From the NCBI RefSeq assembly GCF_028736115.1, contig NZ_CP117877.1, forward strand, positions 2,232,001 to 2,296,000: DNA of 64,000 bases, written 5' to 3'. Each line of letters begins with the position of its first letter. Position 1 is the stretch's first letter. The notes under the pieces are model-generated. The model saw only the letters and a program-made list of their open reading frames with translations, was not told the DNA's origin and ran no database searches. This stretch comes from Mucilaginibacter sp. KACC 22063. Its GTDB lineage: Bacteria; Bacteroidota; Bacteroidia; Sphingobacteriales; Sphingobacteriaceae. Below are positions 1 to 64,000 of this stretch, in pieces. The position numbers and the translations under genes are program-made.

Positions 1-3000
1 TCTTCCGGAAGAAGCAGGTTAACCTGGCTGTAGATATTATCGGGAGCACTCACCAATTGATCTAACAGATAAATATAGTGTTCGGTGAGCCTTACAATGG
101 TGTCTTTATGAAATAGGCTGGTAGCATAGCTGATCAATCCACCAAGTTCTTCTTTGCCGTCATCAATAAATACTGATATATCAAACTTCTCTACCTCATA
201 AACATCTGCCGCATGATGCGGATTAATATATTTTTTTAAATGCCTTGATGCTTTATTCTGATTACCAAAATTTTGCGCCACGAAAACCACCTGAAAGATC
301 GGGTGCCTTGAGGGGTCTCTTTCAACACCCATCTCGTCAACCAGCCTGATAAAAGGCAGATCCTGGTAGGTTTGTCCTTCAACTTGTTGCCGGTTTACAT
401 CTTGAACCAGTTGTGCAAAGGTTTGCCCGGCATGCAAGAGGGTGCGGTTTACCTGCATGTTAACAAAGAAACCGATCATATCTTCGGTTTGCCGGTGATG
501 CCTGTTGGCAATAGGGCTGCCCATAACAATGTCATCCTGCCCGGTATATTTACCCAACAGCACGTTCATAGCACTCAGCAAAATAGTATTTAGCGTTACA
601 CCATAATGCCGCGCCAGCATCCTTGCCTTATTGCTCAACTGTTTTTTTATCGTAAAGGAATAATGGGCGCCATTATAACTGATGTTTTGCGGCCTTGGAT
701 AGTCCGTTGATAGTTCAAGTGTTTGATACCCGCACAACTTCTCCTTCCAGTAATCCATTTGCCTTTTCAGTACCTCGCCTTTGAGATAGTTTCGTTGCCA
801 GGCCGCATAATCTTTATATTGTATCTCTAATGGCGGCAGGTTGAAACCGGCATCGTTATTAATATAAGCTTCGTAATAGGCTGCCAGCTCCTTCTGAAAT
901 ATATTTTCTGACCAACCGTCGCTGGCCATGTGATGGATATTTACCATCAGGAATATTTTGCGTTGTGCAGGTTCGCCGTCTTGAGATTGAATAATATAGA
1001 ATTTTGCTTTTATAGGATATTCCTTGGTTAGCTCAAAGGGGCGGTTTATCTCATCTTTTATCAACTGCTCGTAGTCCCGGCCATCGGTAACCAGTATCTC
1101 TTCAATTGGTAATGGTTCATTTCTAACTTCCTGGGTGGCTTGCCCGTCGGGAGATTGTTTAATAATAGTCCTCAATATTTCATGCCGGGCCACCACTTGC
1201 TGTAAGGCATATTTTAAGCCGTCAATGTCGTCTGGGCTTTGCAATTCATAAACATCGGGCATATGGTAGGCATTGGTACCCTGTTCATATTGCTCAATAA
1301 ACCATAAACGCTCCTGTGCGTATGATAGTTCGCCGGTATTTCCGTGTGATACGGGTATTGTAATTTCGCACTGTTTATCCAATTGCGGGATTAATTGTGC
1401 TATGGTGCGGTATTTAAATATATCTGCAACTTTTATATCTTGACCTGTTACCTTACTCATTCGGTGCGAAACCAATATGGCGAGGATAGAGTTGCCGCCC
1501 AATTTGAAGAAATCGTCGGTAATACCCACTTTTTCCACACCGAGTGTTTCCTGCCATATCTTGGAAAGTTCAGCTTCTGTTGCAGTGTTTGGTGCTTCAT
1601 AATTATCAGGCAGGGCACTAAAGTCAGGATCAGGTAACGCACGCCTGTCTAACTTACCATTAGCATTGGTAGGGAATGCTTCTAACGGTACCAATGCCAC
1701 CGGTATCATATAAACAGGAAGAGTTTTAGAGATAGTTTGTAAAACATATAGTGCAGACGGTCCATTTTGGGGGTTCTCCACTACATAATAACCTACCAGA
1801 TATTTGCTGGTATTTGTACCGGTTTGTCGTTCTTTAACAACGACGCAGCTTTGTTTTACGCCCTCAACGGCCGAAATAGCATATTCAATTTCGCCGGGCT
1901 CTATTCGGTAGCCGTGGATTTTTACCTGGTCGTCTATCCTGCCGAGATATTCAATATTACCATCTGGCAGCCAGCGTACCTGATCGCCGGTACGGTACAT
2001 GCGCGTGTATCCTAACTCTATATCACTGACGGATGGAAAAGGGTTCGGGATAAAACGCTCGTCAGTTAGTTCGGGCCGTTTAAGGTATCCCCTGGCCAGC
2101 CCCGAGCCGCTTACGTACAATTCGCCGGCTACACCAATATCAACAGGCTGTCTGTTATCATCAAGGATATATGATTTACAATCGTAAACATTTTTTCCTA
2201 TACACGATTTAGCCTTTAAAAGTGGCGGATTGTTGAGATCAATCTTATAAATATGAGTGTCATTCGTACTTTCTGTAGGGCCATAAGCATTAAATATTTC
2301 GCAGTTAAAGTTAAAGCGGCTTAATTTATCAAAATCAAGCTTATCTCCGCCAGATACCAATATTTTTATGATGTTAAACAGCGATGTATCAACCTCCATG
2401 ATCTCATACAAAAGCTGAGGCGGCATGTTGACTTTGGTAACCTGGTGATTTCTGATAGCTTCGATAAATGAAGGCAGATCAAAAAGCCCCGGCCTGTAAA
2501 TCACCATTTTACCACCATGAAGGATAGGGACAAGGTATTCCTCTATAGAACCGTCGAAGGCATAACTGCGGTAAAATATACTCACCAATTTATCGTCAGA
2601 GTAGTAAACGTCTTGGTAAAAATTGGCTTTGCTTAGGATGCTCCTGTGTTCTATCATTACCCCTTTAGGCTTGCCCGTGGTGCCAGAGGTGTAAATTACA
2701 TACACCAGGTCGGTTGCTTTGGTGTATTGAGGCAAATTGGAGGCTTCTTGATGTTTATACAGATCTTCATCCATATCTATATAAACTGCCTTATCAGCAA
2801 GTATAGTAGTTTCTAAGCGCCTTTGTGTAAGAGCGAGTTGTGCACCTGAATCTTCCAGCATGTAGCTGATCCGTTCCAACGGATAACTGGTATCTATCGG
2901 CACATAGGCTCCGCCTGCTTTTAAAGTAGCTAATATTCCGATTACGGTCTCAGGACTCCGTTCCAAAAACAAAGCAACAAGGGTATCTCTGGTTAGCTCG

Positions 3001-3353
3001 TGTCCTGTTCTTTGTTTATATTGTGTACGTATGTGCCTGGCAAGCTGATTACTCCGCTCGTTAAGCTCTCGGTAAGTAAACGTTACATCCTGGTAAATAA
3101 TGGCTATGGAGTAGGGCGTGCGAGCTGCCTGGGCTTCAAACATAGCGTGAACGGTTGTGTCCCTCGGATAATCTTTATCCGTCAGGTTCCATTCATAAAT
3201 TATACGGTGGTATGTTTCAGGGGATAGGATAGGACTGCTTTCTGCAATTACATCTTCGTTCTGAAGGCCCTGAACAATCAACTTGCCAGGATCATTTACA
3301 GGTGGTAGAAAAATTTCAGAAACGGGTTCAGGGTCAATAGATGACTGTTCCAT
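1..3353 (-). CDS. Nonribosomal peptide synthetase, A-T-C domains (partial, 3' end outside window)
   Basis: This is the N-terminal 1117 codons of an NRPS; it is open to the left edge with no stop codon. Visible order: a short linker, an adenylation domain (about residues 60-570) with YTSGTTGKPKG near 218, NAYGPTE near 354, GRIDDQVKIHGYRIEPGE near 475 and NGKLDRRALP near 565; a thiolation domain with FFKLGGNSI near 617, whose Ser takes phosphopantetheine; then a condensation domain with HHMASDGWS near 804. The last residues (NLLLPEE) look like the usual C-to-A junction, so another module probably follows. Reading the ten specificity positions by alignment to GrsA gives roughly DGENVGANDK; E239 and N278 recall ornithine- or lysine-type codes, but this is weak. 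The start at 3353 follows a good promoter. The product is unknown. Confidence 0.95.
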   Translation of the reverse strand, partial: MEQSSIDPEPVSEIFLPPVNDPGKLIVQGLQNEDVIAESSPILSPETYHRIIYEWNLTDKDYPRDTTVHAMFEAQAARTPYSIAIIYQDVTFTYRELNERSNQLARHIRTQYKQRTGHELTRDTLVALFLERSPETVIGILATLKAGGAYVPIDTSYPLERISYMLEDSGAQLALTQRRLETTILADKAVYIDMDEDLYKHQEASNLPQYTKATDLVYVIYTSGTTGKPKGVMIEHRSILSKANFYQDVYYSDDKLVSIFYRSYAFDGSIEEYLVPILHGGKMVIYRPGLFDLPSFIEAIRNHQVTKVNMPPQLLYEIMEVDTSLFNIIKILVSGGDKLDFDKLSRFNFNCEIFNAYGPTESTNDTHIYKIDLNNPPLLKAKSCIGKNVYDCKSYILDDNRQPVDIGVAGELYVSGSGLARGYLKRPELTDERFIPNPFPSVSDIELGYTRMYRTGDQVRWLPDGNIEYLGRIDDQVKIHGYRIEPGEIEYAISAVEGVKQSCVVVKERQTGTNTSKYLVGYYVVENPQNGPSALYVLQTISKTLPVYMIPVALVPLEAFPTNANGKLDRRALPDPDFSALPDNYEAPNTATEAELSKIWQETLGVEKVGITDDFFKLGGNSILAILVSHRMSKVTGQDIKVADIFKYRTIAQLIPQLDKQCEITIPVSHGNTGELSYAQERLWFIEQYEQGTNAYHMPDVYELQSPDDIDGLKYALQQVVARHEILRTIIKQSPDGQATQEVRNEPLPIEEILVTDGRDYEQLIKDEINRPFELTKEYPIKAKFYIIQSQDGEPAQRKIFLMVNIHHMASDGWSENIFQKELAAYYEAYINNDAGFNLPPLEIQYKDYAAWQRNYLKGEVLKRQMDYWKEKLCGYQTLELSTDYPRPQNISYNGAHYSFTIKKQLSNKARMLARHYGVTLNTILLSAMNVLLGKYTGQDDIVMGSPIANRHHRQTEDMIGFFVNMQVNRTLLHAGQTFAQLVQDVNRQQVEGQTYQDLPFIRLVDEMGVERDPSRHPIFQVVFVAQNFGNQNKASRHLKKYINPHHAADVYEVEKFDISVFIDDGKEELGGLISYATSLFHKDTIVRLTEHYIYLLDQLVSAPDNIYSQVNLLLPE

Positions 3354-3407
3354 TTTGTAATAAGGTTTTAGGTTTAAATAGCCTGGTTGGCCAGGTTGGA
3401 GGTTTAT

Positions 3408-3438
3408 CAAAAATAATTAAGTTTTTGTATTAAACAAA
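3408..3438 (-). promoter_or_regulatory. NRPS promoter, TTTG-N19-TAnnTTTG
   Basis: On the minus strand there is a TTTG (3438-3435), a 19-nt spacer, then TATTTTTG (3415-3408). This fits the Bacteroidota primary-sigma consensus (-33 TTTG, -7 TAnnTTTG). The transcript would start near 3401, giving a leader of about 47 nt before the NRPS ATG. The leader holds a small GC stem (3382-3386 with 3391-3395). Confidence 0.6.
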
Positions 3439-3596
3439 TTTTGCAAGGCTATTTTCGTAATAACTAAGTATTAGTATCGATGGTTAAATGATGATGGGGG
3501 CTTAGTGATGTATTTACCAGGTTATTAAATAGGCTTTACTTAAAGTGAGAGTTTTATTTTAGCACAATTATCACCTAAATATTTCCAGAAATCATT

Positions 3597-3630
3597 TTTA
3601 TAATATTTCAATTTATTGAAATATTATAAA
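3597..3630 (+). repeat. Perfect 15-bp inverted repeat just before the PPTase start
   Basis: Arms 3597-3611 and 3616-3630 are exact reverse complements around a TTTA loop. The repeat is entirely A/T apart from one C and one G, and ends 7 nt before the ATG at 3638. In RNA it would fold over the ribosome entry site; as DNA it could bind a dimeric regulator. No TAnnTTTG box was found on the plus strand between 3440 and 3637, so the PPTase promoter is not located. Confidence 0.6.
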
Positions 3631-3637
3631 TTGGGGC

Positions 3638-4279
3638 ATGACCAGTGTATACTACTATCACTTGAAGGAATTTCCGGATGACCAGTTCAACGATTATCTT
3701 GAACTTTTGCCGCCTTCATATTGGCCATATATTTTAAAGTATCGGGACTTTAAAGATAAAAAGAGAAAATTGCTTGCCCGGCTCATGGTTCTTTATGCAC
3801 TTAGAATGGATCATGCCGAACATCTTATTAATAAATGGACTGTTAGTAGTTTGGGAAAACCGCACATTCCAGGCTGGAAAAATTTTTGCATATCGCATTC
3901 AGGAAATTGGGTTATACTGATCTGTAGTAATAATTTGATAGGTATTGATGTTGAAGTGGTTGATATAAAGCTTTACACCGATATTGTTGTTTTACTACAT
4001 AAAGATGAACAAGAATATATCAATAATGCCGAAGATAAAGCTACGGCATTTTGTAAAATTTGGACCAGAAAAGAAGCTGTGCTGAAAGCCATCGGAACCG
4101 GGCTTATCGATCAGCTTGATGTATTTAGTTGCGTACAACAAGAAGTAACATACCAGGAAAAGGCATGGTACTTTAGCAATATCAAGTTAGATGCTGAACA
4201 TATATGTACCGCGTGTACAGAAACAAAAGAACCGAAATTTGAAATCAGTTTGTTGAATTCAAAAGATATAGCAAGTTAA
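3638..4279 (+). CDS. 4'-phosphopantetheinyl transferase, Sfp type
   Basis: The 213-aa protein carries the two family signatures: GIDVE (D104 and E106, magnesium ligands) and WTRKEAVLKAIGTGL (W142, K145, E146). Length is normal for the Sfp/Gsp group, which transfers phosphopantetheine from coenzyme A to the Ser of carrier domains. It is divergent from the NRPS gene, 284 bp away, so the obvious substrate is that synthetase's thiolation domain. It is cytoplasmic with no signal peptide. The start follows a 15-bp inverted repeat by 7 nt. Function is confident; dedication to this NRPS is inferred from position. Confidence 0.93.
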   Translation: MTSVYYYHLKEFPDDQFNDYLELLPPSYWPYILKYRDFKDKKRKLLARLMVLYALRMDHAEHLINKWTVSSLGKPHIPGWKNFCISHSGNWVILICSNNLIGIDVEVVDIKLYTDIVVLLHKDEQEYINNAEDKATAFCKIWTRKEAVLKAIGTGLIDQLDVFSCVQQEVTYQEKAWYFSNIKLDAEHICTACTETKEPKFEISLLNSKDIAS

Positions 4280-4324
4280 GAAGAGTAAACACTCATTAAA
4301 TTTTGACTTAGCTTACTAAGCATA

Positions 4325-5197
4325 TCACAGCCTGTCAGGGTAATCAGAGATGATGCCATCAACGCCAATTGCTTTCATGTTGGCTATGTCGTTAGGATTA
4401 TTTACCGTCCAGGGTAAAACTTTTATACCCATAGCATGGCACTCGTCAACTACCTGCTTATCCAGCATTCTAAACTCGGGGCTGTAAATGGTCGGTTTAA
4501 AACTCAGGCTCGAAAGGTTCTCTTTCAGGCTTTTTTTATTGCCTACCAGCCAGGCGGTTTGTACATCCGGATATTGTTTGTGAACAATCTCAAGGGTACG
4601 CGGGTCAAAAGATTGAATAATTACCCGGTTCAATATCCCTTTTTTATTCAGCAATGCCATCAGCAGGTCAACAAACTCCTGCGGAGCTGGATGCTCAACG
4701 TTGTCGCCCCGTGGCGATGTTTTGGTTTCAATATTATAGTGTGGTGGCTTAGCACCTTTTTGTTTAGCATGATTTTCTACGCTGTCAATCAGTTCACTAA
4801 GTAAGGGTATGTGTTCTTTTACTTTTTTTTGTTGTGGAAAAAGCGGGTAAAATTTACTTCCTACATCAAAACGCTTTATTTCTTCATAAGGCATAGCGTA
4901 CAGACGTAATGATTGAGCTTCCTGAGTAGTTATCGTGTCACCGTTCTCCTTTAAAGTAAACTTGGGGTTGATAAACTGATCATGTGATACAATGGGCAGC
5001 TTCTCTTTGCTGAATGATATGTCCATCTCGAGCGTAACGCCAAGATCAACCGCGTTTTTCATAGAGGAAATGGTGTTTTCCGGCATAAGTCCTCTGCCAC
5101 CCCGGTGTCCCTGTTTATCAAAGGTTTCTTGCGCATGGGTAAGGGTAACACTCATTATAACAAAGCTAAGCATTACAATAATTCTCATTAGTCTCAT
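4325..5197 (-). CDS. Glycerophosphodiester phosphodiesterase, secreted (GDPD family)
   Basis: A signal peptide (MRLMRIIVMLSFVIMSVTL, cleavage near THAQ) is followed by the GDPD core: QGHRGGRGLMPENT, then a paired E-x-D (LEMDI) and a conserved His in IVSHD, ending with WTVNNPNDIANM and GVDGIISDYP. These are the metal and general-acid motifs of enzymes that hydrolyse glycerophosphodiesters to glycerol-3-phosphate and an alcohol. It probably acts in the periplasm. The longest frame begins at 5215 with TTG; the first ATG at 5197 gives a proper signal peptide and is preferred. The gene is convergent with the PPTase gene and 164 bp beyond the mannan operon, so it may or may not belong to that transcript. 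Confidence 0.9.
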   Translation of the reverse strand: MRLMRIIVMLSFVIMSVTLTHAQETFDKQGHRGGRGLMPENTISSMKNAVDLGVTLEMDISFSKEKLPIVSHDQFINPKFTLKENGDTITTQEAQSLRLYAMPYEEIKRFDVGSKFYPLFPQQKKVKEHIPLLSELIDSVENHAKQKGAKPPHYNIETKTSPRGDNVEHPAPQEFVDLLMALLNKKGILNRVIIQSFDPRTLEIVHKQYPDVQTAWLVGNKKSLKENLSSLSFKPTIYSPEFRMLDKQVVDECHAMGIKVLPWTVNNPNDIANMKAIGVDGIISDYPDRL

Positions 5198-5211
5198 AAG
5201 CTTGTAAAGCT

Positions 5212-5251
5212 TCAAATATAGTTGCTGATTGCTACCAGTAACTATATTTGA
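5212..5251. repeat. Inverted repeat containing two opposed -7-like boxes, upstream of the GDPD gene
   Basis: Arms 5212-5227 and 5236-5251 are complementary over 16 positions with one G-T wobble. Each arm holds TATATTTG, one per strand, which matches TAnnTTTG. The minus-strand copy (5220-5213) lies 15 nt before the GDPD ATG and could be its -7 element; I see no -33 TTTG at the right spacing. The repeat could also act as an operator, or as a weak stem ending the mannan operon mRNA (there is no T-run). Confidence 0.5.
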
Positions 5252-5361
5252 GTTTGTTTTTATGTTAAGAATTAGTGCTTTAGAAATTAAGGATCATGAA
5301 TATGATTTATTAAAAATTAAACTGTCTGCTGATTATTAAGCAATAATAATTAACTCAATTG

Positions 5362-6543
5362 TTAATTCAATAAACTTAAACGGGCATATAGTTCTGCAAT
5401 GCAAGCTTCATCTAAAAGCCATTTGTATTTTCTTAACTCTTTTTGATCGGGCAGCCAGCTATGGGTAATTAGTCCTGATTTGTCCTTTGAATTATTCCAG
5501 GCAAAGTTTAAATCATGTTCAATGGCATTGATATACTTTTTGTTACCGTCAATTTTGTACAAGGCTTCGTAACCTCTGAATAATACGGTAATAAACCAGG
5601 GCAGGTCAATTGATAGCGTTAACCGCTGATCATGCTTTACATTTTTAAAATACTGATAACTGGCTTCTGCCAGTTGCTGTGCCTGAAGTAAGTATTGACG
5701 ATCCCCGGTAAATTTATAAAGCAGCACAGCCGCCTCAATTAATGAGCCTGTATTGTAAGAGTAAAAGGTAGAGTTTCTATCCCCGTTTCTTTTAACGTCA
5801 TTGATGATGATCCCCGTAGCATTATCTAACAGGTGGCTGTACATCCAGTTATAAAATCTTTTGCCTTGCTCCAGGTAAAACTTGTCATGGCTTCCCTGAT
5901 ATATTTTTAAGGCAGTTAACGTTGCCATTCCATTGCTACAGGCCGGTTTTTGGTCGAGATGCCCTTCCAGCCAGGTAACACCGCCTCCGGCATCATCATT
6001 CCACCCGCTTTTAATAAAATTGAATACAACTTTGGCGTGCTGTAAATACAGAGGATTGTGAGTATTGAAATAGCTTTCCATGTAGTCTATACCAACTAAG
6101 CCATTGTCGTCATAATAGCGGTCTGCTTTTTCAAATTTTACCGGGTATGCTTGATAGCCCACGGGTTTTCTACTCGCATCTTTGTATTGTTCAACACCAG
6201 TAATCAAGCTGTCCAGAAATGGTTTAAACTTGCTTTTATATGCGGTTGTCCGCATAAGCACATTTGTGGCTGACCACATCCCGGAAAACGGCCATAAAAA
6301 GCTTACTTTTTTTTCTTTTACCGCTTCGCCCTGAAAATAGTTGAGCGAATCATTTTTCCCCGATGGGTAGTTTTCAGAAAACAAACCTTTTTCGGAATAC
6401 ACCCTGTATTTATTCCATACGTTCCGGTACATGGAATCAGCACGCTGACGATAGCTTACACCCAGCTTATTTTGAGCAAAAGAAGCTGAAGTAAAAATGA
6501 TCAGTAGTATAGTTGCCCTAACAGCCAGTAAAGTGATTCTCAT
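5362..6543 (-). CDS. GH76 alpha-1,6-mannanase-like glycoside hydrolase, exported
   Basis: The 393-aa protein has a signal peptide ending ASFAQ and no lipobox cysteine, so it is probably periplasmic. The rest reads as an (alpha/alpha)6 barrel of the GH76 type. The adjacent aspartate pair D145-D146 sits in YYDDNGL, matching the catalytic Asp pair of this family of endo-alpha-1,6-mannanases; GWNDDAGGGVTW and ACSNGMATLTALKIY are further family-like segments. It is the last gene of the leftward mannan operon, 40 bp after the GH92 gene. With a second, lipoprotein GH76 in the same operon, one likely cuts mannan at the surface and this one shorter chains inside. The exact linkage preference is not readable. 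Confidence 0.85.
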   Translation of the reverse strand: MRITLLAVRATILLIIFTSASFAQNKLGVSYRQRADSMYRNVWNKYRVYSEKGLFSENYPSGKNDSLNYFQGEAVKEKKVSFLWPFSGMWSATNVLMRTTAYKSKFKPFLDSLITGVEQYKDASRKPVGYQAYPVKFEKADRYYDDNGLVGIDYMESYFNTHNPLYLQHAKVVFNFIKSGWNDDAGGGVTWLEGHLDQKPACSNGMATLTALKIYQGSHDKFYLEQGKRFYNWMYSHLLDNATGIIINDVKRNGDRNSTFYSYNTGSLIEAAVLLYKFTGDRQYLLQAQQLAEASYQYFKNVKHDQRLTLSIDLPWFITVLFRGYEALYKIDGNKKYINAIEHDLNFAWNNSKDKSGLITHSWLPDQKELRKYKWLLDEACIAELYARLSLLN

Positions 6544-6583
6544 ATGGAATTTAAAAACAGGTTCTTAATTTTTAAGTGCTTAA

Positions 6584-8950
6584 CTATTGTGCAGATGGGG
6601 GAGGAGTATGGGTTCCCCAGTTTTTATTAGGTTGGCTGCTCATAACAAATCTTAAAATGCCGCCCTTCATTAAATCGGCACGGTAAAACCAGCAATTGTC
6701 AAGCTTTTTACCGTTAAAAGTTGCCGATTGAACGTAAACGTTTTGTGCGCTATTGTTTTGCGTTTCAATGGTTAGTTTTTTTCCTGTGCCTAATTGAATG
6801 ACAGCTTTTTTAAATAAGGGGCTGCCAATCTCTATTACTGGCCGCAAGTCGGTAAAACCTTTCACATCAAAAAGGCCCAATGCATTTAATACATACCATG
6901 ACCCTAATTGCCCTTGGTCTTCATCCTGCCCATAACCATAGCCATGTATTGGTTCTATACCGTAAAACTCTTCTCCAATCATCCTTGTCCATTTTTGGGT
7001 AAGCCATGGGCGGCCAGAAAAATTGAAAAGCCAGCTGATGTGTAAATTAGGCTGATTACCGTGATTATAAATAGAATTTATCCCTGCAAATGCATCAATG
7101 GTTTTACCGCCACCAAATCCCTGAGCTTCTGAAACGGTAAAAATGCTGTCTAATCTTTTATTGAAGTTTTCCTTTCCAATAGCATCAATCAAGCCACCTG
7201 GGTTTTGCGGAACATAAAAAGAATACTGAACGGCATTGCCTTCCTGAAAACCGCGCCAAGCCTGGTACGGGTCAAAGTTTTCAATGAAGTTTCCATTTGC
7301 CCTTTTAGGTTGCATCAGTTTGTTGTGCGGATTAAACAGGTATCTCCACCCGTTAGATAGTTTGATCAATTCCTGATAATCGTTGCTTTTTCCTAAAGCT
7401 TTTGCCATTTGTGCAGCTGCAAAAGCGCTGTAGCTATACTCCAGCGTATGAGAGCCTGCAAAATTAGAGCCGGTAGAATCGGTTACAAAGTCACGCCCGG
7501 TCTGATCAAAGAATGGCACATAACCATATTTAACAAAAGCTTTAGTATCTAATTTACCAGATCCGACAGGCCTGTTCTTATAATTAAGTTCATTCGCTTT
7601 TACGGCCTTGTAAGCAAGATTCACATCGTAGTTTCTGATGCCTGTTTGATAAGCGGCCGCAATAGCTAACCCCACGAAGTTCGTTCCCACGCCTGATACA
7701 TATTCACTATTGGCAATACCGTCGCCGAACCAGCCTTTGTCTTTATAAAGTTGTAGCTGCGTATTTACAAAGCTGCCGTACCATTGCGGATAACTTAAAG
7801 ACCATAGTTGAGTGATGTTCCAAAAGCCACCCCATATCGCATCCGTATTCAAAAATTCAGGTTTAAGCTGTCCGGGTTTTACTGCCGGCAATTTTCCGGT
7901 TTGCCCGGCATGCATAGGGTAGTTGCCATTCACATCGCTTGCAATACCGCGTCCTAATAAGGCATGGAAAAGCCCGGTATAAAATTTTGTTTTATTGTTT
8001 ATATCGGCATCCTCAACTGTGATTTTTCCTAACTCCTGCCTCCATGTGGTTTGAGCCAGCATTTTAGCCTTTTCAAAGCTTAACTTGCCTGCCTCTGCCA
8101 TGAAGTTGTTACGTGCATTTTTGATGGAGGTATAAGACAAACCGGTTTTTACTTCAATTTTCTCATTGGCTGATGTGATAAAGTTTAATGCTAAACCTGC
8201 GCCTTTTCCCTTTGCAATACGTTGATTTGGTTTGATGCGCTCCGCTGTAAAAGCAGTAATACTCTTGGGCTTTTTACTGATCTCTCCGTAAAAATACATG
8301 GCCACCTTGCCCGATGGGTCATAGATTTTTACATACTTGGGATAAGTATTTATAAAGCCTTCAAAATGAGTATCGTCAATCATTCTGATACTGGCATCTG
8401 TTACAATGTCGCTTTCGCCTTGTTTGTTGCCAACGTCAAGAATAACATGCGCTTCGTTACTTTTAGGAAACGTGTACCGCTGAAAACCTACCCGTTTTGT
8501 TGCAGTAAGTTCTGCAGTTATTTTATAATCATCTAATAAAACTTTATAATAGCCCGGCTGCGCTATCTGGTTTTTACGGTCAAAGCCCGAGCGATAACCG
8601 GGTGTTTTTCTCTCTAGATCGCCAGGCTGGGTAATCAGCTTGCCTGTTGTCGGCATGTAACTTAAGCCACCTACCTGCCATTCGTGAAAATGAACGAAGC
8701 CTTCTATCGAGTTTTGACGGGTATCATAACCAACAGCTTCCCAACCCGATGCATTGCCATAATGCCCGTTTGTAGAAGGAGCCAGCTTAGCCATGCCGTA
8801 AGGAACAGCAGCAGGCGTATAGAAAAACCAGCGGCTATGTGCTGTGCCGATATTAGGATCTACATAAGATAAGATATCCTGTGCCGCTGCACTTTTAATT
8901 ATAGCAGAAGTGAACAGAAGCGCTAAAGCAGTTTTTTTTAAGTGATTCAT
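6584..8950 (-). CDS. GH92 alpha-mannosidase, exported
   Basis: The 788-aa protein starts with a signal peptide (cleavage near SAAAQ) and then the GH92 opening YVDPNIGT, PYGMAKLAPST and GFVHFHEWQVGG. Later come GGFWNITQLW, SYSAFAAAQMAKALGK and EDQGQLGSWYVLNALGLFDV, the family's C-terminal core. GH92 enzymes are calcium-dependent exo-acting alpha-mannosidases, mostly alpha-1,2 or alpha-1,3. Length is usual. It lies between two GH76 genes in the mannan operon, so its role would be to strip side-chain mannose so that GH76 can reach the backbone, or to finish oligosaccharides in the periplasm. Confidence 0.93.
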   Translation of the reverse strand: MNHLKKTALALLFTSAIIKSAAAQDILSYVDPNIGTAHSRWFFYTPAAVPYGMAKLAPSTNGHYGNASGWEAVGYDTRQNSIEGFVHFHEWQVGGLSYMPTTGKLITQPGDLERKTPGYRSGFDRKNQIAQPGYYKVLLDDYKITAELTATKRVGFQRYTFPKSNEAHVILDVGNKQGESDIVTDASIRMIDDTHFEGFINTYPKYVKIYDPSGKVAMYFYGEISKKPKSITAFTAERIKPNQRIAKGKGAGLALNFITSANEKIEVKTGLSYTSIKNARNNFMAEAGKLSFEKAKMLAQTTWRQELGKITVEDADINNKTKFYTGLFHALLGRGIASDVNGNYPMHAGQTGKLPAVKPGQLKPEFLNTDAIWGGFWNITQLWSLSYPQWYGSFVNTQLQLYKDKGWFGDGIANSEYVSGVGTNFVGLAIAAAYQTGIRNYDVNLAYKAVKANELNYKNRPVGSGKLDTKAFVKYGYVPFFDQTGRDFVTDSTGSNFAGSHTLEYSYSAFAAAQMAKALGKSNDYQELIKLSNGWRYLFNPHNKLMQPKRANGNFIENFDPYQAWRGFQEGNAVQYSFYVPQNPGGLIDAIGKENFNKRLDSIFTVSEAQGFGGGKTIDAFAGINSIYNHGNQPNLHISWLFNFSGRPWLTQKWTRMIGEEFYGIEPIHGYGYGQDEDQGQLGSWYVLNALGLFDVKGFTDLRPVIEIGSPLFKKAVIQLGTGKKLTIETQNNSAQNVYVQSATFNGKKLDNCWFYRADLMKGGILRFVMSSQPNKNWGTHTPPPSAQ

Positions 8951-8984
8951 TAAATGCGATGTTTATGCAGTTAAGTGCTGATGT

Positions 8985-10190
8985 TTATTTGTATTTGGAT
9001 AGCAGTACTTGTAAGCGTTGCATCCAGGCCTGGTCTACGCCTTCTAAATTAGTATATCGCCCGGCGCCGTCCAGTCCGGCATATTGGTAATAACCATTTA
9101 GCGCAGTGTTTTTTAACACCACGTTTATTGCATCAATATTTCCTTTTGCGTAATTCAGCCATGTGGTGTTATTGTCCGATTCATATAATTTAATCATGGC
9201 CTGGGTTGCCCAACCGCTGTAGCAGGGATTGATACGTATGTCATTGGTGTTAAAAATGAAAACGTTATGTGTTTTGTCCCACAGTGTTCTGATCATAGCA
9301 TTTCCTAATGCCTGTGCTTTGGTGTTATAAGTAGCGTCCTGCATGGCATCTGCATACAGTAACTCAGCTTCTATCATAATGGCGTTATCGTACGTAAATT
9401 TGTAAGTATCCTTAGTGCCATTCTTCTCAATCTGCCAGATATATAAGCCCGTGCTGCTGTCATACATCTGTGCATTAAGCCAGTTGTTTACAGATATAGC
9501 CCAGTTTTTATAATCAGTGATGCCTGTAATTTTGTAAAGCCTGCAAAACAGCTGGAGCGCAAGTGCATTTGATTGCGTTGGTTTAACAGTTTTATCAGTA
9601 GACCACCAAAAGCCTCCACCAAAATCATTATCCCACTGCCCACTGTTTATCAACCATTGCGCACAAGCTTGTGCCGCCTGCAGGTATGCGTCTTTATCCG
9701 CACTATCGCTTACATCATAAGCGGCCAAAAATGCCATGCCGGTAAGGGCGTTATCATCTACATATTTGCCACCGTTTGCATTACTTCCATCCAGTGATGC
9801 TGCTGCAAAAAGGCCACCGCTAACGCTGTTTTTATCTATCAGTTTATTAAGCCACTGCAATGTGTTTTTCATGTAAGGCTTATAGGAGGCATCGCCGTTT
9901 TGTACCATAGCCGCATCGGCGTATAACTGGCTGGCTACATACCATTCAAAAGCGCTGTTGGTATTTGTTGTTGTATTTACCCGGTAGCTTCCATAGGGCG
10001 TAGCATAGCCCGACAAAATATAACTATGCGTTGCCTTTGCATTAGTCAAATAAACCGACTCTGTTGGCTGAGTGGGTGGGGGATTGCCCGGATTGTTATT
10101 GCCGCCGCCACTGTCAGGGTTAACATTCGATTTACCGCATGATGCCAGCAGCATAATAGCAGCTATTCCACAACATAAATTGTTTTTCAT
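8985..10190 (-). CDS. GH76 alpha-1,6-mannanase-like lipoprotein
   Basis: The 401-aa protein has a lipoprotein signal (MKNNLCCGIAAIMLLASCG), then a Gly/Asn/Pro-rich linker (about residues 22-42), which is typical of outer-membrane surface lipoproteins. The catalytic Asp pair D145-D146 lies in KYVDDNALTGMAFLAAYD, and QWDNDFGGGFWWSTDK and PTQSNALALQLFCRLYK follow in the same order as in the other GH76 of this operon. It would cut the alpha-1,6-mannan backbone at the cell surface for SusCD uptake. A hairpin with T-run lies just upstream and may set its level relative to the SusE-like gene. The surface location is inferred. Confidence 0.88.
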   Translation of the reverse strand: MKNNLCCGIAAIMLLASCGKSNVNPDSGGGNNNPGNPPPTQPTESVYLTNAKATHSYILSGYATPYGSYRVNTTTNTNSAFEWYVASQLYADAAMVQNGDASYKPYMKNTLQWLNKLIDKNSVSGGLFAAASLDGSNANGGKYVDDNALTGMAFLAAYDVSDSADKDAYLQAAQACAQWLINSGQWDNDFGGGFWWSTDKTVKPTQSNALALQLFCRLYKITGITDYKNWAISVNNWLNAQMYDSSTGLYIWQIEKNGTKDTYKFTYDNAIMIEAELLYADAMQDATYNTKAQALGNAMIRTLWDKTHNVFIFNTNDIRINPCYSGWATQAMIKLYESDNNTTWLNYAKGNIDAINVVLKNTALNGYYQYAGLDGAGRYTNLEGVDQAWMQRLQVLLSKYK

Positions 10191-10195
10191 AATCG

Positions 10196-10229
10196 GAACA
10201 AAAATTACCAGCAGGCATGCCTGCTGGTA
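10196..10229 (-). terminator. Intra-operon hairpin with T-run (attenuator or partial terminator)
   Basis: Positions 10206-10229 form a perfect 24-bp palindrome (10-bp stem, CATG loop). On the minus strand it is followed at once by a run of five T, 6 nt before the GH76 ATG. This is the layout of a rho-independent terminator, yet it sits between co-directional operon genes. It could reduce expression of the three hydrolase genes relative to SusCDE, or protect the 3' end of a processed susE mRNA. Confidence 0.7.
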
Positions 10230-10243
10230 GCTTAATGGGTTAA

Positions 10244-11371
10244 TTAATTAACTGCGGTAGCCGTATGTGAGTATGGTGCTGATGCAGTAAAATATACATC
10301 TACCTTAGCGTTATGCGTATCTATCGAGGGATCAAACTTGTAGGTATTGTCCCACTGTGCATTGCCTACAGGTGTTAAATAAAAGTAACTGGCAGGCTGC
10401 CCGGCCGGCGCAGAATTATTTACGTTTGAGCTACCCAGGTATTCAACACCGTTAGAAGTGTGCAACACAAACTTATACCGTTCGTCCCGCCCCCATGAAA
10501 ACTGGTAGAACGTTACCGGGATTTTCGGATTTTCCCAGGTGCTGTTACCCATATAACTCAGTTGCCCGATCTCTGAATTGTAAGCCGACATGAAAAGCCC
10601 AAGCGACTGAATGCCTACAACACTACTGGTAGCCACATTAAAGTTAAGCCTTATCCTGTATGCAGATTTAGCCGCCGTTATAGTAGTAGTTCCGGCACCT
10701 TGTTGTATGATGCCTTTATCATCTAAATAATATTTGGTACCTGTGCTGCTAGCTTTATCTGTAAGCTGATACGTGCCCGGTTGCAAAGAAGTATAAAGCT
10801 CAAATACACCCGGTGTGATTTGTTTAAATGCCAGCGATTTTGAAATGTCGGCTGCTCCGGCTTCTGTAGCGGTTCCGGTTAAATATAAAGTTGTAGGTGG
10901 TATCGCAAATCCTGCAGGCCTTGTAACCTGTATGGTATTTGCAGATTGGCTTAACTGAACATTTGTTGCTTTTGATGCCATAACCGTCCACTTTATTGCA
11001 CCAGTGCTGGATGATGCAACGCCAGCTAAAGAAGCAATTTTGTTAAGCGTATCGGCAGGGATGGTAGCCTGTGTCTGTACACCAGAGCCATCTGAAAGTA
11101 TGCGATAAACAGGTTTGCTAAAATCGCCGCTTGCTTTGTCAAAGGCAACTTCATATAAAATTAAACCACCATCGGCTGCGGTGGCAGCGCTCCATTTAAA
11201 TGTCAAGCCTGCTCCGCCCGGTTCAAGGTTAAGGCTGGTGGCATTGGCTGGTGCTAATAAAGTACTTACTGCACTTACATTCATATCTAATGCCCGCTGG
11301 TCTTTTTTACAAGAGGATATCATGAGCAGCATTAGTAACCCTAATGCTGCTGTTCCAAAATTTTTTTTCAT
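10244..11371 (-). CDS. SusE/SusF-like outer-membrane lipoprotein
   Basis: A lipoprotein signal (MKKNFGTAALGLLMLLMISSC) leads into a SusE-type N-terminal domain with the phrase TFKWSAATAADGGLILYEVAFD, then a SusF/SusE-like C-terminal starch-binding-type region of beta-sandwich character. Such proteins sit at the cell surface beside SusCD and bind glycan without catalysis. It follows SusD by 28 bp. The longest frame begins at 11377 with TTG; the ATG at 11371 gives the normal lipoprotein signal and is chosen. The binding target is presumed to be alpha-mannan from the operon. Confidence 0.82.
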   Translation of the reverse strand: MKKNFGTAALGLLMLLMISSCKKDQRALDMNVSAVSTLLAPANATSLNLEPGGAGLTFKWSAATAADGGLILYEVAFDKASGDFSKPVYRILSDGSGVQTQATIPADTLNKIASLAGVASSSTGAIKWTVMASKATNVQLSQSANTIQVTRPAGFAIPPTTLYLTGTATEAGAADISKSLAFKQITPGVFELYTSLQPGTYQLTDKASSTGTKYYLDDKGIIQQGAGTTTITAAKSAYRIRLNFNVATSSVVGIQSLGLFMSAYNSEIGQLSYMGNSTWENPKIPVTFYQFSWGRDERYKFVLHTSNGVEYLGSSNVNNSAPAGQPASYFYLTPVGNAQWDNTYKFDPSIDTHNAKVDVYFTASAPYSHTATAVN

Positions 11372-11399
11372 AATCAATCAGGTAATAATTGGTGATTTA

Positions 11400-13028
11400 T
11401 TAATAGCCGGGATTTTGAGTTAGTTTTGGGTCTAAGCTGAGATCACCGGATGGTATTGCCCACAAGTAGTCGCGGTTTGGATCAAACCTGCGCTGCTGCA
11501 CACGGATATAGCCATTGTCTGTAGCGGGGTCCGAAGAGAATTTGGCACCATGTACATAACCATTTAACACATTTTCGGCAATTTTCCACCTGCGGATGTC
11601 ATCTATCCTTAATCCCTCTAAAGCTAATTCCACGCGGCGTTCGCGACGGATAACATTCGTTAAATCCCCACCTGGGAAATTTAAAGCAGCCTGATCGCTG
11701 AAGCCTGCACGTGCACGAAGCGCTCCGATGGTCTTATTCCAAACTGTTGCATCCATTTGGCCCAAGCTGTTTTTAGCTTCGGCATAATCTAATAAGATTT
11801 CAGCATAGCGGAACAAATGAAGGTTATTGCCTGACACAAAGTTTGCTAACGCTGATGGGTCAAAATATTTTCTCCAATAATAACCGGTAGGAGATGAGCT
11901 TTGACGTCCGGATGAGTATTCATCAGGTCCCGGGCGGGTTGGGTCGCTGCCTGGTTTGATATAAATTATTTTGCTGGTACCATTAACACCGCCGCCATTA
12001 TTCCAGTTATAACGGTCATAAACGATAGTTGCTGTTAATCTTGGATCGCGGTTAACATAAGGGTTGGTTTCATCATAGCCGGAAGCAGGGTCTGTAATGG
12101 TCTTGCCATTCAGCATAACATAATCATTTACCAGTTCCTGGGTTGGAGCCTGTGCATTCACCCTTCCGCCAACACTGTTAGGTGCAAAATCCCAATAGTC
12201 GCTCCAGGTACGGGTCGTTGCCGGGACATATTGCAGTGATAAAATCGTTTCCGGGTTATTCTTATTAGTAGCCGGATCGCTAAACAAGTTACTGTAATTC
12301 GGGTTTAATGAATAAGTGCCGTTTGCGCCGCTCATCAAACTTTCGCACACGGTAACTACATCAGCCATTCTATTGCCTTGGTAAAGTAGTACCCGGGCTT
12401 TTAAGGCCAGTACTGCACCTTTGGTTATCCTGCCGTTTTCAGCGGCAGGCAATTGGTCTTTTGATGGTAATGGAGGAAGAATTGCATCAAGCTCGCCCAA
12501 AATAAAATTAACGACATCTGCCTTAGGTGTGCGGGCAATGTTTTTTGCTTCTTCTTGTGAAATGTCATTATTTACCAGAGGGACATCGCCATACCATTTG
12601 GTAAGGTTAAAGTCTTCAAAAGCCCTGATAAAACGAACTTCTGCCTTTAAACGTGCAAGGTTAGTTGCACCAAGCGTTGTGTTTTTATCTACATTGGCTA
12701 AAAACTGGTTACAGGATTTTATAGTAGAATAGTAGTAAGCCCAGTCGCCTGCAAACTTAGGTGTTTGTGCGTTTGCGGTACCGCTGGCAATTTGTATCGC
12801 ATCGGCATTGGTTTGCGAATAAGCATTATCAGACAAAGCCTCAGCATTAAAGTATAATCCACTGTTATACATCAGGCTGTAGTTGTTATTTAATGCATTA
12901 TAAACGTTGGCATCGGTGTTCCAGAAGTTAAGCTCTGAATAAGCATCCGTAGGCGCAATATCTAATTTGCGGCATCCGGCAATTAATACCAGCGCAGCAA
13001 TGGAGAATGATTTATATAATGTTTTCAT
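11400..13028 (-). CDS. SusD/RagB glycan-binding lipoprotein of the mannan operon
   Basis: The 542-aa protein has a lipobox (LVLIAGC), the SusD N-terminal segment SELNFWNTDANVYNALNNNY, the helical repeat region AEVRFIRAFEDFNLTKWYGDVPLV, and the C-terminal signature RRERRVELALEGLRIDDIRRW ending LTQNPGY. SusD proteins form a lid over the SusC barrel and grip the oligosaccharide before import. It starts 18 bp after the SusC stop codon in the same transcript. Family assignment is firm; mannan specificity comes from the neighbouring GH76 and GH92 genes. Confidence 0.95.
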   Translation of the reverse strand: MKTLYKSFSIAALVLIAGCRKLDIAPTDAYSELNFWNTDANVYNALNNNYSLMYNSGLYFNAEALSDNAYSQTNADAIQIASGTANAQTPKFAGDWAYYYSTIKSCNQFLANVDKNTTLGATNLARLKAEVRFIRAFEDFNLTKWYGDVPLVNNDISQEEAKNIARTPKADVVNFILGELDAILPPLPSKDQLPAAENGRITKGAVLALKARVLLYQGNRMADVVTVCESLMSGANGTYSLNPNYSNLFSDPATNKNNPETILSLQYVPATTRTWSDYWDFAPNSVGGRVNAQAPTQELVNDYVMLNGKTITDPASGYDETNPYVNRDPRLTATIVYDRYNWNNGGGVNGTSKIIYIKPGSDPTRPGPDEYSSGRQSSSPTGYYWRKYFDPSALANFVSGNNLHLFRYAEILLDYAEAKNSLGQMDATVWNKTIGALRARAGFSDQAALNFPGGDLTNVIRRERRVELALEGLRIDDIRRWKIAENVLNGYVHGAKFSSDPATDNGYIRVQQRRFDPNRDYLWAIPSGDLSLDPKLTQNPGY

Positions 13029-13046
13029 GTCCTTCTAAATAATAGG

Positions 13047-16000
13047 TTAAAAAGTGATGTCGAGTCCGGCACCATAGAAGATAGGCAGCAGGTAGTTTCT
13101 CGCACTGTTTGATGATGAATTAGGGCTTACATTATTCCCAAATTCAGTTGTTTCAGGATCTATGAATTTTAGTTTTGAAAGCGTCAGCAGGTTCTGTCCG
13201 ATCAAAGAAACACGCACACGCTGCATACCTGCTTTGCGGGTAAGCTGCGTTGGTAAGGTGTAACCAATGTTAACGTTCTTCAACCTTACATAGGCGGCAT
13301 TGTAACGATACAGATCTGAACCTGTACGCCAGTTGTTGGTATTTGACGGAGACCCGATGGTAGCCAGTCTTGGATAACGGGCATCCGGGTTGTTAGGTGT
13401 CCAATAATCAGTCATGTGCTCATATAAGGTAGCACCATAATTGTAATGGAAAGGTTCTACAAGTTCGCCACGTAGAAACTCGTCACGTTGGCCAACTCCC
13501 TGAACAAACAGCGACAAATCAAAACCTGCAACAGCTACGCGATAGTTAAAGCCGAAAGTATAGTGCGGAAAGGGATTGCCGATCACGGTTTTATCCTTAT
13601 CGTCAATTTTTCCATCGCCGTTCAGGTCTTTGAATTTAACATCGCCAACACCTACAATGGCACCTGCCGGTTTAGGATAGCTGTTAACTTCGGCAGCAGT
13701 CTGAAAATAACCATTGGTTTCATAACCATAATACTGTGTGATAGGCTCGCCTACACGCCTGATTAACTGGTAAACATCCTGGTTATAAATAATCTGTTGG
13801 GTGTTGCCGGTTAATTGCAGCAACTTGTTTTGTGTGTTGCCTACGTTTACGCTAAAGCTTTGGCTCACCTTAGGTGTTTTCCAGTTGTAGGTAAGTTCTA
13901 ACTCCCAGCCATGATTGCCTACTTTAGCAACGTTGGCTACCGGTGGAGCAGCTCCAAAGATGGATGGGACATCCAGCGGGGTTTGCTGGATATTACTGGT
14001 TACCTTGTTAAAATAATCGAATGATCCTGTCAGCTTATTTTTAAACAGCCCAAAATCAAAACCGATGTTAAAGGTATGCGCACGCTCCCAGGTAAGCAGG
14101 GGATTAGATAAATTAGTACCTGCGCCACCCTGTATCACGTTGTTGAAACCATAAGCACCAGGATAGTTGAAGTAAGTAGTCAGGTAAGTATAATTACCGG
14201 CCGACTGATTGTTACCCACTACACCATAGCTTGCCCTTAATTTCAGGTTGTTCAGCGTGTTTCTGATACCTTCCATAAAGTTTTCTTCTGTGATCACATA
14301 ACCTGCGTTTACAGAAGGGAAAAAGCCATTGCGGTGACCTTTTGCAAACTTTGACGAAGCATCATCGCGGAAGACAAAGTCCAAGAAGTAACGGTTGCTG
14401 TAATCATAGCTGATCCTTCCGAAAGCAGACTGTAAGCTGTTGGCCTGAACCGTGATACTATTGTATGAGTTAGTTGCATCGATCAATGTACCAGTGGTCG
14501 CGTTACCAAAGACCGGGTCGGTCAACGTTTTTTGCAACTGAAACCCGCGCTGGCTGTACATTTCGCTCGAAACACCTAATGTGGCGCTGATGTTATGCGC
14601 ACCAATGGACTTGTTATAGCCCAGAAAAACCTGGGTATTGAATGAGTTATCTTTTGAGTTATTGTCGTAGGTAGTCAGGTCATTTCCATAAACTCCTGCA
14701 GGCAGATAGTTTACTTGTGTTCTTCTGAAAAAGTTGCCGTTGTTTTGAAGCGTACCGCCGAAAACGCCGGTCAGGCTTAGTTCATTGGTAATACTTAAAA
14801 CACCGGTCAGGTTACCGAATATGCGGTCGTTGTCAGCCTGGTTAAAACCACCTTTTTCAAGTATGCCGTATTCATTGTATTGTGAAGCTACGGGGTTAGT
14901 CAGATAGTTGCCATCGGCATCTGTCCAGCTGTAATTATGCGGAACCCGGTTTGCGTCGGCAAAAATGTTATTGTCGCCAACGCTGTTGGTTTTGTTCCTG
15001 GATTTGGTATAATCTAAAATGCCTGACAGCTTAAACCGGCCAATGGTAGCCGATTCGTTTAACCTGATGTTATATTTTTGATAACCGAACTTGTTACCAG
15101 AGCCGCCATTGCCAATAAAGTTACTCAGTTGGTTAAGGTAACCTGCTGAAATATAAAATGTATTTGTTGGGCCGCCACCACTTACACTTACGTTTTGTGA
15201 GGTTTGTGGTGCGTTGTAAAGCAGGTGGTTAATATCCCAGTTACCATCTCCCTGTGCAGCCAGTTGCTGTATTTGCTCTGGTGTGTAAGCAGGAGGGAGG
15301 CCCGAGTTTGCCAATGCCTCGTTTTTGTAATAAGCATTATCTGCACCGCTTACCTTTTTTACTAAAACATTAGGCTGTTGCAAACCGAAATTACCATTAT
15401 AAGTTACGGTTGGTTTCTGGTTCAGTTTGCCGGTTTTAGTGGTTACCAAAAGCACGCCGTTAGCGCCACGTGAACCATATATAGCTGCTGAACCTGCATC
15501 TTTAAGTACAGTTACACTGGCAATGTCATTTGGGTTTAAAAGGTTAAGATCATTAATAGATTGAGAAACAATACCATCGATAACCAAAAGCGGATCATTG
15601 TTGCCAGTTGTTGCAACGCCACGAATGTTAATGCTCGGGCTGCTTCCCGGGTCAAGCGAGCTTTGCTGAATGATCAGGTTGGGTGATTGCCCCTGCAAAG
15701 CCTGCGCCGGGTTTAATACCGGCTTATCATTGATGTCTTTAGCACCTACCGTACCAATGGCACTGTTGATGGTAGCGCGGCGTTGTGTACCATAACCCAC
15801 CACCACAACTTCATTCAATGCCTTGGTATTGTCTGGCTTTAAATTAATGTTTAACTGGGTCTTGTTACCGATAGCTACCGTCTGTGTAAGGTACCCGATG
15901 AACGAAAATGATAATGAACCATTCGCGTTTGCATCCGGAACGGTTAATTTATAATTACCGTTTACATCACTTATGGTACCCAGCGTGGTATTCACTAATC

Positions 16001-16223
16001 TTACTGTTACACCAGGCAGCGGCCGGCCCTGTTCGTCGGTAACCAAACCGGTTACCACAATGCTTGCGACATTGCTCAATTTGGTGCTGCCATCTTTATT
16101 GATTTTGGCGTAAGCACCCGGCGGGTTCAGGCACAGAAATGCAGCGGGCAGTAGCACCGGAATGGCCGCCCGATATACATGCCTTCGCATTTCTTTTGTT
16201 TTAAGTAAAAATTCAGATCTCAT
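13047..16223 (-). CDS. SusC/RagA TonB-dependent transporter of the mannan operon
   Basis: The 1058-aa protein has a long signal region ending near GAYA, a carboxypeptidase-regulatory-like domain (VTGLVTDEQGRPLPGVTVRL), the junction ALNEVVVVGYGTQ, a plug domain (LLVIDGIVSQS, AAIYGSRGANGVLLVTTK), and a beta-barrel ending in an aromatic residue (GLDITF). Unlike the two other complete SusC proteins of this window it lacks the N-terminal STN domain that contacts FecR. This fits control by the GntR repressor rather than by an ECF sigma. It would import mannan oligosaccharides across the outer membrane. The gap to the transporter gene is 59 bp. Confidence 0.95.
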   Translation of the reverse strand: MRSEFLLKTKEMRRHVYRAAIPVLLPAAFLCLNPPGAYAKINKDGSTKLSNVASIVVTGLVTDEQGRPLPGVTVRLVNTTLGTISDVNGNYKLTVPDANANGSLSFSFIGYLTQTVAIGNKTQLNINLKPDNTKALNEVVVVGYGTQRRATINSAIGTVGAKDINDKPVLNPAQALQGQSPNLIIQQSSLDPGSSPSINIRGVATTGNNDPLLVIDGIVSQSINDLNLLNPNDIASVTVLKDAGSAAIYGSRGANGVLLVTTKTGKLNQKPTVTYNGNFGLQQPNVLVKKVSGADNAYYKNEALANSGLPPAYTPEQIQQLAAQGDGNWDINHLLYNAPQTSQNVSVSGGGPTNTFYISAGYLNQLSNFIGNGGSGNKFGYQKYNIRLNESATIGRFKLSGILDYTKSRNKTNSVGDNNIFADANRVPHNYSWTDADGNYLTNPVASQYNEYGILEKGGFNQADNDRIFGNLTGVLSITNELSLTGVFGGTLQNNGNFFRRTQVNYLPAGVYGNDLTTYDNNSKDNSFNTQVFLGYNKSIGAHNISATLGVSSEMYSQRGFQLQKTLTDPVFGNATTGTLIDATNSYNSITVQANSLQSAFGRISYDYSNRYFLDFVFRDDASSKFAKGHRNGFFPSVNAGYVITEENFMEGIRNTLNNLKLRASYGVVGNNQSAGNYTYLTTYFNYPGAYGFNNVIQGGAGTNLSNPLLTWERAHTFNIGFDFGLFKNKLTGSFDYFNKVTSNIQQTPLDVPSIFGAAPPVANVAKVGNHGWELELTYNWKTPKVSQSFSVNVGNTQNKLLQLTGNTQQIIYNQDVYQLIRRVGEPITQYYGYETNGYFQTAAEVNSYPKPAGAIVGVGDVKFKDLNGDGKIDDKDKTVIGNPFPHYTFGFNYRVAVAGFDLSLFVQGVGQRDEFLRGELVEPFHYNYGATLYEHMTDYWTPNNPDARYPRLATIGSPSNTNNWRTGSDLYRYNAAYVRLKNVNIGYTLPTQLTRKAGMQRVRVSLIGQNLLTLSKLKFIDPETTEFGNNVSPNSSSNSARNYLLPIFYGAGLDITF

Positions 16224-16282
16224 TTTGTTGGTTTTAATTGGTAAATCGGTTATTAATGGGGTTTACATATTAGCGGCATGGG

Positions 16283-17719
16283 TTATGCTTGTTTTTTACT
16301 TTGCAGGTAATTATCTTCCCACGTTTTCTCTATGGTTTCTAATGATTTGCCTTTGGTTTCGGGTATCAGTTTATAGGTAAGCCAAAGGGCGGGAGCGCAG
16401 CAGGCTGCAAAAATCCAGAAGGTAAATGCCGGGCCCAAATCCTCTAAAAATGCCGGGGTTAACTGCCCAACGAAAAAGTTGCCGACCCAAAGCGAAAGTG
16501 TTGCCAGTGACATGGCTTTGCCGCGTATGGCGCGCGGAAAGATCTCGCCAACTACTACCCAGCAAACCGGGCCAAAGGAGAATGCAAAGCAGGCAATAAA
16601 CAGTAGGATGCCGCTGAGTATCCAGTAGCCCGAGACTATGCCTGCGAAGAAAAGTATGCCTATAAGAACAAGCGCAACAACGGCGCCGCCGATACCGGCA
16701 AATAATAAAGGTTTTCTTCCCCAGCGATCAACTGTGAAAATAGCTACGAAGGTGAAAATAACATTTACAAGGCCAATGGTTACCTGCCCGCCGAGTGCAT
16801 TATTTAATGCAAACCCGGCCTGTTCCAATATTTTAGGGCCATAATATATTACTGCGTTAATGCCGCATAGCTGAGAAAATAGAGGTAGTAACAAGCCGAT
16901 TAGTAAAGGCTTACGGTATACTGGTTTTAATAACTCTTTGATGCTTTGCTGGTCATCTGTTTTTTCACTTGTATGAAAATCATTGATCTCCTGTTCTGCC
17001 GACTGTTCCCCGTCAATTTTAATCAGGATATTTCTGGCTTTTGATACCCGGTTTTTCAATAGCAGCCATCTGGGTGATTCCGGTACCGCGAATAATGAAA
17101 ACAGGAATATAGCAGCAGGGACACTGCCCAGGCCAAGCATAGCACGCCAAGACTGATCAGAAAATATTTGTTTAAAACCCGCCCCAAAGAATTGATTTGT
17201 AGCATGATTGAGCAGGTAGGCATTAGAAAAGTAAGCAATAACAATCCCAATGGTAAGCGCAAGCTGGTAAAGGGATACCATCATGCCGCGTAACCTGGCC
17301 GGCGAGAATTCAGATATGTAAAGCGGCGAAACCATTGATGCCACACCGATACCTAATCCGCCAATTAACCGGAAGGCAATTAACTGTGAAAACGATTGCG
17401 ACCATGTACAACCGGCTGCCGACAAAAGGAACAGGACTGCAGAAATAATGAGTACTATTTTTCGGCCGTATTTATCGCTTAGTATACCTGAAAATGCGAC
17501 GCCTATAATGCAGCCCAATAAGGCACAACTTACAAACCATCCCTCGCTTACGGCATTGAGGTGGAAATCCGTCTTAACTAAGCTTACTGTGCCAGATATA
17601 ACCGCTGTATCAAAGCCAAAAAGGAAACCGCCAAGTGCAGCAATAACGCATACCAAATAAAGATAAAAGCTGCTTTTCTTAGTTACTATAGGCTGTGCTG
17701 TGTTTGTCATTCCCATCAT
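16283..17719 (-). CDS. MFS sugar porter (XylE-like), probable mannose importer
   Basis: The 478-aa, 12-helix protein shows the sugar-porter signatures GGFLFGFDTAVISG in helix 1, DKYGRK between helices 2 and 3, PESPRWLL before the central loop, DRWGRKPLL between helices 8 and 9, and PETKGKSLE at the end. These proteins are usually proton-sugar symporters of the inner membrane. The start overlaps the stop of the isomerase gene (ATGA), implying translational coupling; a second ATG lies 3 nt further on. Its place between mannose-6-phosphate isomerase and SusC makes free mannose the probable substrate, which would need a kinase not seen here. Confidence 0.92.
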   Translation of the reverse strand: MMGMTNTAQPIVTKKSSFYLYLVCVIAALGGFLFGFDTAVISGTVSLVKTDFHLNAVSEGWFVSCALLGCIIGVAFSGILSDKYGRKIVLIISAVLFLLSAAGCTWSQSFSQLIAFRLIGGLGIGVASMVSPLYISEFSPARLRGMMVSLYQLALTIGIVIAYFSNAYLLNHATNQFFGAGFKQIFSDQSWRAMLGLGSVPAAIFLFSLFAVPESPRWLLLKNRVSKARNILIKIDGEQSAEQEINDFHTSEKTDDQQSIKELLKPVYRKPLLIGLLLPLFSQLCGINAVIYYGPKILEQAGFALNNALGGQVTIGLVNVIFTFVAIFTVDRWGRKPLLFAGIGGAVVALVLIGILFFAGIVSGYWILSGILLFIACFAFSFGPVCWVVVGEIFPRAIRGKAMSLATLSLWVGNFFVGQLTPAFLEDLGPAFTFWIFAACCAPALWLTYKLIPETKGKSLETIEKTWEDNYLQSKKQA

Positions 17720-19527
17720 TTTAAAAATGCTTTAATCACTTTAGCCCGTTGTGTTCCATGGTTGATAAGGCGGTAACCGCCCGTAGCCGCAGGGATCACA
17801 AATGTTTCTGCATAGGCAAATGATTGTTCGGTTCCATCATCGGTTACAACTGTTACATTGGTGCCTTCTACCAGCATCAATACATGGTAGGTATTGTCCT
17901 GGTTTATCTGTATGGTATCATCAAATTCCAGCCGGTGAACATCATAGAAATGTTCTTTATGCGTAGGCAGATGGATGAGGGAATACTCAGAAGTTTCTTC
18001 TATAACTACCGGCTTCGAGATCAGTTCATCTTTTACAAGTTCGCCTTTACGATTGAAGTCAAGATTGTTAAAGGCATGTTCGATATTGATCGGTCGGGGT
18101 TTACCATCCAGATCAAGGCGCACCCAATCATACATTTTAAAAGTAAAAATGTAAGGGGTGGCACTGATCTCTAACACCAGATTACCTGCACCTGCGCTAT
18201 GAACAGTGCCGTTTGGTATTAAGAATAAGTCGTGTTTTTTGGCAGAATGTACCTGCACAAAGTCTTCAATTTCTAATACTTGCCCCGTATTCTGGCTTTT
18301 TTCTAATGCGGTACGATAAGTATCAGGCTCAATATTTTCCTGAAAGCCGAGATATACTGAAGCTTTTTCATCGCAATCTAAAATATAATAGGTTTCATCC
18401 TGGGTAATGGTTTCGCCAAAGTTTTCCTGTATATATTTAAGCCTTGGATGGCATTGTATAGACAGGTTGCCGCCTTTAAATGTGTCCAGAAAATCGAACC
18501 TGATCGGGAATTCAAAACCAAATGTTTCCGCGTGGCGACCCAATACATTTTCATGATTGCTGAACATCAGCATATCAAATGAAACCTCTAAAAGGTTATC
18601 GTCGCTTTGGAATACAATCCCGTTTTCGGGCACAATTAATTCAAAAGACCATGCTAAATTCACTACATCAGTATTCAGGTTGCTGATATGTTCCTTCATC
18701 CATTGTCCTCCCCATGCACCCGGCTCAAACCACGGCCTTACTCGGAATACAGAAGTACTAACGTGTTTAAGGCCGGCAAGCAAATCAGCCTGATGCATCC
18801 AATTTATGGTATCAAGCCACTGGGCGTCCGCAAATACAGAAATTTTATGAAGTATATCTTTTTTATGGTTGTTGAGTATTACCCAATCAACAAAATAAAA
18901 GCGCTTATACATCTGAAAAGGTTCGTCTGGCGCTGTAGCACCAAGATTATGGATACTGCCTGCCCGCATTCTGAACTGCAACTCATTTTTGGGCAGGTCT
19001 ATATAAATTATAGGGGCATCCCAATTTGATAATGCTGCCCCCGAACCGATGATGATATTTAGATCAAACGATTTATCAACGCTTTGCGAGAAAAGATTCT
19101 CTGTGAAAATGTCGGCTAATGCTAAGTTTGTCTTTGTTCCCCAAACCGAACGATGCTCACCAAGGAAGGGGCTAATCAGCTGATCAATTTCGTGCTCATG
19201 TTTAAAATAATCAGAAGTGTGAATCCAATTGACATTTAACCCTTTCTCTTGAAAATAACTTTGAAGGCTATCTTTTATACGATCCCAAAACACCCCAACA
19301 TAACCGTCGATAATAACAGCATTGCTCTGAGAAATGTAATCTGCTAATGATTCAAATCCGCTGAATATTTTACCAGAACCGATTTTAGCCGTAGGGTAAA
19401 TATTGTAGGTGCCCGCATTAGCAAGGGAAGACGGTAGCTGTGCAGGCATCAGAAATTGCTCTGTTTTTCTCAGTTGCAATTGTTGCTCAGCATGTATGGT
19501 CGGATCAAGATTGTATTTATCACTCAT
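17716..19527 (-). CDS. manA: Class I mannose-6-phosphate isomerase with extra N-terminal domain
   Basis: The C-terminal part (about residues 225-603) is a type I phosphomannose isomerase cupin: SIQCHP (Q358, H360), ETYYILD (E378) and PNGTVHS (H443) are the zinc ligands. It converts mannose-6-phosphate to fructose-6-phosphate in the cytoplasm. The first 220 or so residues are extra compared with a normal isomerase of about 320-400 residues. They read like a uridine-kinase-type fold (VIIDGYVGVFWDR, IHTSDYFK, IIYIDLPKNELQFRMRAG) but without a Walker A GKS/T, so ATP use is doubtful. It is the first gene of the mannan operon, with a promoter about 100 bp upstream, and overlaps the MFS gene by 4 nt. 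Confidence 0.9.
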   Translation of the reverse strand: MSDKYNLDPTIHAEQQLQLRKTEQFLMPAQLPSSLANAGTYNIYPTAKIGSGKIFSGFESLADYISQSNAVIIDGYVGVFWDRIKDSLQSYFQEKGLNVNWIHTSDYFKHEHEIDQLISPFLGEHRSVWGTKTNLALADIFTENLFSQSVDKSFDLNIIIGSGAALSNWDAPIIYIDLPKNELQFRMRAGSIHNLGATAPDEPFQMYKRFYFVDWVILNNHKKDILHKISVFADAQWLDTINWMHQADLLAGLKHVSTSVFRVRPWFEPGAWGGQWMKEHISNLNTDVVNLAWSFELIVPENGIVFQSDDNLLEVSFDMLMFSNHENVLGRHAETFGFEFPIRFDFLDTFKGGNLSIQCHPRLKYIQENFGETITQDETYYILDCDEKASVYLGFQENIEPDTYRTALEKSQNTGQVLEIEDFVQVHSAKKHDLFLIPNGTVHSAGAGNLVLEISATPYIFTFKMYDWVRLDLDGKPRPINIEHAFNNLDFNRKGELVKDELISKPVVIEETSEYSLIHLPTHKEHFYDVHRLEFDDTIQINQDNTYHVLMLVEGTNVTVVTDDGTEQSFAYAETFVIPAATGGYRLINHGTQRAKVIKAFLK

Positions 19528-19529
19528 AT

Positions 19530-19547
19530 GTTTATATGTTCATACAT
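19530..19547 (-). promoter_or_regulatory. Candidate GntR operator, copy 1 (mannan operon leader)
   Basis: Read on the minus strand this is ATGTATGAACATATAAAC. It matches the copy at 19623-19640 at 16 of 18 positions, in inverted orientation. It lies 3 bp before the isomerase start codon, between the predicted transcription start (about 19622) and the ATG, where a bound repressor would block elongation. Confidence 0.55.
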
Positions 19548-19622
19548 TTAATTTGTTACAGCATAGCGTCTGTTACAAAATTGTATTAAATAGTTATCGC
19601 TTGAAAAAAATGGTTTATAATT

Positions 19623-19640
19623 ATGTACAAACATATAAAC
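19623..19640 (+). promoter_or_regulatory. Candidate GntR operator, copy 2 (over the mannan operon -7 box)
   Basis: The sequence ATGTACAAACATATAAAC shares 16 of 18 bases with copy 1 (opposite strand). It covers the whole minus-strand -7 element of the mannan promoter (19635-19628), so binding here would exclude RNA polymerase. Confidence 0.55.
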
Positions 19641-19658
19641 AAAATAGATACATGCAAA
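19628..19658 (-). promoter_or_regulatory. Mannan operon promoter, TTTG-N19-TAnnTTTG
   Basis: On the minus strand TTTG (19658-19655) is followed after 19 nt by TATGTTTG (19635-19628), a full match to the Bacteroidota -33/-7 consensus. Expected start is near 19622, giving a leader of about 95 nt before the isomerase ATG; operator copy 1 lies within the leader. Confidence 0.65.
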
Positions 19659-19705
19659 TACTAACCACAAATATTTTTCTGAAGTTACAGATTAGGCACT
19701 TTAAT

Positions 19706-19723
19706 ATGTATGTACATTTGTAG
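19706..19723 (+). promoter_or_regulatory. Candidate GntR operator, copy 3, over the gntR -7 box
   Basis: ATGTATGTACATTTGTAG matches copy 1 at 13 of 18 positions and contains an 8-bp palindrome (19710-19717). It overlaps TACATTTG (19713-19720), a perfect plus-strand TAnnTTTG about 44 nt before the regulator's ATG. This suggests autoregulation. No -33 TTTG is seen at the standard distance. Confidence 0.5.
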
Positions 19724-19763
19724 GTAACGTGTAAGTTAACTATCATTGCATAGAAGATAATTG

Positions 19764-20492
19764 ATGAAATACGCTATTGATCATAAGAGCCCGGTCCCCC
19801 TACATGCACAGGCAGAAGAACTGTTAAGGAAACTTATTGCAGAAGAAGCTTACCAGAATGGCAAGTTGTTACCAAACGAAATTGAACTTGCCAAACTGCT
19901 GGCCATTTCCAGAAGCACACTTCGGCAGGCCATTAATAAGCTGGTTTATGAAGGCCTGCTTATTCGTAAAAAACGAATGGGAACTAAGGTTAACCAGTCT
20001 GTAGTAAGCTCAAAATCAAATAATTGGTTAAGCTTTTCGCAGGAAATGAAACTGCGTGGCATCACCATCAAGAATTTTGAACTTCATGTAACCTGGGAAC
20101 AGCCTGATGAGCAGCTGATCAGTTTTTTTGAGATTAAATCAGATAAAAAAATCCTGAAAATGGAACGTGTGCGGGGCAAGCCGGACGGGCCATTTGTTTA
20201 TTTTATATCTTACTTTCATCCGAGGGTTGGACTTACTGGAGACGAGGATTTTAAAAAACCGCTTTACGAAATGCTGGAGAACGAGCATGCAACCGTAGCT
20301 TCATTATCTAAAGAAGAGATCAGCGCCCATGCTGCAGATGAGGTAATTGCAGAAAAACTACAGATTAAAGTAGGCGACCCGGTATTGTTCAGAAAACGAT
20401 TTGTTTTTGACCAGGGAGAGCGGCCAATAGAATACAATTTAGGGTACTATAAAGCTGATAGCTTTGTATATACCGTAGAAAGCAGGCGATAG
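19764..20492 (+). CDS. GntR/HutC-family transcriptional regulator (UTRA effector domain)
   Basis: The 242-aa protein has an N-terminal winged helix of the GntR type (KSPVPLHAQAEELLRKLIAEE, then LLPNEIELAKLLAISRSTLRQAINKL with a following Gly-Thr wing) and a C-terminal UTRA domain (about residues 90-240) that in this family binds a small sugar or amino-acid effector. It is divergent from the mannan operon and shares a 230-bp control region with it. The expected role is repression of the operon until mannose or a phosphorylated sugar binds; the effector is inferred. The longest frame starts with TTG at 19761; the ATG at 19764 is preferred. Confidence 0.92.
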   Translation: MKYAIDHKSPVPLHAQAEELLRKLIAEEAYQNGKLLPNEIELAKLLAISRSTLRQAINKLVYEGLLIRKKRMGTKVNQSVVSSKSNNWLSFSQEMKLRGITIKNFELHVTWEQPDEQLISFFEIKSDKKILKMERVRGKPDGPFVYFISYFHPRVGLTGDEDFKKPLYEMLENEHATVASLSKEEISAHAADEVIAEKLQIKVGDPVLFRKRFVFDQGERPIEYNLGYYKADSFVYTVESRR

Positions 20493-20500
20493 CCTGTTTT
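20482..20500 (+). terminator. Short hairpin terminator over the gntR stop codon
   Basis: CAGGC (20483-20487) pairs with GCCTG (20492-20496) around GATA, followed by four T. The stem overlaps the TAG stop codon (20490-20492). It is weak by length. The next gene is on the opposite strand. Confidence 0.4.
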
Positions 20501-20628
20501 CTACTACTTAAAGAGGTTATTTAATCTTTTTAATTCTCTTTTATAATCATGCAATTCGTAACACCTTCCAGTTGTAGCTCGTAAAGGCGCTGTTGCGGGT
20601 GGAATATTTGATGTAAGTTTTTGATGTT

Positions 20629-21087
20629 TTAACTATCGGTTGTCCCTATGGAATAGATCACGCTTACAATTTTCCATTTGCCGTTCATTTTAATTATATG
20701 CCAAAACTCCTTTCCCTGGTTAGTCATTTTACCATCTTCGAGATAGCTATAATCAAAAACAACACTACCAATTACGTCATCATTTGTTATCCTGATATTC
20801 TTAAAAACTTCTTCCTGCTTTTCTTTGGCAGTCAGAAACTTATAGAAGTTATGATAGTTGCTAAAGTAGCAGTTCTTAAGGTTGACATTTCGATTCTTTA
20901 GTACCCCAGCCCACACAAAAGCTTCAGGGGTAAAAAGGTTAATGAATGTGGCAGAGTCCTTTTTAATAATACATTCTCTGAACTGACCGATAATGGTGTT
21001 GATTTCAGCCTTTTCCTTGTTAAATTTTTGCGCCTTTACTGTAGTTATTGAAAGCATTAAAAGAATTGCAATAATTACTCTATTCAT
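20629..21087 (-). CDS. Secreted NTF2/SnoaL-like protein (DUF4440-like)
   Basis: A signal peptide (MNRVIIAILLMLSITTVKAQ) is followed by a 130-residue domain with the NTF2-like pattern: an N-terminal helix INTIIGQFRECIIKKDSATFINLFTPEAFVWAG, then strands ending in GKEFWHIIKMNGKWKIVSVIYSIG. This fold serves as enzyme, binding protein or oligomer scaffold, and no catalytic residue can be named. The start overlaps the stop of the acyltransferase gene (ATGA), so the two are translated together. The function is unknown. Confidence 0.75.
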   Translation of the reverse strand: MNRVIIAILLMLSITTVKAQKFNKEKAEINTIIGQFRECIIKKDSATFINLFTPEAFVWAGVLKNRNVNLKNCYFSNYHNFYKFLTAKEKQEEVFKNIRITNDDVIGSVVFDYSYLEDGKMTNQGKEFWHIIKMNGKWKIVSVIYSIGTTDS

Positions 21088-22184
21088 GATTTTTGATATT
21101 TTAATAATTTGTTTTTGATGTTACGGAACGGGTGCTCAATGGCATAGCGATAAAATAGCCCTGCAATTAAGCATCCGATAAAGCAGGCGATCATTAATAA
21201 ATTTTCAGGAACGGCTGTATGTTTTAATGCTGATTGTATCATATGAATTATGCCTTTATGAGATAGATAGACTGCAAAAGATAGATCAGCCAGTTGGCGC
21301 GTCCATGAAAATGATAGCCTGCTAAGTAGAAATGATTTAGAAATGGCGGCAATAACCAGTAATCCGTAAGCCACTGCAACTAATGTAAATCCAAAAACAG
21401 AAGATGTTCCAGAAAACGGACTGCTAACCCAAAACGACAGGGCCAGCATAATTATCCCTGTAATAAAAAATAGAACTCCATTAGCATGCATAAACTTTTT
21501 GAAGGTTGCAGAATATTCATGAAGAAAACCAATGAGAACACCTATAGCTAATCCATCTAATCGAGTATGAGTAGGGTAATAAATATGCATGTACCATATT
21601 CTCCACACATCGTCAGACTGAAGAGCAGGTACTACAAAATGATTCCAAGAAAGAAACCTTAACAGGATGGAAGCTAAAATAAGTGCTAATAAAATGTATT
21701 TAAGTTGGTGTAATAAGCGTGTTTTCATAAAAAGAAGAAGCGTGAATGGAAGCAGCAGGTAAAACTGTTCTTCTATACATAATGACCATGCATGCGAGAA
21801 TGTACCCGCGTGTAAATTATCGAGGTTATAATTTTGTGTAAACGTTATAAACTTCCATAATGAGGGTAAAGCCTCTTTCTCTCTGAAAAATGGAAAGCAG
21901 AAATAAATAGCTACAGTAAAAGCAAATGGCGGAATGATTCTGAAAAATCTTTTGATAAAGAAGCTTTTTAGCCTGATTGTATCATGCAGTTTTATTTCCT
22001 TAAACAAATGGCTGGAAATTAAAAACCCGCTAAGCACGAAGAACAGATCAACGCCAGTCCAGCCATACACTCCTACGATATCAAGCCATCCTGGGTGATT
22101 GAAAGCACGGTAATGATATAACCAAACGAGCAGTATTGCTATTGCCCTTAAATGATCCAGTCCGTGTAATCTGTTTTCTTTCAT
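21084..22184 (-). CDS. Acyltransferase family 3 membrane protein (OafA-like)
   Basis: The 366-aa polytopic protein begins with the family signature GLDHLRAIAILLVWLYHY, followed by GWTGVDLFFVLSGFLISSHLF, FFIKRFFRIIPPF and SLCIEEQFYLLLPF. About ten membrane helices are visible. Members O-acylate sugars of cell-surface polysaccharides or other exported metabolites. No polysaccharide biosynthesis gene is adjacent, so the acceptor is unknown. It is translationally coupled to the NTF2-like gene and diverges from the LytS gene at 22363. Confidence 0.9.
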   Translation of the reverse strand: MKENRLHGLDHLRAIAILLVWLYHYRAFNHPGWLDIVGVYGWTGVDLFFVLSGFLISSHLFKEIKLHDTIRLKSFFIKRFFRIIPPFAFTVAIYFCFPFFREKEALPSLWKFITFTQNYNLDNLHAGTFSHAWSLCIEEQFYLLLPFTLLLFMKTRLLHQLKYILLALILASILLRFLSWNHFVVPALQSDDVWRIWYMHIYYPTHTRLDGLAIGVLIGFLHEYSATFKKFMHANGVLFFITGIIMLALSFWVSSPFSGTSSVFGFTLVAVAYGLLVIAAISKSFLLSRLSFSWTRQLADLSFAVYLSHKGIIHMIQSALKHTAVPENLLMIACFIGCLIAGLFYRYAIEHPFRNIKNKLLKYQKS

Positions 22185-22322
22185 GTTTCTGCAAAGCTTT
22201 TATAATATTTTGTACTAATTGTGAAGAAGTGTGTAAGCCATGTTTTAGAGGACGAGTGTCGCTTTAAGCCATTCATGTTTAAAATGAAGTTGTCTGTCCT
22301 AAAATCTTGTTGTATATGTTAA

Positions 22323-22357
22323 TTGCCGATACTAAAAGATGCTTATCATTAGCTTTG
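22323..22357 (+). promoter_or_regulatory. Candidate promoter of the first LytS/LytTR operon
   Basis: TAGCTTTG (22350-22357) matches TAnnTTTG. A TTG at 22323-22325 is 24 nt upstream, slightly too far. The box lies only 5 nt before the ATG at 22363 and inside the longer reading frame, which argues for the shorter start and for a very short or absent leader. Confidence 0.4.
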
Positions 22358-22362
22358 CAATT

Positions 22363-23421
22363 ATGAAAAAGAACCTTGACGGTAATACATTAAATGTACT
22401 TGTTTATCAGGTTATATTCTGGCTCGCTCTTTTTCTTTTTGGCATTGGGCAAGCTTATGATCACGCTAATACCGTGTCTTTAAAAGAAATAGCCATATAT
22501 AATGGCTGTCACCTGCTTTTTCAAATTATAAGTGCCAATATCATTTACCATTATTTGGTGGTATCCTTTTTTGAGCGCAAACAATATTTAGTGTTTTTAA
22601 TCAGTCTTGCTATTACCCTTTATTTGTTAGCCGTATTCAATCGTGTTTTTATTGTTTATGTGGCCGAACCTTTTTTTGTGCATGCATCGCAGGATGGTAT
22701 TACTTCGATTTTAACAGATCTGGATTACCTGAGTATTCATTATCTATTTCCTATTGTAACCTCATCGTTCATTTTCATTTGCTTTATGCACGTACTTAGG
22801 TACAAAAATGAGCGACAAAGTAATTTACAGTTGCAGAAGGAGAAGGCAGAGCTTGAGTTAAAAGTGTTGAAGTCGCGCCTTAATCCGCATTTTTTGTTCA
22901 ATACACTTAATAATATTTACTCGCTATCAGTTAACCATCCTGATAAAACACCTAATTACATTGCCGGCTTTGCCGAGATAATGGATCATGTAATTTACAA
23001 AGGGCCTCAAAAAATGATATTGGTAGATGAAGAGATTACTGCAATTCTACGTTTCATTGAACTGGAAGAACTTCGATATGGTAGTAAATTGAATGTGAAC
23101 AAGAAAATATCGTTGAACTTACAAAACCAAATACCGCCTTTACTTTATCTTTCACTGGTTGAAAATGCATTTAAACATGGTGGCCATAATGCTGATGGGA
23201 TATTCGATATAAATATTGAAATTGAGACGAACGCTACCGCCTCAATATTCAAAATAATAAACAGCAGTACCTTAAAACCAATAAATAACAAAACAGGCAT
23301 TGGCCTTAATAATACAGATGAGCAATTGCGGTTATATTATAAAAATAAGTACGTGTTAAAAGTTGAATCTGATAAGCAATGGTTCAGTGTAGAGATCGTT
23401 ACTCCTGCAAAAAATGATTAA
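22363..23421 (+). CDS. LytS/YehU-type sensor histidine kinase (pair 1)
   Basis: The 352-aa kinase has four predicted membrane helices, a short coiled segment, then the His_kinase domain with LNPHFLFNTLNNIYSL (phospho-acceptor His) and an HATPase with LVENAFKHG (N box) and GIGLNNTDEQLRLYY (G box). It phosphorylates the LytTR regulator that follows; the genes overlap by 8 bp. It precedes the RND efflux operon, so control of efflux is likely. A longer frame starts at 22339; 22363 is chosen because a -7 box lies inside the longer version and the protein then begins MKKNLDG. Confidence 0.9.
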   Translation: MKKNLDGNTLNVLVYQVIFWLALFLFGIGQAYDHANTVSLKEIAIYNGCHLLFQIISANIIYHYLVVSFFERKQYLVFLISLAITLYLLAVFNRVFIVYVAEPFFVHASQDGITSILTDLDYLSIHYLFPIVTSSFIFICFMHVLRYKNERQSNLQLQKEKAELELKVLKSRLNPHFLFNTLNNIYSLSVNHPDKTPNYIAGFAEIMDHVIYKGPQKMILVDEEITAILRFIELEELRYGSKLNVNKKISLNLQNQIPPLLYLSLVENAFKHGGHNADGIFDINIEIETNATASIFKIINSSTLKPINNKTGIGLNNTDEQLRLYYKNKYVLKVESDKQWFSVEIVTPAKND

Positions 23422-24100
23422 GTGTATCATAGTTGATGATGAGCCGCTGGCCATAGAATTACTGGAGAGCCATTTGAAAAAGGTAGATGGTTTCCAGCTT
23501 GTTGGTACTGCCCAAAATGCCATTGATGCCCACCGGATCTTGCAACAACAGCACGTTGACCTGATGTTTTTAGATATTCAGATGCCTGATTTAAGTGGCA
23601 TAGAATTAATGAAGTTGCTTGACAAAAAACCTAAAGTGATTTTTACAACGGCCTACCGTGAATTTGCTGTGGAAGGATTTGAGCTTGAGGCAGTAGACTA
23701 CATTTTAAAACCGATTACTTTTGAGCGCTTTTTTAAAGCAATAAACAAGTTGAAACGAGAGGTCGGTAATGACTTCGAAAATAGTATCATGATCAAATCT
23801 GAGGGTGTAAACAGAAAGATAAAAGTAGATGATATTATCTTTATAGAAAGCCAGGGCAACGATCTGAAACTTTGTGTTAACGGTGCCTTTTATTTTGTTA
23901 AAAATACGATTACTGAGTTTACAGAACGGCTTTCTAAATCAGGCTTTGTAAGAATTCACCGTTCCTTTATTTTTAATCCTTTTTATGTTACTGGTTACAA
24001 CAATGCTGAAATACTATTAGGTAACTATGCTGTTCCAATAGGGAAAAACTATAAGCAAGCATTTAATGACTTTGTTGTAAGTTATTCTAAAACCTTATAA
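23414..24100 (+). CDS. LytTR-family response regulator (pair 1)
   Basis: The 228-aa protein has a receiver domain with CIIVDDEPLA (acidic pocket), LMFLDIQMPD (phospho-acceptor Asp), TTAYREFAVEGFELEAVDYILKP, and a C-terminal LytTR DNA-binding domain (about residues 130-228; SGFVRIHRSFIFNP). It overlaps its kinase gene by 8 bp. The efflux adaptor gene follows after 144 bp in the same direction. LytTR proteins bind direct repeats; no convincing repeat pair was found in the 144-bp gap. Confidence 0.92.
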   Translation: MIKCIIVDDEPLAIELLESHLKKVDGFQLVGTAQNAIDAHRILQQQHVDLMFLDIQMPDLSGIELMKLLDKKPKVIFTTAYREFAVEGFELEAVDYILKPITFERFFKAINKLKREVGNDFENSIMIKSEGVNRKIKVDDIIFIESQGNDLKLCVNGAFYFVKNTITEFTERLSKSGFVRIHRSFIFNPFYVTGYNNAEILLGNYAVPIGKNYKQAFNDFVVSYSKTL

Positions 24101-24244
24101 GGCGCACCATTAAATTTTCTCGTTAAAGGTATCAATACTCAGCTTTGTTTCCTGTCACTTCAGTTGCTGATTAAGGCAACTCGGTCACATTTTATATAAA
24201 CTGCGTGCAATGTCTGGGCAGATTTGCATTAAAAGTAATGTAAA

Positions 24245-25336
24245 ATGTTCCGGGAGACGATAAAAAAACACTACAAAAAGCTGTTGCTGTTAAGCGTATT
24301 TGTCGCAGCAATTTTAGCTGTCATTTTTCAACTACGAAAAAATCAGGCAGATATTAAAACGGAGATCCGCGAAGAACTTAAACCTGTCGGTTACAATGCG
24401 GAAGCCATATTGGTTAAAGAAATACCAATTTCTAAAGCTTTTACCTATCGCGGTACGGTAGAGCCTATTAAAACAGTTATTCTAAGTGCAGAAAGCGATG
24501 GCAAAATCACGTATTCGGGTTTAGAGAACGGAAAATCGGTTAACAAGGGCGCAACGCTGCTTAAAGTAGATCGAACTATCCGGTCTTCATCTTACCGTTT
24601 AAGCCAGGATGCTTACACAAAAGCACAAAGCGATTACCTGAAATTAAGTGAACTTTTCAAATCCGGAAATGCTTCGGGTATGGAAGTTGAAAACGCAAAG
24701 CTAGCCATGCAGAATGCCGCTTCGCAATTGGCTGTCAGCCGTAAGCAGGTTGGCCAAACCACTGTGCTGTCTCCGGTTAACGGGATCATAGTTGACCGTA
24801 AAGTAAACCAGGGCGAATTTGTAAGCACAGGTACACAGATTGGCTCTGTTGCCTGTTTAGATTCTGTACGCATCACGGTTTTCGTAAAACAAGAACAGGT
24901 AGGTCAACTTAAAAGAGGCGATGCAGTATCGATTCAATCAGTTTCTTCACCTAACATTATAATCAAAGGACGCATTTACGCCGTTATTCCGGTTGCATCT
25001 GCCGCCAGTACTTACCCGGTTGAGATAAGATGCACCAATACAAAAGGCTTCGCTCTTATGGGCGGGATGAGCGTTGATGTCCAATTCAATCAGGGTACTA
25101 TTGCTAAAGTGCTGGCAGTACCCAGAACTTCGATCACCAAAATTGATACTAATAATGCGGTTTATGTTGTGCGTGGTAACAATTCGCCGGTACTTAGGCC
25201 GATAATTACGGGCAAGCCGGTTGGTACTTATCTCACGGTATCCAAAGGATTAAAAGCCGGCGATACTGTGCTGACCAAAGGGCAGCTTAATGTAGGTGCA
25301 GACAAAAAGCTGCAACAGGTTCACATCATCAACTAA
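24245..25336 (+). CDS. RND efflux periplasmic adaptor (membrane fusion protein)
   Basis: The 363-aa protein has one N-terminal membrane anchor (KLLLLSVFVAAILAVIF), a beta-barrel/lipoyl region with YRGTVEPIKTVILSAESDG and NGKSVNKGATLLKVD, a short alpha-hairpin (residues 120-165), the second lipoyl half TVLSPVNGIIVDRKVNQGEFV, and a membrane-proximal domain ending GLKAGDTVLTKGQLNVGAD. It links the inner-membrane pump to the outer-membrane channel. The pump gene follows after 21 bp. The hairpin is short, as in HAE/AcrA-like adaptors of Bacteroidota. The substrate is unknown. Confidence 0.93.
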   Translation: MFRETIKKHYKKLLLLSVFVAAILAVIFQLRKNQADIKTEIREELKPVGYNAEAILVKEIPISKAFTYRGTVEPIKTVILSAESDGKITYSGLENGKSVNKGATLLKVDRTIRSSSYRLSQDAYTKAQSDYLKLSELFKSGNASGMEVENAKLAMQNAASQLAVSRKQVGQTTVLSPVNGIIVDRKVNQGEFVSTGTQIGSVACLDSVRITVFVKQEQVGQLKRGDAVSIQSVSSPNIIIKGRIYAVIPVASAASTYPVEIRCTNTKGFALMGGMSVDVQFNQGTIAKVLAVPRTSITKIDTNNAVYVVRGNNSPVLRPIITGKPVGTYLTVSKGLKAGDTVLTKGQLNVGADKKLQQVHIIN

Positions 25337-25357
25337 TCACTTTTAAATCTATCTGTC

Positions 25358-28300
25358 ATGAGTATTACAGGGCTGGCCATTAAAAGGCCGATCTTATTCA
25401 TCGTATTCTTTTTGGTTTTGGGTGGGCTAAGTGTAATGAGTTATTTAAAGCTTAAATATGAGTTACTGCCTAACCTGGCTACACCAACCATAACAGTGAT
25501 CACTGCTTACCCAGGCGCATCGCCTGTAGATGTAGAAAACAGCGTAACCAAAAAAATAGAAGATGCGGTTGCAGGGGTAAGTAAAAGCAAAAAAGTAAAT
25601 GGCACTTCTTCAGATAACCTTTCTCTGGTATCTATTGAATTTGTAGCCGATGCAGACCCCGACCAGGCATTACAGGAAGTACAAAGAGCGGTTAACAGCG
25701 TTGTGGCTGATTTCCCCACAGGCGTAAAAGCCCCGGTGCTTGAAAAATTTAACGTGAACGATCTTCCAGTTTTAAAACTGGCTGTTACTGCAAATGTACC
25801 ACCCGCCGAGCTTTATGATCTGGTTAATAAAAAGATTAAAAACAGGCTGGCCCAGGTTAAAGGCGTGGGCAACATCAAGATACTTGGCGGTGCACCTAAC
25901 GAGGTGCGCGTTTCAGCAAAGCTTGACGAATTAAAAACCCGCAACATCAGCATTACTGACCTGTATGAAACCGTCAGAAATGCTAATCTCGACTATCCTG
26001 TGGGCACGGTTAAAGACAAGGATGCACAGTTTGGTGTAAGGCTGGCGGGTAAACTAACAGATACTAACCAGGTAAAAAAACTGGTAATCAAAAACTATCC
26101 CGACGGCAGCAGCCTGTACCTGGGCGATGTTGCCAATGTGAGACTAATGCAGAAGGATGAAGCGGTAGGTAGTAGCCTTAACGGTAAATCATCTATCGCG
26201 GTTTTTATCAATAAACAATCGGGTGCCAATGCTGCTGAAGTAGCAGCTACCGTACGTAAAGAACTGCAATCCATTGAGCAAGACTATTCAGGGAAAAACA
26301 TAAAGTTTAACGTAGCACAAGACAGTTCTGAGTTTACACTGGCGGCTGCCCACCAGGTATATGATGACCTTGGCATTGCGGTATTGCTTGTTGCACTGGT
26401 AATGCTGGTTTTTCTGCATAGCGTGCGCAATTCCTTAATCATCATGGTATCTATTCCTGCATCCTTATTCAGTGCATTTATCATGATGTATGCACTTGAT
26501 TATTCGCTTAACCTGATGACGTTACTGGCCATAAGCCTGGTTATCGGTGTGTTGGTGGATGATTCTATCGTGGTTTTGGAAAATATCTACCATCATCTTG
26601 AAAAAGGTAAAAATACAAGGGATGCTGCGTTGGATGGCCGTAACGAGATTGGCTTTTCTGCACTGGCCATAACCCTTGTGGACGTGGTTGTATTTCTGCC
26701 GATGGCATTAGTACCGGGTTTGGTTGGCAGTTTGATCAAGGAGTTTTCATTGGTAATTGTGGTGTCAACGCTATCGAGCCTGGTAGTATCGTTTACCCTT
26801 ACCCCAATGATTGCCTCGCGCTTTGCAAAACTGGAGCACTTAAATCCGGCAACGCTGATGGGTAAGGCTGGCCTATGGTTTGAAGAAAAGATTCATCAGC
26901 TTACAATGGTTTATGGAAGAATTTTAAAATGGGGACTGCAACAGAAACTGATAGTTGGTATTACTGCCTTTACCATATTGGTTGGTTCACTATCATTAAT
27001 GGTTACCGGCATTGTTGGTACAGAATTTCTTCCGGCTGCTGACAAAGGGGAACTTTCTTTATTCGTTGACCTACAACCCGGAATCGAGTTGCCAGAGACA
27101 AAAGCCGCTGTAAAAACGATAGAAGCTAAACTGCATTCGATTCCCGAGATCACCAAATTATTTTCAAACAGCGGTTATCAAAACGATGGCTTTAATGAAA
27201 AATACGCCAGCAACGTTGCTACCATCAATGTGTCATTGGTGCCTATAGATAAACGGGAAAAAACGCTTTCGCAGCTTTCGCGGCAACTTAAAAATATAGC
27301 TATGCAGGTTACGGGTGTACGCGCACGTGTATCGCCTATTGGCCTGTTCGGGGCTAATGAGGCGCCTGTAAAGCTTGTAATTACCGGTACAGACAGGGAT
27401 AGTGTAAATAAAGCTGCCGCTACAATTCTTAAAGGCATAACGCCTGTAGAAGGTTTAATTAACCCAAGAATGACTGCTGATGCAGGTAAACCAGAAATGA
27501 AACTGGTGACCGATCCCGATCAGATGGCCAAACTGCATCTGAACACAGCATTGGTAGGGCAAACATTACGCATGGCAGTTTTTGGTGATGATGAGCAAAA
27601 GTTCCGCATTAACGGAACAGAGACCGACACACGCATTGTACTGGATATTAAAGACCGTGAAAATACGGCGCAGCTAATGGACATGACCTTCTTAAATACC
27701 GAAGGGCAGCTGATTTATCTGAGCCAGTTTGCACATGTGGTTGAAGAATCATCACCTTCTGAGCTTGAACGCCGTAACCGTCAGCCTTGTGCTACTTTAC
27801 TTGCACAGGTATCAGGCAGGCCGGTTGGCGATGTTGGTGAAAGCATAAAAAATACCATAGACAAACTGCACATCAATAAAGGAGTAAAGGTATTGTATGA
27901 AGGCGATCTTGAGCTTCAGGATGATTCATTTACCGATCTCGGCATTGCGTTACTGGTATCATTCAGCCTTGTTTACCTCATCATGGTTGTTTTATATAAC
28001 GACTGGATTTATCCTTTGGTTATTCTCTTTTCTATACCGCTGGCTATTTGCGGGGCTTTACTGGCACTTGCCCTAACTGCAAAATCAATGAATGTGTTTT
28101 CCATATTCGGCTTGATTATGATGATGGGCTTGGTTGTGAAGAACGGCATTTTGCTGGTTGATAAAACCAATTTAATTGTTGGGGAAGATACCAGCCGCAC
28201 ATCGGTAAATCATGCGCTGATTGAAGCTGGAAAGGCACGTTTAAGGCCTATACTGATGACAACCCTGGCAATGGTTATCGGTATGTTGCCATTAGCGCTG

Positions 28301-29830
28301 GCTACTGGTGGTTCATCGGCATTCAGCAGCGGGCTGGCCTGGGTGCTCATCGGCGGGCTAAGCAGCAGTATGTTCCTTACGCTTATTGTTGTGCCTGTAG
28401 TATATGGTGTTGTTGCTGCAATTAAAGACCGCTTCAAGGCAAATAAGGGCCAGCCAAAAATGGTAAAAATGACAGCGCTTGCTTCTGTTATTATAATGGC
28501 AAGCATGTTAGGTACTATAAACAATGCCCAGGCGCAGGAAATACAACAGCTGTCATTAAAACAGGCAGTTGCTACCGGGCTTCAAAATAACCAGCAGATA
28601 AAGATTGCCCAGTTCGAAGCGGAAAAAGCCAAATATGGGTTAAAGGAAGCACAGTCATACGAGTATCCTCAGATAAATATCTCTGCCGATTATATCAGAA
28701 ATATCAAGCCTTCCGTATTCTTCTTACCTGTATTCGGTATTAACCAATCTTCGCAAATCGTTTTTGATAACAGCAAATTTCAGGCTATCCCGGCAACGGC
28801 TAAAAATGGGTATTCGGGAAGTGTTAATTTAAACATGCCTATTTTTAATAAAGAAGTTGATGGTAATGTTGCCACAGCCCACCTGAATGAAAACCTTAAT
28901 AAAGCTAACGTTGAGGTTAGTCGCTGGGAACTGGCCGACGAAATAAGAAAGGCTTACTTCAACTGCCAGATCGCCCGACAGAATCAGCAGTTTACAGAAG
29001 CCGCACGCAAGCGTGCGCTACGTAACATGCAGGACAGCCGTAAGCTTTTTGCTAAAGGCTACGCCAACAAAAGTGATACGCTTACGGCAAGCGCTAATGT
29101 TGAATTGATGAAAATCAATGTTAACAAAGCAATTACCGCTGTTAGCCAGTCACAAAATTACCTGAAATCCTTACTTAACCTACCCGCCAATGCTGCGGTA
29201 AACCTTACAGATACCATTGGTGCAGGCTTGCTTCCTATTAGCATAGCTAATTTAAACGATACTTCATTAGTGAGTAAGACCAACCGCCCGGACCTGAAAG
29301 CCAACGAGTGGAAAACTGCAAGTGCCACACAGCAGATCAAAACTGAAAAATCAAAGTATCTGCCATCATTAGGATTTGTAAGCCAATACATGATGCAGGC
29401 CCAGTCAGATAATTTTGACTTCAGCCGGTATGCGTATCCAAACAGCTTTTATGTAGGGCTGCAACTCACTATACCAATTTTTACCGGCTTCCGTACCGAA
29501 GCGCGGGTGAAACAAAGCAGGCTTGTACTTGAAGAAGCTTATGCCGAACGCAGCCAATTGCTGAGCGCCGCAGATTTACAAATGCGCAACAACCGCTTGT
29601 CGATCAAGGAAAACTTGCTAAAAATGAAAGGGCTTCAAAATGTCCGTTCAGCACGCCAACAGGCGCTTGATTTTATTAAAGCCAGATGGGCTATGGGCTT
29701 TGCAAAATATACCGATGTAGCCGATGCGGAATTGCAATTGCTGCAAGCCGATAATGATTATACCCAAAGCGTTTTTGATTACCTCACAGCTGTTGCCGGA
29801 TATTATAAGGCAGCAGGAAACATTTTATAA
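25358..29830 (+). CDS. RND efflux pump fused to TolC-like outer-membrane factor
   Basis: The 1490-aa protein combines two normally separate subunits. Residues 1 to about 1030 are a complete RND permease (hydrophobe/HAE-like): helix-4 D401-D402 in VLVDDSIVVLENIYHHLEKG, helix-10 K928 in MGLVVKNGILLVDKTN, and 12 membrane helices. Residues 1060-1490 are an outer-membrane efflux protein of two TolC repeats (LSLKQAVATGLQNNQQIKIAQ and LVLEEAYAERSQLLSAADLQ). Between them lies a signal-peptide-like segment (Met1035, hydrophobic stretch, NAQAQE with cleavage likely after A1059). No stop or frameshift separates the parts. RND-TolC fusions occur in Bacteroidota metal-efflux proteins; this one looks like a drug/hydrophobe type. 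Confidence 0.93.
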   Translation: MSITGLAIKRPILFIVFFLVLGGLSVMSYLKLKYELLPNLATPTITVITAYPGASPVDVENSVTKKIEDAVAGVSKSKKVNGTSSDNLSLVSIEFVADADPDQALQEVQRAVNSVVADFPTGVKAPVLEKFNVNDLPVLKLAVTANVPPAELYDLVNKKIKNRLAQVKGVGNIKILGGAPNEVRVSAKLDELKTRNISITDLYETVRNANLDYPVGTVKDKDAQFGVRLAGKLTDTNQVKKLVIKNYPDGSSLYLGDVANVRLMQKDEAVGSSLNGKSSIAVFINKQSGANAAEVAATVRKELQSIEQDYSGKNIKFNVAQDSSEFTLAAAHQVYDDLGIAVLLVALVMLVFLHSVRNSLIIMVSIPASLFSAFIMMYALDYSLNLMTLLAISLVIGVLVDDSIVVLENIYHHLEKGKNTRDAALDGRNEIGFSALAITLVDVVVFLPMALVPGLVGSLIKEFSLVIVVSTLSSLVVSFTLTPMIASRFAKLEHLNPATLMGKAGLWFEEKIHQLTMVYGRILKWGLQQKLIVGITAFTILVGSLSLMVTGIVGTEFLPAADKGELSLFVDLQPGIELPETKAAVKTIEAKLHSIPEITKLFSNSGYQNDGFNEKYASNVATINVSLVPIDKREKTLSQLSRQLKNIAMQVTGVRARVSPIGLFGANEAPVKLVITGTDRDSVNKAAATILKGITPVEGLINPRMTADAGKPEMKLVTDPDQMAKLHLNTALVGQTLRMAVFGDDEQKFRINGTETDTRIVLDIKDRENTAQLMDMTFLNTEGQLIYLSQFAHVVEESSPSELERRNRQPCATLLAQVSGRPVGDVGESIKNTIDKLHINKGVKVLYEGDLELQDDSFTDLGIALLVSFSLVYLIMVVLYNDWIYPLVILFSIPLAICGALLALALTAKSMNVFSIFGLIMMMGLVVKNGILLVDKTNLIVGEDTSRTSVNHALIEAGKARLRPILMTTLAMVIGMLPLALATGGSSAFSSGLAWVLIGGLSSSMFLTLIVVPVVYGVVAAIKDRFKANKGQPKMVKMTALASVIIMASMLGTINNAQAQEIQQLSLKQAVATGLQNNQQIKIAQFEAEKAKYGLKEAQSYEYPQINISADYIRNIKPSVFFLPVFGINQSSQIVFDNSKFQAIPATAKNGYSGSVNLNMPIFNKEVDGNVATAHLNENLNKANVEVSRWELADEIRKAYFNCQIARQNQQFTEAARKRALRNMQDSRKLFAKGYANKSDTLTASANVELMKINVNKAITAVSQSQNYLKSLLNLPANAAVNLTDTIGAGLLPISIANLNDTSLVSKTNRPDLKANEWKTASATQQIKTEKSKYLPSLGFVSQYMMQAQSDNFDFSRYAYPNSFYVGLQLTIPIFTGFRTEARVKQSRLVLEEAYAERSQLLSAADLQMRNNRLSIKENLLKMKGLQNVRSARQQALDFIKARWAMGFAKYTDVADAELQLLQADNDYTQSVFDYLTAVAGYYKAAGNIL

Positions 29831-29836
29831 TACCCT

Positions 29837-30472
29837 ATGAAGAATACATTGCTTGGCTATTTAGCCATTGTGACCATTGTTTGTCTATCTGCAAATGCTG
29901 CGCATGCACAGGCTAATGATGACCCTGCATTGCGAAAAGTTTATTTAGATTTTGGCGGCTCGGTTGGCTTGTTCATCCCGGTTGATAATGCTAAAAATGC
30001 CACTACAAAAAATGGCTCAAACGCCATGACAGTATTGCAATTAAACTATCACCAGAATTATTTGCTCAGGTTACAATTTGGGCAAACAACGGTAGATTTT
30101 AAATCGCAAAATCAATTTGGCGCCATTACCTCCAGCGTAAACGCAAAGGCAAACAGCACTAATTTAGGCCTTGCAGCAGGTTATCAGCGTACTTATGGCA
30201 GGTGGCAGCCATTTGTGCTTGCCGGGGCAGGGGTTTCATTTATTGATGTACCAGCAACAAACTTTAACAGCAGTACACAAACGGTTAGCTACACAACCAA
30301 TTCGGGCAACTACCTATATTTCAACATAGGTACCGGTATTAACTACAAAATCTCGCGCTCGTTCACCATTTTCTTGGAAGGGCAAGGATCAACGATACCC
30401 GATCTGCCTAAAAATTCTTCAACACATTTAAGCGGCATAAGTGCCCTTATAGGTATCAAAGCTCCACTATAA
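29837..30472 (+). CDS. Outer-membrane beta-barrel protein
   Basis: The 211-aa protein has a signal peptide (cleavage near AAHAQA) and alternating amphipathic strands (LRLQFGQTTVDF, FVLAGAGVSFIDV, YLYFNIGTGINYKIS, FTIFLEGQG) closing with ALIGIKAPL. This is the small OmpA/OmpW-like beta-barrel pattern common in Bacteroidota. It starts 6 bp after the RND-TolC gene, so it is in the efflux operon. Whether it aids efflux is unknown. Confidence 0.8.
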   Translation: MKNTLLGYLAIVTIVCLSANAAHAQANDDPALRKVYLDFGGSVGLFIPVDNAKNATTKNGSNAMTVLQLNYHQNYLLRLQFGQTTVDFKSQNQFGAITSSVNAKANSTNLGLAAGYQRTYGRWQPFVLAGAGVSFIDVPATNFNSSTQTVSYTTNSGNYLYFNIGTGINYKISRSFTIFLEGQGSTIPDLPKNSSTHLSGISALIGIKAPL

Positions 30473-30485
30473 TTAAATATCAATC

Positions 30486-30866
30486 ATGAAAAAGAGACTA
30501 ATTTTAGCTAAAATAATGGGCTTAGCCTTTAGCTCATTAACCTACGCACAAAAATTACCCATCACCGTTATTGGAAAGTGGGAAACGCCTGATAAAGACG
30601 TTATCGAGTTTTATAACGATGGTTCTGCAATTATTGCCAGGCAGGTAAATACACAAACGGATAAGGACAAACCTTATAACGGTAAAATAGTAGCCAAAGA
30701 ATTAAAGCCCGTTTCAAACACTGTTTTTGAAGGTACGGTTATAGACCCTAAAGATAACAAGCAGTATAACGGCAAATTTATTCTAAACAATAATGGTGAG
30801 GCGTTGCAACTGAAGGTTAAATGGGGCTTTTTAAGTTTTAATGAAACCTGGAAGCGATTAAAATGA
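30486..30866 (+). CDS. Secreted DUF2147-like protein
   Basis: The 126-aa protein has a short export signal ending near LTYAQ and a compact beta domain with VIGKWETPDKDVIEFYNDGSA, GTVIDPKDNKQYNGKFILN and a final GFLSFNETWKR. That layout resembles DUF2147 (a lipocalin-like small barrel of unknown role). It is the last gene of the efflux operon, 13 bp after the beta-barrel gene. No catalytic motif is visible. Confidence 0.7.
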   Translation: MKKRLILAKIMGLAFSSLTYAQKLPITVIGKWETPDKDVIEFYNDGSAIIARQVNTQTDKDKPYNGKIVAKELKPVSNTVFEGTVIDPKDNKQYNGKFILNNNGEALQLKVKWGFLSFNETWKRLK

Positions 30867-30898
30867 TTTAGGGTATCGTATCTTAATTATATTCGTGC

Positions 30899-31957
30899 AT
30901 GCGTAAACACAGTTATAAATTATTTCGCATCTATGGCTATCCCGGCTTTGCCCTGCTGTTATACCTTATCCTTATCTTAATAAACCCACTGGATAATGTT
31001 TACAAAAGCTGGCGTAACTATGCGGCGACTGATTTTTTACTGGAGTTTGGCTTTAATATCGCTTACACGATATTGTTATTTGAAACCGGGATACAACTTA
31101 CCGCATTGCTCAACCGGTTCAGGTCATGGGAGAACTTCTTAAAAACACGGTTTGTACTACAATTTGTGCTGCATATCATTATAATTTATGTAATGATCCG
31201 CCTGTTTTTCACATTCAGATTCCCGGCATATTTTGGATATGATACCACCATGGAAAGGCAAACCATTATTATCGGCATCATATTTTCATTGCTGATCACG
31301 GCTGTTTTTGCAGCGGAGCACTTTTTCTACAAATGGAACGACGCCCGTTTAATGAGTGTCGAAATGGAAAAGTTAACCACACAGGCACAACTCGATGCAC
31401 TTAAATTGCAGCTTGATCCTCATTTTCTGTTCAATAATCTCAGTACGGTTTCTGCACTTATCGATACTGAACCAATGACGGCACTTTCTTATATCTCTAA
31501 TCTATCTTCTATATACAGGTACATGCTCACCACCAGGTTAAAAAATGTAATACCACTTAGTGCCGAGCTCGACTTTATTAAATCGTACCTGTATTTATAT
31601 CAGGTGCGTTATGGTGAAGGTATTATTGTAACGATTGATGATACTGCTAATAAAACCGCTATGGGACTGCCACCCCTTACGCTGCAACTTTTGATAGAAA
31701 ACGCCATTAAACATAACACCTTTAGTATGGCTTCGCCGTTAAAGATCAACATTACCTTTACTTATGATAATCGCTTGGTTGTTGAAAACAACAAAAGGCT
31801 TGTCTCAGACAAGGAAAGCAGCACGCAGGTGGGACTTAAAAATATAAGTGAACGTTATATGCTGATGAATCAAACGCCGCCAATAATTTCTGACCTGCCC
31901 AATGTTTTCAGGGTAGAAGTACAGCTGATTAATATAGACGAACTACAAAATACCTGA
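30899..31957 (+). CDS. LytS/YehU-type sensor histidine kinase (pair 2)
   Basis: The 352-aa kinase has four membrane helices (residues 10-140), then QLDPHFLFNNLSTVSALI with the phospho-acceptor His, LLIENAIKHNT (N box) and QVGLKNISERYMLM (G box). It is followed after 1 bp by its LytTR partner. It starts 32 bp after the DUF2147-like gene and may be read through from the efflux operon. A TAnnTTTG-like box with one mismatch (30888-30895) lies 3 nt before the ATG. The signal is unknown. Confidence 0.9.
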   Translation: MRKHSYKLFRIYGYPGFALLLYLILILINPLDNVYKSWRNYAATDFLLEFGFNIAYTILLFETGIQLTALLNRFRSWENFLKTRFVLQFVLHIIIIYVMIRLFFTFRFPAYFGYDTTMERQTIIIGIIFSLLITAVFAAEHFFYKWNDARLMSVEMEKLTTQAQLDALKLQLDPHFLFNNLSTVSALIDTEPMTALSYISNLSSIYRYMLTTRLKNVIPLSAELDFIKSYLYLYQVRYGEGIIVTIDDTANKTAMGLPPLTLQLLIENAIKHNTFSMASPLKINITFTYDNRLVVENNKRLVSDKESSTQVGLKNISERYMLMNQTPPIISDLPNVFRVEVQLINIDELQNT

Positions 31958-31958
31958 A

Positions 31959-32720
31959 ATGACAACTGCGTTAATTATTGAGGATGAATTACCCAATATA
32001 CAAAGGCTTAAGAAATTACTAGGTATTGCCGATCCCGGCATTGAGGTGTTAGCGAGCCTGCAAACCGTAAAGGATAGCATTGAGTGGTTGAGTGCCAATC
32101 CACATCCGGACGTTATTTTTATGGACATCCGCCTTACGGACGGTATCAGCTTTGAAATATTTAATGCCGTTAAAATAACAACAGCTGTAATTTTTATCAC
32201 CGCTTATGACGAGTATGCGCTGAAAGCTTTTGAAGTAAATGGTATCGATTATCTGCTAAAACCACTGGACGCTGATAAATTAGACAAGGCACTTAAAAAG
32301 GCAAAGCTGATGGGTGGCAAAACAAGCGATGATAGCTTGCTGAGATTGATTAAAAGCATGCAGGTGCAGCAGCCTATATACCGTTCCAGGTTTCTGGTTA
32401 ATTACCGCGATAGGTATATCATTATCCCTATTGAAGATATCGCTTACTTTTCTTCAGAACATAAAACCACGTTCATTATTATGCATAACGCGCAACGTTA
32501 TGCTATCGATCAAACGCTTGAAAGTTTAGCACAAGAGCTTGATCCGTCGAAGTTTTTCAGGGCAAGCCGGCAGATCATTGTTTGTGTTAAAGCTGTCGGT
32601 AAAATTACACAGTCCTTCAATGGGCAAATAAAAATTGAACTTAATCCATCAACGGATGAAGGCATACTGCTAAGTCGCGAAAAGTCAGGACAACTGAAAA
32701 AGTGGTTAGGTGAATTTTGA
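31959..32720 (+). CDS. LytTR-family response regulator (pair 2)
   Basis: The 253-aa protein has a receiver domain (ALIIEDELPNIQRLKKLL, DVIFMDIRLTDG with the acceptor Asp, ITAYDEYALKAFEVNGIDYLLKP) and a LytTR domain from about residue 145 (YRSRFLVNYRDRYIIIPIEDIAYFSSE, FFRASRQIIVCVKAV). It is the partner of the kinase one base upstream. The target is unknown; candidates are the efflux operon behind it or the ECF/SusCD operon ahead. Confidence 0.92.
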   Translation: MTTALIIEDELPNIQRLKKLLGIADPGIEVLASLQTVKDSIEWLSANPHPDVIFMDIRLTDGISFEIFNAVKITTAVIFITAYDEYALKAFEVNGIDYLLKPLDADKLDKALKKAKLMGGKTSDDSLLRLIKSMQVQQPIYRSRFLVNYRDRYIIIPIEDIAYFSSEHKTTFIIMHNAQRYAIDQTLESLAQELDPSKFFRASRQIIVCVKAVGKITQSFNGQIKIELNPSTDEGILLSREKSGQLKKWLGEF

Positions 32721-32799
32721 TAAATAGATATGCCGATTTAAATCAACTGACATGTAAGGCCTAATCAATTTACCAGCTATAGTATGTTATCCCCATATT

Positions 32800-33468
32800 A
32801 TGTTTATCTTAGGTGAATGTAAAATGTTTGTTGTGAACGGTTGGGCAGATAAAATTTCAAGAGGATCCGATTTAGCGTCTGACTGGCATACTTTCCTTCA
32901 TCAATCAAGTGAGCCAGCCTTTAAGCGTATCTATACGCATTACTACCATTATTTATCCTTTATTGGCAACAAAAAAGGATTTAATGCAGTATTGGTACAA
33001 GATACTATAAATGAGTTATTCCTATATATATGGGAAAATTCAGATCGCCTGTTACACGTTAAAAATCATCACAACTATCTGATCACTTCTTTTTTGCGTA
33101 AGCTTTACAAAGACGATAATATAAAAACAGAGGACATTGCCGGTTTAACAGATCTTCCGGAATCTCTTTTGGTGCCTTCGGCAGAAACCATTCATATTTA
33201 CAATAATAATAGCACTAAATATACCGAAGCACTACTTAAAGTGGTGAACCAGTTGCCCGAGCGGCAGCGTTTAATGATCTATCAGAAATTTTATCTTGGC
33301 CTTTCGTACAATGAGATAGCTGATACTAATAATGTTTCTATAAATACAGTTTATAACACCATATATAAGGCTATTTCTAATCTCCGCGACAATATTAATG
33401 ACGAAGATTTACTTCTTTATAGCCTGGTTTCCATTTTTGTTTTATTTTTTTTAATTTTTTTCAAATAA
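32800..33468 (+). CDS. ECF RNA polymerase sigma factor with hydrophobic C-terminal tail
   Basis: The 222-aa sigma-70-family protein has region 2 (AFKRIYTHYYHYLSF, QDTINELFLYIWEN) and region 4 (LPERQRLMIYQKFYLGLSYNEIA, then NVSINTVYNTIYKAISNLR). The last 20 residues (LLLYSLVSIFVLFFLIFFK) form a strongly hydrophobic helix, which suggests membrane attachment. It precedes FecR and SusCD in the usual order of an outer-membrane signalling system: substrate binding to SusC, FecR relays, sigma is freed. Met9 at 32824 is an alternative start. Confidence 0.88.
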   Translation: MFILGECKMFVVNGWADKISRGSDLASDWHTFLHQSSEPAFKRIYTHYYHYLSFIGNKKGFNAVLVQDTINELFLYIWENSDRLLHVKNHHNYLITSFLRKLYKDDNIKTEDIAGLTDLPESLLVPSAETIHIYNNNSTKYTEALLKVVNQLPERQRLMIYQKFYLGLSYNEIADTNNVSINTVYNTIYKAISNLRDNINDEDLLLYSLVSIFVLFFLIFFK

Positions 33469-33519
33469 GGATAGTGAAAACGGGAGTTTAATTACTCTAT
33501 TGTGTGAAAAACAATAGAA

Positions 33520-34746
33520 ATGGATCAAACTCAGTCTGAAAAGCTACTAAAAGACGAATCGTTTATAAATTACTGTCTCGAAAAAAACGAGAGTGATATT
33601 CTTTATTGGCAAAAATGGATCAATGAACATCCGGAAGATCAGGCTGAAATAACTAAACTTAAAAATTTTGTTACGGGCTTAGGCATGGTTGCTGCACAAC
33701 AGCAGGCAGAAGCGCAATATACACTGCTGCAACAAAGCATAAAACAGTCTTCTCAAAACGTTAAAAAACTTAAACCTTATCACATATTTTATTACGCAGC
33801 TGCATGCGTATTGGCTTTGATAGCTATTGGTGCATACTTTATTGTTGCACATAAGACTACTGCTAATAATTATAGCTATAACAAAAAACATGATGTAACA
33901 CCGGGTGGTAACAATGCACTGCTTGTTTTGGCTAATGGTAAAAAGATAGACCTGACCAATGCCAAAGCCGGATTGCTTATAAATGAAAAGGGAATCAGTA
34001 TTTCTAAAAATGCCGATGGACAGGTTGTTTACAAAATAAATCCTAAATCAAATTTGGCCGATAAAGGCCTGGTTGGCATTAATACCATTGAAACGCCTGC
34101 AAAAGGGCAATACATGGTTGTTTTACCGGATGGGACAAAGGTTTGGCTCAACGCCAAAACTACATTGAAGTATCCCGAAGCCTTCCCTGAAAATGGCAGG
34201 GAGGTAGAACTAAACGGAGAGGGATATTTTGAGGTAGCGCATTTGGTTGATTCTAAGACAGGCAAAAGAATAAGATTTACTGTTAAAACCACACCAAATG
34301 CAAATGGTAAAGTACAGTATATAGAGGTATTAGGTACACACTTTAATGTTAACTGTTACCAGGACGAACCCGATGCGGTAACTACGCTTCTTGAAGGTAG
34401 TGTGAAGGTGACGGATGCTGATCAAAAGCGTGAAGCCCTGCTGCATCCGGGTCAGCAATTAATAAACGGAAAGCATAATTTTGATGTAGTGCAGGCCAAT
34501 ACTGAAGCGGCCATTGCATGGAAAAACGGTGACTTTGTGTTTCATGAAGACGTGAGCAGTGCGTTAAGAAAGATTGCCCGCTGGTACGATGTGGATGTAG
34601 TTTATCTGCCTGGTGCTCCCCAACACCTGATGTTAGGCGGATGGATTTCACGGAAAAACAATTTGTCAGATGTGCTTAATATGATAGAAGCCACCGGCAA
34701 AGTTCATCTTAAACTTGAAGGAAGGAGGGTTTTGGTTACGGAGTAA
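33520..34746 (+). CDS. FecR-family anti-sigma factor
   Basis: The 408-aa protein has an N-terminal cytoplasmic segment, one membrane helix (YYAAACVLALIAIGAYFIV, about residues 90-110) and a periplasmic FecR domain with VVLPDGTKVWLNAKTTLKYP, VELNGEGYFEVAH and IEVLGTHFNVNCY, ending in the STN-like VDVVYLPGAP and DVLNMIEATGKVHLKLE. It should hold the ECF sigma encoded 51 bp upstream and sense the STN domain of the following SusC. Length is typical of the Bacteroidota form. Confidence 0.93.
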   Translation: MDQTQSEKLLKDESFINYCLEKNESDILYWQKWINEHPEDQAEITKLKNFVTGLGMVAAQQQAEAQYTLLQQSIKQSSQNVKKLKPYHIFYYAAACVLALIAIGAYFIVAHKTTANNYSYNKKHDVTPGGNNALLVLANGKKIDLTNAKAGLLINEKGISISKNADGQVVYKINPKSNLADKGLVGINTIETPAKGQYMVVLPDGTKVWLNAKTTLKYPEAFPENGREVELNGEGYFEVAHLVDSKTGKRIRFTVKTTPNANGKVQYIEVLGTHFNVNCYQDEPDAVTTLLEGSVKVTDADQKREALLHPGQQLINGKHNFDVVQANTEAAIAWKNGDFVFHEDVSSALRKIARWYDVDVVYLPGAPQHLMLGGWISRKNNLSDVLNMIEATGKVHLKLEGRRVLVTE

Positions 34747-34768
34747 AACTACACATCATCAAGCCCAT

Positions 34769-34807
34769 AAAATAAAAAAGCCAAAAGTGCTGCGAACACT
34801 TCTGGCT
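34769..34807 (-). terminator. Orphan terminator facing away from susC (minus strand)
   Basis: Arms 34779-34789 and 34797-34807 form an 11-bp stem with a 7-nt loop. Read on the minus strand the stem is continuous (one G-U pair) and is followed by TTTTTT; read on the plus strand the same position is an A-C mismatch and no T-run follows. So this terminator works leftward, although no minus-strand protein gene ends here. An outer stem (34761-34767 with 34818-34824) surrounds it. Confidence 0.75.
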
Positions 34808-34897
34808 GTAATTTGCCTGGGCTTTCCCCAAATTTAAACTATCATTTAAACCTGCAAAAACGCTGATGCTTCCAAACAATAGCGCTTTGCAATAACA
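34771..34897 (-). ncRNA. Candidate cis-antisense RNA to the susC leader (locus 1)
   Basis: The 160-bp gap between FecR and SusC ends with the leftward terminator at 34771-34807. Two minus-strand promoters are possible. One is TACATTTG at 34911-34904, overlapping the susC start codon, giving an RNA of about 125 nt. The other is TTTG (34858-34855) N18 TAAATTTG (34836-34829), giving about 50 nt. The RNA would pair with the susC 5' leader. The arrangement matches antisense RNAs reported for Bacteroides SusC loci under ECF/FecR control (DonS type, as I recall). No expression data are available. Confidence 0.4.
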
Positions 34898-34906
34898 AAC
34901 TAACAA

Positions 34907-37900
34907 ATGTATAAAATTTATACTATTGATTTTGTCGTACCCAAACGACAGCTCCAAAAAACCCTGCGTATTATGCGATGGACGACCCTGTTTCTACTGG
35001 CTGGTCTTCTTCAGGTTAGTGCGGCAACCCTGGCCCAGCACGTAACGCTGAAGAAGCAAAATGCTTCGCTTGAAAGTGTATTACAAGAAATACATCGTCA
35101 GAGCGGTTTTGACATTGTTTATGACCTTGATGTTGTAAATAAAGCAAAACCTGTAACACTTGACTTAAAAGACGCTACCATTCAGGTGGCTCTGGCTTCC
35201 GCTCTTTCAGGAAGGCAGCTTTATTTCGAGGTAGATAATAAAAAAATCATTATCAGGGAAAAATCGCTGATAGACAAAATAAAGGATGTCCTCCCTGCAT
35301 CTGTCGATATTCGTTGTATTGTAACAGATAGTCTTGGCAATACACTTCCTGGTGCTTCAGCTTATGTAAAGTTTAGTAAAGTGGGGTATATGGCAGACTC
35401 AAAAGGCGAGTTTGTTGTTCCTAACGTAGGTGAAGCCGGTGTAGTACTTGTCGTATCTTATGTAGGTTATCAAACCCAGGAAGTATACTTCAATACCCGC
35501 GACAAAAGCCCCTTCAAAATCATCATGAAGCCGTCCATGAATCGATTAAACGAGGTTAAGGTGGTATATGATGGTTATCAAACAATCTCTAAAGAACGTG
35601 CAGCAGGTGCTTATGCAACACTTGGACATGAAGAACTTCAGGTAACTCCAAGCGCCAATTTGATGGAGCGGCTTGTAGGTAAAATGCCGGGCGTAAATTT
35701 TGATCTTAAGTCAAATACTATTCAGGTAAGGGGGGTAAACGATTATTCCACCGTTGGCCAACCGCTAATTGTTGTTGATGGTTTTCCACTGATCAGCCCA
35801 AATGATCAACCGCAAATTACTACACCACTAAGCGGCGTAGCAGGTAATGCGATCATCAACCGTTTTAATCCGGACGATATCGAGCAGATCACAGTATTAA
35901 AAGATGCATCTGCAACTTCCATATGGGGGTCACGCGGAGCAAATGGTGTTATCGTTATTGAAACACGTAAGGGAAAAAAAGGCATGCCGGTTCTTAATGT
36001 AAATTATACATTAGGTGTTACCCAGCGTCCTAATCTTAATCAATTGGCGTGGATGAACAGCAGCCAGTATATTGATTTTGAACAGGAACTGGTTAATCGT
36101 GGTATTCTTACAGACCCTGCTTTGGCACCAAGCTACAATGCCATTTACACGCAAAATAACAGCGATGCTACAGAATGGATGTTTCGTGTACAAAGAGGGA
36201 CAGCGACACCTGCCCAACGTGATGCTGCCCTGGCTGAGCTAAGCACACACGACTCGCGCCAACAGATCAATAAATACCTGCTGCAAAACAGTGTTACACA
36301 GCAAGCCAATATTTCTGTGTCTGGCGGGGCCGAAAATACAACTTACAGTGTATCTGGAAATTATACAAAAAATATACCTTTCTACAAGAATAACTACGGG
36401 AAAACATTTTATTTAAATTCAAACCTTTCTTCAGGCTTGTTTAACAAACACCTGATTTTTCATACCGGGTTAAATTATCAGTATGATAATACGCAATATA
36501 ATGGTGCCGCAATTGATGCATTATCCAATACAACCACATCGTTAAGGCCGTATGATAATCTGGTAGATGCAAATGGCAACCACATACAACGCACCTATCT
36601 TTTCAGGCAATCAATTGCAGATAGTTTAGTAAGGCAAGGTTATCTGCCATTTAGTTACAATGCGCTTGATGAGTTGAATTATTCAAACACAGTATCTACA
36701 ACCAACAATTTCAGGGTAACTGCCGGCTTAACAGGCAAATTTACGAATTGGTTAAACGCTGACATTTCTGCTATGAGCCAACGACAAGTGCTTGGCATTG
36801 TTGGTGTAAATGAACTGAACAGTTATGCTAACCGTATTCAGTTAAATACGGCAACATCTGTTGCAGATAACGGGCAATTGGTTTATGGGCTTCCTTATGG
36901 AGGCACTTATTATGAAGACAATAACAGTGCTTATGATTCAGATCTCAGAGGGCAACTGAATTTGGATCATACTTTTAAGAATGATCACCAGGTAACGGCT
37001 TTACTGGGTACAGAAATACGCGAAACAGGAAGTAAAGAATCCAATTCTACCAGGTATGGTTTTAATCAGGACGCGAACAGCTTAGGGCCATTTAATCCCT
37101 CAGTGCCTTACATGACATTGTATGGCTATTCTCAAACTTTAAGTAATAATCTTTCAGGCATAACTGAGACAAGGAGAAGATATTTATCTTATTATGGTAA
37201 CGCTGGTTATAGTTTTAAAGATAAATATTTTGCAACCGGAAGTTTCCGTTTTGACGATGCAACGCTTGTCGGTGTGGCACGCAGTGTAAGGGCAAGGCCT
37301 TTCTGGTCAACAGGCTTAAGATGGAATGCAACAAGAGAAGATTTCTTAAGCAATATTAGCTGGTTATCAAGTTTAGCACTTCGCGCCTCATACGGTACCT
37401 CTGGTACTATACCTACAACAGGTTCAAATGTTACCGTAATTAGTGTAGGAAATTTAGCAGATAACCGTACAGGTTTAACAGCAGCTGCTATCAATACACC
37501 AGCTAATGCGTCTCTTAAATGGTCAACTACAAGACAATTAAACTTAGGGACAGATTTTAGCCTTTTCAAAGGCCGTTTAATTGGAAGTTTCGACATTTAC
37601 AATAAAAGGACAGACGGAATTGTAAGGTACCTGCCATTTAACCCAACTTATGGTTGGTCTGGTTTATACTACAATACTGCAAAAATGACCGGTCATGGAA
37701 TTGACCTGGGTATTACAGGTGAGATTATTAAATCAAGCCAATTCCACTGGAGCTCTACTTTTAACTTTAGTTACACCACCAATAAAATAACAGACGAAAG
37801 GTTTGAGACTCAGGCTAATAATTTGGTATCCGGAACCTCAAGTGTGAACGGTTTGCCGGTAGGGTCGCTTTTTGTTTATCGTTGGGCCGGTCTTGACAAC

Positions 37901-38521
37901 CAGGGGCAATCTCAGATTTATGATAGAAATGGTAAAGTAATATCCGCTAACACGTCTATTTTAAATTTTACGCGTGCTGATTTAAAATATGCAGGCGTTA
38001 CTTACCCGCCATATACAGGTGGTTTCTTTAACACTTTTACCGTAGGGCCGTTTACCGCTACCGCACAAATGACTTATTACTTCGGTAGCGTATTTATGCG
38101 CCAGTCTGTAACTACTAATAATTATCCAACCAGTGGTAATTCGCAATTTTACGGTTCAATTGGTAAGACGCAGGATATGGCTTACCGCTGGCGCCAGCCG
38201 GGCGATGAGGCGATAACCAACGTACCAGGTATAGAATACTCAAGCTATAACAGTATTTATCGTTACCAGTACTCAGATGCAATGTTAGAAAAAGGCGACC
38301 ATATCAGGTTACAACAAATAAGCCTTTCATACAATGTTCCGACCAGGCTATTGCCTAAAAATGCAATAAAAGCCTTATCAATAGGAGCAAATGTGCAAAA
38401 CCTGGGCATCATATGGCGGGCTAATAAAGATCACCTGGACCCATTATTTACCAACACGGCTAACTACGCTAACCTGCCGCCTGCAAGAAATTACTTACTG
38501 CGTTTAAATGCTTCATTTTAA
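34907..38521 (+). CDS. SusC/RagA TonB-dependent transporter with STN domain (ECF-regulated)
   Basis: The 1204-aa protein has QKTLRIMRW before the signal helix (FLLAGLLQVSAATLAQ), an STN domain (residues about 50-115, SLESVLQEIHRQSGFDIVYD), a carboxypeptidase-like domain (IVTDSLGNTLPGASAYV), a plug (LIVVDGFPLIS, ATSIWGSRGANGVIVIETRKG) and a barrel ending LRLNASF. The STN domain is the contact for FecR, so this is a signalling transporter. The QKTLRIM segment is also present in the SusC at 54800-58327, supporting the start. It is followed by SusD, thioredoxin-like and protease genes, so a peptide or protein substrate is more likely than a glycan; this is inference. Confidence 0.94.
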   Translation: MYKIYTIDFVVPKRQLQKTLRIMRWTTLFLLAGLLQVSAATLAQHVTLKKQNASLESVLQEIHRQSGFDIVYDLDVVNKAKPVTLDLKDATIQVALASALSGRQLYFEVDNKKIIIREKSLIDKIKDVLPASVDIRCIVTDSLGNTLPGASAYVKFSKVGYMADSKGEFVVPNVGEAGVVLVVSYVGYQTQEVYFNTRDKSPFKIIMKPSMNRLNEVKVVYDGYQTISKERAAGAYATLGHEELQVTPSANLMERLVGKMPGVNFDLKSNTIQVRGVNDYSTVGQPLIVVDGFPLISPNDQPQITTPLSGVAGNAIINRFNPDDIEQITVLKDASATSIWGSRGANGVIVIETRKGKKGMPVLNVNYTLGVTQRPNLNQLAWMNSSQYIDFEQELVNRGILTDPALAPSYNAIYTQNNSDATEWMFRVQRGTATPAQRDAALAELSTHDSRQQINKYLLQNSVTQQANISVSGGAENTTYSVSGNYTKNIPFYKNNYGKTFYLNSNLSSGLFNKHLIFHTGLNYQYDNTQYNGAAIDALSNTTTSLRPYDNLVDANGNHIQRTYLFRQSIADSLVRQGYLPFSYNALDELNYSNTVSTTNNFRVTAGLTGKFTNWLNADISAMSQRQVLGIVGVNELNSYANRIQLNTATSVADNGQLVYGLPYGGTYYEDNNSAYDSDLRGQLNLDHTFKNDHQVTALLGTEIRETGSKESNSTRYGFNQDANSLGPFNPSVPYMTLYGYSQTLSNNLSGITETRRRYLSYYGNAGYSFKDKYFATGSFRFDDATLVGVARSVRARPFWSTGLRWNATREDFLSNISWLSSLALRASYGTSGTIPTTGSNVTVISVGNLADNRTGLTAAAINTPANASLKWSTTRQLNLGTDFSLFKGRLIGSFDIYNKRTDGIVRYLPFNPTYGWSGLYYNTAKMTGHGIDLGITGEIIKSSQFHWSSTFNFSYTTNKITDERFETQANNLVSGTSSVNGLPVGSLFVYRWAGLDNQGQSQIYDRNGKVISANTSILNFTRADLKYAGVTYPPYTGGFFNTFTVGPFTATAQMTYYFGSVFMRQSVTTNNYPTSGNSQFYGSIGKTQDMAYRWRQPGDEAITNVPGIEYSSYNSIYRYQYSDAMLEKGDHIRLQQISLSYNVPTRLLPKNAIKALSIGANVQNLGIIWRANKDHLDPLFTNTANYANLPPARNYLLRLNASF

Positions 38522-38528
38522 GAAAGAC

Positions 38529-39887
38529 ATGAAAAAATATATATATACGATATTAGTGCTGGCTGCTACAGCAACCAGTTGCCGTAAATATGTTGAAATT
38601 GCTCAACCGGGTATCCGTACGCTGAAATATACAACCGACTATCGCTACCTGCTTGATAATTCGCAGACTTTTGAAGGTAGTTACAGCACGCCTATATTAT
38701 CTGGCGACGATACAGAATATACTGATCCCAAACAGCAAAATGTTATACAAACCAGTTGGGCAAATGCCTATACCTGGAGTGATTATTATGTACCGGAAAC
38801 AGCCGGCGATGTGGACTGGGAGAAGTTATACAATATCATTTATAATTGTAATGCAGTAACCGATGGCGTAATGAAATCAGAAGGCGGATCAGATGCAATG
38901 AAGCGTGAGTTATATGCTGAAGCATTGGTACACCGCGCTAACTGCTATCTTACTTTAGTTACGCTTTACAGCAAACAATATAATGCCGCAACCGCTGCAA
39001 CAGATTTGGGTGTTCCGCTTTTATTAACCCCGGATCTTTTTGCTAACTTAAAAAGAGCAACGGTAGCCACTGTTTACAGCCAGATTTTGGATGACCTTAA
39101 ACGGTCTGTAGCGGCGTTGCCTGCTTTGCCGACTTATAACATCCGCCCGTCAAAGGCAGCAAGCTATGCGCTTTTAGCTAAAACATACTTAAACCTGCGT
39201 GACTTTAAAACCGCTGGTTTATATGCTGATAGCACCCTGCAATTGCAGAACACACTGCTTGACCTGAAAGCTTACAGCGATGAACCTGGTACTATACCAA
39301 AAAGGCTTGTTGACCCAGAAGTAATCTTATCAAAAATTGTAAACGGATATTATGCAGGCATACCTATCAGCGCTTATGCTTTAAATCTTTTAGGTACCAA
39401 CGATTTGCGTTATACGATGTTTACACGCGATGGTTCTGCATTCTTCCCATCCTTTAAAGGTCGCGCAAACTGGCGTTACATGTTAAACGGCGAGTCGGCC
39501 ATACAAACCGGCCCGTCTGTACCAGAGGTAATGCTAACCAAAGCAGAATGCCTTGCACGCCAGGGAGATGCCGCAGGTGCGATGGCTGTTGTAAACGCGC
39601 TTCGTAAAAAACGCTTTCTGGATGCAAACTATACTGACCTTACAGCAGCAGACGCTAATGCAGCACTTAAAATTGTTGTTGACGAACGCGAACGCGAGTT
39701 TACCGGTCGCGGGTTCCGTTGGTTTGATCAAAGGCGTTTAAACCTCGATGCCAGCTTTGCAGTAACAAAAACAAGGGTGTTTAAAGGAGTAACTTATACA
39801 CTTGCGCCAACTAGTAACCGCTACGTGTATCCGATAGGGCAAAAGTATATCCTGATGAATCCCGAGATACAGCAAAATCCACGATAA
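38529..39887 (+). CDS. SusD/RagB lipoprotein (ECF-regulated locus)
   Basis: The 452-aa protein has a lipoprotein signal (MKKYIYTILVLAATATSC), helical repeats (EALVHRANCYLTLVTLYSKQY, AASYALLAKTYLNLRDFKTAG), AECLARQGDAAGAMAVVNALRKKRF and the C-terminal EREREFTGRGFRWFDQRRL with ending EIQQNPR. It is rather short for a SusD, which fits the small-ligand group. The longer frame from 38508 overlaps SusC; the ATG at 38529, 7 bp after the SusC stop, gives a clean lipobox. It partners the SusC just upstream. Confidence 0.93.
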   Translation: MKKYIYTILVLAATATSCRKYVEIAQPGIRTLKYTTDYRYLLDNSQTFEGSYSTPILSGDDTEYTDPKQQNVIQTSWANAYTWSDYYVPETAGDVDWEKLYNIIYNCNAVTDGVMKSEGGSDAMKRELYAEALVHRANCYLTLVTLYSKQYNAATAATDLGVPLLLTPDLFANLKRATVATVYSQILDDLKRSVAALPALPTYNIRPSKAASYALLAKTYLNLRDFKTAGLYADSTLQLQNTLLDLKAYSDEPGTIPKRLVDPEVILSKIVNGYYAGIPISAYALNLLGTNDLRYTMFTRDGSAFFPSFKGRANWRYMLNGESAIQTGPSVPEVMLTKAECLARQGDAAGAMAVVNALRKKRFLDANYTDLTAADANAALKIVVDEREREFTGRGFRWFDQRRLNLDASFAVTKTRVFKGVTYTLAPTSNRYVYPIGQKYILMNPEIQQNPR

Positions 39888-39901
39888 GTAAAATCATATC
39901 T

Positions 39902-41893
39902 ATGTTTAAATATTCATTGGCATCATTAATGCTACTGTTTACCTGCGCTAAGGCGCAGGTAAACTCAAACCGTTTATCGGTTGTGCCTCAAAAACCCGCG
40001 CCGGGTAAACCTGTAGAGTTAACCTACAACGTAAAACTTGGCCCGCTTAATAATGGCAAACAGGTAAAAGCCGCTTTTTATCAATTCAGCGATTATAAAT
40101 GGCATACTGATACCGCTATTATGGAAGTTCAGGGCAGCAACGTTAAGGCTACATTCAACCTGTTGCCTGAAGCCTCATTTGCTGCTGTAAAATTTTACCA
40201 GGGAAGTTTGCGTATGCCGGATTCGACTGATAATAATCAGGAAAAAGGCTTCGCTATAGCCATAACTAATGCAAAAGGTAAAAAACTGCCTGGCGGTGCG
40301 TTAGCACAAGCCTTGTTTAAACTACCGGGATACAGCGGCGGCTTGCCGGGTTATTTTGAAGGTAACACCGCAAAAATGTCCTCAGACTCGCTTGCTTTAT
40401 TATTAAACGAAGAGTTAAAACAAAAGGGTAGTAAGCCATCAAAATTTGTAAACCAATATTTAGCGCTGCAACGTGCTATTAAAGGTACTCAGTTTAAAGC
40501 TGAAGCACCTGCACTGCTCAGTAAGTTACTGGAAGACCCTGACTTATCAGAAGGGGGCATGGAAGAAATTCAGCGTGTAATGCAATTTGAGTTGAAAGAT
40601 GAAGCCGGCGGACTTAAACTAAAAAAACAGATTTTAGAAAAATATCCTCATGGCAATTATGCAAGGTTAGAAGCTTTCCAAAAAACTATAAATACTCACA
40701 GTACTAAAGAGGAAATTATTGCTAACAGCGAAGTATTTCTGAAAAATTTTCCTATTGCAGAATGGCGTAAACATCCCAACAATCAGGATTACGTTTATTA
40801 TGGTGTTTACCGTAACCTGGCTACGTCTTATTTTGATACTGGCAACTATGATGCTTTGCTGCGCCTTCGCCCTGATTGGGATTTTAAAACACAGAATGAG
40901 GTTTACCGTTGGAATGTTATGCGGGCATACATGAGCAAAAGGGTCCCGTTAAGCCAACTACAACCCCTTGCAGACAGCCTTTACAAAGGATTGCTAACAA
41001 AAGTGAATGATGGCTCATACATGGTTGATTTTGATTCAAAAAATCAGGCACAAGAGAATGCTTATGAACAATTAAAAAACCGTACCGGAGACCAGATAAA
41101 TATCCATTACCAGGCAGGCGATTATAAAGGTGCATTGACGTATTTTGATGTTTTTCGCCCACAGGAAAAATATGCCGATGCTGATCTAAATGCCATTCAC
41201 GTAGAAATGCTGGACAAAACAGGTCAAAAGCAACTGATGCAACCGGTATTGGAAAGTAGTGTCAAGGCTAATGCAGTTACACCGGCAATGTTCGATCGCT
41301 TAAAGCAACTCTATATACAACAGCACGGTAACCTTGATGGTTACGATAATTACCTCGCTTCGTTAAAGTCGGCAGATAAAATGTCAGAATTGCATGCGTC
41401 AGTTAAAGCGCACATGCTTAATCAGGATGTGATGCCTTTTGCCATGGAAGATATGAACGGAAACATAGTGCGTTCAACAGACTGGGGAGATAAAATTGTA
41501 GTCATTGATTTTTGGGCTACCTGGTGCCGCCCTTGTATCATGGCATTCCCTGGCATGCAGATGCTGGTTGACAAATATGCAAAGGACCCTGATGTAGATT
41601 TCTACTTTGTTGGTACCATGCAGTTTGGCGATTACAAGCAAAAAGTAAAGGACTTTATGAAACGCGAAGGCTGGCGCTTTAAAGTGCTGCATGATGGCGT
41701 AGATAAGAAAACAGGTGAGCAAAACGAGGTATTCGCCACGTATGCTAAACTGTTTAATTCTTCGGGTATTCCTCGCAAAATTATTCTTAAAAATGGTGTA
41801 CTGCGCTATACAACCGAAGGTTACGGCGGCAGCCCAAGTGAACTGGTAGATGAAATATCATATGCCATCGAATTATTAAAAGCAGACAAATAA
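39902..41893 (+). CDS. Exported protein with C-terminal TlpA-like thioredoxin domain
   Basis: The 663-aa protein has a signal peptide (cleavage near CAKAQ), a long N-terminal region of about 500 residues with beta-rich start (KPVELTYNVKLGPL) and helical repeats (YVYYGVYRNLATSYFDTGNYDALLRL), and a C-terminal thioredoxin domain (about 505-663) with IDFWATWCRPC (C542, C545) and SSGIPRKIILKNG. It probably acts as a periplasmic disulfide oxidoreductase. It lies 14 bp after SusD and 1 bp before the S41 protease gene, so the three are one transcript. The role of the large N-terminal region is unknown. Confidence 0.88.
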   Translation: MFKYSLASLMLLFTCAKAQVNSNRLSVVPQKPAPGKPVELTYNVKLGPLNNGKQVKAAFYQFSDYKWHTDTAIMEVQGSNVKATFNLLPEASFAAVKFYQGSLRMPDSTDNNQEKGFAIAITNAKGKKLPGGALAQALFKLPGYSGGLPGYFEGNTAKMSSDSLALLLNEELKQKGSKPSKFVNQYLALQRAIKGTQFKAEAPALLSKLLEDPDLSEGGMEEIQRVMQFELKDEAGGLKLKKQILEKYPHGNYARLEAFQKTINTHSTKEEIIANSEVFLKNFPIAEWRKHPNNQDYVYYGVYRNLATSYFDTGNYDALLRLRPDWDFKTQNEVYRWNVMRAYMSKRVPLSQLQPLADSLYKGLLTKVNDGSYMVDFDSKNQAQENAYEQLKNRTGDQINIHYQAGDYKGALTYFDVFRPQEKYADADLNAIHVEMLDKTGQKQLMQPVLESSVKANAVTPAMFDRLKQLYIQQHGNLDGYDNYLASLKSADKMSELHASVKAHMLNQDVMPFAMEDMNGNIVRSTDWGDKIVVIDFWATWCRPCIMAFPGMQMLVDKYAKDPDVDFYFVGTMQFGDYKQKVKDFMKREGWRFKVLHDGVDKKTGEQNEVFATYAKLFNSSGIPRKIILKNGVLRYTTEGYGGSPSELVDEISYAIELLKADK

Positions 41894-41894
41894 G

Positions 41895-43496
41895 ATGTTT
41901 AAAAAGATAATTATTGCCCTGGTGTTATCCGCGCCATTAGTGGCCAATGCGCAGGTTTCGCAGCAGGATAAACTAAAGGCAGCCATTAATGCGATCAAGA
42001 AAAATTATATAGACTCATTGAGTGATCAAATACTGGTAGATGCAGCTATAAAAGGAATTTTTGCTGAGCTTGATCCGCATTCTAAATATTTCAGTAAAGC
42101 AGAAGCCAAAGCAATGACCAGTGCCATGCGCGGCAGTTTTGTAGGTGTTGGCATTGAATACATGATGCAGAACGACACGGTGTATCTTACACAGGTTTTA
42201 CCTGACGGACCGGCTGAAAAAGCGGGCTTAATGGCTGGTGACCGTTTGTTAAAGATCAATAATGAGAAGGTGGCAGGTGCAAAGAAATCTTACATGGATA
42301 TTCTGAATGCCATAAGAGGTGAAAATAAAACGGTTGTAAAGCTGGAGGTTTATCGCCCTGTTGCCAAAAAGGATCTTGATTTCAGTATTACCCGCGGTTC
42401 GGTAGTGGATCGTTCTGTTACAGCTGCTTATATGCTCGATGATAAAAAGACCGGTTATATCGCTATCCGCATATTTAGTCAAAGCACACGTAACGAAATT
42501 GAAAATGCTTTAAAGAAGTTAAAGCAGGAAGGTATGCAACAATTAATACTTGATTTGCAAGGCAATGGCGGCGGTTACGTACAGGCAGCTTTAGGCGTTG
42601 CAGATGAGTTTCTTAAACGTGACCAGCTGGTTTATTATGTTATGACGCAGGATAAAGGCAAGGATTATTACTATGCTTCGCAGTCTGGTACTTCATGGAG
42701 CGGAAAATTAGCCGTGTTGATAGATCAAAACACAGCTTCGGCCAGTGAGATACTTGCCGGGTCACTGCAAGACTGGGATAGGGGAGTGATAGTTGGCCGC
42801 CGCAGTTTTGGTAAAGGGCTTACACAACAGCCAATTGCTTTACCTGACAGCTCTGTGCTTGAATTGACTTCTGGTCGTTTATATACCCCTGCCGGCAGAT
42901 CGGTTCAAAAACCATATAAAGGGGTAAACTACCAAGCAGATATTAGCAACAGATACACTACGGGTGAATTATTTAAGGAAACGAGTCAACCAAAACCAGA
43001 TTCACTAAAATTTAAAACATTGGTTAACAAGCGCACCATTTACGCAGGTGGCGGTATTACGCCGGATAAGTTTGTGCCGTTAGATACTTTGCAAGAAGCA
43101 TCATGGCTTAAGTCATTAGCATCAGAAGGTTTCGTAAATGAGGCATCGTGGAAAATTGCTGACACACAACGCCAGCAGATTAAAAATACCTATCCGGATA
43201 TCCAATCATTTGCTGCAGGTTACAAAGTGCCTAAGTATATAATTAACGGCATTGTGAAAGCTGCCGAGCAAAAGGGGCTTAAACCATCGAAAGAATATAA
43301 AAAACGCTTGATTGATCTGTTAGCTCTTGAAATAAAAGGCCAGGTAGCTAATCAGGTTTATGTGGGCAGAGAAAACTATTTGCGCATTATTAATACTGAA
43401 AATACCAGCATAAAAGAGGCGCAAAAAATACTGGATAATACACAACTATACAATGCCTACCTGCAAGGTAAAACGCTGGCAAGCACCGGTAATTAA
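41895..43496 (+). CDS. S41 C-terminal-processing-type peptidase with PDZ domain
   Basis: The 533-aa protein has a signal peptide (ending VANAQ), an N-terminal helical part with ELDPHSKYFS, a PDZ domain (about residues 75-160, PDGPAEKAGLMAGDRLLKIN) and the S41 catalytic domain with LDLQGNGGGYVQAA, NTASASEILAG (Ser282) and SFGKG (Lys307), the Ser-Lys dyad of tail-specific proteases. A C-terminal helical extension follows from about residue 420. It sits between two thioredoxin-like genes behind SusCD, which suggests processing of an imported or exported protein in the periplasm. Confidence 0.93.
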   Translation: MFKKIIIALVLSAPLVANAQVSQQDKLKAAINAIKKNYIDSLSDQILVDAAIKGIFAELDPHSKYFSKAEAKAMTSAMRGSFVGVGIEYMMQNDTVYLTQVLPDGPAEKAGLMAGDRLLKINNEKVAGAKKSYMDILNAIRGENKTVVKLEVYRPVAKKDLDFSITRGSVVDRSVTAAYMLDDKKTGYIAIRIFSQSTRNEIENALKKLKQEGMQQLILDLQGNGGGYVQAALGVADEFLKRDQLVYYVMTQDKGKDYYYASQSGTSWSGKLAVLIDQNTASASEILAGSLQDWDRGVIVGRRSFGKGLTQQPIALPDSSVLELTSGRLYTPAGRSVQKPYKGVNYQADISNRYTTGELFKETSQPKPDSLKFKTLVNKRTIYAGGGITPDKFVPLDTLQEASWLKSLASEGFVNEASWKIADTQRQQIKNTYPDIQSFAAGYKVPKYIINGIVKAAEQKGLKPSKEYKKRLIDLLALEIKGQVANQVYVGRENYLRIINTENTSIKEAQKILDNTQLYNAYLQGKTLASTGN

Positions 43497-43529
43497 TTCA
43501 ATAAATTTTAAAGAACTAAAACATTAAAT

Positions 43530-44672
43530 ATGAAAAAGATCACAACAATTTTATGTGCAGGCTTATTTGCACCTCTGTTATGCGCGGCGCAGCAGGGATA
43601 TGTTATTCATGGTAAAATAGGCAACCTTAATAAACCGGCTAAAGCTTATTTGTCATATAAAATTGGCGATAACCGGCTTGTAGACTCTACATACATTGTT
43701 AACGGTAATTTCGAGTTCAAGGGAAAAGTAAACAGTGTGAGAGAAGCTGGTATCAGGGTAAAGCATGATGATGCACCAGAAAGCCCTACAGTAAGGCCAG
43801 TATGGGATCTGTTTCCTTTTTATATTGAAAACAAAGACATCACCATCGTAGCTACCGATTCTATTAAAAATGCCAAAATCACCGGTTCTCCATTAAATGA
43901 TGAGAATGCAAAGCTTACAGCTTACCTGAAACCTATATACGATAAGTTTACAGCCTTAAACAAAGAGTACGAAAGCAAAAATCCTACGGAACAATCTAAC
44001 AGTGAATATATTCAATCCTTAGAAAAAAGGGCTAAGGATGTTGAAGATGAAACGGTTAAGGCAAAGCAGGACTATGCGCTTGCTCACCCCAATTCATACC
44101 TGGCTATTGTTGCACTTAATTCAACCATGAAGGATGGTTTTGATGCGGCAGGCACTGAAAAAATATACAATAAGCTTAGCCCCGAAGTTAGAAACACGGA
44201 GCTTGGACAATCATCTTTAAAACGAATACTTGAAGTAAAGAAAACACAGGAAGGCGAGCTTGCTCCTGATTTTACACAGAATGATGTGAATGGTAAACCG
44301 GTTAAGCTTTCTGATTTCAGAGGGCACTACGTACTGGTGGATTTTTGGGCATCATGGTGCGCACCTTGCCGCCGCGAAAACCCTAATCTGGTTAAAGCTT
44401 ATGCCATGTATAAAGATAAAGGTTTCCGTGTGTTAGGTGTTTCGCTTGATAAACCTGAAGCTAAAGATAAATGGTTGAAAGCCATTAAAGACGATGGTTT
44501 AACCTGGACCCAGGTGTCTGACTTAAAAGGCTGGACCAACTCTGCTGCCGTTCTTTACGACGTAAAAGCAATACCAATGAACTTTTTGGTTGATCCGCAA
44601 GGACGTATCGTTGCTAAGTACCTGCGCGGCGAAGACTTGGACAATAAGTTAAGAGAAATTTATAAAAACTGA
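43530..44672 (+). CDS. TlpA-family thiol-disulfide oxidoreductase with DUF4369-like N-terminus
   Basis: The 380-aa protein has a signal peptide (cleavage near LLCAAQ), an N-terminal DUF4369-like beta domain (YVIHGKIGNLNKPAKAYLSY), a helical middle, and a C-terminal AhpC/TSA-type thioredoxin domain with VDFWASWCAPCRREN (C277, C280) and AIPMNFLVDPQGRIVAKYLRG. This is a very common Bacteroidota periplasmic oxidoreductase. It is the last gene of the ECF-SusCD-protease operon, 33 bp after the S41 gene, and is followed by a hairpin and then a strong terminator. Confidence 0.93.
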   Translation: MKKITTILCAGLFAPLLCAAQQGYVIHGKIGNLNKPAKAYLSYKIGDNRLVDSTYIVNGNFEFKGKVNSVREAGIRVKHDDAPESPTVRPVWDLFPFYIENKDITIVATDSIKNAKITGSPLNDENAKLTAYLKPIYDKFTALNKEYESKNPTEQSNSEYIQSLEKRAKDVEDETVKAKQDYALAHPNSYLAIVALNSTMKDGFDAAGTEKIYNKLSPEVRNTELGQSSLKRILEVKKTQEGELAPDFTQNDVNGKPVKLSDFRGHYVLVDFWASWCAPCRRENPNLVKAYAMYKDKGFRVLGVSLDKPEAKDKWLKAIKDDGLTWTQVSDLKGWTNSAAVLYDVKAIPMNFLVDPQGRIVAKYLRGEDLDNKLREIYKN

Positions 44673-44682
44673 TGTCACTAAA

Positions 44683-44715
44683 TCCCGCAGGAATTAGTCA
44701 GCGCACTGTGCGGGA
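44683..44715 (+). repeat. Hairpin after the TlpA gene, no T-run
   Basis: TCCCGCA (44683-44689) pairs with TGCGGGA (44709-44715) around a 19-nt loop, 10 nt after the stop codon. It lacks a T-run, so it may stabilise the 3' end of the mRNA rather than terminate. Confidence 0.4.
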
Positions 44716-44803
44716 GGCTATTTATAATATTAAGCTAATAGCAATTCAAATCATAAGCTATTCTTTATAAGAACATTAAAATTTTCTGTCAGTTAGTTAG
44801 TTT

Positions 44804-44837
44804 AAACAGACACAGCGCGAGGCGGTGTCTGTTTTTT
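44804..44837 (+). terminator. Rho-independent terminator of the ECF-SusCD-TlpA-S41 operon
   Basis: AAACAGACAC (44804-44813) pairs with GTGTCTGTTT (44825-44834) around an 11-nt loop, followed by a T-run to 44837. It faces rightward and closes the operon that begins at 32800. Together with the hairpin at 44683 it accounts for most of the 248-bp gap before the next gene. Confidence 0.85.
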
Positions 44838-44920
44838 CTTTTGGGAAGTATTCGATAATAACTGCTACTTTTAATTGTAAATGCGACCTGGCATATTTAA
44901 GAAGATAAAATGCGTGTAAA

Positions 44921-46432
44921 CTAAGGTTTAAATATCAATACAAGACCAGGCTCTGACTTGTCATTTTTTGATCTTGCGGCCAAACCGACCTGATCAATCA
45001 ATTTTCCTGTCAAAGTAATTGAATTTCCTTTTCTGATTATTTGGGTCGTAATATCTACAGGTACATTTCCTGCCAAATCCTGAGCAAATACCTTACGGTA
45101 AGGTTTAAGATGAGCTACCTGTAACGTAAGGCTGTTGTAATGGCCAAAAACGCCGAAAGGTTTTTCTATTCCCTCAACCTTTAATACTACATTAGCACGT
45201 GGAGTCAGGTAATCGTGTTTAATGGTGCGGCCGATAGCTGCTATTGCGATAGCGCCGTTGGGATAGCGGGATGCCAGAATGTAAGGAGGCATTGTATCGC
45301 CTTTTTCAAGCGTAATTACAGGTTTTTCCAGTCCGCGAGTGATAACAGCAGGAGCTTGATAAGTATTGACATACCCTTCGCCATGGTCTTTCATCCATGA
45401 TTCGTCCTTTTTCATTAACCAGTTGTCATGGAGTAAGGTAGTATCAATATAAAAGTCTGTTTTATCAATGCCAAACGGCAAGGCTATTCTGTGCCACATT
45501 ACTGCGCGGGTCACTTCGTCAAGCCTGCTTTTCAGATCACGGCCAACCGGCGGAAACACATTGTCCTGCTTGCCATCGGGCAAGTTACCATTAAATTCAT
45601 GTCGCATAATGCCGATAGCGCAGCCAGTACCTACCGCGATATAAGGTTCATCTTCGCAATTGATAATGCTAACGGCCCGGTATTTGGGCAAAGCGGTCAA
45701 CAATTTGCTGATGCGGTCAATGGTATGCGGTATAGCAATAATATTTTCCACGTCATAAGTCCGATACACATCGGCTGTTGATAGTACAGCCGGTGTCATA
45801 GCATGTTCAATAATAAGATTTGGGGCCACTTGTTTGCCTAATTTGGTTAGCCATGCTCTCCAGTGGGCTTTTTCCGAATCACTGCCCCAATCTACTTTCC
45901 AGTAGTTAATTCCTGCGTTCTTCATCCAGGTAAGGCGTTTTGTCCAATAAGCTACGCTATCTTTGGTTTTATATTTAGGCGCCTGCTGTGCGCATATCCA
46001 TAAACCCAGTCCTTTCCATCCAAAGCTTTTTGATTTTGTGGATAACCACTTTAATTTTTGATCGGGGGTTAAACCTTTTACCGAAGGAAAACGGCCATCA
46101 TCGGTAATTAAGCTTCCGTAATAGCTTCGATCTCCGTTAAGTGGTGTTTCCCAGTCATCATCCAATACCAGAAAAAGATCTTTGTGCAATTTTGAAAACA
46201 TTTTGGCCCAATGCTCATAAGTGCCGTTTCCAAAAACGTTTTGCCCAGTCATGCTTTGCCTCATTATTTCAGGTGACTTGTAACTGGTAACATAGCCTTG
46301 AATGTTCCAGGTACAAAAATAATCTGGTGCCTGCGAGGGTTGAACGGGAATAAGGGATGACTGTTTATTTTGCGCATATGCGCCCAGTGAAAACAGACAA
46401 AAAACGGTCGGTAAGAGTAGATGATGTTTCAT
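44921..46432 (-). CDS. Exported melibiase-like glycoside hydrolase (clan GH-D type)
   Basis: The 503-aa protein has a signal peptide (MKHHLLLPTVFCLFSLGAYAQ) and a TIM-barrel region reading like alpha-galactosidases of GH27/GH36: FLVLDDDWETPLNGD, WKGLGLWICAQQAPKY, and NYWKVDWGSDSE, where D181 would be the nucleophile. Later AVMWHRIALPFGIDKTDF and a C-terminal beta domain follow. The exact family and sugar cannot be told from sequence reading alone. The longest frame starts at 46528 and adds 32 residues without a sensible export signal; the ATG at 46432 is preferred. It stands alone between a terminator and the divergent DEAD-box-like gene. Confidence 0.72.
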   Translation of the reverse strand: MKHHLLLPTVFCLFSLGAYAQNKQSSLIPVQPSQAPDYFCTWNIQGYVTSYKSPEIMRQSMTGQNVFGNGTYEHWAKMFSKLHKDLFLVLDDDWETPLNGDRSYYGSLITDDGRFPSVKGLTPDQKLKWLSTKSKSFGWKGLGLWICAQQAPKYKTKDSVAYWTKRLTWMKNAGINYWKVDWGSDSEKAHWRAWLTKLGKQVAPNLIIEHAMTPAVLSTADVYRTYDVENIIAIPHTIDRISKLLTALPKYRAVSIINCEDEPYIAVGTGCAIGIMRHEFNGNLPDGKQDNVFPPVGRDLKSRLDEVTRAVMWHRIALPFGIDKTDFYIDTTLLHDNWLMKKDESWMKDHGEGYVNTYQAPAVITRGLEKPVITLEKGDTMPPYILASRYPNGAIAIAAIGRTIKHDYLTPRANVVLKVEGIEKPFGVFGHYNSLTLQVAHLKPYRKVFAQDLAGNVPVDITTQIIRKGNSITLTGKLIDQVGLAARSKNDKSEPGLVLIFKP

Positions 46433-46593
46433 TAAATGACCTTTGTGATTGATGGCTAATGCGAATATATAAAAAGAATATAAGCCATTTAATAGATGGC
46501 TTACCGCAATGATGGCTAAACCCAACAAACTGATATTAAGCTGCTTTTTAAAATCATTTTTAAGCCAGGCGTTAAAATGCGCCTTAAAAAGGA

Positions 46594-46601
46594 TAAATTT
46601 G
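46594..46601 (+). promoter_or_regulatory. Candidate -7 box of the DEAD-box-like gene
   Basis: TAAATTTG matches TAnnTTTG and lies 33 nt before the ATG at 46635, giving a leader of about 28 nt. No -33 TTG is seen at 19-21 nt. Confidence 0.4.
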
Positions 46602-46634
46602 TCGCCCCTCCGGGATTTTTAAAAAATACATGAT

Positions 46635-47936
46635 ATGGCGTGGTTAGATAAATTAAAGCTGAAAAAAGGGTTGGTACAATCTTTAAATGAAGCAGGTTTT
46701 GTAGCTCCTAAAGAAATTCAGCAAAAAACGTTGGCGCGTATTAACGGCGGTCAGGACGTAATAGTGGTTGGCCCCGAAGGTTGCGGTAAAACCACAACAT
46801 ATATATTAGCCACGCTCAACAAGTTTAACTATACCCCTGATGGCGTGCCCAAAGTTTTAATACTGGTACCCGATAAAGAAAAGGTAGAAGAGGTTATTGC
46901 TAAAATCAGTCAGATCAATAAAAATAAAACGCTTTCTATAGTTCCATTATTTGCAGCACCTGGCACAGAAGCACAGATGAATGCCCTGGCAGATGGTGCA
47001 GATATTGTGGTTGCAACACCCGACAGGGCGCGTGCTATTTACCTGAAACTTGGCCTTGATGTAAATAAGATAGAATTGCTGGTTATTGATGATGCAGAAC
47101 TGGTTGTTAAACAAGGTTTGCAATTACCCGTTGCTGAACTGGCTCATAGCATCCCTAAATGCCAGCACCTTGTTTTTACAGAAGTAATGCATGAGCGTTT
47201 GAATAAAATGATAACGCCTTTCATGAAACAGCCGGCCACTGTTGAGGTTGAAGAAATAGGGGAGCCGCAGTTTGAAATGCACCCGCAATTGTTATACCTG
47301 CTGCCTAACTTTGGTACCAAAGTGAACCTGCTGAACCTGTTTATGCAAGATGAAGAAATTTTTACCAAAGTAGTGCTGTTTGTAAACACCCGCCCAACAG
47401 CAGAAAAACTTTACAAAACCTTGCATGACCGGAAAAATACAGTTGCTTTGTTAAACCCCTGGTTTTTCGAGATGGATGGCTTTGCATCTCTGCATGAGTT
47501 TAAAAATTCAACCACCCGTGTATTAATTGTGGTTAACGATGGAGAACAGAAGCTGGATCTGGATGATATCCCTTTCCTGATTCATTTTGAATTGCCGGGT
47601 GAAAAAGAAACTTATATCAGCCGAGTGGCGAAAGATTCGTCGGATGTTGAAGACGAAATCATGGCCATTACATTTGCTACAGATCTTGAACTAACTGCAG
47701 TAAAAAAAATTGAGCAAGCCACCGGCCAGAAAATTCCATTGGGCGAGTTGCCGGGAGATTTGATTATTGAAAAAGAACGATCGTATGCTGATGCCGCTGA
47801 AAAGAAAGTTGCCAAAACAAAAGCAGATGACGATGCCCCCGGAGCCGCTTTTCATCAAAAGAAGGCCAGCAATGCTAAAACATACAATTACGGCGCTGGT
47901 TTAAAAGCCAAAATGACCAATAAGAAGAAGCATTAA
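46635..47936 (+). CDS. DEAD-box-like RNA helicase homologue with eroded motifs
   Basis: The 433-aa protein follows the DEAD-box plan: a Q-motif-like GFVAPKEIQQKTLARI, Walker A GPEGCGKTT (K52), ATPDRARAIYLK in place of TPGR, then DDAE (152-155) in place of DEAD, no SAT (FTEVMHE instead), and a second RecA-like domain with VVLFVNTRPTAEKLYKTL and IPFLIHFELPGEKETYISRV. Motif VI, normally HRxGRxxR, reads ISRVAKDSSD (from residue 328), so the arginine fingers are missing. It probably binds ATP or RNA but may not unwind. The tail is basic (KTYNYGAGLKAKMTNKKKH), typical for RNA contact. The frame is intact, so it is a divergent protein, not a pseudogene. Confidence 0.85.
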   Translation: MAWLDKLKLKKGLVQSLNEAGFVAPKEIQQKTLARINGGQDVIVVGPEGCGKTTTYILATLNKFNYTPDGVPKVLILVPDKEKVEEVIAKISQINKNKTLSIVPLFAAPGTEAQMNALADGADIVVATPDRARAIYLKLGLDVNKIELLVIDDAELVVKQGLQLPVAELAHSIPKCQHLVFTEVMHERLNKMITPFMKQPATVEVEEIGEPQFEMHPQLLYLLPNFGTKVNLLNLFMQDEEIFTKVVLFVNTRPTAEKLYKTLHDRKNTVALLNPWFFEMDGFASLHEFKNSTTRVLIVVNDGEQKLDLDDIPFLIHFELPGEKETYISRVAKDSSDVEDEIMAITFATDLELTAVKKIEQATGQKIPLGELPGDLIIEKERSYADAAEKKVAKTKADDDAPGAAFHQKKASNAKTYNYGAGLKAKMTNKKKH

Positions 47937-47945
47937 ATGCTTAGT

Positions 47946-47974
47946 CAATGGAAATCCATTGTACAATTTTTTTA
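47946..47974 (+). terminator. Terminator after the DEAD-box-like gene
   Basis: CAATGG (47946-47951) pairs with CCATTG (47956-47961) around AAAT; TACAA and then a run of seven T follow. The stem is short but the T-run is clear. It faces rightward between two convergent genes. Confidence 0.5.
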
Positions 47975-47975
47975 A

Positions 47976-48200
47976 TTAAATATCGAATGAGGTGGAAACG
48001 TAAAGGTCTTCCACCTTTTTTCTTGCCCAGTCTGTTTTGCGAAGAAACTTCAGGCTTGATTTAATGCTTGGGTTGTCATTAAAACAATTGATGCGAATGC
48101 GAGACCCCAGTTCAGGCCAGCCATAATAGGCTACCAGTTCGTTTAATATAGTTTCCAGGGTTTTGCCATGAAGCGGGTTGTTGGCTTGCTGTTGCACCAT
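47976..48200 (-). CDS. VF530-family small protein (DUF2132)
   Basis: The 74-aa protein matches the VF530/DUF2132 pattern: [58 protein letters not shown]. The family is a small helical domain, annotated as DNA-binding on structural grounds, of unknown role. The longest frame starts with TTG at 48206; the ATG at 48200 is chosen. A minus-strand TACTTTTG box (48211-48204) lies only 3 nt before this ATG. It is convergent with the DEAD-box-like gene. Confidence 0.88.
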
Positions 48201-48203
48201 ATA

Positions 48204-48211
48204 CAAAAGTA
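48204..48211 (-). promoter_or_regulatory. -7 box abutting the VF530 start codon
   Basis: TACTTTTG on the minus strand matches TAnnTTTG and ends 3 nt before the ATG. If used, transcription would begin at or next to the start codon (leaderless mRNA). No -33 element was recognised. Confidence 0.35.
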
Positions 48212-48364
48212 ATATAAATATAAACTTAATTTTGCAGGATAAGGGCGGCGTAATAAACGAATGCGCTTAGAACACAGTGAAACGTTCTATCAGTTCAGGC
48301 TATTTTTAAATTTTACATAGCAGACAACTTCGTAGTTATACTTTAGCCATATTATGAGGCGCAT

Positions 48365-48931
48365 ATGGAGCAATTAATAGCATATATTTTACAATATGGC
48401 AACTTGAATAATCAGGAAACAGAACTGATTGTAAGCAAGGCGACAGAGATATCACTTAAAAAAGATGAGCTTTTTTCTGAAGCGGGAAAAGTACCTCATC
48501 AGGTTGGGTTCATTTTGGAAGGAGTAATGCGTGGATATTATTATGATCATACTGGTGAGGAAATAACACGCTGTTTTATCAGTGAGAATAACCTGGTAGT
48601 TGATTATTTAAACTTTGAGTCAGCTGTTGCATCTACCGAGTATTTACAGGCTTGCACAAACTGCAGGCTCATGGTATTCTCAAAAAAGAATTGGGATTCG
48701 CTTTCTGAACTTGTAGAAGGGTGGGACAATATTAGAAATAAAATGGTACAGGTCTGCATGTATCAAAAATCGAGAAAAGCGCCTGTTATTTCAAAAGACG
48801 GAACAACCCGTTACCTTGAGTTTATAGAAAATTATCCCTCACTTATCAATCGTGTTCCGCTTGGCTATATTGCCTCTTACATTGGCGTTACGCAGCAATC
48901 ATTAAGTAGGATCAGAAAAAATATCCATTGA
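48365..48931 (+). CDS. Crp/Fnr-family regulator (cyclic-nucleotide-binding-like)
   Basis: The 188-aa protein has an N-terminal cNMP-binding-like beta-roll (FSEAGKVPHQVGFILEGVMRGYYYDHTGEEITRCFISENNLV) and a short C-terminal helical region with a helix-turn-helix-like VPLGYIASYIGVTQQSLSRIRKNI. This is the compact Bacteroidota form often annotated as a Crp/Fnr transcriptional regulator. The phosphate-binding Arg of cAMP receptors is not evident. It lies 76 bp before the dehydrogenase gene in the same direction and may control it. Confidence 0.88.
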   Translation: MEQLIAYILQYGNLNNQETELIVSKATEISLKKDELFSEAGKVPHQVGFILEGVMRGYYYDHTGEEITRCFISENNLVVDYLNFESAVASTEYLQACTNCRLMVFSKKNWDSLSELVEGWDNIRNKMVQVCMYQKSRKAPVISKDGTTRYLEFIENYPSLINRVPLGYIASYIGVTQQSLSRIRKNIH

Positions 48932-49007
48932 GTATTTTTTACCAAATGGTAAATGCTGTAAGTTATACATGTGCCATTTTTGCCATGAACTTAATAATCA
49001 TACAAAA

Positions 49008-49745
49008 ATGAAAACAGCATTAGTAACCGGTGCAAATAAAGGCATCGGGTTTGAGGTTGTAAAGCAACTTGCCCAAAACGGATTTTTTGTTTATCTGGGT
49101 TGTCGAAACATAGAGAATGGCCGCGTTGCAATTAAAAAGCTAAAGGCAGAAGGCTTTAATAATGTTGAAGATATTGAATTAGATGTTACCAGCCAACAAT
49201 CGGTAAACACTGCTGCGCAAACCATCGCAAATAAAAGCGAAGTTTTGGATGTATTAGTCAACAATGCAGGCATATCCGGTGTACTGCCGCAATCGGCATT
49301 GGGTACACCAGTCGATGAATATCAAACCGTTTTTGAAACCAATTTTTTCGGAGTAATCAGGGTTACACAAGCATTTATCGGTTTGCTCAAAAAATCCACC
49401 GAACCACGTATCGTAAATGTAACCACAGCAATGGCTTCGCTAACATTGGCGGGTGACCCATCGGGTGGCACCTACCACAATAAGCTCGCTATCTACCAGT
49501 CCAGCAAAACAGCGCTGAATATGTATACGGTTAATTTAGCTTATGAATTGCGTGATACAGCTTTTAAAGTGAATATGGTTTGTCCGGGTTATACCAAAAC
49601 GGATTTTACCAATCAGCAGGGGACAAGTACTGCCCAGGAAGCAGGTGCACGTATTGCCAAATATGCACTTATAGGGCATGATGGGCCAACCGGTAAATTT
49701 ATCAGTGAAGAGTATTTTCCTGAGCCTGCAAGCTGCCCTTGGTAG
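49008..49745 (+). CDS. Short-chain dehydrogenase/reductase (carbonyl-reductase-like)
   Basis: The 245-aa Rossmann-fold enzyme shows TGANKGIG at the N-terminus (NAD(P) binding), ELDVTSQQSV, VLVNNAGISG, and IYQSSKTALNMYTVNLAYEL containing the Tyr-x3-Lys catalytic pair, then NMVCPGYTKTDFT. The TGANKGIGFEV form resembles NADPH-dependent carbonyl reductases. A frame from 48969 exists, but the ATG at 49008 places the nucleotide motif at the usual distance from the N-terminus. It follows the Crp-like gene and ends at a strong terminator. The substrate is unknown. Confidence 0.92.
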   Translation: MKTALVTGANKGIGFEVVKQLAQNGFFVYLGCRNIENGRVAIKKLKAEGFNNVEDIELDVTSQQSVNTAAQTIANKSEVLDVLVNNAGISGVLPQSALGTPVDEYQTVFETNFFGVIRVTQAFIGLLKKSTEPRIVNVTTAMASLTLAGDPSGGTYHNKLAIYQSSKTALNMYTVNLAYELRDTAFKVNMVCPGYTKTDFTNQQGTSTAQEAGARIAKYALIGHDGPTGKFISEEYFPEPASCPW

Positions 49746-49748
49746 ATT

Positions 49749-49783
49749 AAAACAAGAGCCGCTGATTCAGCGGCTCTTGTTTT
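49749..49783. terminator. Bidirectional terminator between the dehydrogenase and HExxH genes
   Basis: A near-perfect palindrome: arms AAAACAAGAGCCGCT and its complement around a GATTC loop, with A/T runs on both sides. It starts 3 nt after the dehydrogenase stop and serves both converging genes. Its core is nearly identical to the terminator at 52915. Confidence 0.85.
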
Positions 49784-49844
49784 GAAACGGATGTCAAGGA
49801 ACTGAAAGGCTGTTAATTAATGGGAAAGATATTTGGCACTATTA

Positions 49845-51089
49845 TCACTTGTTATCCTGTTTTAGTGTATAATGTGAATCGTCATCCTTTATAAGTTTCC
49901 ATCCGTCTGCAAGGTTTAATGTCCAGCCGTCTCCTTTTATAGTTTTAGAATCAAAATTTAATGGAGATGAAAACGGCACTGTAATTATATGCCAATCTTT
50001 TAATAACATACCTCCATGGTCAACCTTCAGATACCCCCATGTATCGCTTATTTCGCCGGTTGGATAAACTGTACCATAAGAGCCCAGATCAAAGAGGGTA
50101 TTTGGGTTAAATAAGATGTTCATCTTAATCAACGTGATAGTTAACACAGGTTTGCATGTAAAAGTAGTTACATAATCAGCTACTTTTTGTAGGCGTGCAT
50201 CTTCTTTTTCTTGTTCTGAAGCGCGTATTGCTTCGCCGTTATAGAGATGCTCGTTTGGCGATGTGGAAGGCTTTACTTTATAATATAAACCAATCAATTT
50301 AGGAAAGTCAGCAGTAGAATCTATTTTATTAGTCCAGCTTGGCGCCTTTTCTTGTAAAAGCAAGCCGTAAAGCGGCCCGGTAAGATAAGCGAAAGAGCGA
50401 ATAAAAGATTTACGATTACCTGTAGTGTCTACCTGTGAATAAAGGTGCTGGCGCAAATCATTTCTGCCAAGCACAGCTCCCGTGTATTCTGCAAGCCCCT
50501 CATTCATTTCAAGTATTCGTTCGTTGCCAAAAGTTTTTGGGAAAAGCTTTTGCCGTTTGTATCTGAAGCCAAGAGCATTCGCCAGATCAGCCTGGCGTTT
50601 GTTAACCGGTTTTTTTAAAGCAGTTTCAAGCGCTTTAAGTTCTAAAAGAAAATACACCCTGCCTTGCATACTACTTAAGTGGTCTGCTGTAGGGCTTTTG
50701 CCTGGAAAACCCAGATCTTCTTGTACACGGTGAAAGGACTCGTGCAATATGAGGTTTAAACGTTCATTACTATCGTTAGGCAGGGGCCATAAGATTACCG
50801 ACCATGTGCGGCCTCCCCAATGAATGGCAGTGTTAGCCACCATTACGCTTTCAGGCAAAGTACCACTGAATATTTCTCCTTCAGGTTTTAGAATGCCCGT
50901 ACTATCCGGCATGTTGGCATAAGTCATCCGGGTTTGCCGGTCAACGAAGAGCATGGGCCCGTACAGGGGCAATTTCCAAAGTTTTTGATTCTTTGAAGTT
51001 GTCCTTGCTTCTTTAAAATATTGAGCAGCCAATTCGCTTTGTGCGTGTGCTTGAATGGCAATGCATAACAGGAACAAAAGTTTCTTCAT
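49845..51089 (-). CDS. Exported HExxH protein, probable gluzincin-like metallopeptidase
   Basis: The 414-aa protein has a signal peptide (MKKLLFLLCIAIQAHAQ). LILHESFHRVQ contains HESFH (H116, E117, H120), and 77 residues later LEMNEGLAEYTG holds glutamates E197 and E201, one of which could be the third zinc ligand of a gluzincin. I do not recognise the family and no known peptidase name fits. The C-terminal 90 residues look like a beta domain (KGDGWTLNLADGWKLI). The longest frame begins with TTG at 51158; the ATG at 51089 starts the signal peptide and is chosen. It is divergent from the third LytS gene. Confidence 0.65.
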   Translation of the reverse strand: MKKLLFLLCIAIQAHAQSELAAQYFKEARTTSKNQKLWKLPLYGPMLFVDRQTRMTYANMPDSTGILKPEGEIFSGTLPESVMVANTAIHWGGRTWSVILWPLPNDSNERLNLILHESFHRVQEDLGFPGKSPTADHLSSMQGRVYFLLELKALETALKKPVNKRQADLANALGFRYKRQKLFPKTFGNERILEMNEGLAEYTGAVLGRNDLRQHLYSQVDTTGNRKSFIRSFAYLTGPLYGLLLQEKAPSWTNKIDSTADFPKLIGLYYKVKPSTSPNEHLYNGEAIRASEQEKEDARLQKVADYVTTFTCKPVLTITLIKMNILFNPNTLFDLGSYGTVYPTGEISDTWGYLKVDHGGMLLKDWHIITVPFSSPLNFDSKTIKGDGWTLNLADGWKLIKDDDSHYTLKQDNK

Positions 51090-51194
51090 GCAACTAAAAT
51101 ATAAGGCGATAAGTTGTCTTAAAAAGTTATTATACGAACGGTTGAAAAAATTATGCAAGCGGTAAACATCATTGTAAATTGATGGCTATTTTAG

Positions 51195-52199
51195 ATGATG
51201 CGAAAAATATTGCTGCATGCAATCTTCTGGTTAGTGTTTTTCCTGATGTGGAACAGGTTGCTTTATTTCTACATAGACAATGAATGGAACAAACTTTATT
51301 TTTCTGCATTAGATACCGGGCTGATCATGGTGGCTTTTTATGGCGTATATGCCTATCTGGTGCCTTCATATTTCAGACACAAGCATTGGGTTAAGTTATT
51401 ATTAATGTCGTGTTTGTTTATTCTGGTACTTACCGTTATTTCTGTGTGGTTAATGAATCTGATGTTACATCATATGATAGTTCCCATTCATTTCAATTTT
51501 ACCTGGACTTATAAAGATATGCAGTACAATCGTCTGTTAATGGCTGTTGTTGGTGTACTTGCGGGTATCTTTGTGAAATTGGCTATTGATCGGTTTGAGC
51601 TACGCCGCAACTTAACCGCTTTGGAAAAGGCGCATACCGAGGCTGAACTTGCTTATCTGAAAGCACAACTTAATCCGCATTTTCTTTTTAATTCACTCAA
51701 TAGCTTATATAGCCAGCTGGAACTTGGTACGGGTGATCCTAAAGGCACTTTGTCTTCAATTGCTGATATGTTACGTTACCAGCTTTATGATTCAGGTAAG
51801 CAATTTGTTCCGTTAGAGAAAGACTTAACTTATCTTGAAGATTACATCGAACTGCAAAGGCTGAGACTTGATAATTGCAACGTAAGATATATTAAGCAAG
51901 GTATTACTGATGGTTTGTCAATCGCACCTCTATTGCTCATTACCTTTGTCGAAAACGCATTTAAACATGTATCGGATGACCTTGCGGATAATTTTATTGA
52001 AATAACTATTACCATCAATAATGATCAATTGCATTTTAAATGCATAAACACTTTTCAAAGTAATGACCATGGTAATGGTATTGGCCTTGACAATGTGCGA
52101 AAACGCTTGTCATTGTTATATAGTGACCGTCAGAAGTTAAACATCAATACAGAAAATCATATTTACCAGGTAAACCTTCATATATGCTTAAAGTACTGA
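51195..52199 (+). CDS. LytS/YehU-type sensor histidine kinase (pair 3)
   Basis: The 334-aa kinase has four membrane helices, then a linker and QLNPHFLFNSLNSLYSQ (acceptor His), ITFVENAFKHVSD (N box) and GNGIGLDNVRKRLSLLY (G box). It overlaps its LytTR partner by 16 bp. A TATTTTAG element, one mismatch from TAnnTTTG, touches the ATG. Neighbours (HExxH protein, SusD) give no clear target. Confidence 0.9.
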   Translation: MMRKILLHAIFWLVFFLMWNRLLYFYIDNEWNKLYFSALDTGLIMVAFYGVYAYLVPSYFRHKHWVKLLLMSCLFILVLTVISVWLMNLMLHHMIVPIHFNFTWTYKDMQYNRLLMAVVGVLAGIFVKLAIDRFELRRNLTALEKAHTEAELAYLKAQLNPHFLFNSLNSLYSQLELGTGDPKGTLSSIADMLRYQLYDSGKQFVPLEKDLTYLEDYIELQRLRLDNCNVRYIKQGITDGLSIAPLLLITFVENAFKHVSDDLADNFIEITITINNDQLHFKCINTFQSNDHGNGIGLDNVRKRLSLLYSDRQKLNINTENHIYQVNLHICLKY

Positions 52200-52882
52200 T
52201 TGTAGATGATGAACCGCTGGCAAGGCAACAGCTTGTTTCCTATGTAGAAAGGCTGCCTTTTCTGCAATTGGCAGGTACAGCGCTTAATCCCGTTGCGGCT
52301 AAAGCGATACTGAATAATAATCCGGTTGATTTGATATTGTTGGATGTACAAATGCCACAGATGACAGGTATTGAATTTCTGCGTACAGAGAACGTTATAC
52401 AACAAGTCATTTTAATCACCGCATTTCCGGAGTATGCAATAGAGGGTTTCGACCTGGCGGTTGCTGACTACTTGCTCAAACCGGTAACTTTTGAACGCTT
52501 TGCAAAAGCCTGTGAACGGGCGCTTGGTAACGTAAGCAGTATAGCGGGAGTAAACCTGCTGAAACAACAACCCGGCTATTTGTATGTGAAATGTGATCAG
52601 CGTTTAGAAAAAATCTACATAGCTGACATCCATTACATAGAAGCAATGGCCAATTATGTAAACATTTTTTCTTCCGCGCGCAAGTATACTGTTTACTCCA
52701 GCCTGAAAGGTATTGAAGCGCAGCTTCCTGAAAGTGGTTTTATACGTACCCATAAATCATACCTTGTAGCGAGAGCTTATATTAGTAGTATAGGGCTGCA
52801 GTATGTTAAGATTGGAGAAATTGATATCCCGCTAAGCAGGGCACACAGGAAAGCAGTTATTGAAAGTACCCGGTGCCAGTGA
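52184..52882 (+). CDS. LytTR-family response regulator (pair 3)
   Basis: The 232-aa protein has a receiver domain (VLIVDDEPLARQQLV, DLILLDVQMPQ with the acceptor Asp, ITAFPEYAIEGFDLAVADYLLKP) and a LytTR DNA-binding domain (about 130-228; IHYIEAMANYVNIF, SGFIRTHKSYLVA). It overlaps the kinase gene by 16 bp and is followed by a strong terminator, so the pair is a self-contained operon. Confidence 0.92.
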   Translation: MLKVLIVDDEPLARQQLVSYVERLPFLQLAGTALNPVAAKAILNNNPVDLILLDVQMPQMTGIEFLRTENVIQQVILITAFPEYAIEGFDLAVADYLLKPVTFERFAKACERALGNVSSIAGVNLLKQQPGYLYVKCDQRLEKIYIADIHYIEAMANYVNIFSSARKYTVYSSLKGIEAQLPESGFIRTHKSYLVARAYISSIGLQYVKIGEIDIPLSRAHRKAVIESTRCQ

Positions 52883-52914
52883 GGTGTGTTTCACTGAACC
52901 AGCAAATTATAAAA

Positions 52915-52943
52915 ACAAAAGCCGCTAATTCAGCGGCTTTTGT
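52915..52943. terminator. Bidirectional terminator between the LytTR and SusD genes
   Basis: ACAAAAGCCGCT (52915-52926) pairs perfectly with AGCGGCTTTTGT (52932-52943) around AATTC. It lies between converging genes. Core and loop match the terminator at 49749 except for one base. Confidence 0.85.
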
Positions 52944-52992
52944 ACCCAACGGGATTTATTCAACTAATCAGTAAAAGAAAGATCTTTATCGC

Positions 52993-54780
52993 TTAATTAT
53001 AGCCGGGATTTTGTTTTAATACTGCTGCTCCGCTAACTGCACTTAAGTCAATTTGCCTTTGCGGGATAGGGTAGTAGTCGTTTTTGCCTTTTACGTAATG
53101 TCCACCTTTTACATCATTGGTAATGGTGCTTTGATATTGGAAGTAAGCATTAAGTTCCTGCTCGGCAGTTCCCCATCTTACAAGATCGAAAAAGCGGTGC
53201 CCTTCCATAGCCAGTTCCAGTTTACGCTCGTAATAAATGGCTTTTAATGCAAAATCTTTTCCGCCAGCTGCAAATGTGCCGGTAGGGTAAGGGCTGATCA
53301 GATAATTGGCTGCAGGTTCATCTGTAAATCCGGCAGTAGGTTTATTTTCATCTTTATAGGTATGTACCCATCCGTCCGGGTTGGCGGCACGGTTGCGTAC
53401 CATGTTTACATACATTTCTGCCTGGCCAACATTACCTGTTTGTGCTTCAACCTCTGCAGCCATTAATAAAACGTCTGCAAAACGGATCACATCGTAATTA
53501 TTGGCTGACCCCGGTGCCCAGGAGTGGTTATCGCCATAAGTGTTTTGTGTAGCTTGCCAGTAAACGTTCTTGATCGGCGAATATGGTCCGCCATAATCCT
53601 GGTCGCGGATCCAGTCGGCACCCGGGTGAATGCCCCAGTCAAGGTAAGGAATACCCCTGCGGCCAACTGTCCAGTCAAGGCGCGGGTCAATCGTGCCTTC
53701 ATCCGGATCAAAATCATCACTTGATGCAACATTAATGTCGTTCTTTATTGCATAGGTGTTATAATTATCGAGATACGGAAGCCCGGTTGCTGGGTTGGTT
53801 CTGTAATGGTTAACCAGATCAACAGAAGGCTGATAAAAACCGCAGCAGCTAAAAGGGCTGCTATTGCCGTAAGGGAAGTTAAGCATATCCCCGTTGTTGG
53901 CGTTTGAAGGCCCGTTGGGGTCAACATTGGCAGCCATTTGAACGGCAAATACAGACTCTGAACTGTTTTTAGTTTCGGGCCTGAAGTTGTCGTCAAAGTT
54001 TTTGTTTAGCTGGTATTTTAATCCGCCCGATGTCACTCCCTGGCTGATAACTGCATCAAACAAAGGCTTTGCATCGGTATACTTATGCTCATACAAATAA
54101 GTTTTGGCAAGATATGCTGCTGCTGCCCACTTGTTTACCTGGCCAACACTGGATTGTGTTGTAGGTAAATTTTCATAGGCGTACATAAAATCCTGTTCTA
54201 TCTTAGGCCATATATCTGTGTTATTAGGCTGATTGAAGTTTGTTGTTGTTTCGTCGATATAAGGCACCTTATTAAACATCTTCTTCAAATCGAAATAATA
54301 ATGCGCCCTTAAGAAACGTGCCTGGCCAATGATGTTTTTCCTTTCAGCATCAGTGAAACTGCTCACCTTGGCTACGGCCTTTAAAATATTATTAGTACGT
54401 GATATACCTTCATAATCAGCTTTCCATTTACTGTTGAAAAAGCCATTGCTGGCATCACTGGTAAATTTCATAATAGGTTCAATCGGCGTTTGGTCTCCCG
54501 CTACGCTTCCTTTTGAGGCATCGCCGCCCGCAACACCACCATAAATCCAGTTATCCGGCGAGGCTTCCCATGCGCCGCCGCCGCCAATGGCAGCGTCGCC
54601 GCCCTGTTGCCCGTCGAGTGCAGCGTAGGCACCCACAAGTAAGCCGTTTACACCATCTTTGGTGTCTAATAATTGTGTTTCGAGCGATCCGGTAAGGTTT
54701 TTTTCCAGATATGATTTCTTACAGGCACTAAGTGACATTAAACCAACTACACTTAGCGAAATAAATATTTTTGTTTTCAT
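52993..54780 (-). CDS. SusD/RagB lipoprotein (second ECF-linked locus)
   Basis: The 595-aa protein has a lipobox (SVVGLMSLSAC), GLLVGAYAALDGQQGGD, the helical segment GQARFLRAHYYFDLKKMFNKVPYI, RFADVLLMAAEVEAQTGN and the C-terminal YERKLELAMEGHRFFDLVRWG ending LKQNPGYN. It partners the SusC that starts upstream at 58327, 19 bp away. Two ATGs are possible (54789 and 54780); the second gives the compact signal MKTKIFISL. The ligand is unknown: no hydrolase gene is in this operon. Confidence 0.94.
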   Translation of the reverse strand: MKTKIFISLSVVGLMSLSACKKSYLEKNLTGSLETQLLDTKDGVNGLLVGAYAALDGQQGGDAAIGGGGAWEASPDNWIYGGVAGGDASKGSVAGDQTPIEPIMKFTSDASNGFFNSKWKADYEGISRTNNILKAVAKVSSFTDAERKNIIGQARFLRAHYYFDLKKMFNKVPYIDETTTNFNQPNNTDIWPKIEQDFMYAYENLPTTQSSVGQVNKWAAAAYLAKTYLYEHKYTDAKPLFDAVISQGVTSGGLKYQLNKNFDDNFRPETKNSSESVFAVQMAANVDPNGPSNANNGDMLNFPYGNSSPFSCCGFYQPSVDLVNHYRTNPATGLPYLDNYNTYAIKNDINVASSDDFDPDEGTIDPRLDWTVGRRGIPYLDWGIHPGADWIRDQDYGGPYSPIKNVYWQATQNTYGDNHSWAPGSANNYDVIRFADVLLMAAEVEAQTGNVGQAEMYVNMVRNRAANPDGWVHTYKDENKPTAGFTDEPAANYLISPYPTGTFAAGGKDFALKAIYYERKLELAMEGHRFFDLVRWGTAEQELNAYFQYQSTITNDVKGGHYVKGKNDYYPIPQRQIDLSAVSGAAVLKQNPGYN

Positions 54781-54799
54781 TGTAAGCATTTATATAAGG

Positions 54800-57700
54800 T
54801 TATAATGAAAGATTAACACCCAACAGGTAAGTACGCGGCGTAGCATAAGTACCCTCATCGATACCAAAATTGGTTACACCGCCATTTAGCTCAGGGTCAA
54901 TACCCGAGTATCCGGTAATGGTGAACAGGTTAGTGGCAGACACGTAAACCCTTAGCTTTTTAACCCCGATGCGATTCAGCGCCTTTGCAGCAAAGGTGTA
55001 CCCCAGCTGTGCATTTCTTGCACGCAGGTACGAGCCATTTTCAACAAAGTAAGAGTTAGGAACCGAGCCGCTGCTGAAAGAAGCATCAAGCTCCTGAATC
55101 GGCGCTTTGGCGTTATGGTTTTGAGGTGTCCATGAATCATATAGCGCAGTGCTGCTTTTTGCCGTTTCAAACGACGAATAGAAATCGCGCCAGTATTTTA
55201 CGTTGTTCCAAACCTTATTGCCAACTGTGGCATACAGCAAAATATTGAAATCGAAGTTTTTGTAAACTGCACCCAGGTTTAAACCTGTATTAAACTTAGG
55301 GCTTGGGTTGCCCAGGAAGGTACGGTCGGCATCTGTAATTTTACCGTCGCCATTGGTATCCTGATAACGGAAACGGCCAACTTTGGTATCTGTCTGGTAA
55401 ACCGCATTAGGGTCGCCACTCGCTTTTTGTGCACCTGCGTTAGCTGCATCAATTTCCGACTGGCTATTCCAGAAACCAACAATCTTGTATCCATAAAACT
55501 CACCGATGGCGTGGCCAACCTGGTTGCGTACAAATGTATTGTCGAATCTTCTCGAGATATCAGAATCGAAGTAAGTAGCATTATCGCTCAGCTTTAGTAT
55601 CTTATTGTTATAGCTGGTAAAAGTTAAGGTCGCATTGATCCTGAAATCCTTTTGAATTTTAAAGTTTCCGGTTACCGATGCATCAATACCGTCAGTCCTC
55701 ATGCGTGCAATATTTACAGCCGGTGCAGCGCCATTACCATTGGTGCCAAGCAGTTCGGCCGCAAATAATAGGTCACGTATGTCTTTTCGGTAATAGTCAG
55801 CCGTTACCTGTAGCATATCGCCAAAGAAAGAGGCGTCGAAACCAAAGTTGCTATTGGCATCTTTTTCCCAGCGAGCGTTAGGATTGGCTATTCTTGACTG
55901 GTAAAATCCAGGAATAACCGAATTGGTGCCATTGAGGTTATAGTAAGACTGGCCTATATCAGAACTAAAAGCTGCAAAGCGGTTGGCCGGATCAACATTC
56001 AGCTGATTACCCATAATGCCGTAACCGCCCCTAAGTTTCAGGTCTGTTAACCATGCGGCCTTTTTCAGGAACGACTCTTGTGATATGCGCCAGCCTGCAC
56101 TAAATGCCGGGAACCAGCCATATTGATACTTGGTTGAAAACCGGGATGAACCATCGCGCCTTATTGTGGCGTTAAACAGGTATTTATCATCAAATGTATA
56201 ATCCAACCGTGCAAATTCAGAGAACAGTGAAGTAACATTGCGATTGCTATAGTTGGATGCCGTTGAAGCATCGCCGGTTGAAAGATCTACATAGTCGGGA
56301 TCGAAGCTGTAGTAATTTTTACGGCTGCCCCCTAATACACTTGAGTGTTCTTCGTTAGCTTCGGTGCCCACAACTGCACGGATGTCATGTTTGGCTATTT
56401 TTTTATGCCATGCTAAGGTATTAGTCCAGGTAAAGTTATAGTTACTGTAGCTGTCCTCATTGTAACCATTGGTGATCGAATTTTCAGCGTTTTCATAAGT
56501 AGGGTAGGTGAAGTAGCTGGAAATGCCAGAAGCGGTTTCGCCACCAAAATTGGTACGGATGGTAAAGTCCTTCAAAAAGTCGGCTTCAGCAAATACGTTA
56601 CCAAATAAGCGATAAAAATTAGAACGGTTAGTGCGCGAACGCTCCTGTATAGCCACCGGATTATTGGCATCCCCCAGTCCGGTGCCGTAGCTGCCGGCAT
56701 AGTTGCCAAAGATATCGTGAACCGGGATGATTGGCTGCTCACGGATAGCCATAGTAATTACCGCATCCGGATTGTTAGTGGATACCTGCGGATTTTGTGT
56801 AATAGAATAAGCCAGGTTTTCGCCTATGCGGATGTTTTTGTTGAAGTTATAAGTGCTGTTTGAGCGTATAGTATACCTTTTTTCATAAGTATCAATCAGG
56901 GTACCCTGCTGGTTATAATAATTTAAAGAAAATAAATAGCTGCCCTGTTCACCGCCACCGCTTATAGCAAGATTGTGGCTGGTCATTGGCGCTGTTTTAA
57001 ATATGGCATGGTACCAGTCGGTGCCTGTTTTGTTGGCTTTAACGATACGATAGAATGAATTGTAATCGTCTGCCGAGGTATAATAAGGATTGATATAGTA
57101 AAGAGATGGATCTACAGAAGCGTCACCTGCATGTGCACCCGCTGGGGCAATATAATCTGGTAGTACATAGGTAGGACCGTCGCCATACTGCGGATCATCA
57201 AAATTTGTGATACCCGAATTGGTTTGTGCTATCCTTTTAAGGTTAGCCATTTCCTGCGGGTTTAACGTATTCCAAACGTTGCCGCCTTTGGGTACCTGCC
57301 TTCCATAATAAGCATCGTATTGAATGGTTACTTTGCCTTTACCTTTTTTGGTTGTGATAATAATTACACCGTTAGAGGCACGTGAACCATAGATAGAAGC
57401 TGAACTGGCATCTTTCAGTATCTGAAAGGTTTCTACATCATTAGGGTTAATGGTACTTACATCCTGCGTAGGTATACCATCTACCACATATAGCGGCGAA
57501 TTATTGCCAAAGGTGTTAAACCCCCTGATTCTAACCTGTGGCTCAGCCCCTGGCTGGCCCGATCCGATTACCGTAACGCCTGATGCCTGTCCCTGTAATT
57601 GTGTGTTTACTGAAGATGTTGGTGTTTTGTTAAGGTTGGCAACATCAACTACGGCAACGGCTCCGGTAAGGTCTCTTTTCTTCTGCGTTGCATAACCCAC

Positions 57701-58327
57701 CACTACAACTTCATTCAAACCCTTTATCGCTTCGCTCATTTTTACGTCTATCACACTTCTGCCGCCAATGGCTATTTCCTGTGTAGCGTAACCAAGAAAT
57801 GAAAATACAAGCGTTCCCTGGGCATCTGGTATGTTTAAGCTATATTTACCCTGTCCGTTTGTGGTGGTTGCTATATTAGTGCCTTTAAGCTTTACTGTAA
57901 CGCCCGGTAACGGTGCGTTTGTAGCATCTGTAACCGTACCGGTGGTGGTTTGTGCTGTAACATTAATATTCACAGGCTTAATGACAATCATATTATCCAC
58001 CAGTTGAAAATCAAGCGGCTGGTTTTGCAGCACGGCTTTCATTACTGATTCAATATCAACGTCTTTAAGGTCAACGTCAACTTTTTGGTTGGTTTTAACC
58101 TGATCAAGCCTGTAAAATATGGTATACTTTGAGTTTTGCTCAATCTTATTAAACATCTGCTTTACAGTTACTTCATGTTCGTTGAAGCTAAATGTTTTCT
58201 GAGAGTAAGCAGTTGCATGTATCTGCATTACTGCAACAAAGAGCAAAATTGTAGCAAGCTTCATGATTCTGAGCGTTTTTTGCCAGTAGGTAAGGGCAAT
58301 ACAATGCCTCCTATAGAAATTAATCAT
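54800..58327 (-). CDS. SusC/RagA TonB-dependent transporter with STN domain (second ECF-linked locus)
   Basis: The 1175-aa protein has QKTLRIMKL before the signal helix (ending ATAYSQ), an STN domain (about 45-120, VKQMFNKIEQNSKYTIFYRLDQV), a carboxypeptidase-like domain (TGTVTDATNAPLPGVTVKLKG), GLNEVVVVGYATQKK, the plug (LYVVDGIPTQDVS, ASIYGSRASNGVIIITTKKG) and a barrel ending LLGVNLSL. The STN domain pairs it with the FecR encoded 145 bp upstream. A terminator facing the opposite way lies in that gap (58399-58430). Confidence 0.95.
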   Translation of the reverse strand: MINFYRRHCIALTYWQKTLRIMKLATILLFVAVMQIHATAYSQKTFSFNEHEVTVKQMFNKIEQNSKYTIFYRLDQVKTNQKVDVDLKDVDIESVMKAVLQNQPLDFQLVDNMIVIKPVNINVTAQTTTGTVTDATNAPLPGVTVKLKGTNIATTTNGQGKYSLNIPDAQGTLVFSFLGYATQEIAIGGRSVIDVKMSEAIKGLNEVVVVGYATQKKRDLTGAVAVVDVANLNKTPTSSVNTQLQGQASGVTVIGSGQPGAEPQVRIRGFNTFGNNSPLYVVDGIPTQDVSTINPNDVETFQILKDASSASIYGSRASNGVIIITTKKGKGKVTIQYDAYYGRQVPKGGNVWNTLNPQEMANLKRIAQTNSGITNFDDPQYGDGPTYVLPDYIAPAGAHAGDASVDPSLYYINPYYTSADDYNSFYRIVKANKTGTDWYHAIFKTAPMTSHNLAISGGGEQGSYLFSLNYYNQQGTLIDTYEKRYTIRSNSTYNFNKNIRIGENLAYSITQNPQVSTNNPDAVITMAIREQPIIPVHDIFGNYAGSYGTGLGDANNPVAIQERSRTNRSNFYRLFGNVFAEADFLKDFTIRTNFGGETASGISSYFTYPTYENAENSITNGYNEDSYSNYNFTWTNTLAWHKKIAKHDIRAVVGTEANEEHSSVLGGSRKNYYSFDPDYVDLSTGDASTASNYSNRNVTSLFSEFARLDYTFDDKYLFNATIRRDGSSRFSTKYQYGWFPAFSAGWRISQESFLKKAAWLTDLKLRGGYGIMGNQLNVDPANRFAAFSSDIGQSYYNLNGTNSVIPGFYQSRIANPNARWEKDANSNFGFDASFFGDMLQVTADYYRKDIRDLLFAAELLGTNGNGAAPAVNIARMRTDGIDASVTGNFKIQKDFRINATLTFTSYNNKILKLSDNATYFDSDISRRFDNTFVRNQVGHAIGEFYGYKIVGFWNSQSEIDAANAGAQKASGDPNAVYQTDTKVGRFRYQDTNGDGKITDADRTFLGNPSPKFNTGLNLGAVYKNFDFNILLYATVGNKVWNNVKYWRDFYSSFETAKSSTALYDSWTPQNHNAKAPIQELDASFSSGSVPNSYFVENGSYLRARNAQLGYTFAAKALNRIGVKKLRVYVSATNLFTITGYSGIDPELNGGVTNFGIDEGTYATPRTYLLGVNLSL

Positions 58328-58340
58328 AGATTTGTGGTGT

Positions 58341-58430
58341 TATTAGTTAATACAGTGCTTCCCCAAGCGTCGGGTATTAGCTATTAATAAGATTTGTTGC
58401 CCGGTATGTTCCTGCATTCCGGGCTTTTTT
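58341..58430 (+). ncRNA. Candidate cis-antisense RNA to the susC leader (locus 2)
   Basis: TAGATTTG at 58327-58334 (plus strand, a full TAnnTTTG match) touches the susC start codon on the other strand. A rightward terminator ends at 58430, so an RNA of about 90 nt would cover the 5' leader of the susC mRNA. No -33 TTG is at the standard distance. Position and orientation mirror the candidate at 34771-34897. Confidence 0.4.
58399..58430 (+). terminator. Orphan terminator facing away from susC (plus strand)
   Basis: GCCCGG (58399-58404) pairs with CCGGGC (58419-58424), with an inner ATG/CAT pairing, followed by TTTTTT (58425-58430). It works rightward although no plus-strand protein gene lies to its left; the susC and fecR genes here are both on the minus strand, where no T-run follows the stem. 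Confidence 0.75.
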
Positions 58431-58472
58431 CATGCAGTAGTAATTATTTTTCTTTCATAAGCCTCGTTTAAC

Positions 58473-59516
58473 TTAGTGTTCAACCTTGGTTAATAAAATA
58501 TTATTGTTTTGAATTTGATAGTTAATAGGGGTGTTTTGCCTGATAATGGCCAGCACTTTTTCAATGTTTGGTATACCTCTAAAAGATCCCGAGTAACGGA
58601 TGTCCTTTAAGTCCTGGCTATTAAATGTGATATTAACGTTGTATCTTCTTTCCAATACCTTAGCCATTTCAGCGAATGAGATATCCTCAAAAACTAAATG
58701 ATCATCTTTCCAGCCTTCATATATGTATGTCTGTGATGAATCGATCTGCATGATCTGCACATCATTAAGTTTATTATATGTGGCATCACTTATTTGATCG
58801 GGTTTGTTCTCGTTTTTTAACTGGCCGTTGATCTTAAGTAGCTGATGTTTCTTTACATATATCCTGTTACCTTCACCAGTTGTGCCGGCATTATCTTCAA
58901 CAGCAATTTCTCCCTGTAAAACTACCGCTTCCAGGTTTTTATCTCCCGGATAGGCTTTTATATTAAAACGGGTACCAATATCTCTGATGATATAATTTTT
59001 AGCTTTAATGATGAATGGCAAGTTTTTAATACGGTGGCCAATATCAAAAAGCGCTTCGCCTTTTAGGTTAACATTTCTGTTGGTGATGCCAAAGCCGCTG
59101 TCGTATTCCATTACAGAACCCGCATTCAGCCATACCTGCGTGCCGTCTTTTAATATAAACTTTTTAATAACTCCTTTACCTGCAGCAATGGTGTTTCGCT
59201 GTGAAACAAGTTGTCTTGGATATAAAATGATAGCGGCAGAGGCGATAATGATTAATGACGCCGCAATGTAAAGCCATGTTTTAGAATAAGTCTTTTTGTT
59301 GAAAAGCCTGTTGTTCAATTTATCAAAAGCGGCATCTTCATCAACAATGTTCTCATTGGTATACAACATATTCTGCCATGCTTCATACATCTCAATAAAA
59401 TACAATTCGTTTTCGGGGTGAAGGGCAAGCCACTCCTTAACTTCCTGTATCTCTTTATCTGAAGCCTGGTTGGTAATGTACCTTGTTAATAACAGATTAA
59501 TGTCGTCTTTACTCAT
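58473..59516 (-). CDS. FecR-family anti-sigma factor (second locus)
   Basis: The 347-aa protein has a cytoplasmic N-terminus (LLLTRYITNQASDKEIQEVKEW), one membrane helix (WLYIAASLIIIASAAIIL, about residues 81-98), and the FecR domain FILKDGTQVWLNAGSVMEYD, VNLKGEALFDI, RDIGTRFNIKAYPG, with an STN-like end (FAEMAKVLERRYNVNITF). It should bind the ECF sigma encoded divergently at 59689 and sense the SusC encoded downstream. Confidence 0.93.
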   Translation of the reverse strand: MSKDDINLLLTRYITNQASDKEIQEVKEWLALHPENELYFIEMYEAWQNMLYTNENIVDEDAAFDKLNNRLFNKKTYSKTWLYIAASLIIIASAAIILYPRQLVSQRNTIAAGKGVIKKFILKDGTQVWLNAGSVMEYDSGFGITNRNVNLKGEALFDIGHRIKNLPFIIKAKNYIIRDIGTRFNIKAYPGDKNLEAVVLQGEIAVEDNAGTTGEGNRIYVKKHQLLKINGQLKNENKPDQISDATYNKLNDVQIMQIDSSQTYIYEGWKDDHLVFEDISFAEMAKVLERRYNVNITFNSQDLKDIRYSGSFRGIPNIEKVLAIIRQNTPINYQIQNNNILLTKVEH

Positions 59517-59688
59517 GTGTATATATTAAAGACAACTGAAAGCGGGGTTTCCCTCAAACTTTTTTAAATATTTGTTATAGCATTGAGGCCTTTATAAATT
59601 TATAATGAGATCTATGTTAATTATGCAATTATCAAGATTATAATTATCTTGTTTTCAAATTCATTTCCTTTAGAGAAATTCAGACTTG

Positions 59689-60249
59689 ATGCCTGCCGAA
59701 AAAGATCTGTTTGTAAATAAACTTACTGCTTATGATAAAGCGGCATTTGAGTCTTTATTTAAAATTTACTACCGTAAACTGATTTTATTTGCCAACCGTT
59801 TTGTAAACGACCTGGACGTTTCAGAGGAAATTGTTTGTGATGTTTTTGCTGTTTTATGGGAAAAAGGACACGAAATAAATTTTACCGGAACACTAAGCAG
59901 TTATCTTTTTAAAGCGGTGCAAAATCGTTGCCTAAACCATTTAAAGCATAAGAAAATTGAGAATCTGTATGTAAGTTACCTGGAAAGGAATCATCTGCTT
60001 AATGAGATCATAGAAACTACAGAAAGCCGCTATTTTGAAAAAGAGATGAGCCGCCAGATTACAACTGCGCTTGATGCTTTGCCCGAAAAATGCCGAGAAA
60101 TATTTGTGATGAGCCGTTTCGGAAATAAGAAGTATAAAGAAATTGCTGAAGAACTTAACCTTTCACCGAAAACGGTTGAGCGGCAGATCAGCATTGCCCT
60201 CGACAAAATGCGTAAGCTTTTGAAACACCTGAGCATTATTTTGTTTTAG
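59689..60249 (+). CDS. ECF RNA polymerase sigma factor (second locus)
   Basis: The 186-aa sigma-70 protein has region 2 (AAFESLFKIYYRKLILFANRFV, SEEIVCDVFAVLWEKG) and region 4 (LDALPEKCREIFVMSRFGNKKYKEIAEEL, LSPKTVERQISIALDKMRK), ending LSIILF. It matches the Bacteroidota expansion family that works with FecR and SusCD. It diverges from FecR with a 172-bp gap and is convergent with the next SusD, which is unusual: ECF and FecR are more often co-directional, as at 32800. The longest frame starts with TTG at 59686; the ATG at 59689 is used. Confidence 0.92.
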   Translation: MPAEKDLFVNKLTAYDKAAFESLFKIYYRKLILFANRFVNDLDVSEEIVCDVFAVLWEKGHEINFTGTLSSYLFKAVQNRCLNHLKHKKIENLYVSYLERNHLLNEIIETTESRYFEKEMSRQITTALDALPEKCREIFVMSRFGNKKYKEIAEELNLSPKTVERQISIALDKMRKLLKHLSIILF

Positions 60250-60262
60250 CTTACATCGCACT

Positions 60263-60305
60263 AAAAAGCAAGATGGCCGGAAGATATTATCCTCCGGCCA
60301 TCTTG
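60263..60305 (-). terminator. Terminator between the ECF sigma and SusD genes
   Basis: A 13-bp perfect stem (60269-60281 with 60293-60305) around an 11-nt loop. On the minus strand it is followed by C and five T, so it closes the leftward SusCD transcript; it may also slow the rightward sigma transcript. Confidence 0.8.
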
Positions 60306-60330
60306 GGTAACTTCTGAACTAATAAGATTT

Positions 60331-61770
60331 TTAATAACCCGGATTTTGAGTTAGGTTACTATTTGCATCAATTGCTGATTGCGGAATAGGAAGTATTCTG
60401 CGGAAATCAGTCAATGAAACTGTTGGATATGAAACATAACCGTACGCTTGTTTAGGGCGGTTGATCACCATGTTTAAACGGGTAAAATCAAAGAAACGTA
60501 ATCCTTCAAACGCCAGTTCTTTTCTTCGCTCATTCAAAATATCGGTAATAAGCTGTGCACCGGTAGAGGTGTAACCGGCAAATGACGGATCACGAAGCTT
60601 AGCCAACTGGTTTAAATAAGTGAGCGCCTTTGCCTGGTCGTTTGTACGGGCAGCAGCTTCAGCCAGCGTCAGAATAACCTCGGCATAGCGGATGATTTTT
60701 GTTTCGTCTTTATCTGTATTTGAATAGTTCGGAAACTTATTGATAATCCATGCCTGCTGACCGCCTCTTGTACCGTTTACAATCAGGGTTCTCCTTAAGT
60801 CTGTGGCAGTATAAGCTTTATATAGATCGTCAGTTGCCTGAATATCGCCGTAGCCAGCCTGAGAAAAAATGGCATCTAAGCCGGTGTTACCTAAGTTGCT
60901 TGATGCATTTTGGTTTAATTCAAAAATTGTTTCCAGCTTGCCGGTTTGTGCAGCCGGGTTAGACCAATAACCTGAAAACGTAGTTGCATTTTGAGCAAGG
61001 CTATATCCTCCTTTATCAACAACAAGCTGTGCTGCGGTAAGGGCATTCGTATAGTCGCCTTTATATAAATAAGCCCTTGCCTCGATAGCTTTGGTAGCAT
61101 ACTTTGCAATATAATCAGAATTGGTTGCATGGAAAGATGTTCCCGCTTCAGGCATAAGTGTATAGGCACTATCCAGATCACTGATAATCTGATTGTATAC
61201 AGCAGTAACAGTAGCTCTCGGCAGTTTAATGTCGAAACCGGTTGCGTATGACGGTTGGGTAATAACAGGAACAGCGCTGGCATTGGGGTTTACCGTATAT
61301 GGTGCGCCAAACCAGTTAACCAATTCCAGGTAGATTAAACCCCTTGATGCATAAGCTTCGCCTATCAATTGATTATTGTCACTTGTAGCCGGAAGCTTCT
61401 TGCCTTCATAAATAATCCGGTTTGCCTGTAATATGGAATAATAGGCCCTTGAGTAGATGTTAGCTGGTTCGGCAGTTGTGGGTATGAACTGATAGTTATT
61501 TTCCAGTAAGTAACGTCCCGAGTTTGAAACGTTAACATAGGTATTATCAGCAAGAAGATCGCCCAATACTGGTATATCACGTCCGAAAAGCGTTGTGGCT
61601 TTCATTACGTTATACATACCATTAACAGCATCGGCCAGGTCATTAGTGGTTTTTATGGACTCTGTTACAGTTACAGATGTACTGGGTTCTTCGTCAAGGA
61701 AACTTTTTTTGCAAGCTGTCATTACAGTTGCCAAACCCAAAAGTATATAGGTGATTTTATTAAATTTCAT
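60331..61770 (-). CDS. SusD/RagB lipoprotein (right-edge pair)
   Basis: The 479-aa protein has a lipobox (LLGLATVMTAC), DLADAVNGMYNVMKATTLFG, the helical segment GEAYASRGLIYLELVNWFGAPY, IIRYAEVILTLAEAAARTND and the C-terminal LNERRKELAFEGLRFFDFTRL ending LTQNPGY. It starts 11 bp after the SusC stop and partners that transporter. The ligand is unknown. Confidence 0.95.
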   Translation of the reverse strand: MKFNKITYILLGLATVMTACKKSFLDEEPSTSVTVTESIKTTNDLADAVNGMYNVMKATTLFGRDIPVLGDLLADNTYVNVSNSGRYLLENNYQFIPTTAEPANIYSRAYYSILQANRIIYEGKKLPATSDNNQLIGEAYASRGLIYLELVNWFGAPYTVNPNASAVPVITQPSYATGFDIKLPRATVTAVYNQIISDLDSAYTLMPEAGTSFHATNSDYIAKYATKAIEARAYLYKGDYTNALTAAQLVVDKGGYSLAQNATTFSGYWSNPAAQTGKLETIFELNQNASSNLGNTGLDAIFSQAGYGDIQATDDLYKAYTATDLRRTLIVNGTRGGQQAWIINKFPNYSNTDKDETKIIRYAEVILTLAEAAARTNDQAKALTYLNQLAKLRDPSFAGYTSTGAQLITDILNERRKELAFEGLRFFDFTRLNMVINRPKQAYGYVSYPTVSLTDFRRILPIPQSAIDANSNLTQNPGY

Positions 61771-61781
61771 TTTGTTCTTAA

Positions 61782-64000
61782 TTAAAAGCCAACATTTAAA
61801 CCGATTGTAATCGTTCTGATTTGTGGAATATCTTCGGTATTGAATCCGTTGATAGGCACTTCGGGATCAAACGGTAAGCGTTTATCATAAGTTTTTGTCC
61901 ATAAGTTTGTACCCCGCGCATATAAGTACAATTTGCTGATCCCTGCATTTTTAATAAAAGCAAGATCCTTGAAATCATATCCTAATGAAACGTTCTTCAG
62001 GCGGATATAATCGCCGTAGTACAAGAAGCGTGATGAAAAACTTGATGAGCTTGATGAAGAACCACCACCATAAACATTTTTCGGAACATCGGTAACCTGT
62101 CCAGGTGTTGTCCATCGGTTTAGCCAGGTATACTGGTATTTATTGGCACCTGTAATATACGTACCATCATTAAGATAGTAAGACCAGCTGTCACTGATAC
62201 GGTTACCAAAATTGCCGTAAAAATCAACTGTTAAATTGATGCCTTTATAGGTAAAGCTATTGCTGAAGCCACTGGTAATTTTAGGGTCTGCGTGGCCATA
62301 AGGTACACGTGCTGCGGCGCTGTAATTAGTAGTGGTTTTTGTACGGTCTGCATCAGCGTACCATAGCGCGTTACCATTAGCAGGATCTACACCAGCATAA
62401 ATGCGGGTATAATAGGTGTAATAGGAATAATTGTTTGCTAACCAGAAACTGCCATTAGCCTGGTTGTTTTGAGCCAGCTTGGTCATGCGATTAGCATTAT
62501 AAGCAGCGTTCAGGTTAACGTTCCATACAAAATCTTTAGTCTTAAAGGGTACGCCTTTAAGCGCAAATTCCCAACCTTTATTTTGCAAAGCACCGACGTT
62601 TTGGGCTTGGCCGCTTTGGGTACCACTGAAGCCGGTTTCCCAAGGTACGTTCACGATCTGGATAAGGCCGTCAACATCATTTTTGTAGTAATCAACGTTG
62701 AATACTAAACGGTCATTCAAAAAGCCGAAATCTATACCAATGTCCAACTTTTTGGAAGACTCCCAGGTTAAGTTACGGTTACCTACCGTATTATAAGCCT
62801 GTCCGTTAGCTAAATTGTAGTTAAAGCCATATCCTGCTGTTGGGCGCCACTGGTAGTTGCCCAGTACATTAGCGTTACCTGTGGTACCGTATGATGACCT
62901 GATTTTTGCTGTTGTGAGTATGTGTTGTTTCTGGAAAAAGCTTTCTCCGTCAATATTCCAGGCACCACCAACAGAGTAAAAGTTACCATACTGGTTATTG
63001 GTTCCAAACCTCGAACCACCGTCACGCCGGTATGATCCGCTTAATGAATATCGGTTTTGATAATTGATACCTACTCTTGAATAAATGGCATCAAAAGTAT
63101 AATTAGACATGTTTTGAGAAGCAGTGGTTGGGGTTGCGGCGTTTGCAACAGCTGTTAAAGTGGGCTGGGTAAGCGGATAGCCTGTTGCGTAAGCAGTATT
63201 AAAATAGCTGGTTGATCTTTGAGCTTCGTAACCTACCGTTGCATCAGCATAAAAATCCTGTATTCCGGGTACATTATAACGATAGTCTAACTGATTGCGC
63301 ACCAGCCAGTTAAAGTACCTTCCATACTGGCTGGTTCCGGAGCCGCTTAAGCTACGGGCATCACCCATCTGTGCATTTAAAAAACTGGTTTCTTCGTTGG
63401 TCTGGTAATCAATACTTGCGTAACCTGTATATTTTAACTGATCCCAGATGTTCCAATGAATGGTTTCTGCACCTAATAACCTTAAATTGTTAATTCCCCT
63501 TTGATCATGCTCGGCAATGTAAAGCGGGTTAGAGTTTGAAGAAGTTGGGAAATTACCATTTCCGGTTACAGAAGAGTTGATGCTTCCGTCAGCATTATAA
63601 CCCAGTTGAAATGGTCTTAAAAAATAGGCAGATGCAAGTGGGCTGCTGTAATAAGCACTGCCTTGCAATGGCGCATTTTGCTTAATGCTGGATATATTTA
63701 AGTTAGTAGAAACAGAAAAACGGCTATTAATAGTATGATCTACATTAAGTGTACCTGATACCCTGTTCATATAAGATTTTAATACAGTAGCATCTTGCTT
63801 AAAATAGCCAACAGATGAGAATATTCTTGTTTTTTCGTTACCACCACTTAGTGAAACGTTGTATTGTTGCTGGCTTCCTCTTTTGGTCACTAAATCATAC
63901 CAGTTATTGCCCTGGCTGTTTAGTGCATAAGTGTTATCTAAAGTAGCAATTTGCGCATCGGTATAACCAGCGTTTGAAAAAGCTTCATTAAACATGGAGC
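61782..64000 (-). CDS. SusC/RagA TonB-dependent transporter, C-terminal part (start outside window)
   Basis: The frame is open to the right edge, so this is about the last 740 residues of a SusC. Visible parts are the end of the plug region (QQYNVSLSGGNEKTRIFSSVGYF) and the beta-barrel with the conserved SLSGSYRRDGGSRFG and IRSSYGTTGNANVLGNY, ending TIGLNVGF. Near residue 650 of this fragment there is a run of seven Ser after three Gly, inside what should be a barrel loop. Whether it carries an STN domain, and whether an antisense RNA lies at its 5' end, cannot be seen. Confidence 0.94.
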   Translation of the reverse strand, partial: SMFNEAFSNAGYTDAQIATLDNTYALNSQGNNWYDLVTKRGSQQQYNVSLSGGNEKTRIFSSVGYFKQDATVLKSYMNRVSGTLNVDHTINSRFSVSTNLNISSIKQNAPLQGSAYYSSPLASAYFLRPFQLGYNADGSINSSVTGNGNFPTSSNSNPLYIAEHDQRGINNLRLLGAETIHWNIWDQLKYTGYASIDYQTNEETSFLNAQMGDARSLSGSGTSQYGRYFNWLVRNQLDYRYNVPGIQDFYADATVGYEAQRSTSYFNTAYATGYPLTQPTLTAVANAATPTTASQNMSNYTFDAIYSRVGINYQNRYSLSGSYRRDGGSRFGTNNQYGNFYSVGGAWNIDGESFFQKQHILTTAKIRSSYGTTGNANVLGNYQWRPTAGYGFNYNLANGQAYNTVGNRNLTWESSKKLDIGIDFGFLNDRLVFNVDYYKNDVDGLIQIVNVPWETGFSGTQSGQAQNVGALQNKGWEFALKGVPFKTKDFVWNVNLNAAYNANRMTKLAQNNQANGSFWLANNYSYYTYYTRIYAGVDPANGNALWYADADRTKTTTNYSAAARVPYGHADPKITSGFSNSFTYKGINLTVDFYGNFGNRISDSWSYYLNDGTYITGANKYQYTWLNRWTTPGQVTDVPKNVYGGGSSSSSSSFSSRFLYYGDYIRLKNVSLGYDFKDLAFIKNAGISKLYLYARGTNLWTKTYDKRLPFDPEVPINGFNTEDIPQIRTITIGLNVGF

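Follow-up and report, generated by a model that had tools for sequence, protein, structure and literature searches.

A predicted DonS-like cis-antisense RNA between fecR and susC at a SusCD, thioredoxin and peptidase locus of Mucilaginibacter sp. KACC 22063

The genome of Mucilaginibacter sp. KACC 22063 is a single contig of 4.81 Mb, and the stretch analysed here (the window) covers 64,000 nucleotides of it, positions 2232001-2296000. The locus of interest contains, all on the plus strand, genes for an ECF sigma factor (32800-33468; Sigma70_r4_2 above the cut-off, the Bacteroidetes ECF model TIGR02985 under it), a FecR anti-sigma factor with FecR and FecR_C domains (33520-34746), a SusC/RagA outer-membrane transporter with an STN domain (34907-38521; TIGR04056, 540 bits) and a SusD-like lipoprotein (38508-39887; SusD-like_3, SusD_RagB), followed by genes for a thioredoxin-like protein, an S41 peptidase and a TlpA/ResA-like (thioredoxin-like) protein. 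Gene calls and domain matches thus bear out two statements of the first-pass annotation of this DNA, that all genes around the element described below lie on the plus strand and that the transporter is linked to thioredoxins and a protease. The sphingobacterial lineage proposed at the same time agrees with the 16S gene, which shares 92.7% identity with its Pedobacter hiemivivus counterpart across 1243 bases. The stop of fecR at 34746 and the start of susC at 34907 leave a gap of 160 nt. An ECF sigma/FecR pair lies directly upstream of susC, the setting by which susC-divergent antisense RNAs are recognised.

Within this gap the minus strand reads, from 34807 to 34779, AGCCAGAAGTG-TTCGCAG-CACTTTTGGCT and then continues into the T-run TTTTTTATTTTAT (34766-34778). 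The resulting hairpin has 11 stacked pairs, or 13 when two loop-adjacent pairs are counted, and has the form of an intrinsic terminator; across 20 kb, 25 terminator-like sites were listed, and this one ranked first. Folding of both strands showed that the combination of an 11-bp hairpin and a T-run would work as a terminator on the minus strand only, as had been claimed: the minus-strand RNA folds at -16.8 kcal/mol and runs into the T-run, whereas the plus-strand RNA reaches -12.0, lacks a T-run and carries an A-C mismatch at the position that forms a G-U pair in the antisense RNA. When a stricter detector was applied, only 12 terminators were retained in the 64-kb window, among them the antisense hairpins of both its FecR-SusC gaps (34779-34807 and 58399-58424).

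The second element of the gap is a minus-strand TAnnTTTG box, TACATTTG (34904-34911), which is a perfect sigma-A -7 box in sequence and is placed around the susC start codon (CAA-ATG-TA on the sense strand), exactly as annotated earlier. Hairpin, T-run and start-codon box are therefore confirmed as observations. According to the relevant passages of PMC9723704, the TAnnTTTG box sits at -12 to -5 of the start site, which puts the RNA start some 8-12 nt before the ATG. A search for a -33 element upstream of the start-codon box revealed none; in Flavobacterium johnsoniae, likewise, such an element could not be identified (PMC7366714). A generic sigma-70 scan (TTGACA/TATAAT) was uninformative, as expected for Bacteroidota. 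Taken together, box and terminator delimit a predicted non-coding antisense RNA of about 128 nt on the minus strand (34772-34899), with its start 5 nt past the box and its 3' end within the T-run, near 34772; the length deduced from the two elements is about 126-128 nt, a prediction and not a measurement. Both elements precede the TIGR04056 SusC gene on the minus strand, that is, they lie on the strand opposite to a susC homologue and at its 5' end. No Rfam family passed the threshold anywhere in the window, and the gap showed chance-level matches only when the threshold was relaxed.

A further promoter had been suggested closer to the hairpin. The corresponding sequence, TTTG-N18-TAAATTTG on the minus strand (34829-34858), is indeed present, but as a promoter it probably reflects chance, since four such pairs occur in the window against 2.6 expected and the site is not seen in sister loci. 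It was therefore rejected as a supported part of the unit.

In order to judge how unusual this arrangement is, background rates, which are those of a single genome, were taken from 20 spaced 20-kb stretches (400 kb) of the same genome together with the window. The terminator detector was written for this study, with thresholds set during the work, and gene starts were longest-ORF calls made with a lax rule. Among 128 co-directional gaps measuring 30-350 nt, the strict detector found antisense-only terminators in two, namely the FecR-SusC gaps of the window; a looser, folding-based detector added two more among the remaining 126 gaps. The genome contains ten FecR genes, and the same antisense terminator element is present at seven of the ten junctions, compared with 2 of the 126 other co-directional gaps (Fisher p about 3e-8). 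The box shows a similar bias. It was found at the start codon of 5 of the 10 FecR-linked genes, as opposed to the called starts of 2 of 371 other genes, and at none of the 25 SusC genes of the genome without FecR; SusC translation starts therefore do not carry it as a rule.

The second FecR-SusC locus of the window has a device of its own on the plus strand (58327-58472), antisense to a susC at 54800-58327. There, a -7 box TAGATTTG (58327-58334) lies at offset -7 from the start codon and a hairpin GCCCGGTATGTTCCTGCATTCCGGGC-TTTTTT (58399-58424) was picked up by the terminator detectors; the predicted RNA is about 90 nt long. In this genome the device is missing from three FecR junctions (L006, L009 and L010), whose gaps are as short as 7, 11 and 30 nt; this suggests a second class of junctions that lack the antisense unit and where fecR is co-transcribed with the receptor gene. 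One SusC gene that is not listed as FecR-linked (L243; G000, 1183230-1186412) has an antisense hairpin, GGACCGCGTGAATGCTGCAACATTCACCGGTTC-TTATTT, 104 nt upstream and is possibly a locus from which fecR has been lost or in which it has diverged.

The analysis was extended to FecR junctions sampled at the levels of genus, order and class, the class sample favouring the best-scoring FecR genes. Among 145 junctions from several families with gaps of at least 80 nt, an antisense terminator was found in 109 (75%) and a sense one in 9 (6%), a box in 82 (57%) and both antisense elements in 73; the loci are related, so that p-values from such pooled counts are not those of independent samples. The home family contributed 93 of these long-gap junctions, of which 75 have an antisense terminator and 59 a box, and smaller samples from four further families of the class, from Sunxiuqinia indica and from Arcicella aurantiaca were alike. 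About a quarter of the long gaps have no detectable hairpin, and short gaps are mostly devoid of the device (hairpin in 7 of 36). The position of the box is equally restricted: at the called starts of the 145 junctions, 23, 37 and 6 boxes (66 in total) occur at offsets -3, -7 and -8, respectively, versus 41 over 158 other offsets. Of 68 FecR junctions, almost all of them from the same genus, 35 had a perfect antisense TAnnTTTG at one of these three offsets; the same lax rule gave 5 among 371 background genes. The RNA lengths predicted for 78 loci have a median of 98 nt and in 68 cases fall inside 78-128 nt, although nothing in the calculation was fitted to this published range.

Orthologues of the susC studied here (39-46% identical at the protein level) keep the device with changed stems in P. 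hiemivivus, in S. indica and at three of four same-genus loci; the fourth ortholog-like locus (L018) has a gap of 21 nt and no device. Hairpin, T-run and box are thus kept at orthologous as well as paralogous FecR-SusC gaps, which supports, at the level of sequence, the earlier proposal that the device is present in this lineage. No shared ECF promoter motif was found by eye in the alignment of the orthologous gaps, where a short stretch is common to three orthologues only. The genome of P. hiemivivus (G238) has 126 FecR_C matches and is a promising one in which to search for the device. It was also observed that boxed FecR-linked SusC proteins often start with Met-Lys-Phe, Met-Tyr-Lys or Met-Asn-Phe (L001-L148 compared with L236-L265), which gives AAATTT(C/T)A directly upstream of the antisense box, the usual SusC start being Met-Lys-Lys or Met-Arg-Lys. 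The antisense promoter may constrain the first codons of FecR-linked SusC. As regards the hairpin apex, the motif RTG[TCG]T, which was chosen on the home family, occurs in 26 of 78 home-family and 12 of 38 other-family loci versus 3 of 71 ordinary terminators of the genome, and is perhaps a recognition loop or a protein site. A T-loop-like apex (UNNNAR) was rejected, being no commoner than in ordinary terminators.

The hairpin could in principle serve the sense strand, either as a leader structure or attenuator of the susC mRNA or as the terminator of the sigma-fecR operon, given that it also forms, more weakly, in plus-strand RNA. An alignment of 27 hairpins revealed double-sided changes in all 11 stem pairs, and sliding the partners by 1-3 columns abolished the pairing. 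Since the hairpin detector itself demands pairing, more weight was given to a strand-neutral test, in which the best inverted repeat of each of 133 gaps was chosen by Watson-Crick pairs only, with T-runs ignored. In this test, G/T-type positions would form G-U pairs in the antisense RNA in 117 cases and in the sense RNA in 12, i.e. ten times more rarely, and a T-run followed on the antisense side in 89 gaps and on the sense side in just 2. Compensatory and G-U changes therefore fit the antisense RNA only, and sense-strand roles, which would in addition leave the antisense box at the start codon unexplained, were rejected as very improbable. Terminator, box, strand, conservation and geometry of the predicted antisense unit can accordingly be regarded as established from sequence.

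Two further explanations accept the antisense hairpin and differ in what the box or the transcript would do. The box might belong to the translation-initiation context of susC, with the antisense RNA starting elsewhere, for example at 34824 from the proximal site. The latter has both -33 and -7 elements, and the start-codon box overlaps an A-rich leader that is often common to SusC genes. However, all 25 SusC genes lacking FecR and 369 of the 371 gene starts are free of the box, which occupies three registers relative to the ATG, while the proximal site has no more matches than chance provides and no counterpart in sister loci; we therefore consider this explanation improbable. Somewhat less improbable, albeit still unlikely, is that the antisense transcript acts by transcriptional interference only, a sigma-A polymerase on or leaving the start-codon promoter blocking the ECF-driven polymerase and the RNA itself having no role. 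Such a scheme would be in line with facing promoters within about 100 bp and with a box that is fixed at the start codon while the body of the RNA shows no sequence conservation. On the other hand, the efficient, covarying terminator and the narrow length range suggest a defined RNA product, and the hairpin apex is unusual in comparison with ordinary terminators. The gap is best read as encoding a cis-antisense RNA of the DonS type, in a locus that combines susCD with thioredoxin and peptidase genes.

DonS and PUL-associated cis-antisense RNAs of gut Bacteroides were reportedly described by Cao et al. in 2016. The first-pass annotation had referred to an antisense device of this kind at Bacteroides susC loci, and it is found in the literature, in the pertinent parts of PMC7366714 and PMC10994844. 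The former gives a length range of 78-128 nt for the DonS family, and DonS represses its PUL in B. fragilis, as cited in passages of PMC10994844 and PMC11697453. The RNA predicted here resembles DonS in that it would be encoded opposite the beginning of a susC homologue within an uptake locus of Bacteroidota, in its predicted length of about 128 nt against the 78-128 nt reported there, and in its ECF/anti-sigma setting, which is described as typical of host-glycan PULs in part of PMC11697453. It differs in that DonS belongs to Bacteroides and stands beside glycan enzymes, whereas the present locus is from Sphingobacteriaceae and encodes thioredoxin-like proteins and an S41 peptidase, and in that expression and repression were demonstrated for DonS, the case made here being one of sequence. 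By position and setting, the predicted RNA is a member of the susC-divergent cis-antisense RNAs, which are DonS-like in the broad sense. As the genes after susCD (thioredoxin-like, S41 peptidase, TlpA/ResA-like) include none for glycans, it is not filed as DonS in the narrow sense, that of a mucosal-glycan degradation locus; the distinction is one of gene content. The independent antisense transcripts of Flavobacterium psychrophilum (PMC9723704) are comparable as short antisense units with TAnnTTTG promoters in Bacteroidota other than Bacteroides, but the passages of that article on these transcripts cite the B. fragilis susC case only as a prompt for flavobacterial work and contain no FecR-SusC device. 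A search of the literature outside subscription papers returned no description of the device beyond Bacteroides. What appears to be new is its reach across the class, its occurrence at a non-glycan locus and the promoter box fixed on the start codon, although existing Bacteroides data may already imply the last of these.

We consider it probable, on the strength of the sequence comparisons above, that a stand-alone gene in the gap specifies a cis-antisense RNA, some 128 nt long, that silences susC until the ECF sigma factor is released. From the layout we infer that the unit is transcribed, where the ECF promoter lies, and that susC is repressed and by what route. Sigma-A (housekeeping) polymerase would start the antisense RNA at the promoter with its -7 box over the susC start codon; transcription would then cross the susC leader and the region presumed to hold the FecR-controlled ECF promoter and end at the hairpin beside fecR. 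Without inducer, the antisense RNA, or its transcription, would silence leaky susC transcripts. Pairing between the RNA and the susC leader could extend to the ribosome-binding region, some 8 nt short of the ATG, and antisense and ECF-driven polymerases may also collide. Once the ECF sigma factor is released by FecR, sense transcription would outrun the antisense RNA and susCD would be switched on along with the thioredoxin and peptidase genes. Repression of susC by the antisense RNA is, by analogy, likely but not certain at this locus, and it need not hold for every pair, because some of the 32 such RNAs of B. thetaiotaomicron correlate positively, and others negatively, with their susC or PUL, as reported in passages of PMC10994844, which, given these mixed correlations, call for functional study of susC antisense RNAs.

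The same layout recurs at most of the long-gap FecR-SusC junctions sampled, including those of environmental lineages and non-glycan loci. There is, in our judgement, an even chance that FecR-gated SusC loci throughout the class possess the antisense unit as an ancestral and almost standard component, with a housekeeping promoter in the start codon and a terminator just after fecR, and that this unit shapes the first SusC codons and sets a threshold which only the FecR-released sigma factor overcomes. The fixed geometry leads to simple predictions, namely a transcript that would begin some 8-12 nt ahead of the ATG and end just past fecR. The question thereby becomes testable in tractable soil species, and existing strand-specific data sets can be mined genome by genome. 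Caution is also advisable when the start codon of such susC genes is edited, as this would alter a predicted promoter as well.
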